Shown piece by piece: positions 1-64,000 of a stretch of 64,000 nt of DNA; position 1 is the first letter of the stretch, and each line of letters opens with the position of its first letter. The notes below the pieces were generated by a model. It was not told the origin of the DNA, ran no database searches, and worked only from the letters and a program-made list of their open reading frames with translations. Position numbers and translations under genes: made by a program. This DNA is from Geobacteraceae bacterium. GTDB lineage: Bacteria > Desulfobacterota > Desulfuromonadia > Desulfuromonadales > BM103. The stretch spans positions 62,001-126,000 of the forward strand of contig JAHEDT010000003.1 in NCBI GenBank assembly GCA_024641085.1, given 5' to 3'.

Positions 1-219
1 CTCTTCGACCAGCTGCAGATCAACATACACTTCGTCAAGAAAGGCTTTGACCTCCTCGGCGATACTCTTGGCCCGCATCATGTTGCGTTCGCGGACGCCA
101 TCGAGCTGGTAATTGAATATCAACTGAATGTTGAGCAGGCCCAGGAACAGGACAGGAACAGAGGCGACCAGAAGGAAGTTGAAGGTCAAGGCGCGTTTAA
201 GGGAAGAGAGCAAAGGCAT
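1..219 (-). CDS. Membrane sensor protein (probable histidine kinase), N-terminal fragment
   Basis: This is the first 73 codons of a gene that runs off the left edge. The protein starts MPLLSSLKRALTFNFLLVAS, with a basic N-terminus followed by one hydrophobic segment at about residues 12-32. After it comes a charged, helical stretch that would lie outside the membrane (QLDGVRERNMMRAKSIAEEV). That is the usual beginning of a transmembrane sensor histidine kinase or chemoreceptor. A response-regulator gene ends 75 bases upstream on the same strand, so a two-component pair is likely. No catalytic domain is visible in the window, so the kinase call is inference. Confidence 0.55.
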   Translation of the reverse strand, partial: MPLLSSLKRALTFNFLLVASVPVLFLGLLNIQLIFNYQLDGVRERNMMRAKSIAEEVKAFLDEVYVDLQLVEE

Positions 220-294
220 GGCAGTCGATCAACCCGTCTATCATTACAAGTAAAACAATCGAGATAGGCCCTGCAGAAGCTGCGGCTCAAAAAT

Positions 295-687
295 TCAGTA
301 TTTGTCAGTAGCGGAAGAGGTTTTTGAGAGACGATCTATGATATTGAACATCTCTTTGAGCCGAAACGGTTTACGCAGGATATCGACGGCACCTGCCTGG
401 CGAGCCTGATCAAGCAAGGCCGATTCACTAAAGCCGGTCATCATTACGACCTGAGCGCCTGGGCAGAATCCGCGGATTTCGGCCAGGCTCTCGACGCCGT
501 TTTTACCGGGCAGCTTGATGTCCATGAAGGCAATGTCGTAACAGATGCTCTGGAATTTCCTGATCGCCTCCTCACCGGTACGTGCAATGTCCACCTCACA
601 GTCATGCACCCCCAGAGCTATCATGAGGCTCTCGGCAAAATCCGGATCGTCCTCGACGACCAGTACCTTGGTTGTTTCTTTAGCCAT
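295..687 (-). CDS. Single-domain response regulator (CheY-like)
   Basis: This 130-residue protein is a receiver domain with no output domain. The acidic pocket E12/D13/D14, phospho-acceptor D56 (AFMDIKLPG), the T/S switch in VVMMTGF and the lysine in LRKPF are all present. The ATG at 687 is chosen because GGGAG lies 6 bases upstream; a longer reading would add 19 residues of non-receiver sequence. It would take phosphate from a partner kinase, probably the gene that begins at 219 on the same strand. With no DNA-binding domain it probably acts by protein contact or in a phosphorelay. Confidence 0.85.
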   Translation of the reverse strand: MAKETTKVLVVEDDPDFAESLMIALGVHDCEVDIARTGEEAIRKFQSICYDIAFMDIKLPGKNGVESLAEIRGFCPGAQVVMMTGFSESALLDQARQAGAVDILRKPFRLKEMFNIIDRLSKTSSATDKY

Positions 688-1116
688 CGGCCACTCCCGG
701 CAGACGTGAAGAACTGGCAATATATATATCACAGAAGAGCGCATGCAGCCACATTAATGCTTTGCAATGCGGCCTGCAGAAAGGCAACCGCCTTTCATTT
801 TACGGGGGACTCAAACGTTTCATAAGAATACGATGAGTTATCCAACACACAATCGGGCTGCTGACTTTGCAGGTGAGATCTGCTGTGGTAAGGTAATCCC
901 ATGTTATGTCATCCATTGACTGTACCGAGGAGGGCTGCCTGCATGCAACGTCATCACACCATTCAAATCGTCAATCACCATAGCCAGCCGATCAGCTTAC
1001 ATCCCGCGCCGGTGTTATCAAGCTGCGCCACCTCATTGAACCGGCGAGACCGGATCATGAGCCGAGTCACTGTTCTGTCAATATTTACAGCAGTCTCTGA
1101 CCTCGAGCTGTAAGCT
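688..1116. other. Intergenic region between divergent response regulator and comEC
   Basis: No convincing gene is seen here. A small perfect hairpin (GAAAGGC, loop AACC, GCCTTTC) lies at 779-796 and is followed on the plus strand by ATTTTAC. It is too short to call a terminator with confidence. Promoters for both divergent genes should lie here, but no clear -35/-10 pair was found. Confidence 0.4.
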
Positions 1117-3474
1117 TTGCTCCCAGTCATACTGCTGGCCGCACATGCGACCGGCATTGCCTTGGTGCTTTTCGTTGCACCTTGGAGTCTGGCCGGTTAT
1201 GGCATGGCCATCGGATTGCTGCTGATGGTCTGGTTTTTTTTGCGCCATTCGAGTTGGGGCTGGCTGCCGTTTCTATGCCTGCTGCTGATGGCAGGCTTCC
1301 TGAATGCATCCCGCGATCTGCGACCACCCGCAGCGGTTCTTCATATCAGTCATTTTGCAGACGGGGCACCCCTGATCCTCGAAGGGCGAATCCTGGTGAT
1401 GGAAAGCAGGGGGTCCGGTGGCTATCGCCTCCGGGTTGAGATGCGCCAGGTCCATACGCCGCAAGGAAAAACACACGTTTCCGGGGAGATCCTGCTTTAC
1501 ATCAAGGAAGGGACACTCGAGGCTCACCCCGGGCAGGTTATCCGCTGGCGCTCAACTCTCAAGCGACCACTCAGTTTCGGCAACCCGGGTGAATTTGACT
1601 ATCCACTTTATCTCGCTGCACACGGTATCCATGTGACGGCTTTCATCGCTCAGGCGACGCAGGCCGCGATCCTGGTCAACCAATTCCGGGAGCCGTCAGC
1701 ACTCCTTGAGGAGTGGCGGCACTTGCTCGCCACTCATATCGCGCAAACCGTACCGGACGAGACGGCCGGACTGCTCCAATCGCTATTGCTCGGCATGCGT
1801 GGCGGCATCAGCAATGATCAGCGCGAGCTTCTTTCCGCGAGTGGCGTTGCCCATCTCTTCGCAATTTCCGGGCTGCATTTCGGCCTTCTGGCACTCCTGC
1901 TTTACCAGGTAAGCAGATGGGGCTATTCCCTGAGCACGCGCTTGCTGCTCTGGTGCCCGCCGCAGAAGGTTTTGCCGATTCTGCTCCTCTTCCCTTTGGC
2001 GATGTATCTGTTTTTGACCGGCAATGCCTGGGCAACCAGGCGGGCCTTCCTGATGGTCACCGTGGTTGCCCTGCTCTTCGCCCGGGGGCGCCGCACTCCG
2101 CCACTTTCACTACTGGCAACCGTCGCTCTCTGCCTGCTTCTGGTAGACCCTTTGGCCCTCTTCCAGCCTGGCTTCCAACTCTCCTTCTGCGGGGCCGCGG
2201 GAATCCTGGGATGGCTGCCTTACTGGCAGCGGCCTCTGGCACGGCTGGCAAAACCACTGCGCTGGCCACTCTCCCTGATACTAACAACGACCGCCGCGAG
2301 TCTGGCAACGGCACCGGCAACGCTCTGGCACTTCCACATGTTGGCCCCTGCCGGCTTGCTGACCAACCTGATTGCCGTCCCCATCGTGGCCTGGGGAGCG
2401 GTCCCCGCAGGGCTGGCAAGCATAGGCATCCTCCCCTTCTCCAACATGCTGGCCGACCTTGGCCTGCGGCTTTCGGCCTGGCTGGTCAAACTGGCCCTCG
2501 ACAGCGTCGGCTGTATCATAGAGTGGCCGGGATTGTCCGCCATTCCATACTACCTCACAGCATCAGCTCTCGTGATACTGATCGGGTCTCTGCTGGTGAT
2601 GCTGCCATTCGGAAATCGGCCCGGTCACTGGTTCGCCAGACTGGTCATTCTGGCGGTATCTTTGGGTGCCGCCTGGTTGGTCAAGCCGCAGATTGGCGAA
2701 TTTCAGGTCATTGCACTCAGTGTCGGCCAGGGCGATGCGACCCTTGTCACCCTTTCCGGGGGCAAACACTACCTGATCGACGGCGGCGGCCTGCCCGGAT
2801 CGAGCATCGACCCGGGAAAGCAGCTGGTCGGGCCGGCGCTGGGGCGCATGGGCATCGATAGCCTGCAGGGCGTCATCCTATCGCACAAGCACCCGGACCA
2901 CAGCTCCGGGCTGGCCTTTATTCTGCGGCGTTTTCCAGTGAAAAACTTCTACCTTGCCGAAGAAATTGTCGCACTCCCGCCTGAACTTCAGGAAGCTCTT
3001 CAGGAGACTGAAGTCAATATTCATCGCATTAATCAAGGGTGGACAAGGCTGCAAATCGGGCAATCTCAGACGCTCAACCTGTTTGCACCGGCACAAAACT
3101 CAGCAGATATCAACGAGCGCTCGATTGCAGTTTTTGCCGAGCAGCAAGGACATGGCGTTCTGCTCACCGCGGATCTCGGCAAAAGCGGCTTGTGGCAATT
3201 ACTGGAAGCCGGTGTGCCAGGAACAACAACCCTCTTGAAATTGCCTCACCATGGCAGCCGCCATGCGCATCCGGAACTCTACCTCGACCGGTTCAAGCCA
3301 TCGATAGCCTTTGTTTCGTCGGGTCATGGGAACCCATACGGCTTTCCACATCCGCAAACCATCGAGGCATGCTCAGAACAGCAGGTCCGACTGTTCCGTA
3401 CCGATCTGGAAGGCATGTTGACTTTCCGTTTCCAAGACGGCCGCTGGCAAGCACAGGTCGGAAAACCTTTATAA
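1117..3474 (+). CDS. comEC: DNA internalization-related competence protein ComEC/Rec2
   Basis: The 785-residue length suits full ComEC, the inner-membrane channel that carries single-stranded DNA into the cytoplasm in natural transformation. The order is N-terminal membrane helices with a DUF4131-like soluble segment (about 20-170), the polytopic Competence domain (about 200-490, with GVAHLFAISGLHFGLL), then a metallo-beta-lactamase domain (about 520-775). The metal motif is H590-K-H-P-D-H595, and SVGQGDATLV opens the domain. The start is taken as TTG at 1117; no strong ribosome site precedes it, so the true start may lie a little downstream. No other competence genes are in the window. Confidence 0.9.
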   Translation: MLPVILLAAHATGIALVLFVAPWSLAGYGMAIGLLLMVWFFLRHSSWGWLPFLCLLLMAGFLNASRDLRPPAAVLHISHFADGAPLILEGRILVMESRGSGGYRLRVEMRQVHTPQGKTHVSGEILLYIKEGTLEAHPGQVIRWRSTLKRPLSFGNPGEFDYPLYLAAHGIHVTAFIAQATQAAILVNQFREPSALLEEWRHLLATHIAQTVPDETAGLLQSLLLGMRGGISNDQRELLSASGVAHLFAISGLHFGLLALLLYQVSRWGYSLSTRLLLWCPPQKVLPILLLFPLAMYLFLTGNAWATRRAFLMVTVVALLFARGRRTPPLSLLATVALCLLLVDPLALFQPGFQLSFCGAAGILGWLPYWQRPLARLAKPLRWPLSLILTTTAASLATAPATLWHFHMLAPAGLLTNLIAVPIVAWGAVPAGLASIGILPFSNMLADLGLRLSAWLVKLALDSVGCIIEWPGLSAIPYYLTASALVILIGSLLVMLPFGNRPGHWFARLVILAVSLGAAWLVKPQIGEFQVIALSVGQGDATLVTLSGGKHYLIDGGGLPGSSIDPGKQLVGPALGRMGIDSLQGVILSHKHPDHSSGLAFILRRFPVKNFYLAEEIVALPPELQEALQETEVNIHRINQGWTRLQIGQSQTLNLFAPAQNSADINERSIAVFAEQQGHGVLLTADLGKSGLWQLLEAGVPGTTTLLKLPHHGSRHAHPELYLDRFKPSIAFVSSGHGNPYGFPHPQTIEACSEQQVRLFRTDLEGMLTFRFQDGRWQAQVGKPL

Positions 3475-3530
3475 TTGACTCATTTCAAGTAGTTTGGTAA
3501 TTTGATGCATTGTTTAACCAGAGGCAAATC

Positions 3531-4904
3531 ATGCCAAAATCGAGCATTCTGATTGTTGATGACGAGCTTTTCTTCCGGCGTCTCTTTACCGAGATTCTTG
3601 CCGAAAACGATCTCTACGAGATCGAGGCTGTGAGTTCTGGCAAGGAAGCAATGACCTACCTGGGGGGCAAGAATGTCGATGTCATCCTGGCTGATATGGT
3701 CATGCCTGAAATCTGCGGACTGGAACTGATCCGCCGCACCCGCTCTTTCGAACCGGCGCCGGATATCATCCTCGCCACAGGTAACGCCACAGTCGAATCC
3801 GCCATTCAGGCGCTGAAAAGCGGGGCGCGCGACTATCTGATCAAGCCGTGCAACCCTGAGCAGCTGCGTCACACCATCAAGTCGTGCCTGGAGCAGCGCC
3901 GCCTGATCGCAGAGAACAGTCTGCTGCAGAGCCAGATCCGACTTTATCAAAAAGGGCAGCATCTCGCCGGGCAACTCGACATCGGCACCCTTTTCCAGGA
4001 GGGGCTGACGTCACTGTTGCAGGAACTTGGAGCAGCGCGCGGTCTGGCGTTCCTCGCCAACCACGCTGACATCAGCCAGATCTGTGCGAATGGTTTCACG
4101 GATGACCAGGCCATGAAACTCGCCGTTCAACTCCTTAACAGGACAAAAACTATGGAGCGATCCGGGTCATTATGCCTTTCAGACGACCCGGAAGCCGTCG
4201 AGGGCAATCACGACCTGCGTTCTTGCTGGACGTTCCCGATGAAAACGGATCAAGGGCTGTATGGTGCATTGGTCCTCTGCAACCCGAGCGGCTCGGAGCT
4301 TCCGGACCCGCTCCCGCTCGAGAGCCTGACTTTTCTTGCCGAACAGATTGCCTTCAGCTTCCGTAATGCCTGCCAGTATCAGGGCGCTCGCGAACTGATC
4401 TATACCGACGACCTGACCGGGCTCTACAACCATCGCTACCTGCATATCGCAATCGAGCAGGAAATCCACCGTTCAGAGCGTTATGGCCTGGAGTTTTCAC
4501 TGGCCTTCATCGACCTGGACCTCTTCAAGAACATCAATGATACGCATGGGCACTTGGTCGGCAGCGGGGTTTTGCGCCAGCTCGGTTTACTGTTGCGCGA
4601 GTGCGTCCGCGATGCCGACATGCTCTTCCGTTACGGTGGCGACGAGTTTACTGCGCTGCTGGTTGAAACCGACACCCGTGGTGCCCAGATCGTTGCCGAG
4701 CGTATCCGGTTGGCCATCGAAAACTTCGATTTCGACACTGGCCAGGGACACACCGGCCGTCTGACGGCAACCGTAGGCCATGCCACCTATCCCATTCACG
4801 CAACCACCAGGAACAAATTGATCGACCTGGCTGACAAGGCAATGTATCTGGGCAAGCAGGACCGCAACATATCCCGGAGTGCCTCTGATGTCCGCGTCAG
4901 GTGA
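3531..4904 (+). CDS. Response regulator with GGDEF domain (diguanylate cyclase)
   Basis: The 457-residue protein has an N-terminal receiver domain with phospho-acceptor D55 (ILADMVMPE). A middle region (about 130-280) looks GAF-like but is not clearly assignable. A C-terminal GGDEF domain has the intact signature GGDEF at 369-373. An inhibitory I-site R360-x-x-D363 lies five residues before it, so product inhibition by c-di-GMP is expected. It should make c-di-GMP from two GTP when phosphorylated. The ATG at 3531 follows an AGAGG-type site and gives a normal receiver N-terminus. It sits 56 bases after comEC on the same strand. An HD-GYP protein at 46213-47349 could degrade the same messenger. 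Confidence 0.9.
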   Translation: MPKSSILIVDDELFFRRLFTEILAENDLYEIEAVSSGKEAMTYLGGKNVDVILADMVMPEICGLELIRRTRSFEPAPDIILATGNATVESAIQALKSGARDYLIKPCNPEQLRHTIKSCLEQRRLIAENSLLQSQIRLYQKGQHLAGQLDIGTLFQEGLTSLLQELGAARGLAFLANHADISQICANGFTDDQAMKLAVQLLNRTKTMERSGSLCLSDDPEAVEGNHDLRSCWTFPMKTDQGLYGALVLCNPSGSELPDPLPLESLTFLAEQIAFSFRNACQYQGARELIYTDDLTGLYNHRYLHIAIEQEIHRSERYGLEFSLAFIDLDLFKNINDTHGHLVGSGVLRQLGLLLRECVRDADMLFRYGGDEFTALLVETDTRGAQIVAERIRLAIENFDFDTGQGHTGRLTATVGHATYPIHATTRNKLIDLADKAMYLGKQDRNISRSASDVRVR

Positions 4905-5240
4905 CCGACAGAACGTTTGCCGTCGCACCCAACAGGCAACGACCATATCCCTGAGTTCACACAAACCACCCAAAGGGCCTGTCTATGCATAACCTGTCTG
5001 TCCCAAGAATTCTCGCGACAGATCAGGTAAACGCAAAATCAACTGACATGCGGAGAGAAAAAGGCCATCCTGACAACCTACCGGTTGACGGGTTGCGCGA
5101 TAACGAGTAAAAAGCCCTACACAATTGATAATCTGGAAAAGAGCAGGCAGGAGAAGTCAAAGAGTGATAAGTTCATGTTCCTGTATTCTCTCTTTTGTAG
5201 TCAATTTCTACATCCTCTCAACCGATGGAGTGATATAACC
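4905..5240. other. Intergenic region before hisS
   Basis: No gene, terminator or structured RNA that I can support. The stretch is more AT-rich toward 5100-5220, where the hisS promoter probably lies. An upstream in-frame extension of hisS is open from 5085 but does not look like protein (runs of K and S, not conserved in HisRS). Confidence 0.4.
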
Positions 5241-6500
5241 GTGGGCATTACCGGCATTAAAGGCATGAACGACATCCTACCCGGCGAGATTGAAACCTGG
5301 CAGCATCTCGAAGAGCAGGCTCGACGGATTTTCAGTGCTTTCGGCTACCGGGAAATTCGCGTGCCGGTCGTTGAAAAAACCGAGTTGTTCTGTCGTTCGA
5401 TAGGTGAAACAACCGATATTGTCGAGAAGGAGATGTATACCTTCAGTGACAAAGGCGGCACTTCGATGACCCTGCGTCCGGAAGGCACGGCCCCCGTGAT
5501 GCGTGCTTTCATTGAGCACAAGCTCTACGCCCAGGAATCGATCTCGAAGCTCTACTATATTGGCCCGATGTTCCGCCACGAACGTCCACAGAAAGGGCGC
5601 TATCGTCAGTTCCACCAAATCGGGGCCGAAGTGATCGGTGTCGATGACCCGAAAATCGACGCCCAGGTGCTGGCCATGCTAAGCCACTACTTTGCAGCGA
5701 CACAGATCCCTGATGTCGCTCTGCAGATCAACTCCCTTGGCTGTCCCGAATGTCGACCAGCCTATCGAGAAAACCTGATTGAGTTCCTGGAGCAGCGCCT
5801 CGCGGTTCTCTGCTCAGACTGCCAGCGCCGTTACACCAGTAACCCACTGCGTGTTCTGGACTGCAAGGTTCCCGGCTGCAAGGAGGCCACCCTGGCGGCA
5901 CCGGCCATGCTCGACAACCTTTGTCTCGGCTGCGAAACGCATTTCAAACAGGTCAGGGAGCACATGGATACCCTGTCGGTCGGTTACACGATCAACCCAC
6001 GCATGGTGCGCGGTCTCGATTATTACACGAAAACGACTTTCGAGATGGTCACCGGCAGTCTCGGGGCCCAGAATGCCGTAGCAGCCGGAGGCCGCTACGA
6101 TGGCTTGATAAGCGACCTTGGCGGTCCGGAACTGCCTGGCATCGGCTTTGCCATCGGCCTGGAGCGGCTGGCTCTGATGCTTGGCGAGCAGAGCATCGAA
6201 CCGCCGCGACCTGAGCTGTTTATAGCAACGTTGGGAGAATCTGCAACCAATGCCGGCTTTGCCATGCTGACCCGTCTGCAGCGCCAAGGTTTTCTGGTTG
6301 AGATGGAATATACCGGAAAAAGTCTCAAGGCCCAGCTGCGCCGTGCTGACAAGTTGCGGGCTCGCCGGGTTCTGATCCTCGGCGAAGACGAACTGGCCCG
6401 TGGCGTTGCCCAGCTGCGCTACATGGACTCCAGCATCCAGGAAGAGGTCGCCCTGAACGGGTTGGAAAACCGCCTTCTCAACGAAATTCTTGATGCTTGA
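5241..6500 (+). CDS. hisS: Histidine--tRNA ligase
   Basis: HisRS charges tRNA-His with histidine. The 419-residue product from GTG 5241 begins GITGIKGMNDILPGE, the family's normal N-terminus, with GGAG about 11 bases upstream. Class II motif 2 is MFRHERPQKGRYRQFHQIG, the histidine-specific LDYYTKTTFE segment follows, and motif 3 is GIGFAIGLERL. The Cys-rich insertion (CPECRPAY through DCKVPGC) is typical of bacterial HisRS. The C-terminal anticodon-binding domain covers about 325-415. aspS follows 96 bases downstream on the same strand, a common pairing. Confidence 0.97.
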   Translation: MGITGIKGMNDILPGEIETWQHLEEQARRIFSAFGYREIRVPVVEKTELFCRSIGETTDIVEKEMYTFSDKGGTSMTLRPEGTAPVMRAFIEHKLYAQESISKLYYIGPMFRHERPQKGRYRQFHQIGAEVIGVDDPKIDAQVLAMLSHYFAATQIPDVALQINSLGCPECRPAYRENLIEFLEQRLAVLCSDCQRRYTSNPLRVLDCKVPGCKEATLAAPAMLDNLCLGCETHFKQVREHMDTLSVGYTINPRMVRGLDYYTKTTFEMVTGSLGAQNAVAAGGRYDGLISDLGGPELPGIGFAIGLERLALMLGEQSIEPPRPELFIATLGESATNAGFAMLTRLQRQGFLVEMEYTGKSLKAQLRRADKLRARRVLILGEDELARGVAQLRYMDSSIQEEVALNGLENRLLNEILDA

Positions 6501-6596
6501 CGCTCTTCAGGAGCGCCGATATAATATCTGCTTGCCTTGTTTGAGCCCCCCTGGTAAGTGAGCACAAATCAACTTATATTCTAAGGAGCTACTCCC

Positions 6597-8399
6597 TTGA
6601 GCGATATTCTCGGAGACTGGAAAAGAACACACTTCTGCGGTGAACTGCGCAAAGAGCATATCGGACGACAGGTCTGCCTGATGGGCTGGGTCCACCGCCG
6701 CCGTGACCATGGCGGCCTGATCTTTATCGATCTGCGCGACCGAACCGGCATCGCCCAGCTTGCTCTCGACCCGGACCGCGACCCGGAAGCTCATGCCAAA
6801 GCGGAAGCGATTCGCAATGAATTCGTCATAGCAGCAATCGGCACAGTCTCCCCGCGCCCTCAAGGGACCGTCAATCCAAAGATGCCGACCGGAGAAGTTG
6901 AAATCGAGATCAGCGAACTGCGCATCCTCAACATCGCCAAAACCCCACCGTTCATGCTCGACGAATTTACCGAGGTCGCCGAAAACCTGCGGCTCAAGTA
7001 CCGCTACCTCGACCTGCGCCGAGAAGCCATCCAGAAGAACCTGATCCTGCGCCACCAGGTCGCTCAGACGGTCCGCAGCTACCTGACCGACAATGGTTTT
7101 CTCGAGATAGAAACTCCAATGCTGACCAAAAGCACCCCGGAAGGGGCCCGTGACTACCTCGTACCGAGCCGTGTCAACCTGGGTAATTTCTATGCACTGC
7201 CGCAGTCTCCTCAGCTCTTCAAGCAATTGCTCATGGTCTCCGGCTTCGACCGTTACTTCCAGATCGTCAGGTGTTTCCGGGACGAAGACCTGCGTGCCGA
7301 CCGTCAGCCCGAATTCACCCAGATCGACTGTGAGCTCTCTTTCGTCGACCGCGACGACGTCATGGCCGTTATGGAAGGGATGATTGCCAAAGTATTCAAG
7401 TCCGCCATCAATGTCGATGTCATCCTGCCGATACCGCGCTTGACTTTTGCCGAAGCGTTGGACCGTTACGGGGTTGACAATCCCGACCTGCGCTTTGAGA
7501 TGGAACTCGTCAACCTTACCGAAATCGTCAAGGACTCGGGGTTCAAGGTCTTCGCTGAAGTCGCTGCAAAGGGCGGCCTGGTCAAGGCATTGAACGCCAA
7601 GGGCTGTGCAACCTTCTCCCGCAAGGAACTCGATGGCCTGACTGACTTCGTCGCCATCTACGGCGCCAAGGGACTGGCCTGGGTCAAGATTCAGGAGGAC
7701 GGCAGCTGGCAGTCACCAATCGCCAAATTCTTTACCACGCAGGAACTGGCCTCCATCGGTGCTGCACTCGACGCGCAACCTGGCGACCTCCTGCTCTTTG
7801 GTGCGGACAAACCGGCGGTTGCCAACGAAGCGTTGGGCCGACTGCGCGGTCACCTCGGCAACAAGCTGGGGCTGGCCAACCCGAACAGCTACAAGTTCGC
7901 CTGGGTAACCGATTTCCCGCTGCTGGAATGGGACGGTGAAGAGCGCCGCCACGTCGCGGTGCATCACCCTTTCACGGCCCCCCTGGACGAAGATATCCCT
8001 CTGCTCGACACCGAACCCGGCAAGGCACGCGCCAAGGCATACGACCTGGTCCTGAACGGTTCGGAAATCGGCGGTGGCAGCATTCGTATTCACAACCAGG
8101 CCGTGCAGAGTCGGATGTTCAACCTGCTCGGCATCGGAGAAGAGGAAGCACAACAGAAATTCGGCTTCCTCCTGGATGCCCTGGAATATGGGGCTCCGCC
8201 GCACGGCGGCATCGCTTTCGGCCTTGACCGGGTCATGATGATATTGACCGGAGCGGGCTCCATCCGTGATGTCATAGCCTTCCCGAAAACCCAGAAAGCG
8301 ACCTGCCTCATGTCAGAAGCGCCTGGGGTCGTGGATGAGAAACAACTGCGTGAGCTCGGCATCCGCCTGGCTGCACCCTCGCAGCAGAAACAGTCTTAA
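6597..8399 (+). CDS. aspS: Aspartate--tRNA ligase, probably non-discriminating (Asp/Asn)
   Basis: This is a 600-residue bacterial-type AspRS: OB-fold anticodon domain, class II core with the GAD insertion, and motif 3 [13 protein letters not shown]. The catalytic [18 protein letters not shown] is intact. The start is TTG at 6597 with AGGAG 8 bases upstream. Two positions that distinguish the enzyme classes look non-discriminating: H38 in RRRDHGG, where E. coli has Leu30, and a Gly in PQGTVN. Such enzymes also charge tRNA-Asn with Asp, and GatCAB then amidates it. The class assignment is inference from published specificity residues. The gene follows hisS and is probably co-transcribed. Confidence 0.96.
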
Positions 8400-8431
8400 A
8401 CCGGCAGCACTTGAAATGGGCTGATCGATCA

Positions 8432-9142
8432 ATGTTGCGTTGCGTGTTCTTTCTCTGCATAGCCGCTCTCCTGTGCTCTTGCGCCAAACCGCCGCTGCTC
8501 GAACTGGATGCCGCGGAGTACATGGTCACCAGGGCCCGTGAGAAGCAGGCCCTGGTGTTTGCACAGTCGGAATTCCTGGCCGCACACAATGCCCTGGATG
8601 ATGCACGCAAAGCCATCGAGGAGTCAGACTACAAGGGTGCACGTGACACCCTCGATTTTGCCTTGCTGCATGCGCGTCGCGCAGTGGTTCTTTCCGAGCA
8701 GAGACAGATCAGGCGCACTCTTCAGGAGGCAGCGCAAAAACGCCGGGCCCTGGAGGAGGAAAAAGCTCGCCTGGAGGCTCTGCAATCTGTGCAAGAAGAC
8801 ACGTCGCATCTGGTTGAACCACCCAAGCCCGCCCCCATGCCCGTCCCCAAGCCTGCGCCCAAACGGAAGCCCAAAATTGTCAAGGTCAACAACTACGGTG
8901 TTGGCGAAGGGGAAACCCTCTGGACCATCTCCGCACAACCGCAGGTCTACGGCGAGGGCTTGCTCTGGCTCTTGCTTTACCAGGCCAATCGTGACCAGAT
9001 CAAGGACCCCCGGCAAATCTTTCCCGGTCAGACACTCAGCATTCGTCGTGACATGACCGAAAAGGAGCTCGAAGACGCCCGCCAGAGAGCTCGCGAATCG
9101 GACATCTTCCCGGTTCCCGGAGCCGCACCTGCGAAGCAATAA
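8432..9142 (+). CDS. LysM-domain lipoprotein with DUF4398-like N-terminal region
   Basis: The 236-residue product starts at ATG 8432 with a lipoprotein signal peptide (MLRCVFFLCIAALLCSC; lipidated Cys17). A helical, Ala/Arg-rich region (about 25-125) with repeated LDDARKAIEESDYKGAR-type sequence resembles DUF4398. A Pro-rich linker (PKPAPMPVPKPAPKRKPK) leads to one LysM domain (about 160-210, GEGETLWTISAQPQVYG through GQTLSI). LysM binds peptidoglycan, so this is probably an envelope lipoprotein tethered to the cell wall. It lies 32 bases after aspS and may be read from the same transcript. A TTG at 8411 in frame is a less likely start. Confidence 0.8.
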   Translation: MLRCVFFLCIAALLCSCAKPPLLELDAAEYMVTRAREKQALVFAQSEFLAAHNALDDARKAIEESDYKGARDTLDFALLHARRAVVLSEQRQIRRTLQEAAQKRRALEEEKARLEALQSVQEDTSHLVEPPKPAPMPVPKPAPKRKPKIVKVNNYGVGEGETLWTISAQPQVYGEGLLWLLLYQANRDQIKDPRQIFPGQTLSIRRDMTEKELEDARQRARESDIFPVPGAAPAKQ

Positions 9143-9376
9143 AAAACCGTTTCCAAGCTCATCCCTGCGACCTATTCCACAGCCTCCACATCAGGCAAGC
9201 GACCGTTATAGAAATCTCTCGGGGCCACCCCAGTCCGCCTTTATAAAACAGCCATAGCGCAACCTGTCAACCCTCTGCAGAGACCAACCTGGAAGCTCAG
9301 CCTACCTATAGAAATTCGTTATCTTTTGATTAAAAGAGCCCCTGTTTTTGATCCCGCAAGAGGTCACACTTTTTCC
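9143..9376. other. Intergenic region upstream of the icd promoter
   Basis: No gene is seen. The segment separates the LysM lipoprotein from the icd promoter, which starts at 9377. It contains a loose AT-rich stretch at about 9310-9340 (TTATCTTTTGATTAAAAG) that could act as an upstream element or hold an activator site. Confidence 0.35.
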
Positions 9377-9410
9377 TTGACAGTCACAAGACCGTTTGTA
9401 TACTGTATAC
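9377..9410 (+). promoter_or_regulatory. Sigma-70 promoter of icd with an overlapping palindromic operator
   Basis: TTGACA at 9377-9382 and TATACT at 9399-9404 are separated by 16 bases, a near-consensus promoter. The -10 box lies inside a 13-base dyad, GTATACTGTATAC (9398-9410), so a protein bound there would block RNA polymerase. A closely related dyad occurs before korD (12879-12891, opposite orientation). The GTATAC half-site style is like GntR-family operators; the regulator itself is not in the window. Confidence 0.7.
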
Positions 9411-9497
9411 ACCTTCCCGCAAGCCCGTCTTGCGTGTTTTTTTCTTTATACTTAATGCCTCTGGCAATCCTGATATTAACCCTCTAAGGAGAGAGAC

Positions 9498-11720
9498 ATG
9501 TCATCGAAGATTATCTGGACAGAAATTGATGAAGCACCCGCATTAGCAACCTACGCTTTCCTCCCGATCGTAAAGGCATTCTGCAAAGGAACGGGCGTTA
9601 CAGTCGAAACCAGGGACATTTCCCTGTCTGGTCGAGTTATCGCGAATTTCCCTGAAAATTTGACCGCAGAACAAAAAGTTCCTGACTACCTCTCCGAGCT
9701 TGGCGAACTGGTCAAGACTCCCGAAGCCAACATCATCAAGCTACCGAACATCAGCGCCTCGATTCCACAGCTCCAGGACTGCATCAAGGAGCTGCAGGGT
9801 AAAGGCTACAATATCCCCAGCTATCCGGAAGAGGCCAACACCCCGGCAGAAAAGGAACTGCAGGCCCGTTTCGCCAAGTGTCTCGGTTCCGCTGTCAACC
9901 CGGTGCTGCGTGAAGGCAACTCCGACCGTCGCGCTGCTGCTTCGGTCAAGAAGTTTGCCCAGAAAAATCCGCACCGCATGATGCAGGACTGGCCCGAAGT
10001 CTCCCAGTGCCGGGTTGCTCACATGAACGGCGGCGATTTCTACGAAACTGAAAAATCGGTGACCATGGACAAGGCTGACACCGTCAAGATCCAGTTTGTG
10101 GATGCTGCTGGTCATGTGACCGTGAAGAAGGAAGGCCTGGCCCTGAAGGCCGGTGAAGTACTAGACAGTTCGGTTATGAAGGTTGCTGCACTGCGTGATT
10201 TCTACGCCAAGACCGCAGCCGAAGCCAAAGAAAAGGGCGTTCTGCTCTCCCTGCACCTCAAAGCGACCATGATGAAGATCTCCGATCCGATCATGTTTGG
10301 CCACTGTGTCTCGGTATACTTCAAGGAGGCCCTTGACAAGCATGCCGAAACTCTGAAATCGATCGGCGCCAACCCGAACTACGGCATGGCTGACATCCTT
10401 GCCAAGCTCAACAAGCTTCCTGCTGACAAAAAATCCGAGATCGAAGCCGATATCAACGCCTGCTATGCAAACCAGCCGGCACTGGCCATGGTCGACTCTC
10501 GCAAGAACATCACGAACCTGCATGTACCGAACGATATCATTGTCGACGCCTCCATGCCCAACGTTGTACGCGACGGCGGCCGGATGTGGAACCTGCAGGA
10601 CCAGCTTCAGGATACCATCGCCATGGTTCCTGACCGCTGCTATGCAACCATATACCGCGAGATCGTTGAAGACGCCAAGCGTAACGGCCAGTTCAACCCG
10701 GCCACCATGGGCAGCGTCGCCAACGTCGGTCTGATGGCCCAGAAGGCCGAAGAATACGGCTCCCATGACAAGACCTTCGAAGCTCCTTCAACCGGAAAAT
10801 TCCAGGTCGTCGACTCCGCTGGCAAGGTTCTGCTTGAGCAGCCGGTCGATACGGGCGACATCTACCGCTCCAGCCAGGCCAAAGACATTCCGATCAAGGA
10901 CTGGGTCAAACTGGCAGTAACCCGCGCCAAGGCTTCAGGCGAACCGGCCATTTTCTGGCTCGACGAAAAGCGCGGCCACGATGCCGAGATCATCAAGAAA
11001 GTCAACAAGTATCTGCCAGAATTCGATACGACCGGGTTGGACATCCGCATCATGACTCCTGTCGATGCGATGAACTTCTCGCTCGAGAGGGTTCGCAAAG
11101 GGCTGAACACCATCTCCGTCACAGGCAACGTACTGAGAGATTACCTCACCGATCTTTTCCCGATCCTCGAACTGGGCACCAGTGCCCGCATGCTTTCCAT
11201 CGTCCCGTTGTTGGCCGGTGGCGGATTGTTCGAAACCGGTGCCGGCGGTTCGGCTCCTAAGCATGTCCAGCAGTTTCTTAAAGAAGGACACACCCGCTGG
11301 GATTCCTTGGGTGAGTACTGTGCCCTGGTCCCGTCCCTGGAACTGGTTGCCAAAAACTACGACAATGCGAAAGCCGCCGTTCTGGCCGAGACTCTTGATA
11401 CAGCGATTGGCATGTACCTTGAAAACCAGAAACTGCCTTCCCGCAAGGTCAGGGAACTCGACAACCGTGGCAGCAGTTTCTTCCTTGGTTTGTACTGGGC
11501 CCAGGCACTCGCCGCACAGGACAAGGATGCTGACATAAAGGCACGCTTTACCAAGGTCGCCAAGCAATTGGCAGAGAGCGCGACCAAGATCGACCAGGAA
11601 CTGATTGACTGCCAGGGCCAGCCGGTCGACATCGGCGGTTATTTCCGCCCAGACCCGGTTATGGCGGACAAAGCGATGCGCCCCAGCGCCACACTGAACG
11701 CGATCATTGACAAGATTTAA
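9498..11720 (+). CDS. icd: NADP-dependent isocitrate dehydrogenase, monomeric type
   Basis: The 740-residue length and sequence (starts [34 protein letters not shown] around residue 131) identify the monomeric IDH family, unrelated in length to the usual 415-residue homodimer. It converts isocitrate to 2-oxoglutarate with NADP in the cytoplasmic TCA cycle. AAGGAG precedes ATG 9498. The next genes are mdh and korDABC, so the product of this enzyme is the substrate of the enzyme encoded 3.5 kb downstream. Expression is probably controlled by the dyad in its promoter at 9398-9410. The same gene order is known in Geobacter. Confidence 0.95.
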
Positions 11721-12755
<1,035 letters not shown>

Positions 12756-12780
12756 CCTGCCTCGGCCTCTTTGTGAGTCC

Positions 12781-12815
12781 AAAGAAGGGCAATGGCAACA
12801 TTGCCCTTCTTTCTT
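12781..12815 (+). terminator. Rho-independent terminator after mdh
   Basis: A perfect 14-bp stem (AAAGAAGGGCAATG with CATTGCCCTTCTTT) and 4-base loop GCAA are followed by CTTATCC. It ends the icd-mdh unit 26 bases past the mdh stop and separates it from kor control. Confidence 0.85.
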
Positions 12816-12878
12816 ATCCCGGCAATAATTTGATCTTGATTTCCGAATTTTTTAGCTGCACTAAATATACGGGAAAAA

Positions 12879-12891
12879 GTATACAGTATCC
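12879..12891 (+). promoter_or_regulatory. Candidate operator of the kor operon, related to the icd operator
   Basis: GTATACAGTATCC read on the minus strand is GGATACTGTATAC, sharing the 11-base core ATACTGTATAC with the icd operator at 9398-9410. The flanks also agree (TTT before, CCC after at the same distance). It overlaps a possible -10 (TATACA, 12880-12885), although no good -35 is seen. Confidence 0.6.
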
Positions 12892-12928
12892 AAAATTATT
12901 GTGGAACGAGAGCGGCAATCATGCTATC

Positions 12929-12960
12929 TTTCGCCGCAAAATTCGCCTTTTGCGGCGAAA
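12929..12960 (+). promoter_or_regulatory. Perfect 13-bp inverted repeat in the korD leader
   Basis: TTTCGCCGCAAAA (12929-12941) and its exact complement at 12948-12960 flank a 6-base loop, TTCGCC. It ends 26 bases before the korD start and 10 before its Shine-Dalgarno site. No T-run follows, so it is not an ordinary terminator. A leader hairpin that affects mRNA stability, or a DNA operator, are the alternatives. Confidence 0.6.
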
Positions 12961-12986
12961 TCCAAGAACAAAGGAGACAAACCAGA

Positions 12987-13178
12987 ATGAGTGGTGCCAG
13001 ACTCGAAATCATCGAGCGCAACTGCAAAGGCTGCAGCATCTGCGTTGAATTCTGCCCGAAGAATGTCCTGGAGATGGACGTCTTCCTGGTCACGGCCCCG
13101 CGGCCGGAAGACTGCATCAAGTGCATGCAGTGCGAGCTGCTCTGCCCGGACTTCGCCATCAAGGTCCATGACGAGTAA
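12987..13178 (+). CDS. korD: 2-Oxoglutarate:ferredoxin oxidoreductase, ferredoxin-like delta subunit
   Basis: This is a 63-residue protein with two 4Fe-4S motifs, CKGCSICVEFCP and CIKCMQCELLCP, in a compact 2[4Fe-4S] ferredoxin fold. It passes electrons from the KorAB catalytic core to ferredoxin. ATG 12987 has AAGGAG about 10 bases upstream; a longer reading would run through the leader hairpin. korA starts 29 bases downstream, and the order korD-korA-korB-korC matches known Geobacter operons. The first half of the protein is family-typical (GARLEIIERNCKGCSIC). Confidence 0.9.
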   Translation: MSGARLEIIERNCKGCSICVEFCPKNVLEMDVFLVTAPRPEDCIKCMQCELLCPDFAIKVHDE

Positions 13179-13207
13179 ACGTCTATTTCTATACAAGGAG
13201 AGTGAAC

Positions 13208-14341
13208 GTGGCTAAAAAAGTTGCTCTGTTACAGGGGAACCAAGCCTGTGCCGCCGGCGCCGTATACGCTGGTTGCAAATTCTTTGGTGGCTACCCCATC
13301 ACCCCGTCGACCGAGGTCGCCGAGGAGCTGTCGATTTCGCTGCCAAAAGTCGGCGGTAAGTTTATCCAGATGGAAGATGAGATCGGCGCCATGGCTTCGG
13401 TGATCGGCGCTTCCTTGACCGGTATGAAATCGTTAACCGCGACTTCTGGCCCCGGCGTCTCCCTCAAGCAGGAGCTGATCGGCTATGCCTGCATCGCTGA
13501 AGTTCCCTGCGTCATCATCAACGTCATGCGCGGCGGTCCGTCCACCGGCATGCCGACTGGCCCCGGCCAATCCGATGTCATGCAGGCCATGTGGGGGACC
13601 CATGGTGATCATGCCGCCATCGCCCTGGTGCCGAGTTCGGTACAGGAGATTTTCAGCGAAACGGTGCGCGCCTTCAACCTGGCCGAGAAATACCGCATGC
13701 CGGTACAGGTCCTGTTTGATGAGATCGTCGGCCACATGCGCGAGCGCATCGTATTCCCCGAGCCAGGCGAACTCGAAGTTATCGATCGCGAAGCTCCGAC
13801 TGATGGCCCTGACACCTACAAGCCCTATGACTCCACCAAGGGCCAGATTCCGCCACTGGCGTCTTTCGGCTCCGGGTACAAGTTCCATGTCACCGGCCTG
13901 AACAAGGCCGATGACGGTTTCCCGACCACCAAGGCCAGCCTGGTCGACGCCGAAGAACGCCGCCAGGTCGACAAGGTCATGGACAATGTCGCCGATATCG
14001 AATCGAATGAAGAGTACCTGACCGAGGACGCCGAGGTCGTGATCTGGGCCTTCGGTTCGACCGCCCGTTCCGCCCGCTACGCTGTTAACGAGCTGCGCAA
14101 GGAAGGGATCAAGGCCGGTCTGTTCCGCCCCATCACGCTCTGGCCCTTCCCTACGAAACGTACGGCCGAGTTGGCTGTTCAGTGCAAGGCGATCGTGGTG
14201 GCCGAGATGAACCTCGGCCAGATGATCCACGAAGTCGAGCGTGCGGCCAAGGGCAACTGCGTCGTCGCTGGGGAATTCCGGGTCGACGGCGAACCGATCA
14301 ATCCCGCGCAGATCATGAAGAAAGTCAAGGAGGTCCTCTAA
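13208..14341 (+). CDS. korA: 2-Oxoglutarate:ferredoxin oxidoreductase, alpha subunit
   Basis: The 377-residue subunit has the pyrimidine-binding domain of 2-oxoacid oxidoreductases (GGYPITPSTEVAEEL near residue 28) and a middle domain with GGPSTGMPTGPGQSD. With KorB it decarboxylates 2-oxoglutarate to succinyl-CoA and reduces ferredoxin; the reaction is reversible and also serves reductive carboxylation. GTG 13208 is chosen because AAGGAG lies 7 bases before it, while the in-frame GTG at 13202 nearly touches that site. Its stop overlaps the korB start (TAATG), so the two are translationally coupled. Confidence 0.95.
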   Translation: MAKKVALLQGNQACAAGAVYAGCKFFGGYPITPSTEVAEELSISLPKVGGKFIQMEDEIGAMASVIGASLTGMKSLTATSGPGVSLKQELIGYACIAEVPCVIINVMRGGPSTGMPTGPGQSDVMQAMWGTHGDHAAIALVPSSVQEIFSETVRAFNLAEKYRMPVQVLFDEIVGHMRERIVFPEPGELEVIDREAPTDGPDTYKPYDSTKGQIPPLASFGSGYKFHVTGLNKADDGFPTTKASLVDAEERRQVDKVMDNVADIESNEEYLTEDAEVVIWAFGSTARSARYAVNELRKEGIKAGLFRPITLWPFPTKRTAELAVQCKAIVVAEMNLGQMIHEVERAAKGNCVVAGEFRVDGEPINPAQIMKKVKEVL

Positions 14342-15159
14342 TGGCTTACGATTACGAAAAGTCGATCCGTCCCGGCAAGCTGCCGCACATCTGGTGCCCG
14401 GGCTGCGGCCACGGCATTGTCATGAAGGGCCTGATCCGGGCCATGGACACCTGCGGCCTGGACCGCAAGAATACTGCTATCGTCTCCGGCATCGGCTGCG
14501 CCAGCCGCCTCCCCGGCTACCTCGATGCCTGCACCCTGCACACTGCCCATGGCCGTGCTGCGGCCTTTGCCACTGGAGTCAAGATGGCCAAGCCGGAGAT
14601 GACCGTGATCTGCTGTGGTGGTGACGGCGACGGGACTGCCATCGGCGGCAACCACTTCATCCATGCCTGCCGCCGCAACATTGACATGACCTACGTGCTG
14701 ATGAACAATTTCATCTACGGCATGACCGGCGGTCAGTTCTCACCTTGCACCCCCACCGGTGCCAAGGCGTCGACGACCCCTTACGGCAATCCCGACCCGA
14801 TCTTCGACATCTCCAAGCTGGCCATCGGAGCCGGTGCCACCTTCGTGGCCCGGACCACCGCGGCACACCCCCGCGAGATCGACAAGCTGATTGTTCAGGG
14901 AATTCAGCACAAGGGGATGTCCATCATTGAGGTCCTGGACGACTGCCCGACCACCTATGGCCGCCGCAACAAGTTCCGCTCCGTCGTTGATATGATGAAG
15001 CATCTCAAGGCCAACGCAGTGCCGATCAAGGCGGCCGCCAAAATGACTGCCGAGCAGCTTCAAGGCAAGTTCCTGACCGGCGTGTTGTTTCACGATACCG
15101 AGAAGCCAGAGTACTGTGCCCAGTACGCTGAAGTTATCAAGAAGGCGCAAGGCGCCTGA
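14341..15159 (+). CDS. korB: 2-Oxoglutarate:ferredoxin oxidoreductase, beta subunit
   Basis: The 272-residue TPP-binding subunit has WCPGCGHG near residue 19 and the thiamine motif GGDGDGTAIGGNHFIHA, followed by the Mg/TPP-contact sequence NNFIYGMTGGQ. It forms the active site with KorA. ATG 14341 overlaps the korA stop by one base, which decides the start over upstream in-frame codons. korC follows after 24 bases with its own AAGGAG. Confidence 0.95.
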   Translation: MAYDYEKSIRPGKLPHIWCPGCGHGIVMKGLIRAMDTCGLDRKNTAIVSGIGCASRLPGYLDACTLHTAHGRAAAFATGVKMAKPEMTVICCGGDGDGTAIGGNHFIHACRRNIDMTYVLMNNFIYGMTGGQFSPCTPTGAKASTTPYGNPDPIFDISKLAIGAGATFVARTTAAHPREIDKLIVQGIQHKGMSIIEVLDDCPTTYGRRNKFRSVVDMMKHLKANAVPIKAAAKMTAEQLQGKFLTGVLFHDTEKPEYCAQYAEVIKKAQGA

Positions 15160-15183
15160 TCATTACACTAAGGAGAAAGAACC

Positions 15184-15732
15184 ATGGCTGAACGTTATGA
15201 GCTTCGCTTTTCCGGTGCGGGTGGTCAGGGCCTGATCACCGCCGGAATCATCCTCGCCGAGGCCGCTTCCATCATTGAAGGCAGAAGTGCCGTGCAGTCA
15301 CAGAGCTACGGCCCTGAAGCCCGTGGCGGCGCTTCGAAGTCCGAGGTCATCATCTCTGACCAACCAATTGACTATCCCAAGGCAACGATTGTCGACGCCT
15401 GCCTGGCCATGACCCAGGAAGCCGCCGACAAATACGCGAACGGCATCAAGGAAGGTGGCCTGCTGCTGCTCGACGCCGACTTCGTGCAACGTGCCCCGCA
15501 GGGTAATTTCAAGGTGTACCGCTTGCCGATCATGCGCATGGCCAAGGAAGACATCGGCCGTGAGATTGTCGCCAACGTCGTCGCCCTCGGAGCGATGATT
15601 GGTCTGACCGGTGTGGTTACCAAGGAAGCCGGTGAGCAGGCGGTTCTGCGCAAGGTGCCCGAAGCTTTCAAGGAGTTGAACAAAAAGGCTTACAATATGG
15701 GTTATGAAAAAGGCAAGGAACTGATTAACTGA
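15184..15732 (+). CDS. korC: 2-Oxoglutarate:ferredoxin oxidoreductase, gamma subunit
   Basis: The 182-residue protein is the gamma domain of the oxidoreductase, starting ERYELRFSGAGGQGLITAG with the Gly-rich loop typical of the family, then QSQSYGPEARGGASKSEVI. It completes the KorABCD complex. It is the last gene of the operon: a strong terminator lies 25 bases after its stop. AAGGAG is 9 bases before ATG 15184. Confidence 0.93.
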   Translation: MAERYELRFSGAGGQGLITAGIILAEAASIIEGRSAVQSQSYGPEARGGASKSEVIISDQPIDYPKATIVDACLAMTQEAADKYANGIKEGGLLLLDADFVQRAPQGNFKVYRLPIMRMAKEDIGREIVANVVALGAMIGLTGVVTKEAGEQAVLRKVPEAFKELNKKAYNMGYEKGKELIN

Positions 15733-15756
15733 ACATTGTACAATCCCAGCAATACA

Positions 15757-15790
15757 AACCCCGGCAGATCACATCTGCCGGGGTTTTCTT
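15757..15790 (+). terminator. Rho-independent terminator of korDABC
   Basis: A perfect 13-bp stem (AACCCCGGCAGAT with ATCTGCCGGGGTT) with a 3-base loop is followed by TTTCTTTCC. It closes the kor operon. Confidence 0.9.
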
Positions 15791-16030
15791 TCCTGTCCTA
15801 TCATTAAAGAGATGCCGAGGTTGAAGCTCGAGAAAGACTGAAGCACTCCTCTGAAGCAAGAATTTCATTTCGAGCTCTCTTGCATCATCTTCCAGGTATC
15901 GTTAACCGCCATCATTTAGTTGTATCCAGGCAAGGCCATAAGTATCATTTTGTTGCCGCCTTGATATTGACATACTGGGTACTGAGACATAATTTATCAG
16001 GATCTGAAAACCATTTTCGGAGCACTCACC
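15791..16030. other. Intergenic region before the FmdB-like gene
   Basis: No gene seen. The stretch should hold the promoter of the zinc-ribbon gene; TTGACA at 15967-15972 is a possible -35, followed at 17 bases by an imperfect -10 region near GAGACA/TAATTT. Confidence 0.3.
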
Positions 16031-16519
16031 ATGCCTGTTTATGAATTCTATTGTGCAGACTGCCACGCTATCTTCAACTTTTTTTCACGACGGGTGCGTA
16101 CCGACAAAAGCCCGTCCTGTCCGCGCTGCAACAAGCCCGGCCTCAAAAAACTGGTTTCCAACTTCGCCATCTCCCGCAACCTTCAGGAGCAGGAGAACGG
16201 AATGCCGGATCTCGATGCGTCGAAAATGGAACAGGCCATGATGGCCCTGGCCGGCGAGATGGAAAGTATGAACGAGGACGACCCGAAAGCCATGGCCAGC
16301 TTCATGCGCAGGTTCTCCAATATGACCGGCATCAATCTCGGCGATAGCGCCGAAGAGGCTTTGAGCCGTCTCGAAGCCGGTGAGGATCCGGAACAGGTCG
16401 AAGCGGAGATGGGCGACCTGTTCGATGGCGACAACCTCTTCAGTCAGAAAAAGCTCAGGGGTCTGAAGAAAAGATACCTGCCACCGGAACATGATGATAC
16501 GCTTTACAGCCTTGACTAA
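16031..16519 (+). CDS. FmdB-family zinc-ribbon protein
   Basis: The 162-residue protein opens with the FmdB zinc ribbon, PVYEFYCADCHAIFNFF followed by SCPRCNKPGLKKLVSNFAI, a C-x2-C...C-x2-C site in the first 40 residues. The rest is acidic and Met-rich (MEQAMMALAGEMESMNEDD) and may be a helical partner-binding segment. Function in this family is mostly unknown; a regulatory or adaptor role is often proposed. GGAG lies 8 bases before the ATG. It is transcribed alone toward fbp, with a shared bidirectional terminator between them. Confidence 0.8.
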   Translation: MPVYEFYCADCHAIFNFFSRRVRTDKSPSCPRCNKPGLKKLVSNFAISRNLQEQENGMPDLDASKMEQAMMALAGEMESMNEDDPKAMASFMRRFSNMTGINLGDSAEEALSRLEAGEDPEQVEAEMGDLFDGDNLFSQKKLRGLKKRYLPPEHDDTLYSLD

Positions 16520-16540
16520 GCAGTCCGGCATTCAACATGA

Positions 16541-16580
16541 TGAGAAAGGGGCCAGCATCGCGATGCCGGCCCCTTTCTCA
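16541..16580. terminator. Bidirectional terminator between the FmdB-like gene and fbp
   Basis: A 13-bp outer stem (TGAGAAAGGGGCC with GGCCCCTTTCTCA) encloses a smaller stem GCATC-GC-GATGC. It sits between two convergent genes, 21 bases past one stop and 28 from the other. The pyrimidine tract CCCCTTTCTCATT or its mirror can serve either strand. Confidence 0.8.
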
Positions 16581-16608
16581 TTAGCGACAAATTGCCGGGC
16601 CTGACCCG

Positions 16609-17553
16609 TCAGCCTTCCTCTTCGCGAATACACTGTTCAGCCAAGGCCACAGCGGCCGGCGTGCCGATGAATACCGGCGCACGCAAATCGACGCTGTCCG
16701 GCTCGATATCGAGAATCCGCCGGCGACCATCCGAAGCTGCACCACCGGCCTGCTCGACCAGGAAAGCCATGGGGTTCAGTTCGTAGAGCAGGCGCAGCTT
16801 ACCCGACGGCGCGTCGGTCAGATGCGGGTACATGAAAACCCCGCCACGCTTGATCAGCAGCTGGTTGATATCAGGGACAAAACCTCCGGAATAGCGCAGC
16901 TTGGTACCGTTCTCTTCGAGGGTACGGGCAAACCTCTCCGTACCTGGAGTGTATTTGCTGCGCAGACCGCCCGGCGAATAAATCCTGGCTGGCCCGGTCA
17001 TTCGGATATTCTGGTAGTTCAGCGTATACTCCATCAGGCTGTTCATACCGAATTCGTGCACACCCTTTCCCGTCGAATAGACAAGCGTCGTACGCGGTCC
17101 GTACAAGATGTACATCGCCGCAACCTGGTTGCGGCCGGGTTGCAACAGGTTGCCCCCCTTGTAGATGGACACGATCGTGCCCACGGCCATGTTGACATCA
17201 ACCAGCGAAGAACCGTCGAGCGGATCGAAGGCCACGGAGAACTTGTCTTCGTTGTCCGGGTCGATCGAGACAACTTCGTCGCTTTCCTCGGAGACCAGGT
17301 TGGCCACCACGCCGGAATGTCTGAGCCGCTTGATGATGATCCGGTCGGAGAGCACGTCCAGGGCAAGCTGTTTTTCGCCGTAGAGGTTCGAGGTCCCCGC
17401 CATGCCCAGATCACCGGTGCGAATGGCATTGATGATGTATTTGGACGCATCGGCAATCTCGCAGATCAGGCGGGTTAGATCCCGGTCCTCGTCATTCTCA
17501 CGCAGATGACGGCGCAGATCGATCTGCAATGGTGTCGAATTGAAATGCTCCAC
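16609..17553 (-). CDS. fbp: Fructose-1,6-bisphosphatase, class I
   Basis: The 314-residue enzyme removes the 1-phosphate of fructose 1,6-bisphosphate in gluconeogenesis. The metal-site motifs are SEESDEV and the family signature FDPLDGSSLVD; the substrate segment is YSGGFVPDINQLL. GTG 17553 (EHFNSTPLQIDLRRHL) is chosen because AAGGAG lies 8 bases upstream; the open frame extends another 80 codons but that part is not FBPase-like. It is a monocistronic gene divergent from the coiled-coil gene at 17722, with a dyad between them. Together with glgC it points to sugar and glycogen storage from central metabolites. Confidence 0.95.
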   Translation of the reverse strand: MEHFNSTPLQIDLRRHLRENDEDRDLTRLICEIADASKYIINAIRTGDLGMAGTSNLYGEKQLALDVLSDRIIIKRLRHSGVVANLVSEESDEVVSIDPDNEDKFSVAFDPLDGSSLVDVNMAVGTIVSIYKGGNLLQPGRNQVAAMYILYGPRTTLVYSTGKGVHEFGMNSLMEYTLNYQNIRMTGPARIYSPGGLRSKYTPGTERFARTLEENGTKLRYSGGFVPDINQLLIKRGGVFMYPHLTDAPSGKLRLLYELNPMAFLVEQAGGAASDGRRRILDIEPDSVDLRAPVFIGTPAAVALAEQCIREEEG

Positions 17554-17650
17554 GGCAAGACTCCTTATAGCCAGGCAATTTGCAGGTGGCACCAGTTTAG
17601 ACCAAATGAACCTGACCGGCAAGTCAGACCTCAAACCCTCTGGCAGTCCC

Positions 17651-17697
17651 TTGACGACCTGGATATAGCTGATAGTATAAAATATCAAAGATACTAT
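17651..17697 (+). promoter_or_regulatory. Candidate promoter and dyad upstream of the coiled-coil gene
   Basis: TTGACG (17651-17656) and TAGTAT (17673-17678) are 16 bases apart. The -10 region overlaps one arm of an inverted repeat ATAGTAT-N12-ATACTAT (17672-17678 and 17691-17697). Such a dyad between divergent genes may be an operator for the 17722 gene, fbp, or both. Confidence 0.35.
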
Positions 17698-17721
17698 TAT
17701 CTTACGGGATTGGAGCTCGCC

Positions 17722-18153
17722 ATGACTGATCAGGAGAAACAGAAGCCGCCAGCAATGGAAGTCAATGCACCGGATGAAGTCCATGATGAACACCCCTCAG
17801 AGCAACATGATCGTTTCCGGGAAACCACCGACAAGATCTGGGGGAGTACCAAGCATGCTTGGAGCACTGCGACCTTTAAAGCCAACCAGTACAAAAAACT
17901 GGTCCAGAAGAAAATTGACCTTGCGGCCCTGCACAAGAAGATCGGTGCGGCCCACGCCGACCTCGGCAAGTTGATTGATGATCTACGCGAGGAGGGGAAA
18001 AAGAACATCATGAACCTGGCCGAAGTCAGGGAAATCCTGACCCGTCTCGATGAATTGAAAACGGAAGCGGCAGCGCTTGAAGAAGAGATCGAGCAGATCA
18101 GGACCGAAGGGCTGCCGCACAATGAAGAGATACCGGAACAAAAAAACGCATAA
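17722..18153 (+). CDS. Predicted coiled-coil protein of unknown function
   Basis: This is a 143-residue protein I do not recognise. It is highly charged and lacks a signal peptide or membrane segment. After a disordered acidic start (EVNAPDEVHDEHPSEQHD), residues about 40-125 form a probable long helix pair: AHADLGKLIDDLREEGKKNI, then a heptad-rich region ILTRLDELKTEAAALEEEIEQI. A single conserved-looking helix KANQYKKLVQKKIDLAALHKKIG may bind a partner. GGAG is 6 bases before ATG 17722. It is monocistronic, ended by a hairpin at 18170. A structural or regulatory role is all that can be said. Confidence 0.65.
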   Translation: MTDQEKQKPPAMEVNAPDEVHDEHPSEQHDRFRETTDKIWGSTKHAWSTATFKANQYKKLVQKKIDLAALHKKIGAAHADLGKLIDDLREEGKKNIMNLAEVREILTRLDELKTEAAALEEEIEQIRTEGLPHNEEIPEQKNA

Positions 18154-18169
18154 TTCACTCTTCCTGGCG

Positions 18170-18205
18170 GGCCTGCCAGTCGCGAGGATTGGCAGGCCTC
18201 TTTAT
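18170..18205 (+). terminator. Terminator after the coiled-coil gene
   Basis: A 9-bp stem (GGCCTGCCA with TGGCAGGCC) with an 11-base loop is followed by TCTTTATT. It lies 16 bases past the stop and also faces the convergent suhB-like gene. Confidence 0.7.
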
Positions 18206-18270
18206 TCGGCGGTCACGTTAGAGATCGGCAATGGACAACCTTGGACCTGCACCGTCAGCAAGACTCGATC

Positions 18271-19062
18271 TCAGGCGGGCAAGTCATCACGGGGGCGACA
18301 TCCCTGCTGAAGGATCGTCTGCATTTCAGCGTGGATCAGGCCGTTGCTGGCCAGGCATTCGAGGCAATCAAGTCCCATCGAACAGCCATCAAAATCACTC
18401 ACCATGCCGCCAGCCGCCTCCACCAGCAAAACCCCGGCGGCAAGATCCCAGGGTTTGAGCTTCATCTCCCAGAAGCCGTCAAAACGCCCGGCGGCCACAC
18501 TGGCCAGGTCAAGACTGGCAACTCCCGGCCGTCGACACGCCTGGGCCGCCTTCTGGAAGTGGTTAAAATGATCGTAGTTGTTCGCTCTGCACTGCTTGTG
18601 ATCGTAGGCAAATCCGGTCGCCAACAGCGCATGCTCCAGTGAAGCGATCGTGGAAACCCTCAGGCGGCGATCATTCAGAAACGCCCCGACGCAGCGCTCG
18701 GCCCAATAAAAATCACCCATGTACGGATTGTATACGGCGCCGAGTTCCAGGCGGCCACTCACTTCTAATGCGACTGAGACCGCAAACCACGGGAAGCCGT
18801 GGGCGTAATTCGTCGTGCCGTCGAGCGGATCAATGATCCAGCGATACTCCGATTGCGGTCGGCAATAATCACTCTCCTCTGCCAGGATTTCATGGTCGGG
18901 GAACCGCTCGGTGATCAGTTTGACGATCAGGGACTCCGACATCCGGTCCGCTTCGGTCACCAGATCGTAATCCCCCTTGAATTCAACCCGTATGTCGCGC
19001 TCGAACTTTTCCATGAGCACTTGACCCGCTTCACGGACAGCCCTGTTGAGTAGATTCTTCAT
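18271..19062 (-). CDS. Inositol monophosphatase family protein (SuhB-like)
   Basis: The 263-residue protein has the Mg-dependent phosphatase motifs EESDYC, then WIIDPLDGTTNYAHGFPWF, and the C-terminal WDLAAGVLLVEAAGG. These form the metal site of inositol-1-phosphatase, SuhB and related sugar or nucleotide phosphatases. The true substrate cannot be told from sequence. It starts 10 bases after the stop of the EI24 gene on the same strand and is probably co-transcribed with it. Confidence 0.9.
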   Translation of the reverse strand: MKNLLNRAVREAGQVLMEKFERDIRVEFKGDYDLVTEADRMSESLIVKLITERFPDHEILAEESDYCRPQSEYRWIIDPLDGTTNYAHGFPWFAVSVALEVSGRLELGAVYNPYMGDFYWAERCVGAFLNDRRLRVSTIASLEHALLATGFAYDHKQCRANNYDHFNHFQKAAQACRRPGVASLDLASVAAGRFDGFWEMKLKPWDLAAGVLLVEAAGGMVSDFDGCSMGLDCLECLASNGLIHAEMQTILQQGCRPRDDLPA

Positions 19063-19072
19063 GGCAACCGCC

Positions 19073-19891
19073 TCATGAGTCGAGCTGCCCGGATCTCAGC
19101 ATCTCCCCTGTCTCCCGGTCGAAACTGACCAGTCCTTCCTCTTCGCACCAGATGCGGGTAGCCCCAACAACTGCGAGAGGAATGCAGAGCAACTGAAAGA
19201 AGGGGATGGCGAGGATCGCCATGACGCCACAGGCGAAACCGAGCATGAGGAATTTTCGCGCCATAATATAATTTTTCTGCTCACGGAAGAACTGGCGTTT
19301 GCGTACCATGACGAAACCAAGGTACTCGAAGCAGAGGAAAAAAAGCGTCAGACTGACCGCCATGACCGTATAGATACTGTTGCCAATCCCAGGCAGCAGG
19401 TTGAGTGGCAGGATCAAAACCATGATCACGACGAATACCCACATCTTTCTGGCCTCAAGGAGGATCGTCTGCCAGGCATCGCGTAAAAACCGGCCGAAGG
19501 AGAAGGATTCATCATTAATCTTGCCGCTTAGGACCTCTTCGGTGCGCTCCGAAAGCAGGTCGTTGAACGGCGACGCCAGCAGGTTGCCGACCACGGTGAA
19601 GGTGAAGAACACCAGCACCGCTGTCAGCAGGACGGCGACCACCCAGAGGAACCAGTAAAGCACGGACCAGTACCAGGCCTCTCCTTGAGGAATGTATTCC
19701 ACAACCGTGTTGCCGAAAAAATCCAGGCCGAGGTATACGGCCCCGGAGAAGACAACCAGGTTGATCAGAAAAGGGATCACGATGTACTGGAGCAGCCGCG
19801 GGTTGTGCCTCAGGATCCTCAGGCTTCGGAAAGGGGCAAAAAACCCACGGGAAAAGTTATCGACAAAGTTTCTCTTTATCAGCTCGGGCAT
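19073..19891 (-). CDS. EI24 domain-containing membrane protein (CysZ-like)
   Basis: The 272-residue protein has four or more hydrophobic segments (YIVIPFLINLVVFSGAVYLG; VLYWFLWVVAVLLTAVLVFF; MWVFVVIMVLILPLNLLPG; a pair near 215-245) and the GNLLASPFNDLLSERTEEVL segment of the EI24/CysZ family. CysZ takes up sulfate in enterobacteria; other members are uncharacterised. The ATG at 19891 has GAGGAG 7 bases upstream. It heads a two-gene unit with the SuhB-like phosphatase. No sulfur-assimilation genes are nearby, so a sulfate role is unproven. Confidence 0.8.
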   Translation of the reverse strand: MPELIKRNFVDNFSRGFFAPFRSLRILRHNPRLLQYIVIPFLINLVVFSGAVYLGLDFFGNTVVEYIPQGEAWYWSVLYWFLWVVAVLLTAVLVFFTFTVVGNLLASPFNDLLSERTEEVLSGKINDESFSFGRFLRDAWQTILLEARKMWVFVVIMVLILPLNLLPGIGNSIYTVMAVSLTLFFLCFEYLGFVMVRKRQFFREQKNYIMARKFLMLGFACGVMAILAIPFFQLLCIPLAVVGATRIWCEEEGLVSFDRETGEMLRSGQLDS

Positions 19892-20114
19892 GAAACATCT
19901 CCTCAAAGGCTTTACCTGAAACTATCAAAAACCGGCCCCAGCCACCAACGGCTTGCTTTTGAGCACGCTGTGTCCAAGTTTCTGCTTTGGATCCACCGGT
20001 CAATCATACCAGCTCCTGCCTAAATATCAGGCCATGGTTGCCTGACAAATAGGCAAAGGCAACGGGCCTGACCCGGGTAAGCCCAGTAAACCCCTGTAAT
20101 TACAGGATACAAAT
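19892..20114. other. Intergenic region between EI24 gene and amt
   Basis: No gene seen. It contains a short hairpin (TCAGGC, loop CATGGTT, GCCTGA) at about 20027-20045 with no T-run, and the upstream part of the amt control region. NtrC or other activator sites for the sigma-54 candidate at 20115 would lie here; none is clear by eye. Confidence 0.35.
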
Positions 20115-20131
20115 CCGGCACAAGTATTGAA
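20115..20131 (+). promoter_or_regulatory. Candidate sigma-54 promoter of the stand-alone amt
   Basis: CCGGCACAAGTATTGAA carries GG and the -12 region at the correct 10-base spacing and matches the TGGCAC-N5-TTGC consensus except for the first T and for A in place of C at -12. It lies 69 bases before the start codon. Ammonium transporters are classic NtrC/sigma-54 targets, which supports the reading. Confidence 0.4.
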
Positions 20132-20199
20132 ATAAGGCCTGAGATGGCGGGGACAACGGTGTCCGGAGCCAGCTACAAAAGACAAGGAGGTCTACATCC

Positions 20200-21432
20200 A
20201 TGGATTCAGCGGTCCAATCTCTCACCCGCTCCGGCGATGTCCTGTTCCTGATGCTGGGCGCCGTCATGGTCTTTGCCATGCACGCCGGCTTTGCCTTTTT
20301 GGAGGTCGGCACCGTCCGCAAGAAAAACCAGACCAATGCCCTGGTCAAGATCCTTACCGACTGGTCTGTCTCGACGGTCGTCTATTTTTTGATCGGCTAC
20401 CCGATCGCCTACGGCATCAACTTCATCATCTCTGTCGACGGCGTCATCTCTGCCGAGAACCTGCTGGGCGCTGATCAGGGTTATCAACTGGTGCGATTCT
20501 TTTTCCTCCTCTGCTTCGCAGCCTGCATTCCGGCGATCATATCCGGTGGGATTGCCGAACGAACCCGTTTCTGGCCCCAAGTCCTGGCCGGAGCTATTTT
20601 TGCCGGGCTCACCTACCCGTTCTTCGAATCACTGATCTGGGGGCAGAACAGCTCCGTTCTGCAGGCCTGGTTCACTGGGACATTTGGCGCACCATTCCAT
20701 GATTTTGCCGGCAGTGTCGTCGTTCACTCCATAGGCGGCTGGCTCGCCCTCACCGCTGTGCTCCTGCTCGGCCCCCGCATGGGCCGCTGGGTCCGTGGCA
20801 AAAGCCATGCCATACCGGTCAGCAACATCCCTTTCCTGGCCCTTGGCAGCTGGATTCTCGCCATTGGCTGGTTCGGCTTCAACGTGATGAGTGCACAGAG
20901 CCTGAGCGGCATTTCCGGCCTGGTGGCAGTTAATTCTCTCATGGCCATGGTTGGCGGCGTCATCTTTGCCGTGGTTGCCACCAAGTGCGACCCCGGTTTC
21001 GCCCACAACGGCGCCCTGGCCGGCCTGATCGCCATCTGTGCCGGATCCGACATCGTTCACCCCCTCGCCGCCTTTCTGATCGGCGGCTTAGCCGCCCTGA
21101 TTTTCGTCTATGGTTTCCAATGGGAGCAGGAGACCCTCAAGATAGACGATGTCCTTGGCGTCTGGCCATTGCATGGTATTATCGGCACCTGGGGCGGCCT
21201 CTCTGCCGGCATCTTCGGCTATAAAGAGCTCGGCGGCCTCGGCGGGGTCAGCTTCCAGTCTCAGTTGGCAGGGAGCCTGCTGGCCATAGTCTATGCCCTG
21301 GTCACTGGCTTTATTGTCTACACTATCATCGTCAAATTATTCGGCTTCCGCCTTGAACAGGAGGAGGAGTTCCGCGGGTCTGACCTCTCGATTCATCACA
21401 TCACCGCTTACCCAGAAGACAAGGTCACCTGA
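20200..21432 (+). CDS. Ammonium transporter (Amt family), stand-alone copy
   Basis: The 410-residue membrane protein has about 11 helices. Both pore histidines are visible: DFAGSVVVHSIGG and WPLHGIIGTWGG. The family signature FAHNGALAGLIAICAG is present. It takes up ammonium and would be blocked by a PII protein. The C-terminal tail (EEFRGSDLSIHHITAYPEDKVT) resembles the tail that contacts GlnK. Unlike the copy at 24507 it has no signal peptide and no adjacent glnK. A strong AAGGAGG lies before ATG 20200. It is monocistronic. Confidence 0.93.
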   Translation: MDSAVQSLTRSGDVLFLMLGAVMVFAMHAGFAFLEVGTVRKKNQTNALVKILTDWSVSTVVYFLIGYPIAYGINFIISVDGVISAENLLGADQGYQLVRFFFLLCFAACIPAIISGGIAERTRFWPQVLAGAIFAGLTYPFFESLIWGQNSSVLQAWFTGTFGAPFHDFAGSVVVHSIGGWLALTAVLLLGPRMGRWVRGKSHAIPVSNIPFLALGSWILAIGWFGFNVMSAQSLSGISGLVAVNSLMAMVGGVIFAVVATKCDPGFAHNGALAGLIAICAGSDIVHPLAAFLIGGLAALIFVYGFQWEQETLKIDDVLGVWPLHGIIGTWGGLSAGIFGYKELGGLGGVSFQSQLAGSLLAIVYALVTGFIVYTIIVKLFGFRLEQEEEFRGSDLSIHHITAYPEDKVT

Positions 21433-21458
21433 TCTGCGCAGCTCATGACCTCTCCTCG

Positions 21459-21493
21459 AACGGCCTTGGGAGAGCCCGAGGCCGTTGTTTTTT
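21459..21493 (+). terminator. Terminator of the stand-alone amt
   Basis: An 8-bp stem (AACGGCCT with AGGCCGTT) is followed by GTTTTTT. It lies 27 bases past the stop codon. Confidence 0.85.
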
Positions 21494-21680
21494 CCTGCGG
21501 TATCGGACGAGAAGGCTCCCCTCTGATGAAGGTGCCAACGCGTACGGCACGGCATCACCAGAGTCGTGTTTCTGTCCACATAAGGTTGACAGGTGCCCTC
21601 GAGTCGGGGTAGAAGCCATTCAGGATTCCTGTTCACCCCGAGATATCCAACCTGACAGTGCTGTTACCCGGAGTGTTTTA

Positions 21681-22190
21681 ATGCGCCATTCAGCAGAACA
21701 AATGATTATTGACTTCAGAGACCCGCAGGCGGCCCGCGGCTGGCAGGCTATCGATGACCGCATCATGGGTGGCTGTTCGCAGAGTCAACCGGAATATATT
21801 GATAGCGTCGGGCTGCGCTTCGCCGGCACGGTCTCACTTGTAAATAACGGCGGCTTTGCTTCGATCCGCTCGAAACCCGACCAATGGAATCTCGGTGCAT
21901 ACTCCGGGCTCAAACTCCGCCTGCGCGGTGACGCCAAAACCTACAAACTCAGTCTGCGCACGGACCTTTTTTTCGACGGCGTCAGCTACCAGGTTGCGTT
22001 CACTACCGAAAAAGACACCTGGCAGGAAATATTTCTCCCCTTCGAGGCATTTCTCCCCACACATCACGGTGTCAGTTTGACCACCGTTGCCCCCCTGAAC
22101 AGACAGAATATCACCAGCTACGGACTGTTCATCGCCGATCATCAGGAAGGGGCCTTCCAGCTGGACGTGGCCTGGGTCAAAGGAGTCTGA
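21681..22190 (+). CDS. CIA30-family protein
   Basis: The 169-residue protein matches the CIA30 fold: IDFRDPQAARGWQAIDDRIMGGCSQSQ at the N-terminus, then GTVSLVNNGGFASIRSKP, then LRGDAKTYKLSLRTDLFFDGVSYQVAF, ending TSYGLFIADHQEGAFQLDVAWV. In mitochondria CIA30 helps complex I assembly; bacterial members are uncharacterised carbohydrate-binding-like proteins. It has no signal peptide, so it is probably cytoplasmic. The start at 21681 (ATGCGCCATTC) is preceded by GGAG. It is monocistronic with its own terminator. Confidence 0.8.
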   Translation: MRHSAEQMIIDFRDPQAARGWQAIDDRIMGGCSQSQPEYIDSVGLRFAGTVSLVNNGGFASIRSKPDQWNLGAYSGLKLRLRGDAKTYKLSLRTDLFFDGVSYQVAFTTEKDTWQEIFLPFEAFLPTHHGVSLTTVAPLNRQNITSYGLFIADHQEGAFQLDVAWVKGV

Positions 22191-22239
22191 GCCGCACATC
22201 ATGCTGGCGGCGGGAGCCTCTCCGCGCATCTCAAGACAA

Positions 22240-22268
22240 AAGCCGGTTTCTGCTTAAGAAACCGGCTT
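22240..22268 (+). terminator. Terminator after the CIA30-like gene
   Basis: A perfect 12-bp stem (AAGCCGGTTTCT with AGAAACCGGCTT) with a 5-base loop, followed by AAATCTGTTT. On the other strand an AAAAG flank gives CTTTTGTC, so it may serve both directions. Confidence 0.7.
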
Positions 22269-22369
22269 AAATCTGTTTGCGATGGCTCTAAGTTCGAATC
22301 AAGCGCAAGCCATCTTGATGAGCTGCGCAGGACAAAAACACTCGCCCTGCACCAGGCCCATAGCGCTCA

Positions 22370-23131
22370 CTACATCCGGCTGCCCCGCAAGGTCTTATCA
22401 CTATACCCCCACCCCTTGCAGGAGGGGACATCGATCAGAATGAACTCCACGTTGACTTCCGCCTCCAGGGACAATGGCTTTTGCGTATCGACCCGCGCCT
22501 GGTCCTCCTTGTATAGAGCAAGGCCATCGACACGCATCTCACCTTGCGTGAGATAAATGAAGACCCTGCGCCCGGCGGTATTATCAAAGTTCAGCTTGCT
22601 TCCGGCATCCATCTGCCCGCGATAGATGGTCGCATCACTATTGAAGGTGACCACCCCGTCGAGACCCTGGCCCGAAGCGATTGGCAGCAGGCAGTTGTGC
22701 CACGCATCGGCAGAGAAACTGCGCTGGTCGTAACTGGGCGCAAGCCCGGGAACATCGGGGTGAATCCAGACCTGGTAGAAGTGCACCGGCCGGTCGGCGA
22801 GGTTGTACTCGGAATGGGTCAGGCCGGTACCGGCAGACATCCTCTGTACGTCACCGGCCTTGATCAACGCCTTGTTGCCCATACTGTCCTGGTGAGTCAT
22901 TTCACCGTCCAGAACGATGGTGATGATCTCCATCTCCTCGTGGGGATGGGTTGGAAACCCGGTGCCAGGAGCGACCACGTCGTCATTGAAAACCCGCAGA
23001 CCGCCAAACTGGATATTGTGCGGATCGTAATAGTTGGCAAAGGAGAAGAGCCAGTAGGTTTTCAACCAGCCGAAATTACTGAAATGCCGGCCGTCGGCGC
23101 GGATTATGTCGATTGATTCAATTTCTGGCAT
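22370..23131 (-). CDS. Pirin family protein (quercetinase-like bicupin)
   Basis: The 253-residue bicupin has the metal-binding motif HPHEEMEIITIVLDGEMTH and the later THSEYN. It resembles E. coli YhhW, which has quercetin 2,3-dioxygenase activity, although the natural substrate is unknown. The N-terminal domain (residues 1-125) carries the metal site and the C-terminal cupin lacks one. It is a single gene, convergent with CIA30; SYLF lies downstream in the same direction and reads independently. Confidence 0.88.
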   Translation of the reverse strand: MPEIESIDIIRADGRHFSNFGWLKTYWLFSFANYYDPHNIQFGGLRVFNDDVVAPGTGFPTHPHEEMEIITIVLDGEMTHQDSMGNKALIKAGDVQRMSAGTGLTHSEYNLADRPVHFYQVWIHPDVPGLAPSYDQRSFSADAWHNCLLPIASGQGLDGVVTFNSDATIYRGQMDAGSKLNFDNTAGRRVFIYLTQGEMRVDGLALYKEDQARVDTQKPLSLEAEVNVEFILIDVPSCKGWGYSDKTLRGSRM

Positions 23132-23177
23132 CGGCGAGGCCTCATATTAGTCATGTCGCGCCGGTAAAACCAACGCA

Positions 23178-23747
23178 TCAGTAATTCAGGTAGTCGTCCT
23201 TCCAGTACTTGGTCCCGGCCAGGTTGACTTTGGCCATCAGGCCCGCTTCCGTCATGGTGTACATGCTCGTTTCGGCGTCGATCGAAAACTCACCGGTGAG
23301 AGCGCCGCCCTTCTCTCTGGCCTTGGCGGCCGCGTCGGCCTGGCCGCCGAAATCCCAGCCGTTGTTGATAAAACTATTGTAGGCCCGTGCACTGTGGAAG
23401 ACGAAGATGACGCGTATATCCTGGATACCGACCCCAAGCCCGGCACCGACCTGGGCCATCTTCATATAGGTCCGCTGCCTGGAAGACTGATCGACCGCAA
23501 CACCGTAACCGGCTCCGCCGCCGAGGAAGAAATAGGCATTGATATTGCTGAAGACCGCATAACCGACAGCTTTGCTGATCACGCCTTCCGCGGAGACGCG
23601 TTGTCTGTAGAGTTGGGCCAGGGTTTCATTGTGCATACGCTCAATCGCATCACGTTTCTGTTCCAGGCTTCCCCCGCTCGGCGACAGGCACGCACTAAAG
23701 GTCAGAAGCACGGTAGCGCACAGGATCAGCGTCAACATTTTTTTCAT
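23178..23747 (-). CDS. SYLF-domain (Ysc84-like) lipoprotein
   Basis: The 189-residue product has a lipoprotein signal peptide (MKKMLTLILCATVLLTFSAC, Cys20) and a SYLF lipid-binding domain: ISKAVGYAVFSNINAYFFLGGGAGYGVAV, then QVGAGLGVGIQDIRVIFVF. SYLF proteins bind phosphoinositides in eukaryotes and are envelope lipoproteins of unknown role in bacteria. ATG 23747 has GAGGT 9 bases upstream, and it gives a better signal peptide than the ATG three codons earlier. It is monocistronic. Confidence 0.88.
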   Translation of the reverse strand: MKKMLTLILCATVLLTFSACLSPSGGSLEQKRDAIERMHNETLAQLYRQRVSAEGVISKAVGYAVFSNINAYFFLGGGAGYGVAVDQSSRQRTYMKMAQVGAGLGVGIQDIRVIFVFHSARAYNSFINNGWDFGGQADAAAKAREKGGALTGEFSIDAETSMYTMTEAGLMAKVNLAGTKYWKDDYLNY

Positions 23748-23940
23748 GGTTATCACCTCTGTTCAGAGCCTTTTATGAGTAATAAACGAAGATATCTTAA
23801 CACTTCCACGTACTCTTGTCCCAAATTATAATACCTGGTTATTGGCTAGGGAGACCGTTTTCAATGACTCCAAAGTGTTTACGTGACACCATTCTCTTCA
23901 GTTTGAAACCCCGAACAGACACGCAAATGGAACTTGCATT

Positions 23941-24332
23941 ATGGCCAGCAAATTCAACAAGATGGCTCAGGAGTGGCGCAAGATACTCACTTCGGAACAG
24001 TTTTATGTCACCCGGAAGCACGGCACTGAGCGGGCCTTTACCGGCACATACGACAAGCATTATGAGAAGGGCGTTGCTGTGGCCTGGATCTGCTCGATTC
24101 TGAGCACAAGTACGACTCGGGCTCCGGCTGGCTGAGCGACTACCAACCGGTCAGCCCTGAGAATATCAAGTTGTCGAAAGATCGCAGTTGGCTGATCGTG
24201 CGCAACGAAGTTCACTGCAGCTGCTGTCAAGTCCATCTGGGCCATGTCTTCAAGGATGACCCGAAGCCAACCGACCTGCGCTACGGCATCAACTCGGTTG
24301 CACTGAAATTTATCAAAGGCCACGATTATTAA
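23941..24332 (+). pseudogene. msrB: Broken peptide-methionine (R)-S-oxide reductase
   Basis: The frame from ATG 23941 reads MASKFNKMAQEWRKILTSEQ and on to TRKHGTERAFTGTYDKHYEKG, typical MsrB. At about 24072 homology shifts to another frame, which continues LDLLDSEHKYDSGSGW and ends VHLGHVFKDDPKP...RYGINSVALKFIKGHDY at 24332. The first zinc-ligand region is partly missing at the junction, as if about 13 bases were lost. The catalytic Cys of the RYCxNS motif is Gly (CGC TAC GGC ATC). Two independent lesions make an inactive gene likely. A sequencing error could explain only the shift. Confidence 0.85.
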
Positions 24333-24373
24333 TGGTGCATTGTCACTGCTGCTGCAAAAATCCACTCGATAAA

Positions 24374-24418
24374 CGTCACTGGACCGTCATGTTTGAAGAA
24401 CATGGCGGTCCAGTGACG
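24374..24418. repeat. Long hairpin (20-bp stem) after the msrB remnant
   Basis: Twenty bases at 24374-24393 pair with 24399-24418 with one G-T wobble, with a 5-base loop (TGAAG). No strong T-run follows on either strand. It may be a remnant terminator of msrB, or a small mobile repeat copy; other copies were not seen in this window. Confidence 0.6.
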
Positions 24419-24461
24419 AAATGTCGAAATGACGCAACAAGGGCCAGAGATAGGGAGAAAG

Positions 24462-24490
24462 TGAAAAACGCGGGGCGGACTCGCCCCGCG
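24462..24490 (-). terminator. Terminator of glnK-amtB
   Basis: A 9-bp GC stem (CGCGGGGCG with CGCCCCGCG) with loop of 4, followed on the minus strand by GTTTTTCAC. It lies 16 bases past the amtB stop. Confidence 0.9.
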
Positions 24491-24506
24491 CTGAGTAAAA
24501 ACAGAA

Positions 24507-25892
24507 TCAGTTCTGGGTGACCGGCTTGGTCACGCGGGCGGTGGCAGGATAATCACCGATGCCGGGTGCCGGAGCACCCATGCCGCCGAGATGCACAGTC
24601 TGGAAGTCGGGGTAAGCTTCCATACCGATTTCAGAAACATCAAGCCCCCGGTACTCATCTTCTTCGCTGCAGCGGATGCCGACAGAGACCTTGAGTAGCA
24701 GCCAGACAATGGACGTAGAGATTACCACGAAAGCGCCGATGGCGGCCACCCCGATAAACTGGGTCATGAAACTGGCTTCGCTGTTGGTAAACGGCACGGC
24801 CATGGTGCCCCAGATGCCGCAGACCAGGTGGACGGAGAGCGCACCAACCACGTCGTCGATCTTGAGCTTGTCGAAGAACGGTACAGCCAGCACGACCAAC
24901 ACGCCACCAATCGCACCTATCAGGGTCGCGGCACCAAGGGACGGCGTATCGGGACCGGCGGTGATTGCAACCAGGCCGGCCAGTGCACCGTTGAGGGCCA
25001 TGGTGACATCAACTTTCTTGTAGAGAATCTGCACTAGGATCATAGCGGCGATCATCCCACCACAAGCGGCCAGGTTGGTGTTGACCATGACGTTGGACAT
25101 GGAAATGGCGCTGGCTGCATCACCCAGGGCAAGAACTGAGCCGCCGTTGAAGCCGTACCAGCCCATCCAAAGGATGAAGGTACCAAGGGTGGCGAGGGGG
25201 ATGTTGGAGCCGGGCATCGGGTTGATTCGGCCGCCCTTGCCGTATTTGCCTTTACGGGCGCCTAGAATGATTGCACCGGTCAGGGCCGCCCAGCCACCGA
25301 CCGAGTGGACCAGCGTCGAACCGGCGAAATCTACGAAGCCCATCTCGGAGAGCCAGCCGCCGCCCCAGACCCAGGAACCCTGGATCGGATAGATGAAACC
25401 GGTCAATACCACGCAGAAAGCCAGGAATGACCAGATCTTGATGCGTTCGGCGACACAGCCGGAAACCACCGAGCACGCCGCGCCGCAAAAAACCATCTGG
25501 AAGAACCAGTCGGAAGCCGCGGCGTAATTGCCGGAATAGTCTCCGGCCAGGGCGGCGGCATCGTCAGCGGCCCACAATCCGAAAGAACCGATGTAACCGC
25601 CATCGACACCTGCATACATGAGATTGTAACCAGTGAGGTAGAAAAGGATGCCGGCGATGCCGAACAACGAGATGTTCTTCAGGCAGATGGTCGCCACATT
25701 CTTGGAGCGGACCAGACCAGACTCGAGCATGCCGAAACCTGCCGCCATCCACATCACCAGGACACCCATGATCAGAAAGGAGAAGGTGTTGAGAATATAG
25801 CTCATTTCAGAAACAGGAACGTCTTCGGCCAGAGCAAGGGCCGGCAGCATCAGCAGCAAGCCAGTTGTTAGTGCAATACAGGACTTTTTCAT
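24507..25892 (-). CDS. amtB: Ammonium transporter AmtB with signal peptide
   Basis: The 461-residue transporter begins with a cleavable signal (MKKSCIALTTGLLLMLPALALA), as in E. coli AmtB. The pore histidines are in DFAGSTLVHSVGG and SVHLVCGIWGT; MALNGALAGLVAITAG is the family signature. The C-terminus (EEDEYRGLDVSEIGMEAYPDF) is the GlnK-contact tail, followed by a 30-residue extension. ATG 25892 has AAGGAG 7 bases upstream. glnK ends 34 bases before it, the standard glnK-amtB operon, in which unmodified GlnK plugs the pore when nitrogen is plentiful. Confidence 0.96.
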   Translation of the reverse strand: MKKSCIALTTGLLLMLPALALAEDVPVSEMSYILNTFSFLIMGVLVMWMAAGFGMLESGLVRSKNVATICLKNISLFGIAGILFYLTGYNLMYAGVDGGYIGSFGLWAADDAAALAGDYSGNYAAASDWFFQMVFCGAACSVVSGCVAERIKIWSFLAFCVVLTGFIYPIQGSWVWGGGWLSEMGFVDFAGSTLVHSVGGWAALTGAIILGARKGKYGKGGRINPMPGSNIPLATLGTFILWMGWYGFNGGSVLALGDAASAISMSNVMVNTNLAACGGMIAAMILVQILYKKVDVTMALNGALAGLVAITAGPDTPSLGAATLIGAIGGVLVVLAVPFFDKLKIDDVVGALSVHLVCGIWGTMAVPFTNSEASFMTQFIGVAAIGAFVVISTSIVWLLLKVSVGIRCSEEDEYRGLDVSEIGMEAYPDFQTVHLGGMGAPAPGIGDYPATARVTKPVTQN

Positions 25893-25926
25893 AATTTTTC
25901 TCCTTATTTTTTCGATCGGTATTTTT

Positions 25927-26337
<411 letters not shown>

Positions 26338-26442
26338 CATTGCCTAGCAACTGAAGAAGAGACGTCGTTGTCCCTCATGTGTGCTGATATGTGCCCAGTG
26401 TGGGTCGTTCTAAAGCACCTTCCTGGGTTGCCTGGTCTTATA

Positions 26443-26457
26443 GCACCAGACGTGCCA
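26443..26457 (-). promoter_or_regulatory. Sigma-54 promoter of glnK-amtB
   Basis: The minus strand reads TGGCACGTCTGGTGC. That matches TGGCACGNNNNTTGC at every fixed position but one, with the GG-to-GC spacing of 10 exact. The predicted transcript would begin near 26431, about 160 bases before glnK. NtrC-type enhancer sites would be expected at about 26500-26560. Confidence 0.7.
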
Positions 26458-26556
26458 AAAACAATAAAAATTGTTATATCAGCAAGTTACAAGATTGACA
26501 AAACTGGGGCGACAAAAACATGCCTAAATATTAAACAGCAGCTGACGGGCAGAAGC

Positions 26557-28143
26557 TCATTCAACAGGCAGACAGATGCGGAACTGCGTTCCCTGCCCGG
26601 GTTGGCTTTCGAGCTTGATAAAGCCACCATGTTCGCGAATGATGTTCTGGCAGATGTAAAGCCCCAGGCCGGTCCCCTCGCCTTCCGGCTTGGTCGTAAA
26701 GAAAGGGGCGAACACCTGATCCTGGAGTTCAGTCGCTATTCCGGGACCGTCATCTTTGACGCTCAGCTCCAGCATGCCATTGTTGATACTGGTTGCCAGC
26801 AAAATCTTGCCCTGACCTTCAAGGGCATGAACTGCGTTCATCACCAGGTTGATGATCACCTGCTTGATCTTGTTCGGATCAGCCATGACCACTGGAACTT
26901 CGGTAAAATCGGTATCCAGCTGGATCGACTTGCGCTGCAACTCGAACCGCAGCAGCCTTGCGACATCAGAGACCAGGTCGTTGAGGTTCACCAGACGGTT
27001 CTGGTTTACTCGGCTGCTCGAAAACGAGAGCAGGCTGCCGGTCAGGTTCTTCAGCCGTTCGACTTCCATTTCTATTTTGTCGAGCATCTCTTCCTGGAAG
27101 CTGGAGAGAGGCTTTTCGCGCTTGAGTAGTTCCGCCGCATAAGCCACTATGGCCAGCGGATTATTGATCTCGTGGGCAATCCCGGCGGTGAGCCGGCCCA
27201 CTTCTGCCAATTTTTCACTCTGCATGGTCTGGTCAAGCAGGCGTTTGAATTCCGTAATATCTTCGACAATAACGACCGCACCCATGATCTCGTCGCCGTC
27301 ACGTAAGGGGGCAAGGCGTCTTTTCTGAAAACGGTTGGTTCCGTCCAACTGCCGGTGCAACAGTCGCAATTTTGCCTTGGAGCCACTTTGCAGCACCTGC
27401 TTGACCCTCTCTATCACCCCTTCCCCGATCAGGTTTGGGAAGAGCTCGCCGAGCCTGGCGCCAACCGCCCGTTCAGTGTTGATGCCGCTCATTTCGACCA
27501 TGCGGTTGTTCCAGGAGGTAATCACCAGCCGTTTATCAACCGTGTAGATACCGAGGTTGACGCTCTTCAGGATTCGGTCGTTGAATTCATGCAGGTGGCG
27601 GTATCCTTCACTCACTTGGCGGAGGCGGTCGTAAAGTTTTGCGTTATCGATGGCAATGGCGGCCTGACGTCCAAGGATCATCAGCGGCTCGATATCCGCG
27701 TTTGAAAAGGCACCGGGCTGTGGACTCTCGACGTTGAGGACACCGACCAGTTGCTTCTTGCTGATCAATGGCACGGCCAGTTCGCACCGGGCACCTGGAA
27801 TGCCCGGCACATAATCGGGCAGTTTGTTCACATCTTCGACCAGGATCGGTCTCTGCACTTCCGCCGTGCGTCCCATCACCCCCTGGCCGATCTGAATCGG
27901 CCCCATGGCATCTTCGGTATAGCCGTAAGCGGCCGCGGCAATCAGGTGCAGGCCATCGCTATCAAGCAGGCGGACGATCGCATTCTCAAAGTGGAAGACA
28001 TCACGGGCGACCCGCAGCACTGTGTCAAGCAGTTCCTCGAGGTCGGTCGTCGACGCCAGCTCCTGGCCTATCTCGATCAAAGCGTTGAGCAGGCGCTCGG
28101 ATTTGTACTCTGAAATTTCTGTCATAGTGGTAGCAATCATCAT
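26557..28143 (-). CDS. Soluble GAF-PAS sensor histidine kinase
   Basis: This is a 528-residue kinase without membrane segments. The order is GAF (about 25-175), a PAS domain (about 195-315; GIYTVDKRLVITSWNNRMVEMSG), HisKA with the phospho-His in VGRLTAGIAHEINNPLAI, and HATPase_c with N box IINLVMNAVHALE, G1 DDGPGI and G2 GTGLGLYI. It senses something in the cytoplasm; the GAF ligand is unknown. There is no response regulator beside it. It lies upstream of glnK on the same strand but separated by 288 bases and a sigma-54 promoter. The start could also be ATG 28125. Confidence 0.92.
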   Translation of the reverse strand: MMIATTMTEISEYKSERLLNALIEIGQELASTTDLEELLDTVLRVARDVFHFENAIVRLLDSDGLHLIAAAAYGYTEDAMGPIQIGQGVMGRTAEVQRPILVEDVNKLPDYVPGIPGARCELAVPLISKKQLVGVLNVESPQPGAFSNADIEPLMILGRQAAIAIDNAKLYDRLRQVSEGYRHLHEFNDRILKSVNLGIYTVDKRLVITSWNNRMVEMSGINTERAVGARLGELFPNLIGEGVIERVKQVLQSGSKAKLRLLHRQLDGTNRFQKRRLAPLRDGDEIMGAVVIVEDITEFKRLLDQTMQSEKLAEVGRLTAGIAHEINNPLAIVAYAAELLKREKPLSSFQEEMLDKIEMEVERLKNLTGSLLSFSSSRVNQNRLVNLNDLVSDVARLLRFELQRKSIQLDTDFTEVPVVMADPNKIKQVIINLVMNAVHALEGQGKILLATSINNGMLELSVKDDGPGIATELQDQVFAPFFTTKPEGEGTGLGLYICQNIIREHGGFIKLESQPGQGTQFRICLPVE

Positions 28144-28307
28144 GCTGAACAGTAACGCATAAGCCGTGCCATCATTGTGAAGAGAAAATCAGAACAATAT
28201 CGGCAACTTTTGCTGATTGAATATTCAGGGCTAAAATCAACGGCTCTGATTTAGGCAACGCTTGCCGGATTTTTAGGCAGGGGCTGAATCTTCAGCAGGG
28301 TTTATGC

Positions 28308-28336
28308 TTGAGTTAATTCGGCAATTTCCCTATACT
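28308..28336 (+). promoter_or_regulatory. Sigma-70 promoter of 6S RNA
   Basis: TTGAGT (28308-28313) and TATACT (28331-28336) are 17 bases apart. The predicted start is about 28343. No protein-coding start follows for over 300 bases, which fits a stable-RNA gene. Confidence 0.7.
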
Positions 28337-28342
28337 GAAGTG

Positions 28343-28542
28343 GCATTGAGTTATCTGTTCAGCTCTCTGCCCTGTAGGTGAGGTCGCTATGCCCACGCGG
28401 AATATTTTTTCATCGGGCAGGTAACTTCTGAACGTGGTGTGCAAGCCCGCCACTGAGCGGGAAGCCTTAAGCGTTCATAACCAGCCCACTTAGTTGGCCG
28501 TCGTCGTGAGGCCACGGACCCACGGCAGGTGTGGAGAGCTAA
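28343..28542 (+). ncRNA. ssrS: 6S RNA
   Basis: The sequence can fold as a rod with one large central bubble, as 6S RNA does. The closing stem is AGCTCTC (28361-28367) with GAGAGCT (28534-28540), extended by TGCC/GGCA. The terminal hairpin is CCCGC-CACTGA-GCGGG (28446-28461), followed by GAAGCCTTAA, which matches the E. coli 6S segment GAGAAGCCUUAA at the same place. A TGAACG/CGTTCA stem lies below it. Length of the closed structure is about 180 bases, normal for 6S. It mimics an open promoter and sequesters sigma-70 RNA polymerase in stationary phase. The gene has its own promoter and terminator. Confidence 0.75.
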
Positions 28543-28547
28543 AGAGA

Positions 28548-28575
28548 AGACGTCGGGAGATCCGGCGTCTTTTTA
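28548..28575 (+). terminator. Terminator of 6S RNA
   Basis: A 9-bp stem (AGACGTCGG with CCGGCGTCT, one G-T wobble) and 5-base loop are followed by TTTTTATTT. The traB-like gene begins 125 bases further on. Confidence 0.85.
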
Positions 28576-28699
28576 TTTCTTATGGAGGTTCCCGCAGAAG
28601 GCTGGCCCAGGCTTTATCAAGAGGGCACGGATGCGGAGGACACGCTTCTATATCAACCGGCTCTGTGCTATTGTTACGAAATTTTTTCGGAAGGCCAAT

Positions 28700-29875
28700 A
28701 TGAGCACCCCAGAAAATGCCGACACAAAGCGCTTGGTCATCGACAACCGGGAATACATTCTGGTCGGTACTGCACACATTTCTCAAGATTCTGTTGAAAC
28801 TGTCCAGGCGGTAATCAGGGACGAAAACCCGGACACGGTCTGCGTTGAACTGGATGAACTGCGCCACCGGGCATTGCGTAATCCCCGTCACTGGGAATCA
28901 CTCAACCTGACCCAGGTGCTCAAGCAGGGGCAGGCGCCCTTCTTGCTGGCCAACCTGGCCCTGGCCTCATTCCAGAAACGTATGGGACTACAAACCGGGG
29001 TCAAGCCCGGTGCCGAATTGGCGGCCGCCGCACAAACCGCCGAAGAACTCGGCAAATTTGTAAAGCTGGTTGATCGCGAGATTCGCACGACCTTACTGCG
29101 CGCTTGGCGGAAGGCCGGTTTCTGGAAGAAGATGAACCTCCTCTCCACCTTGTTGGTCAGTATCTTCGAATCCCAGGAACTTGATGAAGAGGAACTCGCC
29201 AGACTGCGTCAGACCGACACGCTGACGGTCATGCTGGACGAAATGGCGGAGGTTCTACCGACGGTCAAAACCATACTGGTTGATGAGCGTGACACCTACA
29301 TGGCACATTACATCCGCCAGGCCCCTGGCGAGAAGATCGTCGCAATCGTCGGTGCGGCGCACATGCCGGGAATTCTCAAAAAGCTGGAACAGACATTTTC
29401 CAGTGAAGAGATCGCGGAATTGTCCGTTGTCCCTGAAAAGAGTGGCCTATCAAAAGTTCTGCCATGGCTGATACCGGCCATCGTGGTCGGCCTGTTCATA
29501 GTGGGCTTTATGGCCGGCAACACCCAGCAACTGGCCGATGCGGCCATCGCCTGGATTCTGGCCAACGGCGTGCTCTCAGCCCTCGGCGCATTGATTGCCC
29601 TGGGTCATCCCCTGACCATCCTGGCGGCTTTCATCGCGGCACCAATCACTTCACTCAACCCGACCATCGGCGCAGGTTTTGTCACCGGGCTGGTCCAGGC
29701 TTTTATCGTCCCTCCCCAGGTCAAGGACATGGAATACGTCTCCGAAGACATCGCCAAGTTGAGCGGCTGGTGGCGTAACCGTCTCACCAGGGTTCTCCTG
29801 GTATTCATTCTCTCTTCCCTCGGCTCTGCCATAGGCACCATGGTTGCCTTCGGCTGGCTCAAAGACCTATTCTGA
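28700..29875 (+). CDS. TraB/PrgY-family membrane protein
   Basis: The 391-residue protein carries the TraB-family opening REYILVGTAHISQDSVE, a conserved ELDELRH, and a second motif IVAIVGAAHMPGI around residue 220. The C-terminal third has hydrophobic segments (LIPAIVVGLFIVGFMAGN, LSALGALIALGHPLTILAAF, VLLVFILSSLGSAIGTMVAF). Enterococcal TraB/PrgY limits peptide pheromone activity; bacterial and archaeal relatives are mostly uncharacterised, and a protease-like fold is suspected. ATG 28700 has GGAAGG 8 bases upstream. It follows the 6S RNA gene but is separated by a terminator. Confidence 0.85.
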   Translation: MSTPENADTKRLVIDNREYILVGTAHISQDSVETVQAVIRDENPDTVCVELDELRHRALRNPRHWESLNLTQVLKQGQAPFLLANLALASFQKRMGLQTGVKPGAELAAAAQTAEELGKFVKLVDREIRTTLLRAWRKAGFWKKMNLLSTLLVSIFESQELDEEELARLRQTDTLTVMLDEMAEVLPTVKTILVDERDTYMAHYIRQAPGEKIVAIVGAAHMPGILKKLEQTFSSEEIAELSVVPEKSGLSKVLPWLIPAIVVGLFIVGFMAGNTQQLADAAIAWILANGVLSALGALIALGHPLTILAAFIAAPITSLNPTIGAGFVTGLVQAFIVPPQVKDMEYVSEDIAKLSGWWRNRLTRVLLVFILSSLGSAIGTMVAFGWLKDLF

Positions 29876-29885
29876 ACGCAGGCTT

Positions 29886-29958
29886 AGGGGTCAGGTCTAC
29901 ACATTTCACAAAATCAGTAGATAATGCAAAAAATGTGAAATGTGTAGACCTGACCCCT
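29886..29958. repeat. REP-like element: perfect 25-bp inverted repeat
   Basis: Arms at 29886-29910 and 29934-29958 are exact complements with a 23-base AT-rich loop. The arm begins AGGGGTCAGGTCTACACATT. The core GGGTCAGGTCT is the kind of sequence seen in repeats mobilised by REP-associated (RAYT, IS200-like Y1) transposases. No transposase is present here, so this is a non-autonomous copy. It lies between two convergent genes and touches the stop codon of the L,D-transpeptidase. Confidence 0.8.
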
Positions 29959-31661
29959 CAATCCTGCGCCGGAGTGTGCTCCAACTGGTCAATGACGCGA
30001 TAGGCCGGCTCGGTCAAGGCAATGTCCAGATCAAGGTCCCGGAAATAGACATCAGGACGGAAGTTCAACAGCCCATCCCGACCGATCCACGCGGTCCAGT
30101 ATTGGATATGAACCGGCAAGGGAGCGATGGGGACCTGTACCGGAGCTGTCGACTTGAGAAGCTCCAGCACCCTTTCCCGGCCAAGATTTTTTTCAAGCAG
30201 GTAGTTGGCCAGATCTAGCGGGCGTTCGACCCGGATACAGCCGGAGCTGAAGGGCCGCACATTTTTGTCGAACAGATACGTCTCGTTGGTATCATGCAGG
30301 TAAATATTGAATGGGTTGGGGAACATAAATTTGACATGGCCCAGAGGGTTCCACGGACCGGGATCCATGCGCAATAAACCGGGGAAATTGGAGGCATTGA
30401 CTTTCTTCCAATCAATTTCCTGCGGGCTGATAATCGTTTCCCCGTCCGCCCTTGAGATGATATGGAAGTGCTTCTCTTCCAGGAATGCGGGGTTTGACTT
30501 GATCTGTGGCAGCTTGTCCTCCCTGAGGATCGTTGGCGGGACGGTCCAGTAGGGAGCGAACTCCAGGTAAGTCATTTGCGCGGAGAAAACCGGCGTTTTG
30601 CGGTATTGCGTACCGACGATCACCGGCATCTGCATGACAAGCTGTCCGTCCTCGACAACTTCAAGGGAAAAATCAGCGACATTCACCCGGATATGCCGCT
30701 TGCCGAAATTTTTCGGCATCCATCGCCAGCGTTCGAGGTTCAATTCAATCTGACGGATGCGCTCCTCAATCGGGACATTCAAAGTTGTAAGAGTTTTCGC
30801 GCCGATGACGCCGTCAGCCTTAAGGCCATGCCTGGTCTGGAAAAGTTTAATGGCATCAATGGTTAACGGGTCATAGGTATTGTTCGCTTCGACGGCCAGT
30901 TTCAGGTCGCCGGTTTTCAGCAACAGAGCTCTCAATAACGGGACCCTCTGGTCATCGGCACCAGACCTGATCGTTGGGCCAGAAGGGATCTGTGGCCAGC
31001 CGCCGTAAGCCGCGATTTCCTGGTACTTATTCAGTGCGGCAACGAGCTGTCGGTACTCTTCGTGAGGGGGAAGCAGGTCTTCAAGGACCTGTGGTAGCCG
31101 GTGATTGTTCATCGCGTATTCGAGGAGTTTGACCAGGTCAGCCTTGCGACGCCGGGCCCTCCAGTCGACATGCGCCAATGACGGATCGACCTGGCCTTCG
31201 ACGATCTGGGTAGCATACGTCAGGAACGCCTGGGACAAAAAGAGGTCGAGAAGCGCACGGTTGTCGGGTGCCAAACACAAGTTGTGCCGGGCAAAATCCG
31301 CCTGGAGACGCAGCAGTCCCTCCAGTTCGGCCAACAGGTAATCATCCCCGCACAAACCATGCGACCCGGCACTGCGGAGGCTCTCAATCAGTGTCTCCAC
31401 TTCCGGCTTCAACTGCCAGCCGTCCAGCCAGACCGGCAGGAACCCTCGCTGCTGGTAAAGCATGAAAACCTGCTCATGCGACAGCATTAGGGCGAGATTG
31501 ATCAGCGCTGGCGGCACGGAGGTGCTGTTCTCCAGCAGGCTCTCGATGTGCTCGCCAGTTTCCTGGTCGAACAGCTCAATGGCACTCGCAGCCTGTTCGG
31601 CGCATACCGGGGCTGCCGTGAAGAGAAGAACAACCAATACCTTGACAAAAAAATTCAACAT
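29958..31661 (-). CDS. L,D-transpeptidase, YcbB/LdtD type
   Basis: The 567-residue secreted enzyme has a signal peptide (MLNFFVKVLVVLLFTAAPVCA). A helical scaffold region follows, then a peptidoglycan-binding domain (about 275-330, DAIKLFQTRHGLKADGVIG) and a YkuD catalytic domain (about 345-500). The active site is HDTNETYLF and then SSGCIRVERP, with the nucleophile Cys in SGC. It makes 3-3 cross-links in the cell wall or attaches proteins to it. The stop codon overlaps one arm of the REP-like repeat by a base. It is monocistronic. Confidence 0.93.
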   Translation of the reverse strand: MLNFFVKVLVVLLFTAAPVCAEQAASAIELFDQETGEHIESLLENSTSVPPALINLALMLSHEQVFMLYQQRGFLPVWLDGWQLKPEVETLIESLRSAGSHGLCGDDYLLAELEGLLRLQADFARHNLCLAPDNRALLDLFLSQAFLTYATQIVEGQVDPSLAHVDWRARRRKADLVKLLEYAMNNHRLPQVLEDLLPPHEEYRQLVAALNKYQEIAAYGGWPQIPSGPTIRSGADDQRVPLLRALLLKTGDLKLAVEANNTYDPLTIDAIKLFQTRHGLKADGVIGAKTLTTLNVPIEERIRQIELNLERWRWMPKNFGKRHIRVNVADFSLEVVEDGQLVMQMPVIVGTQYRKTPVFSAQMTYLEFAPYWTVPPTILREDKLPQIKSNPAFLEEKHFHIISRADGETIISPQEIDWKKVNASNFPGLLRMDPGPWNPLGHVKFMFPNPFNIYLHDTNETYLFDKNVRPFSSGCIRVERPLDLANYLLEKNLGRERVLELLKSTAPVQVPIAPLPVHIQYWTAWIGRDGLLNFRPDVYFRDLDLDIALTEPAYRVIDQLEHTPAQD

Positions 31662-32017
31662 TATGGACCCTGAGCACCGTATATTTTAAGTGCTCGCCAA
31701 GAACAGAACAACGATCAAATTTACGACCATACTCAATTCATTATACATCTCTTTTGCGGGGGATATCTCCTTGCTTGCTGGACACCTCCGCAACGATTCT
31801 GTTTCTTGCCATCACAGTTCGGCAACGCTATGATGGCACCGGCGGCAAAACAACGCAATGAAAGACCTGCCACCTGGAACTGGACGGCTACCTGCAGAGC
31901 ACACAGAGTGAGGGTTCACGTTCGGGAAAACGTCTTCCTTTCTAGCATGTTTTCTTTTCCCTTTGGCATTTCCTGGCTTTGATCGCATATCATCAAAGTT
32001 CCAGCAGGGCAGCATTC
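31662..32017. other. Intergenic region between L,D-transpeptidase and LysE genes
   Basis: Promoters for two divergent genes must lie here; none is clear. No hairpin longer than 7 bp or gene is seen. It includes an AT-rich stretch at about 31720-31760. Confidence 0.35.
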
Positions 32018-32647
32018 ATGGATTTCTGGCAGGGCTTTACCATCGTTACCTGTGTCCATTTGCTGGCGGCAGCTTCCCCTGGCCCTGACTTCGCCCTGGT
32101 GACCCGACAGTCACTCCTTTACGGCCGCAGGGCCGGCATCCTGACCAGTCTCGGCATATCGCTCGGGCTGTCAATCCACATTCTTTATTCCACTGCAGGC
32201 CTGGCCGCGGTGGTTGTTCATTCGACCCGGGGGATGGCACTCATAAAACTGGCTGGTGGCGCATACCTGGTTTACCTGGGCATCACAGGGCTGCGCGCCA
32301 AACCTCGGCGTGGAATCGAGACCAGCACAGCAAGCACGCAGGAAAATGCCTCTCCATACCGACAGATAGCCAGCGGCTTCTTGTGCAACGCTCTCAATCC
32401 AAAGGCACCGATCTATTTCCTATCGCTCTTTACTGTGGTACTCTCTGCCGATATGCCGCTTTTGACCCTGGTGGTCTACGGTGGGTGGATCATGCTGCTG
32501 CAAATGTTCTGGTTTACCAGCATGGCCCTCTTCTTTACGAATGCGGCCATTCGGTGTCGGGTGTTTATCATCGGGCATTGGATCGATCGAGCCTTCGGTG
32601 CGGCCATGCTGTTACTGGGGCTCAGGGTCCTTCACTCTTGTTTCTGA
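32018..32647 (+). CDS. LysE/RhtB-family exporter
   Basis: The 209-residue membrane protein has six predicted helices and the family start DFWQGFTIVTCVHLLAAASPGPDFALVTRQS, with the conserved SPGPD motif. The later segment SGFLCNALNPKAPIYFLSLF matches the NPK motif of the family. These proteins export amino acids or homoserine lactones; the substrate is not decidable. A second LysE gene starts 15 bases downstream, so the two may be co-transcribed. The start ATG 32018 has only a weak AGGG site. Confidence 0.88.
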   Translation: MDFWQGFTIVTCVHLLAAASPGPDFALVTRQSLLYGRRAGILTSLGISLGLSIHILYSTAGLAAVVVHSTRGMALIKLAGGAYLVYLGITGLRAKPRRGIETSTASTQENASPYRQIASGFLCNALNPKAPIYFLSLFTVVLSADMPLLTLVVYGGWIMLLQMFWFTSMALFFTNAAIRCRVFIIGHWIDRAFGAAMLLLGLRVLHSCF

Positions 32648-32662
32648 CATTTTTAGAGAATT

Positions 32663-33289
32663 ATGCTTTCCATCGAAACCGTTAGCACCTTCTTTCTGGC
32701 CTCGGCATTACTTGCTCTTGCCCCGGGTCCGGATAACGTTTTTGTCCTGACTCAGTCGGCCCTCCATGGCAAACTCTCCGGCCTGATCGTGATGCTTGGC
32801 TTGTGCACCGGACTGCTGGTCCATACCAGCGCGGTCGCTTTCGGCGTCGCAGTCATTTTCCAGGCTTCGGCGGTCGCTTTTACGCTCCTGAAGGTGGTCG
32901 GCGCAGGTTACCTGCTTTACCTGGCATGGCAGGTGTTGCGGACCTCCCCGGAGCATATCCGTTTGCAAGGCAGCCCGCGGAAGAGTCTGGGCAAACTCTA
33001 TCGGCGCGGCATTATCATGAATGTCACCAACCCGAAGGTGTCAATTTTCTTTCTCGCCTTCCTGCCGCAATTCGCAGACCCCGAGCGTGGTGCCATCAGT
33101 CTGCAGATGGCGTCTCTGGGTGGGATATTCATCGTGGCCACAGTCCTGGTATTCGGCACGGTGGCCCTGATCGGCGGGGCCCTGGGCGATTGGCTCAACA
33201 AGTCAATGCCCGCTCAACGCATTGTCAACTGGGTCGCCGGCACCGTATTCGTCGGTCTGGCTTTAAAACTCGCGACCGCACAAAAATAA
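32663..33289 (+). CDS. LysE-family exporter, second copy
   Basis: The 208-residue protein is another LysE member: LALAPGPDNVFVLTQSALHGK near the N-terminus and GIIMNVTNPKVSIFFLAFLPQF in the middle, with six helices. It is only distantly similar to its neighbour, so the pair is an old duplication or a joined set rather than a recent one. It may export a different amino acid. It sits 15 bases after the first gene. Confidence 0.9.
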   Translation: MLSIETVSTFFLASALLALAPGPDNVFVLTQSALHGKLSGLIVMLGLCTGLLVHTSAVAFGVAVIFQASAVAFTLLKVVGAGYLLYLAWQVLRTSPEHIRLQGSPRKSLGKLYRRGIIMNVTNPKVSIFFLAFLPQFADPERGAISLQMASLGGIFIVATVLVFGTVALIGGALGDWLNKSMPAQRIVNWVAGTVFVGLALKLATAQK

Positions 33290-33529
33290 GCGGGCAGTGC
33301 TGTTAATATGGTCGAGTTCGACTGTCCCGACAGCGACGGCTTGTCAAGGGGCGGCGATCAGCATGCTGAAATACATTCACTCTATAGGGCATAACCGTCA
33401 AGACCCAGGACATGAGTTGCTGGTTAAGGGGTCGGGGCTTTCTGGATTTGAAACGGGCATATTCTTGGAGTGACTCTCCTGACATGACTGGAAGCGCTTA
33501 AAACCGGTGAATTCTGACTGAGGAATGGC

Positions 33530-34345
33530 ATGGACTGGAAATCATTTTTTGACCGGCTGGGGATGAACGGGACACGCTGGCAATGGCGCATGATGAGGTG
33601 GGAGCGCAGCCTGCGGGCCATCCTGCAGGGGAGTCCATCGGGGGGCAACTGGTCGGCAACCAAGCTGCTCATCGCAGTCAACCTGCTGCTTTACGGCCTG
33701 ATGGTCGTCCAGGGTATCGGCGGTGGACTGGGACCATCCACCCTGCTCAACCCAAACAGCTATTTGCTGGTGCATAACGGAGCCCAGTACTGGCCCCTGG
33801 TGCTCACCGAAGGTCAGTGGTGGCGCTGCGTAACCTATGCATTCGCTCACGGTGGGCTCATACATCTCGCTTTCAACATGATCGTCCTCTACCAGGTCGG
33901 CCCCATGATCGAGGAGGAGATCGGCACGGTTCGCTTCGTCATCCTCTATGTACTGACCGCCCTGACAGCAACCTTCGCCGGTTTCGGCTGGCAAGTTCTC
34001 TACATCAAACAGTGGGTTCCCGTCGTTGGCGCTTCAGGATCCCTGTTCGGCCTGATCGGCTTCGCCATTTCCTACTATCATCGGGTCGGCGGGACCATGG
34101 CCCACAATTATCGGAATTTCATGCTGCGCTGGGCGGCGATCGCTTTCGTCTTCGGCCTGCTGGTCGGGGCCGACAACGCCGGGCACCTTGGCGGGGCCAT
34201 TGGCGGGGCCCTGTTCGGTCTGGTACTGCCGATCGGTATACGAGGTCGACAGGTATTGCGCCACGTCTTCAATGGCCTGGGCATCTTCTGTATTCTGTTG
34301 ACCGTTGTCAGCCTATTGATGATGGCCATCTCGTGGGCGCGTTGA
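33530..34345 (+). CDS. Rhomboid-family intramembrane serine protease
   Basis: The 271-residue protein has the catalytic Ser in VVGASGSLFGLIGF and the catalytic His in ADNAGHLGGAIGGALFGL, with the HxxxN element in HGGLIHLAFNMIVLYQVG. It has six or seven membrane helices. The N-terminal 40 residues are basic and Trp-rich and lie in the cytoplasm. It cleaves single-pass membrane proteins within the bilayer. The substrate is unknown; the membrane-spanning subtilase at 38459 is a speculative candidate. It is monocistronic. Confidence 0.92.
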   Translation: MDWKSFFDRLGMNGTRWQWRMMRWERSLRAILQGSPSGGNWSATKLLIAVNLLLYGLMVVQGIGGGLGPSTLLNPNSYLLVHNGAQYWPLVLTEGQWWRCVTYAFAHGGLIHLAFNMIVLYQVGPMIEEEIGTVRFVILYVLTALTATFAGFGWQVLYIKQWVPVVGASGSLFGLIGFAISYYHRVGGTMAHNYRNFMLRWAAIAFVFGLLVGADNAGHLGGAIGGALFGLVLPIGIRGRQVLRHVFNGLGIFCILLTVVSLLMMAISWAR

Positions 34346-34498
34346 GGGTAGGCCCGACCGGTAACGATGACCGGAAGCAAAGACACGGATGCGCGGTGAA
34401 TCCTGCAAGCCCATGGCATGTGCACTTCACCCTACATCTCAGGTTACAATACTTAACTAACTGATATAAAATTAATTTTCAATTGGCAGTGGGGGTAA

Positions 34499-34990
34499 AT
34501 GGCTAAAGATAAAACACCCGTTACGCCGGCGATCCGCCTGCTTAAACTCGCCGGAATCGAGTTCACCCCGCACCTGTATCAATACGAGGAGCGCGGTGGC
34601 ACGGCAGTCTCAGCCCGTGAACTCGGTATCAATGAGCACCATGTCATCAAAACCCTGGTCATGGAAGATGAACAGCACCAGCCCCTGATTGTCCTGATGC
34701 ACGGCGACCGGGAAGTCTCTACCAAAGAACTCGCCAGGAGAGTCGGTGCCAAGGCCATTGCCCCCTGTAATCCTGAGGCGGCACTCAAGCATACCGGATA
34801 CCTGGTCGGCGGCACCTCCCCCTTCGCCACCCGCAAAGCGATGCCGGTCTACATGGAGGCTTCGATTGCCGTCCTGCCCACCATCTATCTCAATGGCGGC
34901 AAACGCGGATTCCTGATCAGCCTAGCGCCAGGGATTGTCATTGACTTGCTGAAACCGACGTTGGTCGAAATCGGGATCAAAACGACGTGA
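34499..34990 (+). CDS. ybaK: Cys-tRNA(Pro)/Cys-tRNA(Cys) deacylase YbaK
   Basis: The 163-residue protein is a YbaK-type editing enzyme that removes amino acids wrongly attached to tRNA. It starts KDKTPVTPAIRLLKLAGIEFT and has HVIKTLVMED, VGTSPFATRKAMPVYME-like segment (GYLVGGTSPFATRKAMPVYM) and GGKRGFLISLAP. The conserved Lys in the active-site HVIKTL motif is present. GTGGGGG lies 8 bases before ATG 34499. A second, more distant member of the superfamily lies at 44782. Confidence 0.92.
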   Translation: MAKDKTPVTPAIRLLKLAGIEFTPHLYQYEERGGTAVSARELGINEHHVIKTLVMEDEQHQPLIVLMHGDREVSTKELARRVGAKAIAPCNPEAALKHTGYLVGGTSPFATRKAMPVYMEASIAVLPTIYLNGGKRGFLISLAPGIVIDLLKPTLVEIGIKTT

Positions 34991-35063
34991 GAGGGCCGCA
35001 GCGCGAAGCAAGTTTTTTTTCAGCTCTAACCTCGCACTTCACGGCCCTGCAAAGGAGGATGCC

Positions 35064-35891
35064 ATGAGCCTTGCAGAACGTTTCGCAAAAGCCGCTGACG
35101 CCATCCGTGACGCGAAAGCCATGATCATCACCGCCGGTGCCGGCATGGGTGTCGATTCCGGCCTGCCTGATTTCCGCGGCGACCAGGGATTCTGGAACGC
35201 CTACCCGATGTATGAACGACTCGGTATCAATTTTGTCGGGGCGGCCAATCCGGCGAATTTCGAAGGGGATCCGGCCTTCGGTTGGGGCTTCTACGGCCAT
35301 CGCACCAACCTTTATCGGCAAACAAAACCGCATCCCGGCTTCCGGATGCTGCAGAACTGGGCTGCAGATTTAGGTCAGGACAGTTTCGTCGTCACCTCGA
35401 ACGTCGACGGTCAGTTCCAGAAAGCCGGCTACCGCGAGGACCAGGTGCTCGAGGTTCACGGCTCGATCCACCACCTGCAATGCCTCTCCCCTTGCTGCAA
35501 CGCTATCTGGAACAACGACGAGTCGATACCGGTCGATTTAACCACCATGCGCGCTCAGCATGTTCCCCAATGCCGACACTGCCGTCAGCCTGCCCGGCCC
35601 AACATCCTGATGTTTGGCGACTATTCCTGGCTTGCCAATCGGACCCGCGGCCAGGAGATGCGCTTCGAGAGTTTCCTTGAACAACACCACCAGGAGCCAC
35701 TCGTGGTCATAGAGATGGGAGCTGGAACGGCAATCCCGACCATCCGTTACATGAGCGAGCGGATTGGCCAGCGTCACGCTGCCAAGGTGGTCCGGATCAA
35801 CCCAAGGGAGGCCCATATCAGCGGCGGCCATATTGCGCTTCCTTGCGGTGCACTGGAAGGTTTGGAAGGGATCGCAGGCTGTTTAAACTGA
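35064..35891 (+). CDS. Sir2-family NAD-dependent protein deacylase
   Basis: The 275-residue sirtuin has the NAD motif GAGMGVDSGLPDFRG, SNVDGQFQKAG (in place of the usual QNIDxLHxxAG), catalytic His in EVHGSIHHLQC, and a Cys4 zinc module CLSPCC...CRHC. The ribose site is GAGTAIPTIR. It removes acyl groups from lysine using NAD. The altered second motif places it in a divergent bacterial subgroup, so deacetylation is not certain to be its main activity. AAAGGAGG lies before ATG 35064. It is monocistronic. Confidence 0.9.
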   Translation: MSLAERFAKAADAIRDAKAMIITAGAGMGVDSGLPDFRGDQGFWNAYPMYERLGINFVGAANPANFEGDPAFGWGFYGHRTNLYRQTKPHPGFRMLQNWAADLGQDSFVVTSNVDGQFQKAGYREDQVLEVHGSIHHLQCLSPCCNAIWNNDESIPVDLTTMRAQHVPQCRHCRQPARPNILMFGDYSWLANRTRGQEMRFESFLEQHHQEPLVVIEMGAGTAIPTIRYMSERIGQRHAAKVVRINPREAHISGGHIALPCGALEGLEGIAGCLN

Positions 35892-36251
35892 ACGTGACGG
35901 CCCGCAACAGGCTGTGATGAAGTGACTCTCTCCTCGTTTGCATTACCGGCAAGAACAGCCCTGGGGAGACAGCGGCACCCCTGTCACCCAGATAATCCAA
36001 TCAATAATTGCGCAAACTTTGCACACAAGCGGCGCATAAAGTGTTCATGCAGCGTTTGCCAAGACAAATGTCCGTAGCGGCTCACATGACACGAAATAAT
36101 TCATAAAATTATAATTTTATTAGTATTTTTAAGAAATTAAGCTTGATATTGGCCCTCTTCTCCCGGTTGGGAACAAGTTTTGCTTTTACCTTTGGCTAGT
36201 ACAGGAACCTCTGACTCGCCAATGGACGCAAAACATAACCGGGAGGGTGGA
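35892..36251. other. Intergenic region with AT-rich palindrome
   Basis: Low-GC stretch for this genome at about 36090-36150. It includes a perfect 18-base palindrome, ATAAAATTATAATTTTAT (36103-36120). No convincing gene until GTG 36252. Confidence 0.5.
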
Positions 36252-36482
36252 GTGAACAAGATATTCATCGACGCAAGCGAACTGCAGACTCTGCTTTTCG
36301 AACGACGGCAGATCATTGCCCTGCTGGAAAACACCGAACTCTGGCGGCAGATACCTCTCGCCCAGCGCTTCGCCATCATCGATTCCAGCGAATTTGTCAC
36401 ACTGATGGGCAAATCATTCACCGAACATGCTCGACGCATGCTCGAAGACGAAATGGAAGCCATGGTGTCCACGATCCACTAA
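36252..36482 (+). CDS. Small protein of unknown function
   Basis: This 76-residue protein is not recognised. It starts at GTG 36252 with GGGAGG about 6 bases upstream (an ATG at 36222 is possible but has no site). The sequence has no signal or membrane segment and looks helical: TLLFERRQIIALLENTELWR, then SSEFVTLMGKSFTEHARRML, ending DEMEAMVSTIH. There is no terminator or partner close by. It lies between the AT-rich palindrome and glgC. Confidence 0.5.
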   Translation: MNKIFIDASELQTLLFERRQIIALLENTELWRQIPLAQRFAIIDSSEFVTLMGKSFTEHARRMLEDEMEAMVSTIH

Positions 36483-36857
36483 CCGATAGAGTGAATCTCT
36501 CTTCCAAAACGATCCTCCCCGCCTGACCATATTCATCGGATCTTCAGAGCCACCAGCCATTTCCGGCTTGAAGAATTCTGCAAAACAAAAAAATCCCTCT
36601 TCAGTTTTCCATGACGATGCCACAAAATGAAGAAACGTCACGTTTACAGCTGGCTGTTTTCTTCTCGGCAATTTTATGAATCCATGAGATTCTAAGATTA
36701 AATCCGAAAATCGGATAGCTGTTGGAGGTTCCTGTTCGAGCAACATGCGCCACAGAGTGAATGCCACACTCATCTGACCCTCTTGCATTTGCATGAAGGT
36801 TTGTCAAACTTATGTCCAGACTCGAATTGAAAACAGGTTCAGCAAGGAGAGATGCCG
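36483..36857. other. Intergenic region before glgC
   Basis: No gene is seen. The sequence is less GC-rich than its surroundings (about 36580-36720) and ends with the AAGGAG ribosome site of glgC at 36844-36849. No clear promoter or operator was found. Confidence 0.35.
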
Positions 36858-38099
36858 ATGTATTCAATGAACAATGTGGGCAGAGATACTATTGCGATGG
36901 TTCTGGCCGGCGGCAAGGGTGAACGGCTCAGCCCGCTCACCCTGCGGCGTGCCAAGCCAAGCGTCGCCTTTGGGGGAAAGTACAAGATCATCGACTTCGT
37001 CCTCTCAAACCTGTTCAATTCTGGTATCAAGAAGGTCTACATCCTCACCCAGTACCGGGCCTTCTCCCTGAACAAGCACATTCGGGAATCCTGGGGGAAA
37101 TGGACCGGGCTGGGAGAGTTCTACGTCGCCATCTCCCCTGAGACCAGCAGCGAAAGCGAGGAGTGGTTCAAGGGAACGGCAGATGCGATCCTGCAATACC
37201 TGCGTTTCGTCGAATCTTCGGATGCGGATTACGTGGCCATCTTCGGTGGTGACCATATTTACAAGATGGATGTGACCCAGATGATCAATTATCACCGGAT
37301 GAACCGGGCTGACATCACCATCGCCGCCCTGGAGGTTGCCGCCGAGGAAGCCAGCCGGTTGGGGGTTTTTTCCGTGGACGAGGAATTCAGGGTCTCAGGT
37401 TTTACTGAAAAACCCAAGGTTCCCGAACGGATTCCGGGGCGCGAGACCTGCTTCGCCTCCATGGGCAACTACATATTCCCGACCAAGAAACTGATCGAGG
37501 TACTGCAGGAGGGGAAGAAACTCCATGCGGACCTGGATTTCGGCAAGCACGTGATCCCGATGATGCTGGCCAGCGGTGACCGGGTCTTTGCCTACAATTT
37601 CAACGACAATGTGATCCCCGGGATGAAGACCGAGGAGCGGGGCTACTGGCGGGATGTGGGGACCATCGACTCCTACTACGAGGCGAACATGGATCTCGTC
37701 AACGTATCTCCACAGTTGAACCTTTACAACTACAAGTGGCCCATCCTGACCAATCAGGGGAACCTGCCCCCAGCCAAGACCGTTTTCGACAATGATGACC
37801 GCCGCGGCCAGAACATCGACTCCTATGTCTGCGCCGGCTGCATCACCAGCGGCAGCACGGTCAGACGCTCCATCCTGGGCCCGCTTTGCAAAATCAACAG
37901 CTACAGCCTGGTCGAGGAATCAATCCTGTTCGAAAACGTGACCGTCGGTCGGCATGTAAAGATCAAAAAGGCGATCATCGACAAGAACGTCGTCGTCAAG
38001 GACGGCTCGACAATCGGGTACGACCTGGAGGCGGACCGTGGGAAAGGCTACACAGTAACTGAATCAGGGATCGTCGTCGTCCCCCGCCTGGACAAGTAA
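36858..38099 (+). CDS. glgC: Glucose-1-phosphate adenylyltransferase
   Basis: The 413-residue enzyme makes ADP-glucose for glycogen synthesis. It starts with the nucleotide motif MVLAGGKGERLSPLTLRRAKP, has GGDHIYKMD, and the glucose-1-phosphate segment GFTEKPKVPERIPG. A left-handed beta-helix C-terminal domain covers about 295-405. ATG 36858 is chosen over ATG 36852 because the latter would sit 2 bases after the Shine-Dalgarno site. No glgA or glgB is next to it. Confidence 0.96.
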   Translation: MYSMNNVGRDTIAMVLAGGKGERLSPLTLRRAKPSVAFGGKYKIIDFVLSNLFNSGIKKVYILTQYRAFSLNKHIRESWGKWTGLGEFYVAISPETSSESEEWFKGTADAILQYLRFVESSDADYVAIFGGDHIYKMDVTQMINYHRMNRADITIAALEVAAEEASRLGVFSVDEEFRVSGFTEKPKVPERIPGRETCFASMGNYIFPTKKLIEVLQEGKKLHADLDFGKHVIPMMLASGDRVFAYNFNDNVIPGMKTEERGYWRDVGTIDSYYEANMDLVNVSPQLNLYNYKWPILTNQGNLPPAKTVFDNDDRRGQNIDSYVCAGCITSGSTVRRSILGPLCKINSYSLVEESILFENVTVGRHVKIKKAIIDKNVVVKDGSTIGYDLEADRGKGYTVTESGIVVVPRLDK

Positions 38100-38458
38100 G
38101 TCGTGGCGGCTTAGATTCCAGACCTTCTGAACACTGCGCGCCGGCAGCCGCTCAGAACCCAGCGGACGTTCTCTTCCCGATCTGTAGTATCAGTTTTATG
38201 ATCCGCGGGCAGCCCGTCATCAGGGTGAATTTCCGTGACAGTGCCGGGGTGATCGTGACACGCTAAGGTGGCCCCAACCATCCAGCGTATCAATCCATGG
38301 GAAGCACCGCTCCTTTGCAGTGGACCAGCCCATCCATATGTCTGCTTTCGGTTCAGAAATCCTACGGCTGGAGCGCTATTTAGCCGCCTGAATGAAGTGT
38401 ACTGAATGACATTCATATACTTATTATCATGTTTTCAAGCAGCAAAGGATATTGTTCC
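38100..38458. other. Intergenic region before the subtilase gene
   Basis: I see no supported gene or terminator. An open frame exists on the minus strand (38111-38416) but has no ribosome site and unlikely composition. The last 50 bases are AT-rich and probably hold the subtilase promoter. Confidence 0.35.
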
Positions 38459-40672
38459 ATGAAGCGTATTCAGTTGCAACTGCTGCTGGCATTGTCTCTG
38501 GGCATCTGTCTCCTGCCGGTATCGAGTATCGCGGCTGAGGGTGACATTGTCGGCCCATATTTACAAAATGAGCTGGCCAAAGCCGGGCCAGCTGAAGAAT
38601 TCCCGGTTATCGTGCGAATGAAAAACCCGCTGGCCGTTGGTTCTTTTGCCATTCAATCCCGCAAACAGGGACCCGCAAGGGCACAGGCCAGGGCAAACCT
38701 GGTCCATGCTCTGAAGGCGCGGGCCAAGCAGACTCGACAACCCATGCAAAAGCTGCTCGACCGTCACGGGGTGGCCAGACCTCGAGACCTCTGGCTGGTC
38801 AACGGCATGGCGCTGCAGGCGACCAGGGCCCTGATCGAAGAGATGGCAGTGATGCCCGAGGTGGCATCGATCGTGCTCGACCAGACAATTGAGCTCCCAG
38901 TCAGTGTCAGCACCCAGGCTTCGGGAGCGTCCGAACCGAATATCGCCATGGTCAAGGCTCCGGAACTCTGGGCGCTGGGCTATGCCGGTCAAGGAGTCAC
39001 GGTGGCCATCGTGGATACCGGAGTCGACATTAACCACCCTGACCTCGGGCCAAAATGGCGCGGCGGTACCAACAGCTGGTTCGACCCGCATGGCGAGCAT
39101 CCTTCGACGCCTGCCGACAGGGATGGCCACGGAACCCAAGTCACAGGTCTGATCCTCGGCGGCAACCACAGCGGAGCATATATTGGCGTTGCACCTGACG
39201 CCGAATGGATCGGGGTAAAAATATTCGCCGATGACGGATCGGCAACGAGCAGCTCAATCCATGCCGGTTTCCAGTGGTTACTCGATCCGGACGGAAACCC
39301 TGACACCGACGATGCCCCGGACATCGTTCACAACTCCTGGGGCTACGATGAATTCCCGGATACCTGCAGTGCGTTCAGCAGGGAATTTCAAAGCGATGTC
39401 CAGGCACTGAAAGCGGCGAACATTGCCGTCGTTTTTGCGGCCGGCAACACTGGTCCGGATGAAAACAGCAGCATTGCACCGGCCAATTATCCGGAAAGCA
39501 TTGCCGTCGGTTCAGTGGGAACGTTCACCTCTGCCACCCTGATCAGCTCATTCAGCGCGCGCGGACCTTCTGCCTGCGACGGCACGATCTATCCCGAGCT
39601 TGTGGCTCCCGGGTTCGAACTCCTGACGAGTGACCTGACGGCTGGCGGGGTTGTCCTCGATGCTTACAGCGTGGTTGCCGGCACCTCTTTTTCAACGTCA
39701 CATGTCAGCGGCGTGATGGCCCTGCTGCTCAGCGCGGACCCTGACATGACGGTCGCGACGCTTGAAACAGCACTCAAGCAATCGGCATCAGACCTCGGCC
39801 AGCTAGGAGCAGACAATACCTATGGGTACGGTCTTGTTGATGCCCTCTCAGCCTTCAATTACCTGACTGGTCAGCGGGATATTGATGTGACAGATTCGAT
39901 CAGCCCTGAAAGAGATCATCTGGTTGCTTTCGGCAGCGTAACTCCGGGCGGGGAAGCCCTGGCAAGTGTTTGGGTGCGGAATACCGGTAGCGTGCCCTTA
40001 TCCTTCGGCACTACGGATGTCAGCAATGTCCGCGAGCCGTTCAGCATAAGTAGCGATGCATGCAGCAATGCGCTTCTGCCCGCTGGAGCAGTATGCACGA
40101 TTGGCCTGCGCTTCGCCCCGGCCTCGCCGGGGGATTCAACCGGGAGCCTGACCATCCTCTCCAACGCCGTCAATGAAGAGCATGTGACCGTCACCCTCTC
40201 CGGCACCGGCAATACACCACCGGTAGCACCCAAACTGCTGGCTCCAGTCGATGGGGCAACCGTGGGCACCAGTGTGACATTCCGCTGGTTGCCGGCCAGT
40301 GATACGGATGGGGATAGTGTGGCGCAATTTTTAGTCTATTCCCCCCATGCCGATTTTTCTTTCTCGACCACACGCGAGGTCGAGACAATTCCTACCGTCG
40401 CGCTGGCCAGCGGGATTTTCTTGTTAGGAACTCTGTGCGTGATGGTTACCCGCCGTCGCCGAGGCATGACGGCCAGCCTGGTTATAACAACCCTGTTGCT
40501 GTTGATGGTCTCCTGCGGAGGAGGTGGTGGAGGGGCCGAGTCGCCGGCAAAGACCCAGTCGACAACGGTTAGCGGGCTCGTCTCAGGGGTGACATATTAC
40601 TGGAAGATGACGGCCAGAGACAGTCATGGAGCGGAGACGCAAAGTGTCGTCAGAACTATCCATGTGCAATAG
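38459..40672 (+). CDS. S8 subtilisin-like protease with internal membrane/lipobox insertion
   Basis: The 737-residue secreted protein has a signal peptide (LQLLLALSLGICLLPVSSIAA), an inhibitor-like propeptide (about 30-145) and an S8 domain. The triad is Asp in IVDTGVDINHPDLG, His in DGHGTQVTG and Ser in AGTSFSTSHVSG. An Ig-like region (about 475-590) is followed by an FN3-like domain that starts at about 592 (PPVAPKLLAPVDGATVGTS) and ends TYYWKMTARDSHGAETQ. Between its halves lie two hydrophobic segments (about 648-663, 672-686) joined by RRRR, ending VSC686 and six Gly. That part looks like a C-terminal sorting signal and a lipobox inside the domain. ATG 38459 has AAAGGA upstream. Confidence 0.88.
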   Translation: MKRIQLQLLLALSLGICLLPVSSIAAEGDIVGPYLQNELAKAGPAEEFPVIVRMKNPLAVGSFAIQSRKQGPARAQARANLVHALKARAKQTRQPMQKLLDRHGVARPRDLWLVNGMALQATRALIEEMAVMPEVASIVLDQTIELPVSVSTQASGASEPNIAMVKAPELWALGYAGQGVTVAIVDTGVDINHPDLGPKWRGGTNSWFDPHGEHPSTPADRDGHGTQVTGLILGGNHSGAYIGVAPDAEWIGVKIFADDGSATSSSIHAGFQWLLDPDGNPDTDDAPDIVHNSWGYDEFPDTCSAFSREFQSDVQALKAANIAVVFAAGNTGPDENSSIAPANYPESIAVGSVGTFTSATLISSFSARGPSACDGTIYPELVAPGFELLTSDLTAGGVVLDAYSVVAGTSFSTSHVSGVMALLLSADPDMTVATLETALKQSASDLGQLGADNTYGYGLVDALSAFNYLTGQRDIDVTDSISPERDHLVAFGSVTPGGEALASVWVRNTGSVPLSFGTTDVSNVREPFSISSDACSNALLPAGAVCTIGLRFAPASPGDSTGSLTILSNAVNEEHVTVTLSGTGNTPPVAPKLLAPVDGATVGTSVTFRWLPASDTDGDSVAQFLVYSPHADFSFSTTREVETIPTVALASGIFLLGTLCVMVTRRRRGMTASLVITTLLLLMVSCGGGGGGAESPAKTQSTTVSGLVSGVTYYWKMTARDSHGAETQSVVRTIHVQ

Positions 40673-40737
40673 TCTAGCCGTTGGCCAAACCATGCATCAC
40701 GATCTTGCTTATGCACCAGGAAGGCCTGCAGCCCAGC

Positions 40738-42084
40738 TTAAATCTGGCCATCCTGACGCAGTTTGGCCAGGTGAGACTTGATGTTCTCCATTGCGAAGGG
40801 CCGCAGATGCCGATCGATTGCATGGTAAATGATGTCGAGCATTTCTGTTTGCGTTTTACCCCTGACATGCAATTCCTGGATGGCCGTCTCCCGTTCGCGA
40901 CGGTGTTGCAAGGTGGCGCTCAGACGGCAGGTGCCTCGCATCGGCATTCCATGTGACGGAATGATCACGGCAGGACCGAGCTTGATAATCCTTTCCAGGG
41001 TCTGAAAATACGCCGCCATGTCCCCTTCCGGGGCGGCGATGACCACCGTACCCACACTCTGGATCAGATCGCCGACGATGAACCAGCGAAGGGATTCGGG
41101 TGCCAGAGCCAGTTGGCCGGCATCATGACCTGGCACTTCATGCACCAGAACAGCCTCGCCTTTCCAGTTCGTCAACCTGTCACCTTCCTGCTTTATCTCG
41201 ACTTTAAGCCCGGCAAAGTAGTCGGAGCCCAGTTTTTGAACTATGCGGCTCCGGGTGTCGGCACTCATCCAGATCGGCACATCGAGTTGCCTTGCAAGGT
41301 CCGGTGCATGCTCATGATGGTCAGGGTGATGGTGCGTCAAAAACAGGGCTCTTACATGATCCCGCATCAGGGTCCGTAATAAATTCTCCAGAGTTTCAGG
41401 AGAATCAGGCGATGGATCAACCAGAATCTTCGAAGTATGCTCGTCTCCAATTAAAAAAGCGTTCGTTCGATTTGCCGGAGGGATGCTGTTGCAAGGGACC
41501 GGCAGTATACGCAACCCGCTGAGCGGTTCCAGTATGGGGACGTAATGGTCTTCATCAAACTGCGGAGAAAGATCGCCGAAATCGTAACCCTGCGGGTTTC
41601 GGTGCAACTCTTCGAGAACCCAGCGCAGCGGAGGGACCATCAACGCATCCCCCCGGTGGAACCTCTCAAGTGATTGCTGGGGAGTCTCCCAGAAAGTATC
41701 TGCAATCTCACCGGGATCCAGCGTGAAAACCGGAAGGGTTTTCAGGTCAATCCGGAAGAAGTACAGGCGGAAGCGCGCCGGGACGAGGGCTGGCGCCAAC
41801 GCCTCGGCAAGCAGCTTAACCGAGGTGACCTGACCGGAAGCGATGCCTGCGGGCAGATCGTAACCGAGTTCCTCCTGGATTTCCCGTACCAGCGCATGCA
41901 TTTTTTGACCACCCCAGTCGAGGAGAAACCGGGCCGGGTGTTGTGACACGGGATCTTCAGCGTCAATTTTTCCGCCGGGGAAGGAGTCATACCCCGGAAA
42001 AGCATGCAGATGCGACTGCCGGCGGACCAGGAAGAAACGGTCTTCATAACAGAAAACAGCCGCTACGGAATCGATGACTCGCAT
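40738..42084 (-). CDS. NUDIX - metallo-beta-lactamase fusion hydrolase
   Basis: In this 448-residue protein, residues 1-165 form a NUDIX domain (FPGGKIDAED, later VREIQEELGYDL) in which the Nudix box is split by an insertion of about 25 residues, as in the NUDT19/acyl-CoA group. Residues 190-370 form an MBL domain (TNAFLIGD, THHHPDHHEHAPDL, VPGHDAGQLAL, FIVGDLIQS) of the LACTB2 type, with a C-terminal helical winged region. It may hydrolyse a CoA- or nucleotide-linked compound and then a thioester, but this is inference. It is monocistronic. Confidence 0.85.
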   Translation of the reverse strand: MRVIDSVAAVFCYEDRFFLVRRQSHLHAFPGYDSFPGGKIDAEDPVSQHPARFLLDWGGQKMHALVREIQEELGYDLPAGIASGQVTSVKLLAEALAPALVPARFRLYFFRIDLKTLPVFTLDPGEIADTFWETPQQSLERFHRGDALMVPPLRWVLEELHRNPQGYDFGDLSPQFDEDHYVPILEPLSGLRILPVPCNSIPPANRTNAFLIGDEHTSKILVDPSPDSPETLENLLRTLMRDHVRALFLTHHHPDHHEHAPDLARQLDVPIWMSADTRSRIVQKLGSDYFAGLKVEIKQEGDRLTNWKGEAVLVHEVPGHDAGQLALAPESLRWFIVGDLIQSVGTVVIAAPEGDMAAYFQTLERIIKLGPAVIIPSHGMPMRGTCRLSATLQHRRERETAIQELHVRGKTQTEMLDIIYHAIDRHLRPFAMENIKSHLAKLRQDGQI

Positions 42085-42555
42085 ACAACAGTCCTTTGGT
42101 TCTTACGGGGACAGGGCCCTGTCAAACTTTTTGTGCCTGCAGATAAGAGCTCTGTGGTCCCCCAGAGTTGTCTTGCTCCGTGGCAGAAGCCTTTCGGACG
42201 TTGATTGAAACAAGCAACAACGGCTGGCTCATGAGAATAAACAGGACGAGAACCCAAACAATGGTTAGCCATGAAGTCACCAAGACACGAAGCAATCACT
42301 GGGCTTGCTGAGCTAGCATCACCCTTGCTTTGCCTGACTAATCGATCTTGACCCTGAATAATACCCTTTTGGGAGCCTTCGTGTCTTTGTGGCAAGCATC
42401 ACATCTTTTTGGGTTATAGAACCGAACATAAAAGCCTCTCCCTGGTCAACCAGCACAGGGAGAGGCTCCGGATTGACAACAAACGGCCCACTCGTATCAA
42501 ATGACCTCAGGCAGAGCGGAGATCATCTGCAATGAATGGCGGCATGCGAGAAGGA
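42085..42555. other. Intergenic region with palindrome and terminator
   Basis: No gene is seen. It includes a 14-base perfect palindrome GACAGGGCCCTGTC (42110-42123) just upstream of the NUDIX-MBL gene and the BI-1 terminator at 42434-42466. The GGGGACAGGGCCCTGTC sequence also resembles REP-type repeats. Confidence 0.5.
42434..42466 (-). terminator. Terminator of the BI-1 gene
   Basis: An 11-bp stem (GCCTCTCCCTG with CAGGGAGAGGC) is followed on the minus strand by TTTTATG. It lies 90 bases past the BI-1 stop. Confidence 0.75.
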
Positions 42556-43284
42556 TCATCTTTCCCTTAACTTCGTCAACAACCTCAGTAGCTCCAGGTA
42601 CAGCCAGACCAGGGTCACGATCAGGCCGAACGCCGCGTACCACTCCATGTAGCGCGGGGCAACGCCATCGCCGCGTTCGATGAAATCGAAGTCGAGGACC
42701 AGGTTCAGGGCGGCGATCACGACAACGAACAGGCTGAACAGGATGCCGACCGTGCCCGATTCATGGATCAACGGCATATGCCAGCCGAACATGCCGCCGA
42801 TCATGCTGACCAGGTAGACCAGGGCAATCCCGCCGGTTGCAGCGACAACTCCCAACTTGAAATTCTCAGTGGCCCGGATCAAGCGTGATTTGTAGGCCAG
42901 CAGCAGGGCAAAAAGTGTCCCGAAAGTCAGTCCGACCGCCTGGATGACAATCCCCGGATAGCGTGCTTCGAAAAAGGCGGAGATACCGCCTAGGGCAAGG
43001 CCCTCCAGAACAGCGTAGATCGGGGCGGTTTTCGGGGCCCATTGCGCCTTGAAGATAGTGATTATGGCGAAGACCAAACCGCCGATCAGGCCGCCCAGCA
43101 GCCACGGCTGTACCGCCGCAGGGCCCTGGTTGTAGAAAAGGTTCCAAGTATAGGCGGCACCAATGACGACCAGCGCCAGCAGAGCTACGGTTTTATTCAC
43201 CGCCCCCTGCAGGGTCATCGTTTCGACGCCCGGGAGGGCCGTAGTGTAAAGACTTTCCTTCATCATCGGGTTGGTTGTACGCAT
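42556..43284 (-). CDS. Bax inhibitor-1/YccA-family membrane protein
   Basis: The 242-residue protein has seven hydrophobic segments and typical BI-1 features: APKTAPIYAVLEGLALGGISAFFEARYPG, a conserved Asp-rich middle region (ALNLVLDFDFIERGDGVAPRYMEWYAAFGLIVTLVWLYLELLRLL). Members are pH-sensitive calcium-leak channels or stress proteins. It is monocistronic with its own terminator and probably lies in the inner membrane. Confidence 0.9.
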   Translation of the reverse strand: MRTTNPMMKESLYTTALPGVETMTLQGAVNKTVALLALVVIGAAYTWNLFYNQGPAAVQPWLLGGLIGGLVFAIITIFKAQWAPKTAPIYAVLEGLALGGISAFFEARYPGIVIQAVGLTFGTLFALLLAYKSRLIRATENFKLGVVAATGGIALVYLVSMIGGMFGWHMPLIHESGTVGILFSLFVVVIAALNLVLDFDFIERGDGVAPRYMEWYAAFGLIVTLVWLYLELLRLLTKLRER

Positions 43285-43409
43285 CGTGATTCCTCGCTCG
43301 ACATTTTCAGTGAATGCTACTCTATCGCTCCAGCGATCTGGGCATGTGAAATCGCTGCAAGATGTGCGCTGGGCGAAGTCCGACTCAGTTTAACACGCTA
43401 AAACTTGCC

Positions 43410-43976
43410 TTACAAACCCAGCTCGTCCGCGATTCCCTGCATTGCCTGCAACGCAATATCACAGAATTCATCGAGGGGGATGCCAGCCGTTTCGCATTCG
43501 CGAATAATATCGCGGTTGGCTCCAGCGGCAAAGGCCCTTTCCTTGATGCGTTTGCGAACCGATTTCGGCTTGACGCTTGCCAGTCTTTTATCCGGATAGA
43601 CCAGGGCTGTTGCGACAATCAATCCGGTGATCGTCTCCCCGGCCGCGAGCAGGTGCTGAAATTGGGTCGTGCGCCGCTCTCCGGGGTGGGCCTGCTCGTT
43701 GTGCAGGCGAATCGCTTCAATAATCTCCTCATCAACCCCTTGCCCGCGGAGAATCTGGGCCGTCTCACGGGTATGGACATCGAGATCAGTGTGCGTTTCA
43801 GCGTCGAGATCGTGCAGCAGCCCGGTCAATCCCCATTTATCCGGATCCTCGCCAAGTCGTTCGGCCAGAGCCCTCAAGACGGCCTCAGCGGCCAGGCAGT
43901 GGTTCAGCATGTTCTGACTTTTGATGTGCTGACCGACCAGTTCCAAAGCTTCTGATCGGGTGATTCCGTAATTCAT
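43410..43976 (-). CDS. HD-domain hydrolase
   Basis: The 188-residue protein has the HD motif: LNHCLAAEAVLRALAERLGEDP, GLLHDLDAE, then EAIRLHNEQAHPGERR. It resembles HDIG/HDc phosphohydrolases related to nucleotide or ppGpp-like metabolism; the substrate is unknown. It is the third gene of a unit with the DjlA-like and YbaK-like genes (48 bases after djlA-like). GGAG-type site is not obvious. Confidence 0.85.
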   Translation of the reverse strand: MNYGITRSEALELVGQHIKSQNMLNHCLAAEAVLRALAERLGEDPDKWGLTGLLHDLDAETHTDLDVHTRETAQILRGQGVDEEIIEAIRLHNEQAHPGERRTTQFQHLLAAGETITGLIVATALVYPDKRLASVKPKSVRKRIKERAFAAGANRDIIRECETAGIPLDEFCDIALQAMQGIADELGL

Positions 43977-44024
43977 AGATACCCCGTTGTGAGTTTCCGT
44001 CCAAAAAAACGAGACTGCCGATGG

Positions 44025-44777
44025 CTACGCTTTGTTCGCCTTCTGAATCGCCTCGTAGGCTTCGTTGATCTCGCGAAATTTTTGTTCGGCGAACTTGATG
44101 AAATCCTCGGGTAAGCCCTTGGCAATGATCTTGTCGGGATGGTACTCGCTGACCAGTTTGCGGTAGGCCTTTTTAACATCGCTCAGGTCCGCACCGTTCT
44201 CCAGCCCGAGCATGGCGTAGTGGTGTGACAAGTCGCTGACAAATTGGCGCCTGACGTTGGCAAATGCATCGCCGGGCAAACCGAGCAACGGTGGAGCCGC
44301 GTGCAGAATCTTTTCTTCCGCAGGATGCAGTACGCCGTCAGCCAGGGCGACACTGAAAAGCATCTCGAAAAACATCATGCGCAGCTGGGGTTCTTTCTGG
44401 AAAACCTGGCCAAACTGACGGGCATAATCCTCGAAGGGGGTATTGTTATCTTTCGCTTCGTTGAAAATACCCATGGCGAACTGTTGTGCCGCCTTGTCAA
44501 GGCGCAGTTTGTCCTGCATGAAACTGCGTACGACGTTGATTTCGTTTTCACATACGCGGCCGTCGGCCTTGGCCATCTTGCCGAACATGGCAAAAATTGC
44601 CGTAAAAAATACCGCCTGACGCTGTTCCTGGTTAGTCAGGCGACCTGACTCAGTATAATTGGCGCGAACTTTGTCATCGATCAAAGCATGCCCTAGCGAA
44701 ACCCCGATCAGGGCACCAATCGGGCCGCCCAGCATGAAACCGACACTGCCTCCCATGATTTTTCCAAACCATGACAT
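44025..44777 (-). CDS. TerB/DjlA-type co-chaperone with J domain
   Basis: The 250-residue protein starts MSWFGKIMGGSVGFMLGGPIG, a Gly-rich membrane segment as in DjlA. A TerB-like domain covers about 55-175 (FTAIFAMFGKMAKADGRVCENE). The C-terminal J domain (about 184-248) has the essential HPDK in SEYHPDKIIAKGLPE. It stimulates DnaK-type ATPases at the membrane. The ATG at 44777 has GAGGTTGAG upstream that overlaps the preceding stop. It follows the YbaK-like gene by 4 bases and is likely coupled. Confidence 0.9.
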   Translation of the reverse strand: MSWFGKIMGGSVGFMLGGPIGALIGVSLGHALIDDKVRANYTESGRLTNQEQRQAVFFTAIFAMFGKMAKADGRVCENEINVVRSFMQDKLRLDKAAQQFAMGIFNEAKDNNTPFEDYARQFGQVFQKEPQLRMMFFEMLFSVALADGVLHPAEEKILHAAPPLLGLPGDAFANVRRQFVSDLSHHYAMLGLENGADLSDVKKAYRKLVSEYHPDKIIAKGLPEDFIKFAEQKFREINEAYEAIQKANKA

Positions 44778-44781
44778 GGGC

Positions 44782-45303
44782 TCAACCTCCTGTCTCAATC
44801 TGTTGTTCCTGAATATCGCTCACATCGACAATTCGTGCGCCGCTCAGTTCCAGGAGTCTGGAGAAGCTCAAACCAACGGCAGAGCTGTTGGTGCCGGCGG
44901 CTGGATAAATTTTGCTGAAACGCTGCAGGGAATGATCCAGAAAAACCGGCAGTTCTTTCGGCAGTATAAACGGGCTGACCGCACCGGGAGCATAACCGGT
45001 ACAGCGAACCACTTCGTCATGGTCGGGCAAGGTCACTTTGCCGCTCAAGCCGCTGACTTGCTTGAGGCGTCCGCTTTTCACCCGGGTATCGCCACTGGTA
45101 ACAACCAGCACGGGTTGTCTGCCGACCAGCAGCAGAATACTCTTGGCAATTTCCCCGACAGAGCAACCGACAGCCTCTGCTGCAGCAGAACTGGTCAGTG
45201 TCGGTCGGGGAAAGTTACGAACTCGGTGCCCGGCCTGCTCGAGATAGGCCTGGACCTCCTGCGCCTTGGTATCCATGGCAATCATGTTGTTCTCGTCAGC
45301 CAT
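44782..45303 (-). CDS. YbaK/ProX-superfamily aminoacyl-tRNA deacylase
   Basis: The 173-residue protein has the YbaK/aaRS-associated fold: EVQAYLEQAGHRVRNFPRPT, EIAKSILLLVGRQPVLVVTSGD, RCTGYAPGAVSPFILPKELPVFLD, then NSSAVGLSFSRLLEL. This subgroup (ProX/YeaK-like) edits mis-charged tRNA; the amino acid is unclear. The conserved Lys in AKSILL is present. The start is ATG 45303 with a weak site. It heads an operon with the DjlA-like and HD genes. Confidence 0.85.
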   Translation of the reverse strand: MADENNMIAMDTKAQEVQAYLEQAGHRVRNFPRPTLTSSAAAEAVGCSVGEIAKSILLLVGRQPVLVVTSGDTRVKSGRLKQVSGLSGKVTLPDHDEVVRCTGYAPGAVSPFILPKELPVFLDHSLQRFSKIYPAAGTNSSAVGLSFSRLLELSGARIVDVSDIQEQQIETGG

Positions 45304-45708
45304 CTTCAGTATCAAGCGGATATGTTAACATGCCGGCACTATCTCTGCCAGACCTACAAGGGACTCGCCACAAAATATTACATGGCCGATGGACTTGTCT
45401 TTGATCATAGATCAACAACATGTGACATTTTTGTCCACCAACTGTAGACGCAGCGCCTCAATCAGTATGGTCAAAGCACAACAGTTCGGTGTCAGGTCAC
45501 AAGAAAAAAGCCTTGTGGGTTCTATGCTTAATTGAATCACAAGTGAGCGGCTCTTTCTGTAAGAGTCCATAATAAAAGGATTAAAAGGCCGGTGATCATG
45601 ACCCGTCAGGCGTAAGGCTTTGTCGGCTCGGAGACCTCCTCTAATCTGGCACATAATTTGCTTTTATCAAATGTGTTAACGTTTCGTTCAAGCACACTAG
45701 GAGTCCAG
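45304..45708. other. Intergenic region between divergent YbaK-like and PEGA genes
   Basis: No gene is seen. A dyad TTGATC-ATA-GATCAA (45401-45415) lies near the middle and may be an operator; it has the wrong spacing for FNR (TTGAT-N5-ATCAA). Confidence 0.4.
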
Positions 45709-46113
45709 ATGTTCCGTAAGCTATTCATCATCGTTCTACTCACCACCTTTACCACTGCCTGCGCACAACAGGCGGCCTTCGTATCGACCCCCGCTGGCGC
45801 TCAGGTTTTCGTTGATGGCCAGGAAATCGGCGTCACCCCCTGCGCTTTCGACTACAAACTCAGCCAAAATGTCAGCCACGAAATTACCATTGCCAAAGAG
45901 GGTTATGAGCAGGTTGATTTTGTCGTCAGGGCCGACGAAGTCGATACCGAGGCACGTAATCGCTGGCTAGTTGCCGGAGCCGTCTGGAGCCCGCTCTGGA
46001 TTGGAACTCTTTTCACGAAGAAGCTCAAGGACACCTACGATTTCGCCCTGCAAGCCGAGCCGCCGGATATGACGGCAACCGCTAAACAGATCGCGAGCGA
46101 CAAAAACATGTAA
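45709..46113 (+). CDS. PEGA-domain lipoprotein
   Basis: The 134-residue protein has a lipoprotein signal (MFRKLFIIVLLTTFTTAC, Cys18), then a PEGA domain: AAFVSTPAGAQVFVDGQEIGVTPCAFDYKL, ending in EGYEQVDFVV. It has a membrane-like segment near 95-110 (WLVAGAVWSPLWIGTLF). PEGA proteins are envelope proteins of unknown function. AGGAG lies 7 bases before ATG 45709. It is monocistronic. Confidence 0.85.
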   Translation: MFRKLFIIVLLTTFTTACAQQAAFVSTPAGAQVFVDGQEIGVTPCAFDYKLSQNVSHEITIAKEGYEQVDFVVRADEVDTEARNRWLVAGAVWSPLWIGTLFTKKLKDTYDFALQAEPPDMTATAKQIASDKNM

Positions 46114-46146
46114 CCTGACTGCTGCATTGATTCTGCTATAGAAACA

Positions 46147-46177
46147 CAAGGCCGGCTTCCAAATGAAGCCGGCCTTG
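46147..46177. terminator. Bidirectional terminator between PEGA and HD-GYP genes
   Basis: A perfect 13-bp stem (CAAGGCCGGCTTC with GAAGCCGGCCTTG) with a 5-base loop lies between two convergent genes. T-rich flanks occur on both sides (CTTGTTT; TTTC on the other strand). Confidence 0.85.
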
Positions 46178-46212
46178 CTTGTTTACGAACAAGTTTTTGA
46201 GACTTGCCCCCA

Positions 46213-47349
46213 TTAATGCGGTTCGGAAAACTGCTGCTGAATCTGTTCGATTTCACCGGGGCACTCAATCAGGGCATCGACACATTGCCTGTCGAGCTTG
46301 TCGATCGACAAAAGCTGCAGCAAGGCAAAAGCATGCGCATTGGACCAAGGCAGCTTGTATGGTCGCCTGGTGGTCAATGCATCGAAGATATCGCTCACGG
46401 CAACGATGCGCGCCTCCAGGGTGATCTCCTGGCCGTTCATGCCATGGGGATAGCCGCTGCCATCCATCGCTTCATGATGCAGTTCGGCAATATGTCTCAG
46501 ACAATCGATATAGGGTATCTGTTCAAAACCGAAATTTCTGATCAGGTCATCGACGATCTGGCGGCCTAAAACAGTATGAGTATTCATGATGGTGCGTTCT
46601 GCCCGGGTCAGCCGGGCAGGTTTCTGCAAAATCCGGTCTGGGATGCCGATCTTGCCGACATCGTGCAGCGGGGCGAAAAGTGCGATCTGCTCGATCTGTT
46701 CATCATCAAGATGCTCAAGTCCTCTTCTGACCATCGACCTGGCGATCAAGCGCGAATAACGTGACATGCGCTCCAGGTGTGTGCCGGTTTCCAGATCGTG
46801 TTTCTGCACCATGTTGACCGACGTCCGCATCGCTGCCACCAGCGCCCGCGTGACTGCTAGCTCGTTCAGGATCATCTCGGCCAGCAGGTGGGTGAAAAGT
46901 TCAACCTGCTCCAGAATGCGTTCGCGAAAATAACGATTGTGAAACGAGTTGAAAAATATGAAGCCGGCCAGTTCCTTATTCTGGTAAATCGGATGGGTGT
47001 AGCTTGATGCGAAGCCGTGTCCGACAATCGCCTGGGAATGCGTCGAGACGTGGTGCTGATAAATTCTCAGGTCGTTGACGATTCGCGGCGACCTGTTCCT
47101 GGCGACCTCCCACAGAACCGATTCGGCGGCCAGGACTGTTTCGTAATTTTTAAGTGGACTTTCCGCAACAGGGGCGGCAATGAAGGTCTTTAACTTACGC
47201 GCCTGGTTGTCATAGAGGGCGATACTGACCCGGTCGACCCCCGGGCAGCTTTTTTTCAGGGTTTCGTGAACGAAAGTCAGTTTCGCCTGGTAGGTGGAGG
47301 CGTCCGCAAATCCCGCCAGAGGGTCTTCACAGAAGACAACCTGTTCCAT
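46213..47349 (-). CDS. GAF-HD-GYP protein, c-di-GMP phosphodiesterase
   Basis: The 378-residue protein has a GAF-like domain (about 10-160) and an HD-GYP domain (about 180-355). The metal and catalytic residues are in TGTHLERMSRYS, LFAPLHDVGKIGIPD, MNTHTVLG and AELHHEAMDGSGYPHG. It breaks c-di-GMP to pGpG/GMP. ATG 47349 has GGAGGAATC upstream. It may oppose the GGDEF protein at 3531. Confidence 0.92.
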   Translation of the reverse strand: MEQVVFCEDPLAGFADASTYQAKLTFVHETLKKSCPGVDRVSIALYDNQARKLKTFIAAPVAESPLKNYETVLAAESVLWEVARNRSPRIVNDLRIYQHHVSTHSQAIVGHGFASSYTHPIYQNKELAGFIFFNSFHNRYFRERILEQVELFTHLLAEMILNELAVTRALVAAMRTSVNMVQKHDLETGTHLERMSRYSRLIARSMVRRGLEHLDDEQIEQIALFAPLHDVGKIGIPDRILQKPARLTRAERTIMNTHTVLGRQIVDDLIRNFGFEQIPYIDCLRHIAELHHEAMDGSGYPHGMNGQEITLEARIVAVSDIFDALTTRRPYKLPWSNAHAFALLQLLSIDKLDRQCVDALIECPGEIEQIQQQFSEPH

Positions 47350-47490
47350 GATTCCTCCGTGGAAAAGTTAACAACCACTTACATTCTAACTCTTTAAAAA
47401 GTGATTGCAACGACAAGCGGACAGAGCCTTTGACGGCACTATTGCGATGCGCTACTCTGCAGATTGATCATCCTATAAAGGATAACTTTC

Positions 47491-48201
47491 ATGATGGAAA
47501 CCAAGTCTGAACATTGCATGGTGTGTGGTGAACCCCTCGATTATCGCGAGCAGGGCGAAGCGGTCTGCTGTATCCATTGTGGACAACAGTCGACCAGCGC
47601 TATCGTCTGTCCGGCCGGGCATTATGTCTGTGACGCCTGCCACAGCGATTTCCCTTTGGCGCGACTTGCGGTTATGGCTCGGCAAGTCGCCGGTTGTGCA
47701 CCGGAAGACATCCTCGAGGAACTCATCGCCCTCCCCGACCTGCCCATGCATGGCCCGGAACACCACGCCATGGCAGGACTCGCCCTCTTGCTGGCATGTG
47801 AAAAGACCGGTACAGACTTACCGGAAAGTTTTATCGAAGAAACAATCAGACGCTGCCTACAGATTCCTGGCGGGACCTGTGGCTATCATGGCGCGTGTGG
47901 CGGGGCGGTCTCCCTTGGCGTATCCGTCAGCCTTCTGACCGGGGCAACTCCGGTGACCGGACTGGCCCGCAGCATGGCCCACCGGGCGACGGCTCTGGCC
48001 CTTTTGAACTGCGCTGACGACGAAGCCCGCTGCTGCAAGCGCGCACTGAGGAAAACCGTTTCCGCCGGCCGTGAGTTTTTTGCCAAAGAACTCGGTATCG
48101 AATTCCCGCGGCCAATTGCTCACCAATTCTGCGTGGACATACCCCGCAATCGCGAGTGCGTCAGGCAGCACTGCCCCTACTTTCACGCCGGCACCCAGTA
48201 G
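47491..48201 (+). CDS. DUF5714-family Cys-rich protein
   Basis: The 236-residue protein is Cys-rich: CMVCGEPLDYREQGEAVCCIHCGQ, then CPAGHYVCDACHSDF, GTCGYHGACGGAVSLG, and C-terminal CVRQHCPYFHAG. Zinc or Fe-S binding is likely. DUF5714 occurs in anaerobes beside radical SAM or metalloenzyme genes; its function is unknown. The start is 47491 (or ATG 47494). It is convergent with ald, 20 bases away, and no partner gene is adjacent. Confidence 0.75.
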   Translation: MMETKSEHCMVCGEPLDYREQGEAVCCIHCGQQSTSAIVCPAGHYVCDACHSDFPLARLAVMARQVAGCAPEDILEELIALPDLPMHGPEHHAMAGLALLLACEKTGTDLPESFIEETIRRCLQIPGGTCGYHGACGGAVSLGVSVSLLTGATPVTGLARSMAHRATALALLNCADDEARCCKRALRKTVSAGREFFAKELGIEFPRPIAHQFCVDIPRNRECVRQHCPYFHAGTQ

Positions 48202-48221
48202 CTCCCGCCTGACCTGGATCG

Positions 48222-49340
48222 CTACGCCCTAAAAATATCTTCCACCGGCGTGTGCTCAAGGCCGAACGCTTCAGCGACTCCCGCGTAAGTGACTTTGCCG
48301 ACCACGACGTTCAACCCTTCCCTGATGCCATGATGTTCCCGGGCAGCACCACGCCATCCACTGTTGGCTATTTTGACCGCATAAGGCAGCGTCGCGTTGG
48401 TCAGGGCAACGGTCGATGTCAGGGGAACCGCACCTGGCATATTGGCAACACAGTAATGCACGACACCGTCAACTTCAAAGGTCGGCTCGCTATGGGTGGT
48501 TGCCCGGGACGTTTCAAAGCAGCCGCCCTGGTCGATGGCCACATCTACCAGTACCGCACCAGGCTTCATGGTCTTCAACATTTCGCGAGTCACCAGTTTG
48601 GGGGCTTTAGCACCATGTAGCAGCACAGCCCCGATCACCACATCGGCCTCCTGGACCAGTTCACGGACCATGGCCGGAGAAGACATGATCGGAAAGCAGT
48701 TTTTCGGCATGACTTCCGCAAGATAACGAAGCCTCTCCAGGCTGGTGTCGAGGATATAGACCTTGGCACCCAGTCCGCAGGCCATCTGCGCGGCATGCGT
48801 ACCGACTGTCCCGCCACCAATGACCAGAACCGTTGCCGGAGGCACCCCCGGAACTCCGCCAAGCAGGATACCACGCCCACCCTGGGTCCGCTCTGCATAC
48901 TTTGCTGCCTCCTGGGCAGCCATACGTCCAGCAACCTCGCTCATTGGCGTCAGCAGGGGCAAACTGCCATCTGCGCCAACAATCGTTTCATAAGCGATGC
49001 AAACAGCCCCCCTGTCGATCATCGCCCGGGTCAACTCTTCAGAGGCGGCAAAATGGAAGTAAGTAAAGACGATCTGGCCTTTACGGATCAGGGGATACTC
49101 CGAGGGCTGTGGTTCCTTGACATGCATGACCATCTCTGAGCGGTCGTAGATCTCCTTTGGCGTGGCGACGATCTTAGCTCCGGCCTCAAGATAAGCAGAG
49201 TCACTGAAGCCGCTGCCAACCCCGGCCAGGGTCTCGACAAGAATATCATGGCCATGTTTACGCATGATTTCAACACCGGCAGGGGTCATGCAAACCCGAT
49301 TTTCAGCAACCTTGATCTCTTTCAGTATGCCAATGACCAT
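48222..49340 (-). CDS. ald: Alanine dehydrogenase
   Basis: The 372-residue enzyme converts alanine and NAD to pyruvate, ammonium and NADH, or the reverse. The start MVIGILKEIKVAENRVCMTPAG and the NAD domain (GGVPGVPPATVLVIGGGTVG) are family-typical. The active-site segments VKEPQPSEYP and AIDQGGCFETSRATTHSEPTF are intact. AAAGGAGG-type site lies upstream of ATG 49340. It is divergent from an Lrp-family gene with a dyad between them. Confidence 0.97.
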   Translation of the reverse strand: MVIGILKEIKVAENRVCMTPAGVEIMRKHGHDILVETLAGVGSGFSDSAYLEAGAKIVATPKEIYDRSEMVMHVKEPQPSEYPLIRKGQIVFTYFHFAASEELTRAMIDRGAVCIAYETIVGADGSLPLLTPMSEVAGRMAAQEAAKYAERTQGGRGILLGGVPGVPPATVLVIGGGTVGTHAAQMACGLGAKVYILDTSLERLRYLAEVMPKNCFPIMSSPAMVRELVQEADVVIGAVLLHGAKAPKLVTREMLKTMKPGAVLVDVAIDQGGCFETSRATTHSEPTFEVDGVVHYCVANMPGAVPLTSTVALTNATLPYAVKIANSGWRGAAREHHGIREGLNVVVGKVTYAGVAEAFGLEHTPVEDIFRA

Positions 49341-49414
49341 AAGAGCACCTCCTTTGAGAAACGCTTGTCCCGTTTATATGTTTATTTCTGAAGTCTACCA
49401 GCAACATGGGGAAA

Positions 49415-49435
49415 TTACCTTGCAAACTAAGGTAA
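49415..49435. promoter_or_regulatory. Candidate Lrp-type operator between ald and lrp-like gene
   Basis: TTACCTT and AAGGTAA form an exact inverted repeat with a 7-base centre (GCAAACT). It lies between the divergent ald (start 49340) and Lrp-type gene (start 49490), 75 and 55 bases away. Alanine-responsive Lrp proteins bind dyads of this type. Confidence 0.5.
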
Positions 49436-49489
49436 AAAAACCTACTTATTAATAGATAATTCCACATAATAATCGATATGGAGCAGATC

Positions 49490-49960
49490 ATGCCATACAC
49501 CCAATTGGACGCCATAGATCATTCTATCCTGAATAAGTTACAGAAGAACGGCCGCCTGTCAAACGTGCAGCTTGCCGCAGAAGTTGGCCTGTCGGAATCG
49601 GCATGCCTGAGACGGGTCAAAATTCTCGAGGAAAGCGGGGTTATTGATCGTTACGTCATGCTGATCAGTCAGACCGCTATAGGGAAACCGGACAACGTCT
49701 TTGTCAGAGTCACGCTGGATGGCCAGCAGCGGGAAAAACTGGCCGCGTTTGAAACCGACATCACTAGGGTTTCGGAGGTTATGGAATGCTACCTGATGTC
49801 GGGAGATTTCGACTATCTGCTGCGAGTCATAACCAGAGACAATACTGATTATGTCCGTATTCACAACAAGCTCACCAGCCTGCCGGGAGTCATGCGCGTC
49901 CAGTCTTCTTTTGCACTGCGCACGGTTCTCGACAAAACCGAAATGCCGTTGGAAATTTGA
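49490..49960 (+). CDS. Lrp/AsnC-family transcriptional regulator
   Basis: The 156-residue regulator has an N-terminal winged helix-turn-helix (LDAIDHSILNKLQKNGRLSN, VGLSESACLRRVKILE) and a C-terminal RAM domain (about 65-145, VMECYLMSGDFDYLLRV). It should sense amino acids. The ATG at 49490 has GGAG 6 bases upstream. It is divergent from ald, so autoregulation and control of ald by alanine or a related amino acid are likely. Confidence 0.92.
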   Translation: MPYTQLDAIDHSILNKLQKNGRLSNVQLAAEVGLSESACLRRVKILEESGVIDRYVMLISQTAIGKPDNVFVRVTLDGQQREKLAAFETDITRVSEVMECYLMSGDFDYLLRVITRDNTDYVRIHNKLTSLPGVMRVQSSFALRTVLDKTEMPLEI

Positions 49961-49992
49961 CCTGAACGAAGGGGCTTGGAGCGGAACCCGGA

Positions 49993-50295
49993 TCAGCGCA
50001 CACTGCCGCACGCCGGGCAATAAGGCCAGTTGTCACGTAGAGCGGAGTGGCAACTGTTGCAGCAGTTGGCGTCGGGGGTTGCTTTTTTGCGACTTCTGAG
50101 CATGAACAGGATAATGCCGGCCGCCAGGTTGGCAGCGATGATCACCCAGCCGATTGGGGGAACCCGGAAGAAATCATTGATAACGCAGCGCCCGCAACAG
50201 AGCAGCCATACGTTGCATGCCACGATTACCAGGATCGCCGCCAGACAAAAGCAGGCAAACCAGGAGTATTTATACTTTCTGAATGCCAGCCTCAT
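49993..50295 (-). CDS. Small membrane protein with C-terminal zinc ribbon
   Basis: The 100-residue product has two hydrophobic segments (SWFACFCLAAILVIVACNVW and PIGWVIIAANLAAGIILFML) and a C-terminal zinc ribbon (CCNSCHSALRDNWPYCPACGSVR). It starts at ATG 50295, overlapping the preceding stop by four bases (ATGA), so it is translationally coupled. I do not know a family name. It is the last gene of the six-gene metal cluster and may act with the preceding zinc-ribbon gene. Confidence 0.65.
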   Translation of the reverse strand: MRLAFRKYKYSWFACFCLAAILVIVACNVWLLCCGRCVINDFFRVPPIGWVIIAANLAAGIILFMLRSRKKATPDANCCNSCHSALRDNWPYCPACGSVR

Positions 50296-50549
50296 GCAGG
50301 GGCCTTTTGATTCTGGTGCCTGCACCACGGGCAGTACTTGACCCACCGATCATGCACCTTGCAGCAGGCAGGACAAACTTCTCGCAACACTGACCGGCAT
50401 TTAGGGCAGACCAGCCAACCTGACTCCACCCGCTCCGAGCAATCCGGACACTCCCCCGTCAGCGGGGAAAATGGCGGTACCGGCTTGTCAATTTCCAAGC
50501 AGATAAAGTAGAAAATGACCGAAAGACTGATGATGAAGAGTAGGAACAT
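50292..50549 (-). CDS. Small membrane protein with double zinc ribbon
   Basis: The 85-residue product has an N-terminal membrane helix (MFLLFIISLSVIFYFICLEI) and two C-x2-C pairs sets: CPDCSERVESGWLVCPKC and CPACCKVHDRWVKYCPWC. It lies 6 bases after the ABC ATPase and overlaps the next gene, so all three are coupled. The family is unknown to me. A membrane metal-binding or assembly role is inference from context. Confidence 0.65.
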   Translation of the reverse strand: MFLLFIISLSVIFYFICLEIDKPVPPFSPLTGECPDCSERVESGWLVCPKCRSVLREVCPACCKVHDRWVKYCPWCRHQNQKAPA

Positions 50550-50555
50550 ACCGCC

Positions 50556-51263
50556 TCACATGGCCTGTGAAAGGCCGCAATCAGAACTCCCTGTATCCTT
50601 TTCTATCAAACCGTCGCGCAGGTAAAGGGTCCGATCGAACCACTCCAGGTTGTCCCGGTTGTGTGTGACCATGACAATAGTCTGACCGCCACGGTGCAGT
50701 TCGGCCAACAGCTCCATCACCTGTTGGCTGGTTGCCGTATCAAGGCTCCCGGTCGGTTCGTCCGCCAGGAGCAACGGCGGGCTGTTGACCAGTGCCCTGG
50801 CGATGGCCACGCGCTCCTGTTCCCCACCGGAGAGCTGCTGAGGTAAATGCAGCATACGATCCGGCAGGCCGACCCTCTCCAGCATGGCAGAGGCACGCCG
50901 ACGTTTTTCCACAGCAGAGAATTTGCTCACGGCGAGCGGCAGCATGACATTTTCCAGGGCGTTCAGATAAGGGATCAGGTTGTGCGACTGAAAAATGAAG
51001 CCGAGGTACTCACGACGGAAATCCGCCTGCTGCTCCGTCGCCAGGCCGTAGATGTCAATTTCATCGATCGTGACCTTGCCAGAGGTTGGCCGAGTCAAGG
51101 CGCCCAGCACGCTCAGCAGGGTACTTTTGCCACTCCCTGATGGGCCCATGACGCCGAGAAATGCGCCCTCTTTGATCGACAGGCTCAGATGGTCGAGAGC
51201 GGTCACACAGTCAGCGCCATTGATGTAGCGTTTGGTTACCTGTTGCAGATTAATCAGAGTCAT
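50556..51263 (-). CDS. ABC transporter ATPase (LolD/MacB type)
   Basis: The 235-residue ATPase has Walker [11 protein letters not shown]-loop [13 protein letters not shown], signature [15 protein letters not shown], Walker [13 protein letters not shown] and the switch His in MVTHNRD. It matches the LolD/MacB group that pairs with FtsX-type permeases. ATG 51263 is 13 bases past the permease stop. It should power the permease encoded just upstream, which lacks its own ATPase. Confidence 0.93.
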
Positions 51264-51276
51264 ATCGAGTCCGGGG

Positions 51277-52434
51277 TTAGAGCGCCCTGAGGGCTTCGCT
51301 CGGTTCGAGGCGGCTGGCACGCAGCGCCGGTTGCAGCGCGGCCATCAGGCCGACGATCAGTGCCGCAGCCACAGCAGTTAGAGCAAGGGTCGGGTTCCAG
51401 TGCCAGATGGCCTTGCCGCCATCGAGCAGCGGCAGGGTCACCAGGGTCGCGAGGACACCGGCCAGGTACCCCATCACTCCGGCCAGAACGCTGACGATGG
51501 CGGCTTCCATCAGCACCAGGTGCAGCACATGTCGGCGACGGTAACCGATCGCCCTGAAGATACCGATCTCCCGGGTTCTTTCGCTGATCGCACCCATCAT
51601 GGTGACAAAGACCAGCAGGGCACCGATAATGACCACCGTCACGGCAACCCCCCAGGCAAAAAGACGGAACTGGTCCAGGGCATGCATGCGGGTCTTCACA
51701 ACCTGCTGGACCGCCTGAACATCGGTTCCGGGGAGGACCTGCTGCAGCTGGTTGACCATATCATCGACGGGGCAGTCATGGCAGAGAGCGGCGATCTCGA
51801 CCATACTGACCTTGCCTTCCTTGCCAAGTATCGCCTGGGCCGCCGGCAGCGGGCTGATCAACAGCTGGTCGTCCTGGGAGCCGGTCTTGGCCAGCAGGCC
51901 GACCACAGTGAAGGCCTGGCCGTTGAGTTGCAGGGTGTCGCCCATCGCCAGGCCAAAACGTTTGACAAGTGCATCGCCGACCAGTAGTTCAGCTCCCTGC
52001 TTGACAGGACGCCCGGCGATCGACCACCAGCGTTTCAATTTGAACTCCGCGACGGGATCGACCCCCATCATCATGACCCGCTGTCCCTGTACTTCGACGG
52101 TGCCAAGCACCTTGGGCCCGATGGTGGCAACGTTGCGCCGATTGGGGATGTCGTCTATGTTGACCAGACTGGCCTGTTCGATCTCACGGGCCACCAGGTT
52201 GACGCCACCGAGCTGGACCCCGCCATAGTTCAAATCGAGTTGATCACTACGGGGCGTGATAATGATGTTGGCCCCGAAGTTCTCGAGTTCGTTTTGGGCG
52301 CGCATGCTCAGGGCATCGGTCAGTGACAGCAAGGTGACCACCGTCGCGACGCCGATCATCAGGCCCACGACCAGAAAGATCGCCCGCCCCTTGCGCCGTC
52401 TCAGATTATGTAAAACGATATGCTCAAGTCGCAC
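51277..52434 (-). CDS. FtsX/MacB-type ABC permease
   Basis: The 385-residue permease has one N-terminal helix (GRAIFLVVGLMIGVATVVTLLSL), a long periplasmic MacB core domain (about 50-260), and three C-terminal helices (LFAWGVAVTVVIIGALLVFVTMM; IVSVLAGVMGYLAGVLATLVT; LALTAVAAALIVGLMAALQPALRA). GTG 52434 is chosen because GAGGATC lies 8 bases upstream. It follows DUF2318 by 10 bases. Permeases beside DUF2318 proteins occur in p19/FTR1 iron systems. Confidence 0.9.
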   Translation of the reverse strand: MRLEHIVLHNLRRRKGRAIFLVVGLMIGVATVVTLLSLTDALSMRAQNELENFGANIIITPRSDQLDLNYGGVQLGGVNLVAREIEQASLVNIDDIPNRRNVATIGPKVLGTVEVQGQRVMMMGVDPVAEFKLKRWWSIAGRPVKQGAELLVGDALVKRFGLAMGDTLQLNGQAFTVVGLLAKTGSQDDQLLISPLPAAQAILGKEGKVSMVEIAALCHDCPVDDMVNQLQQVLPGTDVQAVQQVVKTRMHALDQFRLFAWGVAVTVVIIGALLVFVTMMGAISERTREIGIFRAIGYRRRHVLHLVLMEAAIVSVLAGVMGYLAGVLATLVTLPLLDGGKAIWHWNPTLALTAVAAALIVGLMAALQPALRASRLEPSEALRAL

Positions 52435-52444
52435 GTGCAGATCC

Positions 52445-52969
52445 TCAATTGATCGCGGCCTTGAAATAGCCGGCACCCTGTTCGATATCATTCACGGCGA
52501 TCACGAGCTTGTCGCTGGCCAGTTGACGATGCAGCGGCGCCGGGTTGCACCCGCCCTTGACCACGTTGACCAGGTCGGTGCGGAAATGCTGGCCGCAGTT
52601 GTTACAGACCATGTCGTTGCCTTCCTGGCGGTAGCCCTTGCGCTCACGGTAGCAGACGTCACATGTGTCGAAGGCCGCCCGGATCACACCGTCCGTGCTG
52701 CGTACGACGAAGAAATCGACCGATCCGGATTGGCCCTGGAAACGATAGAACTTGGCTTTGCCGTCAGCAAATTCGCTTGACGCAAACTGGATCGTGCCAT
52801 CCTGACCGGCCTGAACCAGGGCGTGTCCGCCTAGGGACTTTTGACCGAACAGAAACCAGCCGCCTCCGGCAATAACCACCAGGGCCAGCACGACAAGGGG
52901 AACCAGCAGCTTTTTCCCGGCGGTTTTTTTCGTATTGAACTGCTCTCGCTTGGCATCACGTTCTGACAT
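52445..52969 (-). CDS. DUF2318 Cys-rich membrane protein
   Basis: The 174-residue protein has an N-terminal helix (LLVPLVVLALVVIAGGGWFLF) and a C-terminal domain with five cysteines: C103, C106 (FDTCDVCYRERKG), C122, C125 (VCNNCGQHF) and C141 (GGCNP). That is the DUF2318 (FtrD-like) pattern, thought to bind Fe-S or metal and take part in redox during iron uptake. It is 44 bases after the HMA fusion and 10 before the permease, in the metal-cluster operon. Confidence 0.9.
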   Translation of the reverse strand: MSERDAKREQFNTKKTAGKKLLVPLVVLALVVIAGGGWFLFGQKSLGGHALVQAGQDGTIQFASSEFADGKAKFYRFQGQSGSVDFFVVRSTDGVIRAAFDTCDVCYRERKGYRQEGNDMVCNNCGQHFRTDLVNVVKGGCNPAPLHRQLASDKLVIAVNDIEQGAGYFKAAIN

Positions 52970-53013
52970 TGCTCTTTCTCCTTTGTTTTACACGGCTTTT
53001 GAAACCGGTGATT

Positions 53014-53871
53014 TCAGCTGTTACAGCAGCCGCCACATCCGCCGCTGCCCTGATTGAGTGATTTGATTCGCGGATCGAAAATAATGACTTCCGTATTTTT
53101 CTGCAGCCCGTCGTACCAGCTCTGCAGCTTGGCCCGACGCTCCCGGGGATCGCTGCTTCCCGCATAGACATGATCCTCGATATTGCGATTGATGATCATG
53201 TCTTCACGCAGGCGCTCACGAAAATTATCCATGCTGCCATAGCGCTCCGTAACGACCCGTTCAAGCTCCTGGTGTGACTGGCGTAACTCATCCAACCGGG
53301 CATCGACCTCGCCGGTCTGAATCACCACTTGGTTCTGCTCGGCGGCAGCAAGCAGCAGTTCACGCTGCAGGACATCCTGCCAGACAGCCTTCCATACCTG
53401 GTCAACCTGCCCTGCAGCAGCACCACTGGAACGCTGCCGGACAAGTTCTTCAAAATCGCTGCGCGCAAGGAGACGGTCTCCCACCTGAGCCAGGTACTGC
53501 TGGCCCAACTGTGACTGGCGTTGCTGCAGTGCGGCGTATTCCCTGGCATCGAGTTCGAGCTTCAGGGTGGCGGGATAACCGGCGCCGCTTATCGCCTCCG
53601 CAATTGTTCTACTGTCGATTGCGGCGGGGTCGTAAGTGACGCGGCCGCGGCTACTGGTCAGATTGACCTCGACGGCACCGACGCCATCAAGCTTTGATAA
53701 AGCGTTTTCGATATTGCCGACACAGGAGCCGCAGGTCATCTTTTCGATCTGGTACTCGGCCAATGCAGCATTGGCCAGAGTGGTCCCTGATGGATAGAAC
53801 AACCAGACCAAGGGGACCAGGGCAATAAGCACCAGAAAGATTGACAGGTAAAGCTTCGGGCGTTTCATCAT
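53014..53871 (-). CDS. HMA-domain protein fused to a SurA-N-like region
   Basis: The 285-residue protein has an N-terminal membrane helix (about 6-28), a heavy-metal-associated domain with C47-x-x-C50 (KMTCGSCVGNIENAL), then a helical region (about 115-235) resembling the SurA N-terminal chaperone (SDFEELVRQRSSGAAAGQVD, VIQTGEVDARLDEL). It ends in a Cys tail, GGCGGCC. HMA domains carry Cu(I), Zn or similar. The combination is unusual and suggests metal capture or loading in the envelope. ATG 53871 has GAGGAAG upstream. It is the first gene of the cluster. Confidence 0.8.
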   Translation of the reverse strand: MMKRPKLYLSIFLVLIALVPLVWLFYPSGTTLANAALAEYQIEKMTCGSCVGNIENALSKLDGVGAVEVNLTSSRGRVTYDPAAIDSRTIAEAISGAGYPATLKLELDAREYAALQQRQSQLGQQYLAQVGDRLLARSDFEELVRQRSSGAAAGQVDQVWKAVWQDVLQRELLLAAAEQNQVVIQTGEVDARLDELRQSHQELERVVTERYGSMDNFRERLREDMIINRNIEDHVYAGSSDPRERRAKLQSWYDGLQKNTEVIIFDPRIKSLNQGSGGCGGCCNS

Positions 53872-54217
53872 CGGCTTCCTCAATAAATGGAGAGTTGCTG
53901 GGGACATAGCAGAGGGACAATGTCAGGTTACTAAATCAACTTCCATGCCAAGTATTAAAAAACCTTCCAATACCCTAAAAACATACACTTTACGAACAAA
54001 TCCAGTGACGTATAGAAAACCATCAGGCCGATTTTTGTAGGATATTGCACAGGCAGAAGCGGATTATTCTTCATCTCTGGACGTTTTTTCCTGCAGATCA
54101 TGACTGCTCAATGCGTGCGTGGAATTGTCCCGGCGCGCCTATCCGCCAGTTGTTGACAGACAAAAGGCCCCAACGGAAACCGATGGGGCCTATAAAGTCG
54201 TTCATGCGGGTCACTTG
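53872..54217. other. Intergenic region upstream of the metal cluster
   Basis: No gene seen. It is AT-rich (about 53930-54010) and holds the cluster's promoter, not identified by eye, and the M24 peptidase terminator at 54161-54191. Confidence 0.4.
54161..54191 (-). terminator. Terminator of the M24 peptidase gene
   Basis: An 8-bp stem (AGGCCCCA with TGGGGCCT) is followed on the minus strand by TTTTGTC. It lies 27 bases past the stop. Confidence 0.75.
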
Positions 54218-55408
54218 CTATACGACGATCAGCTCCTGGCTCGAAAAGGTCAGATGTTTGAGACCATCCTCTGCAACCCAGAAGGTGTTTTCGACACCAA
54301 CTGCACCCAGGCCTGGAAAGACAGCCTTGGGTTCGAAGGCAAACGTCATGTTCTCCTGCAACAGGTATTCGTTAAAACCTTTGGCAATAAAGGGATATTC
54401 GTCCAGCTCCACACCGGTACCATGCCCAACAAAAGAGACCTGGGCGCCTTTGGAACCCATGAAGTTCTCCCGGTAGCCCATCTCGCAGGCCAGTTCGAGA
54501 CACTCATTGTACAACCCGCCCCAACTCGCGCCAGGCGTTGCCGACCGTTTGGCGTGTTCCTGGACCACCAGCATGTCGGCATAGGCTTTCACCAGCTTAT
54601 CCGGTAGTTCTCCAAGACTGAACATGCGGGTCTGATCAACTATGTAGCCGTCAAAAACACCTGATAAATCGACAACAATCGGTTCATGCCTGCGAATCTT
54701 TTTGAAGCTCGCTCCTTGCGGAAAAGAGGGGTTGAGGCCAAGGCCGCCCAATGGGGTGTCCGAATAGGTTGGCACCGCACTGTCGGTTCCGGAGAAAACG
54801 TGTCCGTAAAAAAGCTCGTTATTGAAACCGCGCATGCGGACCAGTCCTTGGTGACCAGCCTTCCTGGCAACAAATTCAAGCTCGGCGGCCAGTTCAAGGT
54901 CGGTCATCCCTTCCCGGAGGACTTCCGGCACCCGTTTGCAGACTTTTTCGACAATCAGAGCAGCATCTTTCATGATGTTGATTTCGTACCCTGACTTGAT
55001 CGCCCTTACATTACGGATCAGAGGGGTGGCATCGTTGACGGTTTCCGCCCCGAGCCCTGCCTGGAACCTGTTCATGACCGTTACCGGGACAACGTCGAGT
55101 TCCATGCCGACTGCTTTCGGTACTGTATAGCCGTAATCGACCAGCACACTGGGGATGTCGCGAGGGCTCCTGAACGGGACAACCTCCTTGAGACCCGACT
55201 CCATACGGGCCCGCGCATAGTCCTTGCGCACTAGGTACAGGGCCTCGCCTTCTACTGGCACGTAAAGCACACCTTGCTGGATGGCTCCTGTGAAGTAAAA
55301 CAAGTCTGCGTTCTGCACGATGAGAGTCGCTTCCAGGCTGTGGATAGCCATCTCATTTTGCAGCCTTTGTATGCGACTCTTGAGCTCAACGGCAGGGGTG
55401 ATCCGCAT
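54218..55408 (-). CDS. M24-family Xaa-Pro peptidase
   Basis: The 396-residue enzyme has the creatinase-type N-terminal domain (about 1-150) and the pita-bread catalytic domain (about 155-390). The metal ligands are in VVDLSGVFDGYIVDQTRMF (two Asp), VGHGTGVELDEYP (His), FEPKAVFPG (Glu) and GVENTFWV (Glu). It cleaves dipeptides or peptides with a proline in second position. ATG 55408 has AAGGAG 7 bases upstream. It is monocistronic. Confidence 0.92.
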   Translation of the reverse strand: MRITPAVELKSRIQRLQNEMAIHSLEATLIVQNADLFYFTGAIQQGVLYVPVEGEALYLVRKDYARARMESGLKEVVPFRSPRDIPSVLVDYGYTVPKAVGMELDVVPVTVMNRFQAGLGAETVNDATPLIRNVRAIKSGYEINIMKDAALIVEKVCKRVPEVLREGMTDLELAAELEFVARKAGHQGLVRMRGFNNELFYGHVFSGTDSAVPTYSDTPLGGLGLNPSFPQGASFKKIRRHEPIVVDLSGVFDGYIVDQTRMFSLGELPDKLVKAYADMLVVQEHAKRSATPGASWGGLYNECLELACEMGYRENFMGSKGAQVSFVGHGTGVELDEYPFIAKGFNEYLLQENMTFAFEPKAVFPGLGAVGVENTFWVAEDGLKHLTFSSQELIVV

Positions 55409-55861
55409 TTTCCGTCTCCTTTGCAACACCTGCGCAACGCCTGTGACACAGGTCGAAACTAAACTTTAAGGGCCAAGCAAAAGCTATTGATTTACAAGGG
55501 ACAATTCGCAGGGCCAAGATCTTGGAAACATTCCCTCCGGACTATCCGGAAAAGCGTAGCCAGACGGATAAAAGTTTAATAACATACTGTTATAAAAGAG
55601 TTTTTAAATACCACACTGGCAAAAGCAAGGCAATCAAATAGCAGGGCAACCGGTACGATTATCCTGACGGCCATCTCTTTTAAAATCAATGTATTCGAGT
55701 CGATGAATATTTAAACGACCAGATCCGGTCATGATTTATTTCTGTGCAGAATGCTAAAAATGTAGACTTGGCAAGTGCTTTAGCTATTGCTACTGGTCCT
55801 TTCCACAAAGCTATCCACAAACAGCTGTGGACGAGCGATGATCCCAGAGCATGCTCAACCC
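55409..55861. other. Intergenic region between M24 peptidase and HAO-like genes
   Basis: No gene is seen. It is AT-rich with scattered repeats. CTATCCACA (55810-55818) and a TCCACA/TGTGGA dyad resemble a DnaA box, but only one copy is present. Confidence 0.4.
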
Positions 55862-55892
55862 AAAAAAACCGGCCGGGCAATTGCCCGGCCGG
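55862..55892 (-). terminator. Terminator of the HAO-like gene
   Basis: A perfect palindrome at 55869-55892 (two 12-base arms beginning CCGGCCGGGCAA) is followed on the minus strand by seven T. It lies 23 bases past the stop. Confidence 0.9.
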
Positions 55893-55914
55893 ATGTAGCA
55901 GACAATAGCAGACG

Positions 55915-57243
55915 TTACTTCACATCCTGCTGATAGCGCTTCTGGTAATAGGCCTTCATCTCCTCGACACGCTTGGGATCAAAGCCCTTGGTATACCACT
56001 CGTGCTCTTTACGGCCATCAATGTATTTGGCGATGATCTCTTCGTACACTTCCGGTTTACCGGCCTTCTCGCAGGCCTCTTTCGACTGCGGCAGAAGTTC
56101 CGTATAGAAGTGTTTGGCGACGTCGTAGATGCCATGCCACCAGGCATAATCCGGGCCGCTCATGGCGGCACCATGACGGGCACGACGACCTTCATGATGC
56201 CAGAGCTCCCAGTAGGTCCAATCGATTTCATCGTCGAAATTACCCTTGGAAATGACCCCTTTCTCCATCAGCAGGTCACGGATCTCTTTAGCCGGGATGG
56301 CAAACTTGTCATTGTACATATCCACGAAGCTGTCTAGCTGGTTGTAGAAACCTTCCACAAAGGGAGCGCCGTGACATGCGGAGCAGACATCTTGCATGTC
56401 CTCAAGCTTCTTCTCCCAACCCTCGGTACGCTTGGAAATCGGTGCGCGCAGGTTCCAGGACAACCGGGTCCCGACATCATGGGTCACGGGCTGGTTGACG
56501 GTGGCACTCATGTGGCAGGTGGCACAGGTCGGGGCATCGTAGTAATCTTCACCGGCGACCCACTTCGGCTTATCCATATTCAGATCGTCTTCAAAGGCCC
56601 GGTAAAGGATGCCGTGCTTGGACTCTTCGTAAACCTCTTTCTGTGGATGGTCAGGGCCGAGATGACACTTGCCGCAGGTTTCAGGCTTGCGCGCCTGTTC
56701 CTTGCTGAAGCGATGACGGGTGTGGCATGCCGAGCAGGTCCCCTTGGAACCGTCCGGGTTGACGCGGCCTATTCCGGTGTTGGGCCAGGTGTTGGTATCG
56801 AGCGAGCCATCAGCTTTGACCTTGACGATGGAACCGTGGCACTGTCGGCAACCGACAGCAACGGCCGGCTCGCCACCGATCGTCTGGCCAAGGATGCCGT
56901 CCTGGGTATTCAGGATGTCGCCCGCCTTGGCATGATGGCTGGCTTCCTGCTCCGTAGTTTCCTTGGGGTGACACTGCCCGCAGTCGCGGGGCGAAACGAT
57001 GATCGCGATCGAAAAACCATTGTGATCAAAAGCATCGGCATCGTCCTTTTCTGCTTTGTGGCACTCATAGCAGCCGACCCCGGCATTCCAGTGCGCACTG
57101 TCTTCCCACTGACTGACGATTCCCGGCATGGCCGCGTGACAGCCAAGACATTCCTGGGTCTCCACAGAAAGACGATCCGTCGCAGCCAGGCTTGCTCCTG
57201 TCATCAGTAGAAGCAGCCCTGCCATCAGAAAACCTCTCCACAT
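55915..57243 (-). CDS. Octaheme c-type cytochrome, hydroxylamine oxidoreductase-like
   Basis: The 442-residue secreted protein has a signal peptide (MWRGFLMAGLLLLMTGASLA) and eight CxxCH motifs: CLGCH, CYECH, CGQCH, CRQCH, CSACH, CGKCH, CATCH, CSACH. The C-terminal WELWHHEGRRARHGAAMSGPDYAWWHG segment is the HAO-family signature. Relatives in anaerobes reduce nitrite or hydroxylamine to ammonium rather than oxidise. Whether the P460-type Tyr cross-link exists cannot be told. GGAGG lies 7 bases before ATG 57243; another start at 57258 is possible. A palindrome at 57421 suggests HcpR/FNR-type control. Confidence 0.93.
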   Translation of the reverse strand: MWRGFLMAGLLLLMTGASLAATDRLSVETQECLGCHAAMPGIVSQWEDSAHWNAGVGCYECHKAEKDDADAFDHNGFSIAIIVSPRDCGQCHPKETTEQEASHHAKAGDILNTQDGILGQTIGGEPAVAVGCRQCHGSIVKVKADGSLDTNTWPNTGIGRVNPDGSKGTCSACHTRHRFSKEQARKPETCGKCHLGPDHPQKEVYEESKHGILYRAFEDDLNMDKPKWVAGEDYYDAPTCATCHMSATVNQPVTHDVGTRLSWNLRAPISKRTEGWEKKLEDMQDVCSACHGAPFVEGFYNQLDSFVDMYNDKFAIPAKEIRDLLMEKGVISKGNFDDEIDWTYWELWHHEGRRARHGAAMSGPDYAWWHGIYDVAKHFYTELLPQSKEACEKAGKPEVYEEIIAKYIDGRKEHEWYTKGFDPKRVEEMKAYYQKRYQQDVK

Positions 57244-57690
57244 AAATTGACCTCCCATTCCTCTGACCTCCTCAATGAAATTATGGCCGCAAAGGACCGC
57301 TAGCGATTGACCCGTCAGTAACGGCAACGAGCATGCGAAACATTTAAAATTACTAAGCAGGGTTAAAAGATATATTAAATGAGAATTTTCTCAACAATAT
57401 GGGATCTGCCAAGCAGAATGTTTGACTCAGGTCAAATTCCGGACAGAAAAGCCTTTAAAATCACAGCTTGAAAAAATTACTAAAAATTTGGATAAATTCC
57501 GCGCCTTGGGAAGACCTCGCAAATGCAGGCAAAAGATGATACTCAGGAGTGGGCTCTGACCGGATGATTCTGAAACATCGACGACGAATCTGCGTCTCAG
57601 CAGACAAATCTGGGGAAAAGATTCAGGGCGCTTGCCCTTAACAGACTTCGACTCTATACTGCGTCTTCAATGACCTGAGGAGAGAATGCA
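57244..57690. other. Divergent control region of HAO-like and ZIP genes
   Basis: An AT-rich region (about 57340-57410) holds the HAO-like promoter (-10 candidate TATTGT on the minus strand, 57394-57399) and the HcpR/FNR-like palindrome at 57421. The ZIP promoter lies toward 57600-57660; it is not clear. No gene was found. Confidence 0.5.
57421..57436 (-). promoter_or_regulatory. HcpR/FNR-like palindrome upstream of the HAO-like gene
   Basis: TTTGACTCAGGTCAAA has perfect TTTGAC/GTCAAA arms. It differs at one base from the TTTGACC-NN-GGTCAAA pattern reported for HcpR in Desulfuromonas relatives. Its centre is 41.5 bases upstream of a start predicted from the TATTGT box at 57394-57399, the class II activator position. 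HcpR controls hydroxylamine/NO stress genes such as hcp. Confidence 0.65.
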
Positions 57691-58464
57691 ATGTCTGAAC
57701 AATGGTGGCAGGTACTCTTTGCCGGCAGTTTTGCGGGGGCGGCAACTTTTGCCGGAATGTTCATGGTTCTGGCCAGAGAGAGTTGGAGCCGCCGCTATTC
57801 TGCAGCCCTGGTGTCTTTTTCGGCAGGGGTCCTGCTCGGCGTCGGCGTCCTCCATATCCTGCCGGAATCGATGGAACTGAACTCCAGTGCTCCGCTGTTC
57901 ATTCTGCTCGCTTTCGTCCTCTTCTATTTCTTTGAACACCACCTCTTGATCCACGCCGGCCACGAAGAACAGCACCATATCAATCTGGAAGTTGCCGATT
58001 GCCATGATGAAGGCTGCCTTCACCCTCACCCGATGGGAATGATGGCTTTCGTCGGCATGGGACTCCACTCACTGATTGACGGGGTCATCATCGGTACCGG
58101 CTTTGAAGTCAGTCATGACATGGGGATACTGGCGGCCCTGGGCGTCATCGCCCATGAAGTCCCGGAAGGAATCGCCATGATCGCCATCCTGCTCCATTAT
58201 GGCTGGGAGCGCAGAAAAGCTGTGCAGCTGACCTCCTTCGTCGCCCTGGCGACCCCCTTTGCAGCCGTCCTGACCTTTGCCCTGGTCAGCAACGTATCCA
58301 AGCCGCTGCTTGGCGCCCTGCTTGCCGGAGCGGGAGGGTCATTCATTTACATCGCCGCGTCAGATCTGATTCCGGAATCCCATCGCAGCCGGGGCTTATC
58401 GGCCACCTTGGCGCTTTGCTGCGGCATCCTGATAGCCTGGCTGGCTGGTCGCCTGGCTCATTAG
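57691..58464 (+). CDS. ZIP-family metal transporter
   Basis: The 257-residue protein has eight predicted helices and a His-rich loop between helices 3 and 4 (HHLLIHAGHEEQHH, then HDEGCLHPHP). The metal-transport motifs are MGLHSLIDGVIIG and IAHEVPEGIAMI. It imports zinc or related divalent metal. AGGAG lies upstream of ATG 57691. It is divergent from the HAO-like gene, and no metal regulator is adjacent. Confidence 0.92.
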   Translation: MSEQWWQVLFAGSFAGAATFAGMFMVLARESWSRRYSAALVSFSAGVLLGVGVLHILPESMELNSSAPLFILLAFVLFYFFEHHLLIHAGHEEQHHINLEVADCHDEGCLHPHPMGMMAFVGMGLHSLIDGVIIGTGFEVSHDMGILAALGVIAHEVPEGIAMIAILLHYGWERRKAVQLTSFVALATPFAAVLTFALVSNVSKPLLGALLAGAGGSFIYIAASDLIPESHRSRGLSATLALCCGILIAWLAGRLAH

Positions 58465-58529
58465 AACTCGACAAAAAAGCACACAGAAAATCTGCAGCGC
58501 GGAGCGTTCACCTTTCAGCTGATCACCTG

Positions 58530-59033
58530 TCACTTGATCCCGCAGTCATTCGGGTCGCCGGCCAGCTTGGCCAAGGCGTGCGGCAATGCTGGCAACACGA
58601 CTTGTAGATTTTCCCGGGCGGCTTTCGGGCTGCCGGGAAGATTGACAATCATGGTCCGTCGCCGCACCCCGACCACCGCCCTGGACAGCATCGCATGGGG
58701 CGTTTTAGCGAGACTCTGCATGCGCATCACTTCCGCCATCCCAGGGATTTGGTAATCGAGTACCTGCAAAGTAGCCTGGGGGGTGACATCCCGGGGAGTC
58801 AGACCAGTCCCGCCGGTCGTCACGATCAGATCGAGATGCTCCCGATCAGACCAGTCGACCAGAAGGCGGGCGATCGAAGTTATATCGTCCGGTAGCATCG
58901 CTTTATGGGTCACCTTGCCAATCACCGCCAGCATTTCAGTCACCAGCGGACCGCTCTCGTCAAGCCGCTCTCCCTGGGCACCCTTGTCGGAAAGGGTCAG
59001 GACTCCTATGCAGTATGCTGTTGGCGCTTTCAC
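58530..59033 (-). CDS. mogA: Molybdopterin adenylyltransferase (MogA/MoaB family)
   Basis: The 167-residue protein matches MogA: CIGVLTLSDKGAQGERLDESGP, IVTTGGTGLTPRDVTPQATLQVLDYQIPG, then VNLPGSPKAARENL. It adenylylates molybdopterin before metal insertion. GTG 59033 overlaps the MOSC stop by four bases (GTGA), so the two are coupled. AGGAGG is upstream. Confidence 0.92.
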   Translation of the reverse strand: MKAPTAYCIGVLTLSDKGAQGERLDESGPLVTEMLAVIGKVTHKAMLPDDITSIARLLVDWSDREHLDLIVTTGGTGLTPRDVTPQATLQVLDYQIPGMAEVMRMQSLAKTPHAMLSRAVVGVRRRTMIVNLPGSPKAARENLQVVLPALPHALAKLAGDPNDCGIK

Positions 59034-59500
59034 TGGCCCTCCTGAACACCGACCGGCTCAAGGACGCGCAAATCGTCGCCGGCCTTCACCGAACCGCCCT
59101 GCAGGACAATGGCAAAGACCCCTTCACGCGGCATGACACAATCACCGGCCTGGTGGTAGATGGCACAACGATCGTGGCAGACCTTGCCGATCTGGGTAAT
59201 CTCCAGCAGAGCGCTTGCCCCGATCAGCAACCGTGTCCCGATCGGCAGAGAATACAAATCAATCCCGCGCGTCGTCAGGTTCTCGGCAAAATCACCAGGT
59301 CCGACATCGAGCCCGGCGGCACGCATTTTGTCGATACTCTCAATGGCCAGCAGGCTGACCTGTCGATGCCAGTCGCCACCATGGGCGTCACCGGCCAGGC
59401 CGAAACCTGCCTGCAGCTCCCCCTGACCGGCATCGGTCTTGCGCTCGCCCTTGGCTTTGCTGGTGCAGACGGCGATAATTTCGCGCTTCACTCTGTTCAC
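59030..59500 (-). CDS. MOSC-domain protein
   Basis: The 156-residue MOSC domain has GFGLAGDAHGGDWHRQVSLL, GDFAENLTTRGIDLYSLPIG and the conserved Cys-containing ICHDRCAIYHQAG-type segment (KVCHDRCAIYHQAGDCVMPREG). MOSC domains carry sulfur for molybdenum enzymes. Gene coupling with mogA supports a molybdenum cofactor role. It starts immediately after the stop of the 59501 gene. Confidence 0.9.
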   Translation of the reverse strand: MNRVKREIIAVCTSKAKGERKTDAGQGELQAGFGLAGDAHGGDWHRQVSLLAIESIDKMRAAGLDVGPGDFAENLTTRGIDLYSLPIGTRLLIGASALLEITQIGKVCHDRCAIYHQAGDCVMPREGVFAIVLQGGSVKAGDDLRVLEPVGVQEGQ

Positions 59501-60553
59501 TCAACCACCTGCCTTCTTGATCCTCAGTTCCAGCTCCTTGCGTGCCGCAGTGGCAATGATATTGGAAACCTGGCGGCTACGCGCCAGGTTCTTGATATCC
59601 TTCATCGCCAGACTGCTGACAAAACGCAAGGCTTTCGGTATAGGGGTCTTAGGATGCGTCACGAGAGCTTTTCTGATTTCGTAGTTCTTCAGCCAATCCT
59701 TGTTGAGCAGAATGGTCCGTATGATCTCATCACTGGAGGTCTTGTTCTTGGCAACCAACAACACCTCACCATCGCTGATTCTGGGATTCTTCATGACGGC
59801 AGCCTGCACCAGCTTATTCGACTCCTTGATCAAGATGGAGCGCCATTCCTTGTCTCCGGTCAGCGCCATTTTGATCTTTTCAGCCACCTTGAGTTGCAGG
59901 GCGATCTGGTATTTCGAAAGGTTCTCCTGCTCCGCCTCCGCCATGAGAGACTCCAACTCTACCTGGCTGCGACCTTCATCCATATCGTCGTCTTCACCGG
60001 CATCGTCAGTCGAGTCCGGTTGCGATCCGTCAGGCTCGCAAGGCTCCGGCTCACTCCAGCCAAGTTTGTACTTAAGGGCTTTCTCGGCGGCAGGATTGGC
60101 GATCATGGTCTCAATCAGCACCGGGTTTTGAGCCAGCAGGTTTTCATGCCCCGCCAGGCGTTCGAGCACTTCATGGGAAGCTTTCCCAGCAAGGGAGATG
60201 AGGGTCTTGAGTGAAGTTGCCGGGTGCATGATAACCGCACCCATCAGGTCAGCATCGCCGACCCTCGCTCTGACCAGGAGTTCGAGCAATTGAGGATGCA
60301 GAGACTGATCCCTGAGGACTGGCACTAGGATTGAACCCGGCAGGTCACAGAGACTTGCGACAGCGGCTTGTTTGATCTCTGCGTCCTGACTGCTGCAGAG
60401 GAAGAAGAGAACCGTCAAAAGATCTTTGCCGGCCAGGGGAAGAGTCCCCCGCGCTGCCGCCAACTGGACATCGCGGGGGGCTCCCGGCGTGACGATTCGC
60501 GCGACGTCGGCTGAAACCTTCAAACGCACTGTGTTGCTCTCGTGTCGTGTCAT
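59501..60553 (-). CDS. Conserved hypothetical protein, HEAT-like helical
   Basis: The 350-residue protein has no signal or membrane segment. It is helix-rich with a leucine-rich repeat-like N-terminal half (SSQDAEIKQAAVASLCDLPG, HPQLLELLVRARVGDADLMG), an acidic linker (about 170-195) and a C-terminal half with VMKNPRISDGEVLLVAKNK, RTILLNKDWLKNYEIRKALVTHPKTP. That pattern resembles DUF2336-like or HEAT proteins. Its stop touches the MOSC start, so it is translationally linked to mogA. Function is unknown. Confidence 0.7.
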   Translation of the reverse strand: MTRHESNTVRLKVSADVARIVTPGAPRDVQLAAARGTLPLAGKDLLTVLFFLCSSQDAEIKQAAVASLCDLPGSILVPVLRDQSLHPQLLELLVRARVGDADLMGAVIMHPATSLKTLISLAGKASHEVLERLAGHENLLAQNPVLIETMIANPAAEKALKYKLGWSEPEPCEPDGSQPDSTDDAGEDDDMDEGRSQVELESLMAEAEQENLSKYQIALQLKVAEKIKMALTGDKEWRSILIKESNKLVQAAVMKNPRISDGEVLLVAKNKTSSDEIIRTILLNKDWLKNYEIRKALVTHPKTPIPKALRFVSSLAMKDIKNLARSRQVSNIIATAARKELELRIKKAGG

Positions 60554-60601
60554 GGCATCATTGAGGATCGTCGAATGTCAATCCAGGATCCCATCTTCAT
60601 T

Positions 60602-61708
60602 TCATTTCGCCTTGACCACATCAGCCTTCAATCCAGCGGCCCCAACCTCTCGGGACGCCGCCATGGCGTCTTCCCTGGTCGCAAAGCGGCCGAAGCGAAC
60701 CCGGCTCAGGGTCCTGACGACTTGAACCGGCTCAGGGTAGACCTTGACTCCTTCTTCCGAGAAACGCTGGGACAGTTTATTGACGTTGTCTCGCTTCAGG
60801 AAAGTCCCAGCATAGATAACATAACCTTCCCCGGCTGGCGTACTGTAGGAGCCAGGCTCGATCTTTCTTGCGAAAGCGAGCGCTTCATGGACTTCATCCT
60901 TGCTGAAGGTCCCGAGACGCAAACGCGTCATATTCAAGGTGGCATCAAGCGGAGTGATGAGGGGCTCATAGCCCAGCTGTTTGATTTTTTCGACCAGGGC
61001 CTTGCGGTTTGATTCCAGCAGGTAAGAACCGGCATCCAAGGTGAAAGCTCCGCCTTCCACCTGCTGTATCGACCTGGCAGATTCGACTGCAGGGTCCGCT
61101 TCGGCAGCGGTTGGGAGTTCAGCCTGAGGGACAGCGTCCTTGGGGGACAAATCCGCCGCCGGTGCAGGCCCCGGCAGCTTTGCTGTTTCAGACGGGGACG
61201 GTTCGGAAACCGCCGGCCCGCTTGGCAGAACTCCACTCGGCTCTTGAGATTGTGTGACATCCGCCGGCTGCGGGGGTGGTGGTGGAGCCGCTACAGTGAC
61301 ATTTTTGACAGATGGTTCAATCTGAGGGTCGACCGCTGGAGCCTCAGCAGGCTGCGGTGGCAAAGCCACCGACTTCGATCCTGGCTGAGCAGGCAATACC
61401 ACGGTTGACACAGATGTGGTCCCACCCAGGTCCATGAAGTAATATGCGCCTGCAGCACCGACGCCCACCAGGAACAGAATCAACAGCAGAATTCGTGTTC
61501 TCGATTGACCTCCCCCTGTCACTCTCGCTACGGGTTCATCATCCCCCGGTTCTTCCGCCGGGTGTTCGCCCTCGGGGAAAATGGCACTAAAATCAGTCTC
61601 CGGGAAATCATCATCGCTTAAACCCGCTCCTGATGAGGCGTCACGATCGTCCGGCCGGTTTGCCGGAAAATCATCATCGTCAAAAGTGAACTGGTCCTTG
61701 TCAGGCAT
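60602..61708 (-). CDS. SPOR-domain protein
   Basis: The 368-residue protein has an acidic cytoplasmic start (DDDDFPANRPDDRDASSG), one transmembrane helix (about 75-95, ILLLILFLVGVGAAGAYYFM), a Pro/Ala-rich linker and two SPOR-like repeats at the C-terminus (FTLDAGSYLLESNRKALVEK; YVIYAGTFLKRDNVNKL). SPOR binds denuded peptidoglycan at division sites. ATG 61708 has GGAGG 6 bases upstream. It lies in the same direction as the 59501 gene, 48 bases from it. Confidence 0.88.
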   Translation of the reverse strand: MPDKDQFTFDDDDFPANRPDDRDASSGAGLSDDDFPETDFSAIFPEGEHPAEEPGDDEPVARVTGGGQSRTRILLLILFLVGVGAAGAYYFMDLGGTTSVSTVVLPAQPGSKSVALPPQPAEAPAVDPQIEPSVKNVTVAAPPPPPQPADVTQSQEPSGVLPSGPAVSEPSPSETAKLPGPAPAADLSPKDAVPQAELPTAAEADPAVESARSIQQVEGGAFTLDAGSYLLESNRKALVEKIKQLGYEPLITPLDATLNMTRLRLGTFSKDEVHEALAFARKIEPGSYSTPAGEGYVIYAGTFLKRDNVNKLSQRFSEEGVKVYPEPVQVVRTLSRVRFGRFATREDAMAASREVGAAGLKADVVKAK

Positions 61709-61770
61709 AAAAATCCTCCCATGTCGGGCAACCAATCATTCCAGAGTCGCCAGGATTGATAACTGAACGG

Positions 61771-63852
61771 CTACTCTTCCTCGTTCTTGAAACTTTCCAG
61801 CAGTTTCGCCATCAGGTGCGAAGGAACCTCTTCGTAGTGTGAAAATTCCATGGTGAAGAGCCCCCGGTCCGATGTCATGGAGCGAAGTTCCGGAGCATAT
61901 TTGAGGACCTCCGACATAGGCACCAGGGCCTTAACTACCTGGCTGCCCGCCTGGGGATCCATTCCGAGCACCTTGCCGCGCCGGGAATTCATATCACCGA
62001 TCACATCGCCGACACAGTCGTCGGGAATCGTGATCTCCATATTCATGACCGGTTCGAGCAGAACCGGGCTGGCCGCTTCAAGCGCTTTCTTGAACGCCAT
62101 CGAGCCCGCGATTTTGAAAGCCATCTCGGAGGAGTCGACCGAGTGGTGGGAACCATCGAACAGGGTAATCTGGAAATCCTGGACCGGGAATCCCGCCAAC
62201 ACACCCTTGCGCATCGATTCCTGAATTCCCTTGTCGACCGCAGGGATGAACTGGCGTGGGATAACCCCGCCGACGACCTTGTCGACGAACTCATAGCCAG
62301 ACCCCCGCTCAAGCGGCTTGAGCTTGATCGTCACGTCGGCAAACTGGCCTTTGCCCCCCGACTGTTTCTTGTGCCGGTAAGCCTGCTCGACCGTTTTCTT
62401 GATGGTCTCCCGGTAAGGCACCTTGGGCTCCTTGAGGATGACGTCGGCGCCGAACTTGCGTTTGAGTTTCTCGATGGCGACCTCGACATGCACCTGGCCC
62501 ATGCCGGAGATGATCATCTCCTTGGTCTCTACGTCACGCAGGATATTCAAGGCCGGGTCTTCTTCCATCAAACGCGTCAAACCACTGAAGATTTTCTCCT
62601 CGTCGCCCTTGCTCTTTGGTTCCAGGGCAAAAGATATGACCGGTTTCATGGACACCGGGCACTCGTAGATGATCGGCTTGGCCGCATCGCAAAGCGTATC
62701 GCCGGTGGTGGTTTCCTTCAGCTTGGCAACTGCAACGATATCTCCGGCGACCGCTTCGCTGACCGCCTTGTGTTTTTTCCCCTCAGGCAACAGGATCTGG
62801 CCCAGCCGTTCGCTGCAATCCTTATTGGGATTGAAAATCGTCGAATCCGATTTGACGGTTCCAGAGTAGACCCGGAACAGGCTCAGTTTACCGGTAAAGG
62901 GATCGCTGACCGTCTTGAAGACCATCGCCGAGAAAGGCTCCTTCGGGTCGGGACGACGCTCCGCAGCATCACCGGTTTTAGGGTTGGTCCCGTACTGGAC
63001 CCCCTTGTCAATCGGCGAAGGCATACAAACCACGATATAGTCAAGCAACTGGCGGACGCCGATGTTGGACGTTGCGCTACCGCAGAAAACCGGGGTAAAA
63101 ACGCCGGTCAGGGTCCCTTCTCGTAACCCCAGCAGGATTTCCTCCTCGGACAGATGTTCGGTTTCGAGGTACTTTTCCATCAGCTCGTCATCAGACTCCG
63201 CGCAGGCTTCCATCAGGATCACTCGCAGGCGTTCAGCTTCGGCAAGGTGCTCGGCGGGGATATCGGTCTCATCGTACGTCCCCTTTTCGTCGAACTTGAA
63301 GATTCGGGCCTTCATTTTGATCAGGTCGATGACCCCTTTGAAATCGGCTTCCTGTCCGATCGGCATGTTGACCGCCACCGGCCGGCAACCGAGAGCTGAT
63401 TCCATGTCGTCGACCGCTTTGAGGTAGTCAGCGCGTTCGCGGTCAAGCTTGTTGATGAAGGCAATGCGCGGCACCTCGAATTCATCCGCCCACCTCCAGA
63501 GAGTCTGGGTCTGTGCCTTAACTCCGTCGACGGCAGAAACCAGCAGCACGACTCCGCCGAGGATGCGCATGCAGCCACGGGTGTCGTGCAGGAAGTTGGT
63601 GTAACCGGGGGTGTCAACGATATGCAGCTCATGACCGTTCCATTCACAATGGTGCAGTTTCGAAGTAATCGTAATCTTGCGTTTGGTCTCCTCAGGTTCG
63701 AAATCCATGTTTGACGAACCGTCGTCAACCTTGCCGAGGCGATCGGTCATGCCGGTATTGAACAGCATGGCTTCAACCAGGGAGGTTTTACCCGCATCCC
63801 CTTGACCGACGATGCCCAGGTTACGCAATTTCTCTGTTTCGAACTTTGCCAT
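61771..63852 (-). CDS. Elongation factor G-like GTPase (EF-G paralogue)
   Basis: The 693-residue protein has the EF-G domain order with P-loop GQGDAGKT, G3 DTPGYTNF, G4 NKLD and domains II-V. It differs from canonical EF-G at the P-loop (GHIDAGKT) and in the switch region. That places it among EF-G2-like paralogues. Their role in ribosome function is unclear, perhaps rescue or recycling. ATG 63852 has AGGAGAG upstream. It is followed by coaX 74 bases upstream on the same strand. Confidence 0.9.
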   Translation of the reverse strand: MAKFETEKLRNLGIVGQGDAGKTSLVEAMLFNTGMTDRLGKVDDGSSNMDFEPEETKRKITITSKLHHCEWNGHELHIVDTPGYTNFLHDTRGCMRILGGVVLLVSAVDGVKAQTQTLWRWADEFEVPRIAFINKLDRERADYLKAVDDMESALGCRPVAVNMPIGQEADFKGVIDLIKMKARIFKFDEKGTYDETDIPAEHLAEAERLRVILMEACAESDDELMEKYLETEHLSEEEILLGLREGTLTGVFTPVFCGSATSNIGVRQLLDYIVVCMPSPIDKGVQYGTNPKTGDAAERRPDPKEPFSAMVFKTVSDPFTGKLSLFRVYSGTVKSDSTIFNPNKDCSERLGQILLPEGKKHKAVSEAVAGDIVAVAKLKETTTGDTLCDAAKPIIYECPVSMKPVISFALEPKSKGDEEKIFSGLTRLMEEDPALNILRDVETKEMIISGMGQVHVEVAIEKLKRKFGADVILKEPKVPYRETIKKTVEQAYRHKKQSGGKGQFADVTIKLKPLERGSGYEFVDKVVGGVIPRQFIPAVDKGIQESMRKGVLAGFPVQDFQITLFDGSHHSVDSSEMAFKIAGSMAFKKALEAASPVLLEPVMNMEITIPDDCVGDVIGDMNSRRGKVLGMDPQAGSQVVKALVPMSEVLKYAPELRSMTSDRGLFTMEFSHYEEVPSHLMAKLLESFKNEEE

Positions 63853-63926
63853 GATCTCTCCTTTCAGTGCTCCTCAAAGTGCTGACAGTCAGATAATCAT
63901 CATGATTATGTGCTTTTCAGATATCG

Positions 63927-64000
63927 CTACGCAACGTGGTTGCGCTCATAGATGATCCGCAAACCTTCAAGAGTGAGACAGTTGTCAACTTCATCGATGG
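63927..64000 (-). CDS. coaX: Type III pantothenate kinase, C-terminal fragment
   Basis: The last 24 codons read IDEVDNCLTLEGLRIIYERNHVA then stop. The LTLEGLRIIYERN ending is the signature C-terminus of CoaX, which phosphorylates pantothenate in coenzyme A synthesis. The gene runs off the right edge, and the EF-G paralogue follows it 74 bases downstream. Confidence 0.65.
   Translation of the reverse strand, partial: IDEVDNCLTLEGLRIIYERNHVA

What the first reader, a model, noticed from the sequence alone, without database searches (positions are those of the whole stretch)
38459..40672. Subtilase with a membrane/lipobox insertion splitting an FN3-like domain
An FN3-like domain starts at about residue 592 and finishes at 737, but about 55 residues between its halves consist of a hydrophobic helix, RRRR, a second helix and VSC followed by six Gly. 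The first helix resembles a C-terminal sorting signal (IPT-type) and the second a lipoprotein signal with Cys686 at the lipobox. Such an internal signal could anchor the protease or be cleaved by a rhomboid-like enzyme; a rhomboid gene lies 4 kb upstream. The frame is open throughout.
Basis: inference. Interest (0 to 1): 0.6.

Follow-up and report, generated by a model that had tools for sequence, protein, structure and literature searches.

The report
Lipoprotein signal inside a fibronectin-like domain
A secreted bacterial protease ends in a fibronectin-like domain interrupted by a membrane hairpin and a second, internal lipoprotein signal, an arrangement kept in many related proteins, which suggests that the protein is cut in two and then held to a membrane lipid by its own two re-joined halves.

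Summary
The protein at 38459-40672 is a Geobacteraceae S8 subtilase whose last domain is FN3-like. AlphaFold2 closes strands from residues 592-641 and 700-736 into one FN3 domain (pLDDT 91-98; best PDB matches Z 11.5). Between them lie helix, RRRR, helix, VSC686 and six Gly. It is not chance or a chimera: I recovered 102 distinct modules from related genomes, all within 22 residues of the C-terminus, on subtilases, beta-propellers, sorbosone-dehydrogenase-like proteins and small two-FN3 proteins. In 100 of 102 the second helix ends in Cys preceded by Ala, Ser or Gly; in those 100 the loop carries at least two Lys/Arg. The other two carry a signal-peptidase-I-like site instead. NCBIfam already holds a related model, NF058595 'lipo-invert putative C-terminal anchoring domain'; the window scores below its cut-off, and my paper searches found nothing on it. 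Best explanation (inferred, untested): helix 1 returns the chain to the cytoplasm, helix 2 acts as an internal lipoprotein signal, Lgt/LspA lipidate and cut at Cys686, and the 52-residue lipopeptide stays bound as the missing strands of the FN3 domain. The rhomboid link is not supported: the two genes are neighbours only within the genus.

The parts
38459..40672 (+). S8 subtilase with split FN3 domain, 737 aa
   Evidence: 76% identical orthologue with the same insert in the same genus
38459..38536 (+). N-terminal signal peptide (residues 1-26, type I by appearance, no lipobox)
   Evidence: sequence; 85 of 87 carriers with a complete N-end show no N-terminal lipobox by regular expression
38987..39832 (+). 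S8 catalytic domain (residues 177-458); D186, H224, S410, N330 present
   Evidence: Pfam PF00082 186.6 bits; D186, S410 and N330 invariant, H224 90% or more, in 14 aligned subtilases
39893..40204 (+). choice-of-anchor D / VesB-like Ig domain (residues 479-582)
   Evidence: NF012200 47.3 bits, over cut-off; PF22544 30.4 bits
40226..40393 (+). FN3 first half, strands A, B, C and C'/D (residues 590-645)
   Evidence: AlphaFold2 strands, pLDDT 91-98 over residues 588-637
40394..40450 (+). hydrophobic helix 1 (residues 646-664)
   Evidence: sequence; predicted helix; 17-residue hydropathy at least 1.6 in 89 of 100 modules
40451..40462 (+). RRRR turn (residues 665-668)
   Evidence: sequence; at least 2 Lys/Arg and net positive in 100 of 100 modules
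40463..40513 (+). hydrophobic helix 2, signal-peptide-like h-region (residues 669-685)
   Evidence: sequence; predicted helix; resembles N-terminal lipoprotein signals of the same genome
40514..40516 (+). lipobox Cys686
   Evidence: invariant in 16 of 16 and 14 of 14 subtilases; 100 of 102 modules
40517..40534 (+). six-glycine linker (residues 687-692)
   Evidence: sequence; Gly at +1 in 92 of 100 modules (two mis-picked rows L229 and L236 removed)
40535..40669 (+). FN3 second half, strands E, F, G (residues 693-737)
   Evidence: AlphaFold2 strands, pLDDT 93-98; fn3 partial match 699-731

Best explanation
The module is a built-in, self-assembling lipid anchor. The subtilase is exported by its N-terminal signal peptide. 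Helix 1 stops transfer and brings the chain back to the cytoplasm, where RRRR is the n-region of a second, internal lipoprotein signal. Helix 2 re-enters the Sec machinery; Lgt puts a diacylglyceryl group on Cys686 and LspA cuts before it. This leaves an N-terminal chain (protease, Ig-like domain, FN3 strands A-C/D, membrane hairpin) and a 52-residue lipopeptide (Cys, Gly6, strands E-F-G). The lipopeptide completes the FN3 beta-sandwich non-covalently, so the protease is held on a lipid. For release from the inner membrane and passage to the outer membrane or surface, helix 1 would have to be cut as well, by an unknown protease. SHOWN here by computation: the split FN3, its conservation, the conserved lipobox and charged turn, C-terminal position, modularity, Lgt, LspA and a type II secretion secretin in the genome. 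INFERRED: export, topology, lipidation, cleavage, re-association, final location.
For: AlphaFold2 closes one FN3 domain across the insert in the window protein (pLDDT 91-98 in both halves, about 58 in the hairpin) and in the two-FN3 class. VIA-align places residues 18-170 of the model on FN3 structures, Z 11.5, rmsd 2.1-2.5, 91-96 residues. Insert-removed model hits uninterrupted FN3s contiguously, iE down to 5e-18. In the 100 lipobox modules -1 is A 43, S 42, G 15 (two mis-picked rows removed; their sequences). Turn Lys/Arg median 4, Asp/Glu median 0. The internal signal looks like ordinary N-terminal lipoprotein signals of the same genome, e.g. ...FMAACGGGGGSG. Carriers of at least four unrelated kinds. 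FN3 halves are conserved while the hairpin changes freely but keeps its character: window vs L039 dN 0.056 and 0.094 for the halves, 0.346 for the hairpin, dS about 0.6. L229 and L236 replace the lipobox by a signal-peptidase-I-like site, which points to cleavage as the shared feature. LspA and Lgt present. Engineered FN3 fragments cut in the CD loop re-fold to a functional domain when mixed, though less stable (Tm about 45 vs 78 C) (PMC11666773, passages).
Against: No experiment shows lipidation or cleavage. Modules were found with a profile trained on Cys-containing members, so Cys conservation is partly built in (though two Cys-less ones were found). Two modules have no lipobox, so a lipid is not needed in every carrier. 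The residue at -3 in the window is Met, and Gln in 6 of 100 modules, not ideal for a lipobox. After LspA cleavage the N-terminal chain would still hold the membrane hairpin, which by itself would anchor the protein in the inner membrane and make the lipid superfluous unless helix 1 is cut. Helix 1 is only weakly hydrophobic in 11 of 100. I know no proven bacterial case of an internal type II signal peptide. Other subtilases of the order, e.g. L109 and L119, do without the module.
Confidence: 0.55

Rival explanations
1. Uncut hairpin anchor. The two helices simply tether the protein in the inner membrane, the FN3 domain closes on the periplasmic side of an intact chain, and Cys686 is lipidated without cleavage or not at all.
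For: The AlphaFold2 model is of one intact chain and closes well. Two of 102 modules lack the lipobox but keep helix - basic turn - helix.
Against: Cys with a small residue at -1 in 100 of 102 modules is more than a tether needs; an Lgt/LspA site is normally cut; a plain hairpin would not need the Gly-rich post-Cys linker that ordinary lipoproteins of the same genome also carry.
Confidence: 0.17
2. Helix 1 plus RRRR is a C-terminal sorting signal of the CTERM kind, cut by a dedicated intramembrane protease; the lipoprotein piece behind it is either secondary or acts apart from the protease.
For: Helix 1 is Gly/Ala-rich and followed by Arg, as in CTERM tails; weak PVV-CTERM match 9.8 bits. The two-FN3 class of carriers lies 5-32 kb from an exosortase in 13 of the 14 genomes where I compared both on one contig.
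Against: No exosortase at E<=1e-10 in the window's 99.5% complete genome and no rhombosortase over cut-off; subtilase carriers lie 0.7-1.6 Mb from the exosortase in 7 of 7; no fixed motif before helix 1; it leaves the conserved second FN3 half unexplained. The myxosortase (CPBP) kind of enzyme was not searched for.
Confidence: 0.13
3. One reading: internal signal cut by the rhomboid encoded 4 kb upstream.
For: The rhomboid is present in nearly all genomes of the order, where the module is common.
Against: Neighbourhood conserved only within the genus; same rhomboid in module-negative relatives, absent at E<=1e-20 from six module genomes outside the order; not a rhombosortase by score.
Confidence: 0.04
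4. Artefact: assembly chimera or chance insertion of a lipoprotein gene start into an FN3 domain.
For: None found.
Against: 102 distinct modules in dozens of genomes and several protein kinds.
Confidence: 0.01

Closest known systems
NCBIfam NF058595 invert_tail, 'lipo-invert putative C-terminal anchoring domain' (release 20, June 2026)
   Same: Matches TM1 - basic turn - TM2 - Cys - Gly and part of the FN3 halves: window 642-703 to model 25-86; 16 of 16 aligned members match at E<=0.01; one module of my set (G104, L216/L244) passes its cut-off at 37.8 bits.
   Different: The window scores 32.4 bits against a cut-off of 37; only 2 of 277 class genomes have a match over the cut-off, and one of those (G062, L243) does not span the FN3 first half or helix 1 (model 44-96). 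The tool shows only the name, not the curators' description, so whether they saw the split FN3 is unknown to me.
MYXO-CTERM / myxosortase
   Same: C-terminal module with a conserved Cys, a hydrophobic helix and an Arg cluster; lipidation of the Cys and surface anchoring proposed (PMC11980579, passages).
   Different: There Cys precedes the helix in inverted topology without a defined lipobox (same paper); here a second helix restores normal topology and a normal lipobox, and FN3 strands follow.
GlyGly-CTERM / rhombosortase and VesB
   Same: Secreted protease, VesB-like Ig domain (PF22544), then a C-terminal membrane signal.
   Different: No Gly-Ser motif before a terminal helix; the signal is internal; no rhombosortase over cut-off in this genome.
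Bacterial lipoprotein signal peptide (type II, Lgt/LspA)
   Same: Basic n-region, hydrophobic core, small residue before Cys, Gly-rich tether; same look as N-terminal lipoproteins of this genome.
   Different: It lies about 50 residues from the C-terminus, behind a second helix and inside a beta-sandwich domain.
Engineered split FN3 / split monobody
   Same: FN3 cut in one loop re-assembles from two fragments (PMC11666773, passages; Dutta et al. 2005 cited there, not read).
   Different: Natural, with a membrane signal in the gap. In the subtilase class the gap is one strand later than the engineered CD loop by the model; in the two-FN3 class it appears to be the CD loop.

Membership tests
NF058595 invert_tail | score at or above the curated cut-off of 37 bits | tested here: not met
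   31.5-32.4 bits
NF058595 invert_tail | helix - basic turn - helix - Cys - Gly arrangement near the C-terminus | tested here: met
type II (lipoprotein) signal peptide | basic n-region, hydrophobic core, lipobox ending [ASG]C | tested here: met
   RRRR, TM2, V-S-C686; -1 A/S/G in 100 of 102 modules
type II (lipoprotein) signal peptide | N-terminal position | tested here: not met
   Cys is residue 686 of 737
type II (lipoprotein) signal peptide | lipidation and LspA cleavage in the cell | not testable with these tools
   enzymes present in the genome, reaction not shown
FN3 domain | seven-stranded FN3 fold | tested here: met
   AlphaFold2 plus VIA-align Z 11.5 over residues 18-170 of the model
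FN3 domain | Pfam fn3 gathering score (25 bits) | tested here: not met
   12.5 bits, C-half only
S8 subtilase | S8 profile and Asp-His-Ser triad | tested here: met
   PF00082 186.6 bits; D186, H224, S410
GlyGly-CTERM / rhombosortase | C-terminal GlyGly-helix-basic tail | tested here: not met
   the protein continues about 70 residues past helix 1; no GlyGly-CTERM model listed at E<=10
GlyGly-CTERM / rhombosortase | rhombosortase over cut-off in the genome | tested here: not met
   best 43.3 bits vs 84
PEP-CTERM / exosortase | exosortase in the genome | tested here: not met
   none at E<=1e-10 in G000
MYXO-CTERM | Cys ahead of a single C-terminal helix | tested here: not met
   Cys follows the second of two helices

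The most novel reading that the evidence does not exclude
A natural split-domain anchor: one gene makes a pre-protein that an internal lipoprotein signal divides into an effector chain and a short C-terminal lipopeptide, and the two are re-joined only by FN3 fragment complementation, so that a whole family of unrelated secreted proteins becomes two-chain lipoproteins. Because the tether is non-covalent, it could also be released.
Probability: 0.45. Interest if true: 0.82.

Novelty: new variant of a known kind. Interest (0 to 1): 0.62.

Why it matters
If processing occurs as proposed, lipoproteins need not be defined by their N-terminus, and bacteria use domain fragment complementation, so far an engineering trick in my knowledge, as an anchoring mechanism. 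Standard annotation would miss it: a predictor that reads only N-termini calls these proteins secreted or polytopic membrane proteins. The carriers include proteases and, in another class, proteins linked to exosortase / exopolysaccharide loci, so the surface proteome of Desulfuromonadales (Geobacter and kin, studied for extracellular electron transfer) may be undercounted. Globomycin and a single C686A change make it directly testable.

Tried and rejected
Rejected: assembly chimera and chance (102 modules). Rhomboid link. Dedicated sorting enzyme: rhombosortase over cut-off in 25 of 136 and exosortase in 48 of 136 genomes of the order, neither in the window's own genome; the CPBP/myxosortase family was not searched for. 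A separately encoded E-F-G lipopeptide gene ('Rosetta stone') was looked for among partial profile hits in the fetched loci and not found, apart from the frameshifted G072 copy. OzpA/OmcZ protease papers were listed but not read; I did not compare OzpA.

Led nowhere: paper searches for 'lipo-invert' (0 papers), internal or C-terminal lipobox (11 papers, listing only, none seen to bear on this), internal signal peptide terms (listings only), NF058595 and similar (2, off topic), Geobacter subtilase lipoprotein (0), exosortase with FN3 and Geobacter (2, listing only). So 'not in print' rests on these searches of an open-licence library alone. Foldseek alone gave only weak E-values (6e-4 at best), because of the insert; VIA-align was needed.

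Limits: breadth outside the phylum was not measured. Module counts by genome (at least 72 of 277) were made by hand from the listing, which is cut off at its end, with G014 added from the full ORF in L012 and G072 left out as broken. The search behind one search used a profile that contains Cys and Gly. Carrier classes: the group of 10 is joined by sequence similarity; only L044 and L045 of the three I scanned (with L198) show a propeller. Of 80 named loci I read the tails of 40: 6 carry the module (L103-L107, L141).

Full report
What is there. The window gene 38459-40672 (+) encodes a 737-residue protein with an open frame throughout. Domains: signal peptide; S8 protease 177-458; Ig-like choice-of-anchor D domain (about 479-582); then an FN3-like domain, which Pfam sees only as a weak C-terminal half. 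The FN3 halves are separated by residues 646-692: helix, RRRR, helix, VSC686, six Gly. The nearest named relative, 76% identical over 718 residues, is from a Geobacteraceae MAG (L103); gene order around it is the same in that genus.

One FN3 domain, split. AlphaFold2 on a 16-row alignment of the C-terminal region gives four strands before and three after the insert with pLDDT 91-98, and two helices at about 58. VIA-align puts model residues 18-170 on FN3 structures at Z 11.5 with 91-96 residues aligned; Foldseek's own E-values are weak, 6e-4 at best. A profile made after deletion of the insert columns finds uninterrupted FN3 domains in other proteins as one contiguous match (11 hits, the best iE 5e-18). 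The small two-FN3 proteins fold in the same way, with the hairpin apparently one strand earlier.

Conservation. A profile search of 277 genomes of the class gave matches at E<=1e-6 in 103; many are half matches. By hand I count near-full modules in at least 72: 66 of 136 genomes of the window's order and 6 of the other 141. In a phylum sample of 345 genomes, 15 have matches at E<=1e-8; near-full modules lie in seven other genomes of the order besides the window's own and in three genomes of one distant genus. From the fetched loci I took 102 distinct near-full modules. Each ends within 22 residues of the protein's C-terminus. Cys ends the second helix in 100; the residue before it is Ala 43, Ser 42, Gly 15 (the two rows where the script picked a wrong Cys, L229 and L236, were removed after reading them). 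The turn has 2-6 Lys/Arg in all 100. The glycines are common but not required: for example L200 and L203 read CSDDVED. The sequence of the hairpin changes fast (57% identity to L039, dN 0.346) while the FN3 halves are held (89% and 84%, dN 0.056 and 0.094), as expected if only hydrophobicity, charge and lipobox matter in the former and the fold in the latter.

Carriers. 43 of 102 are S8 subtilases. 40 fall in a group of mostly about 300-residue proteins, those scanned having FN3 domains. 10 are in a group that includes beta-propellers (L044, L045), 4 in a group with a glucose/sorbosone dehydrogenase (L089), 4 in a group without a clear domain (L229, L231), and 1 has GLUG motifs (L223). So the module travels with different exported domains, as an anchor would. 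Of 87 carriers with a complete N-end, 2 (L211, L215) show an N-terminal lipobox-like motif, so the internal one is as a rule the only one.

Signal character. N-terminal lipoprotein signals of the same genome, picked up by the same NCBIfam model, look the same as the internal one. Lgt, LspA and a type II secretion secretin are present. In L229 and L236 the Cys is gone and the second helix ends in a signal-peptidase-I-like site (ATHA-GEK in L229; less clear in L236), while relatives L231 and L234 keep a lipobox. This fits a second helix that is an internal signal peptide, and warns that lipidation is not universal.

Mechanism. The simplest chain of events is stop-transfer by helix 1, re-insertion by helix 2, Lgt and LspA action at Cys686, and retention of the E-F-G lipopeptide as the missing strands of the FN3 domain. 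FN3 domains cut in the CD loop are known to re-form from two peptides, at a cost in stability (PMC11666773, passages read). Nothing here shows that the cut occurs. If it does, the N-terminal chain still carries the hairpin, so a further cut near helix 1 is needed for an outer-membrane or surface location; I could not name the enzyme. Rhombosortase and exosortase are not required, since the window's genome has neither at the thresholds used.

Rhomboid. The gene at 33530-34345 is a GlpG-like rhomboid below all rhombosortase thresholds. Relatives at E<=1e-20 are in 152 of 277 genomes, including module-free genomes of the same family such as G002-G004 and G007-G010; six module genomes outside the order have none. 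On single contigs the two lie 0.8-2.3 Mb apart (6 of 6 compared; for G044 the module compared is of the two-FN3 class).

Relation to what is known. NCBIfam NF058595 'lipo-invert putative C-terminal anchoring domain' evidently covers the same kind of thing; all 16 aligned members match it weakly and one of my modules passes its cut-off, but the window does not (32.4 of 37 bits). I saw only the model's name. No paper on it was found in ten searches of the held library. MYXO-CTERM is the nearest published system in working: Cys, helix, Arg cluster, proposed lipidation and cleavage by myxosortase, but in inverted topology and without a defined lipobox (PMC11980579, abstract and passages). What this work adds is that the insert sits inside one FN3 domain whose second half is always the end of the protein, that the lipobox is its most conserved part, and that the arrangement recurs on unrelated exported proteins.

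Verdict. Real, conserved, and in working a new variant of C-terminal anchoring; the two-chain lipoprotein reading is likely but untested.

Noticed in passing
L056:9701-10579 (-) and 13 other loci compared: The about 300-residue two-FN3 carriers of the module lie 5-32 kb from an XrtA-type exosortase in 13 of 14 genomes where both were compared on one contig; in L056 the gene is next to PrsK/PrsR. Subtilase carriers are 0.7-1.6 Mb away (7 of 7). This suggests a role in exopolysaccharide/exosortase loci.
   Followed up: partly
L239 (G072:C1 about 3104194-3104689): The two FN3 halves are in different frames, with the break in the poly-G tract that encodes the glycine linker: phase variation by slippage, decay or sequencing error.
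   Followed up: partly
L229:805-2574 (-), L236:1573-3243 (+): Internal signal of signal-peptidase-I type in place of the lipobox, in a carrier family whose other two sampled members keep the lipobox.
   Followed up: partly
L194 (G029:C112 about 42979-43932): Two module genes back to back on opposite strands, ends 21 bases apart.
   Followed up: no
L047 (8683-10713, -): This subtilase reads NGT where the others have HGT at the catalytic His, so it may be an inactive protease that keeps the anchor.
   Followed up: no
window 40738-42084 (-): By eye a Nudix-like N-terminal part fused to a metallo-beta-lactamase-fold part with HHHPDH; neighbour of the subtilase also in G001.
   Followed up: no
window 40194-40672 against L033, L023, L029, L243: The NF058595 model also scores ordinary N-terminal lipoproteins with CGGGG, including one over its cut-off (G062, L243), so annotation by this model alone may mislead.
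   Followed up: partly

Follow-up and report, generated by a model that had tools for sequence, protein, structure and literature searches.

In the 64,000-nucleotide stretch of Geobacteraceae DNA analysed here (hereafter the window), six genes, designated A to F, follow one another on the reverse strand, with an operator-like element and a sigma-54-like promoter ahead of gene A (Table 1). Gene starts were fixed by comparison with relatives, which placed the start of C at 52434, that of D at 51263 and that of F at 50295; after this correction, the intergenic gaps from A to F were 44, 10, 13, 6 and ‒4 bases. The original prediction had read this tight spacing as a single operon and had named the domains of the products. 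Order and gaps of the six open reading frames were reproduced, and the domain calls were recovered by Pfam and NCBIfam, with the SurA part of A staying below threshold. An Rfam scan of positions 47000-57500 gave no match above the gathering scores. Scans for sigma-70 promoters and terminators gave no excess over shuffled sequence.

Table 1. Genes and putative control sequences of the operon, in window coordinates
Feature	Position	Strand	Length	Description
Two-part operator-like element, GAATAATC-N10-TGTNNAATATNNNNCA	54036..54069	(-)		Dyad at 54036-54051
Sigma-54-like promoter, TTGGCATGGAAGTTGAT	53935..53951	(-)		GG at -24 fits; -12 is GA, not GC
Gene A	53014-53871	(-)	285 aa	Signal/anchor, HMA, SurA-core-like region and C-terminal Cys tail
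Gene B	52445-52969	(-)	174 aa	Membrane-anchored DUF2318/FtrD-like domain
Gene C	51277-52434	(-)	385 aa	FtsX/MacB-type permease; GTG start
Gene D	50556-51263	(-)	235 aa	LolD/MacB-type ABC ATPase (Pfam, NCBIfam)
Gene E	50292-50549	(-)	85 aa	Membrane protein with two zinc ribbons (Pfam DZR)
Gene F	49993-50295	(-)	100 aa	Two-TM protein with one zinc ribbon (weak Pfam)

The product of gene A contains an HMA domain (Pfam, 3.2e-18) with the motif MTCGSC, of which the cysteines are C47 and C50, and ends in a GGCGGCC tail; in the alignments, the cysteines of both the CxxC and the tail were conserved. In Pfam, the SurA-like region gave only a weak, sub-threshold SurA_N match (SurA_N_3, 0.0013), and a PPIase (PpiC/rotamase) domain was absent. 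The AlphaFold2 model of A resembled SurA cores (8pzv_F, TMt 0.64, E 1.1e-4) and also copper HMA domains in Foldseek. Pfam, the conserved cysteines and the model agree with the earlier description of A as an HMA domain joined to a SurA-N-like region and a cysteine tail. Beyond the order to which the window belongs, the protein is about 130–170 aa long and consists of a signal/anchor, HMA and Cys tail. The SurA-like part, absent there, is mostly confined to the window's order, and the combination of HMA and Cys tail is general. A miniature A of about 48–77 aa, which keeps the anchor and the Cys tail and has lost HMA, was observed at loci L086, L102, L119, L126 and L079.

Gene B encodes an FtrD-like/DUF2318 protein (Pfam, 1.1e-30), for which a PDB sequence search found no convincing relative. 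Its structural model showed a Rieske fold: all matches listed by Foldseek and VIA-align were Rieske or Rieske-like, with a best Z of 9.5 across 102 residues to Rieske proteins. In the alignment, the cysteines of B are C103/C106/C122/C125 and C141. Compared with Rieske ferredoxins, B shares the predicted fold, but the ligands C-x-H/C-x2-H are swapped for C-x2-C/C-x2-C, and a fifth Cys, in GGCNP, is invariant. The spacing between the two CxxC pairs was x15 in 106 of 107 DUF2318 sequences; x13 occurred only in the Fet-type locus L081 and in E. coli, and is also the spacing reported for C. jejuni (PMC6083913). Based on the model, we propose that DUF2318 adopts a Rieske fold in which the site is all-Cys, a fold that could be equally compatible with electron transfer.

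Permease C matched FtsX (4.6e-20) and MacB_PCD (8.3e-19) in Pfam, and its solved relatives are MacB and LolC. ATPase D is an ABC ATPase nearest to LolD (1.9e-67), below the LolD cut-off. The features of the MacB/LolCDE type were all found, namely, an FtsX C-terminal domain, a MacB-like periplasmic domain and a LolD/MacB-type ATPase, and ABC-driven mechanotransmission is plausible by analogy with this type of pair. The periplasmic (MacB_PCD) region of C carries a CxxCP motif (C237/C240 in the numbering of the 404-aa open reading frame), which was present in 88/88 Cu-type permeases of the class and 30/30 permeases of the phylum, and missing from the E. coli Fet permeases and L081. The system has the FtsX fold, periplasmic domain and ATPase in common with MacB, LolCDE and FtsEX (type VII ABC), but differs from them in its conserved periplasmic CxxCP and its thiol-rich metal partners.

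The last two genes encode the zinc-ribbon proteins. E has a double zinc ribbon (Pfam, 1e-6), and its eight Cys were invariant within the order in an alignment of 39. For F, Pfam gave a weak single zinc ribbon, and an alignment of 33 revealed that a Cys following the first TM is invariant (C54 in the numbering of the 117-aa open reading frame).

A genome scan for relatives of the operon yielded loci L002–L011. All six genes occurred in the same order in L003–L009, and together, though truncated where the contigs end, in L002 and L011, indicating that the six-gene set is not due to chance. Within the window's order, 30 of the 37 loci had the zinc-ribbon genes, against 0/60 across the rest of the class; judged by this distribution, they are accessories restricted to that order. 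The original prediction had placed the zinc-ribbon genes and the SurA fusion beside DUF2318 in one operon. The six genes do stay together in close relatives, but the zinc-ribbon genes are limited to the order and the fusion mostly so, and the two zinc-ribbon proteins that end the operon here are not part of the core. This core, HMA–DUF2318–FtsX–ATPase, recurs throughout the class Desulfuromonadia, in which PF10080 was found in 164 of 244 genomes; 97 DUF2318 neighbourhoods from these were examined. The permease branch was detected in 76 of 345 phylum genomes (permease profile, E ≤ 1e-60), and 30 phylum permease neighbourhoods included DUF2318 in 26 cases (tblastn) and CusA in 11.

Some loci depart from this arrangement. 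L010 lacks B, C and D and keeps E, F and an apparently disrupted A; genome G065 (L228), with no DUF2318 match, has the same A fragments and retains the operator. Gene loss may be in progress in both. At L045 and L046, which belong to the family of the window, the version present is that of the sister group, with a short HMA and no zinc-ribbon genes, suggesting horizontal transfer. In genus g62 (L074, L075 and others), histidine kinase, HMA and DUF2318 genes occur without the ABC pair, and in L074 and L075 they are followed by multiheme-cytochrome-like genes.

A recurrent neighbour of the core was a copper pump. At 30 of 41 sister-group loci (14/18 genera), TolC, adaptor and CusA genes lay no more than about 10 kb from the core; in the window's order, this was so at 6 of 37 loci (6/27 genera). 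L109 and the Fet-type L081 were omitted from these counts. By chance, an adjacent CusA is expected in about 1% (given about 1.8 genes above the TIGR00914 cut-off in a genome of some 3.5 Mb), and we claim no formal P value since the loci are related. The position of the pump varies between genera, being upstream, downstream or divergent from the core. Every adjacent CusA that was long enough to judge kept the equivalents of E. coli CusA M391, M486, M573, M623 and M672, the methionine triad included. L109 was rejected as a CusA-linked locus, as its RND gene shares only 24% identity with CusA and does not have the triad. On plasmid pPRO1 of Pelobacter propionicus, a single cluster holds a CsoR-like regulator, a P-type ATPase, HMA, DUF2318, FtsX and ATPase genes, a two-component system, TolC, an adaptor and CusA. 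An E. coli CusF query gave no match in the fetched stretches; CusF has been noted as missing in G. sulfurreducens (PMC7726332).

Two alternative copper-related roles were considered. The module could feed periplasmic copper to cuproenzymes such as the cbb3 oxidase instead of serving efflux, as L082 might suggest, in which DUF2318–FtsX–ATPase adjoins, by eye, cbb3-maturation-like genes (CcoI-type ATPase, CcoH/TauE-like); with efflux genes as the recurrent neighbours and regulon mates, we consider such delivery improbable. The membership of the permease and ATPase in the MacB/LolCD group would also fit the MacB-like export of a small thiol or metallophore taking copper out. This is very improbable, considering that neither a biosynthetic gene nor a separate MacA-like adaptor was seen next to the operon in the window and that the adaptor and TolC found elsewhere accompany CusA.

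DUF2318, FtsX-type and LolD-type genes are likewise united in one operon in the Fet system (FetMP-FetABCDEF of C. jejuni, and an E. coli plasmid copy, L084), which raises the possibility of iron acquisition. However, the operon described here is without FTR1 and P19, has an additional HMA protein and Cus-type regulation, and in both the window and the other Cu-type loci a single CxxCP permease stands in place of the two different FtsX-type permeases of Fet. The DUF2318 protein is single-TM, with the x15 Cys spacing. The absence of p19 and FTR1 had been pointed out from the window and extends further: FTR1 (PF03239) had no match anywhere in the genome of the window, FTR1/P19 accompanied 0/78 Cu-type core loci, and in a tblastn search of the fetched neighbourhoods E. 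coli P19 matched only L081, a true Fet cluster. Because of the missing FTR1/P19, the single permease, the Cys spacing and the regulon, membership in the Fet iron system was rejected, and an iron-acquisition role appears extremely improbable.

The control region ties the operon to the same pump. With zero mismatches, GAATAATC-N10-TGTNNAATATNNNNCA occurred at two sites in the genome, one ahead of this operon and the other ahead of cusCBA, which lies on a different contig; no further site came closer than three mismatches. In 21 genomes of the family, we found 18 copies of the element (at most one mismatch), 11 before the HMA gene and 7 before cusC, and the backwards control gave 0 copies in the same genomes. 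The dyad TGTNNAATATNNNACA had two exact sites in the genome, one at this operon and one 45 bases before a histidine kinase gene. This histidine kinase and the sigma-54 activator encoded by the next gene are 45% and 58% identical, respectively, to their counterparts in the copper cluster of pPRO1. The sigma-54-like element is kept in relatives 99–100 bases downstream of the dyad, and similar sites (threshold of at least 10/13 positions) were found ahead of the HMA gene at 69 of 76 loci and ahead of many cusC genes. We limit the label to 'sigma-54-like', as the ‒12 GC is usually GA or GT. On these sequence data, membership of the operon in the Cus regulon is well supported, and the sigma-54 activator presumably binds GAATAATC-N10-TGTNNAATATNNNNCA. 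At L219 (6135-11884), the dyad-bearing kinase/sigma-54 regulator pair is followed by HtrA-like protease, thioesterase-like, TlpA-like and CcdA-like genes.

Since the element is shared with cusCBA, the operon is tied to copper efflux even where the genes lie apart, and the common control suggests a probable role in preparing periplasmic copper or passing it on, and not in iron uptake. The original prediction had left the metal as Cu or Fe; the metal system stands, and the operator shared with cusCBA together with the CusA neighbours narrows it to Cu/Ag. Taken together, we judge with moderate confidence that the operon encodes an ATP-driven, thiol-based envelope module that handles Cu(I)/Ag(I) within the CusCBA regulon and is a sibling of the iron Fet cluster. 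Counted against this interpretation are the HMA-less loci that retain the Cys tail, the g62 arrangement without ABC genes, and the lack of a nearby pump in about one-quarter of the sister-group loci and in most of the window's order.

If the operon does handle copper, the histidine kinase and sigma-54 response regulator, homologues of a pair lying next to such clusters in the sister group, probably switch it on together with cusCBA. The HMA protein, periplasmic or anchored, would bind Cu(I) via CGSC and the Cys tail, standing in for the missing CusF, and the anchored DUF2318 protein, with its predicted all-Cys Rieske-fold site, and the permease CxxC would provide further thiolate relay points. 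Copper would then move among these four sites. Driven by cytoplasmic ATP, the MacB/LolCD-type pair may move its periplasmic domain, such that copper is released or passed towards CusB/CusA, or the thiols are reset; the ABC pair would not itself transport copper across the membrane. The SurA-like part may accommodate a client protein, and the two zinc-ribbon membrane proteins would be lineage-specific accessories. Copper binding, the CusF-like role, the direction of transfer and the ATP-driven hand-off are what we infer from the genes and their context. A more specific form of this mechanism is tentative: the MacB-type ABC system with its own CxxC and the all-Cys Rieske-fold protein might strip Cu(I)/Ag(I) mechanically from the HMA chaperone and load CusCBA, replacing CusF in this phylum.

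The strongest rival, ahead of delivery, ligand export and iron uptake, is an electron-transfer or thiol-repair role of the Rieske-fold protein, in which Fe-S DUF2318, the ABC pair and HMA-SurA keep periplasmic thiols or proteins reduced and folded under copper stress, copper being the inducer and not the cargo. The Rieske fold of B and the SurA-like region of A are in line with repair, as are the HtrA-like protease and TlpA/CcdA-like genes after the dyad-bearing two-component system and the TlpA-like genes near several loci. We nevertheless consider repair unlikely, given that the copper-chaperone HMA motif and Cys tail are conserved and that the SurA part is absent in most of the class.

Many bacteria of the phylum have CusCBA and no CusF in the examined stretches, and the operon is a good candidate for the missing loading or preparing step, which would be ATP-powered. 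Compared with CusCFBA, with which it shares the regulon and often the locus, the HMA protein may fill the role of CusF, but without the CusF fold; the ABC pair and DUF2318, which E. coli cus does not have, are additions. The NosDFY–NosL system, in which an ABC transporter is presumed to work on a copper partner in the periplasm, has a permease of a different family and serves maturation instead of efflux. A 2018 survey suggested that DUF2318 is confined to iron uptake clusters (PMC6083913); contrary to this, the present loci indicate that it is not so restricted. In C. jejuni, each of fetA-D is required in low iron, and the role of FetBCD is unclear (PMC10783030); the proposed all-Cys Rieske fold of DUF2318 offers a testable idea of the roles of FetA and FetBCD in iron uptake. 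If the proposed hand-over is true, DUF2318–FtsX–LolD would be a general envelope engine for metal handover, serving iron in the Fet system and copper in the present one. In the literature covered, with subscription papers mostly outside its scope and a prior description possible, no copper-type DUF2318 system was found, in line with the original view that no such system is described, and the six genes are apparently an undescribed envelope machine.

Zinc was considered as the metal because the operon encodes zinc ribbons and lies near a ZIP-like gene, and was rejected, as conservation of the ribbons does not extend beyond the window's order. The ZIP-like membrane transporter gene, recognized by eye at 57691-58464 (+), lies about 4 kb upstream of the operon, and its synteny with the operon is kept in L003 and L010. 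Downstream (47491-48201, 48222-49960) are a Cys-rich protein, an alanine-dehydrogenase-like gene and an Lrp/AsnC-like regulator, a block kept in L005; the Cys-rich protein is common to L005 and L064. In L006, L008, L011 and L043, the second zinc-ribbon gene (ZR2) is followed by a small Cys-rich protein of about 150–200 aa and then by ResB/CcsA-like cytochrome c biogenesis genes.
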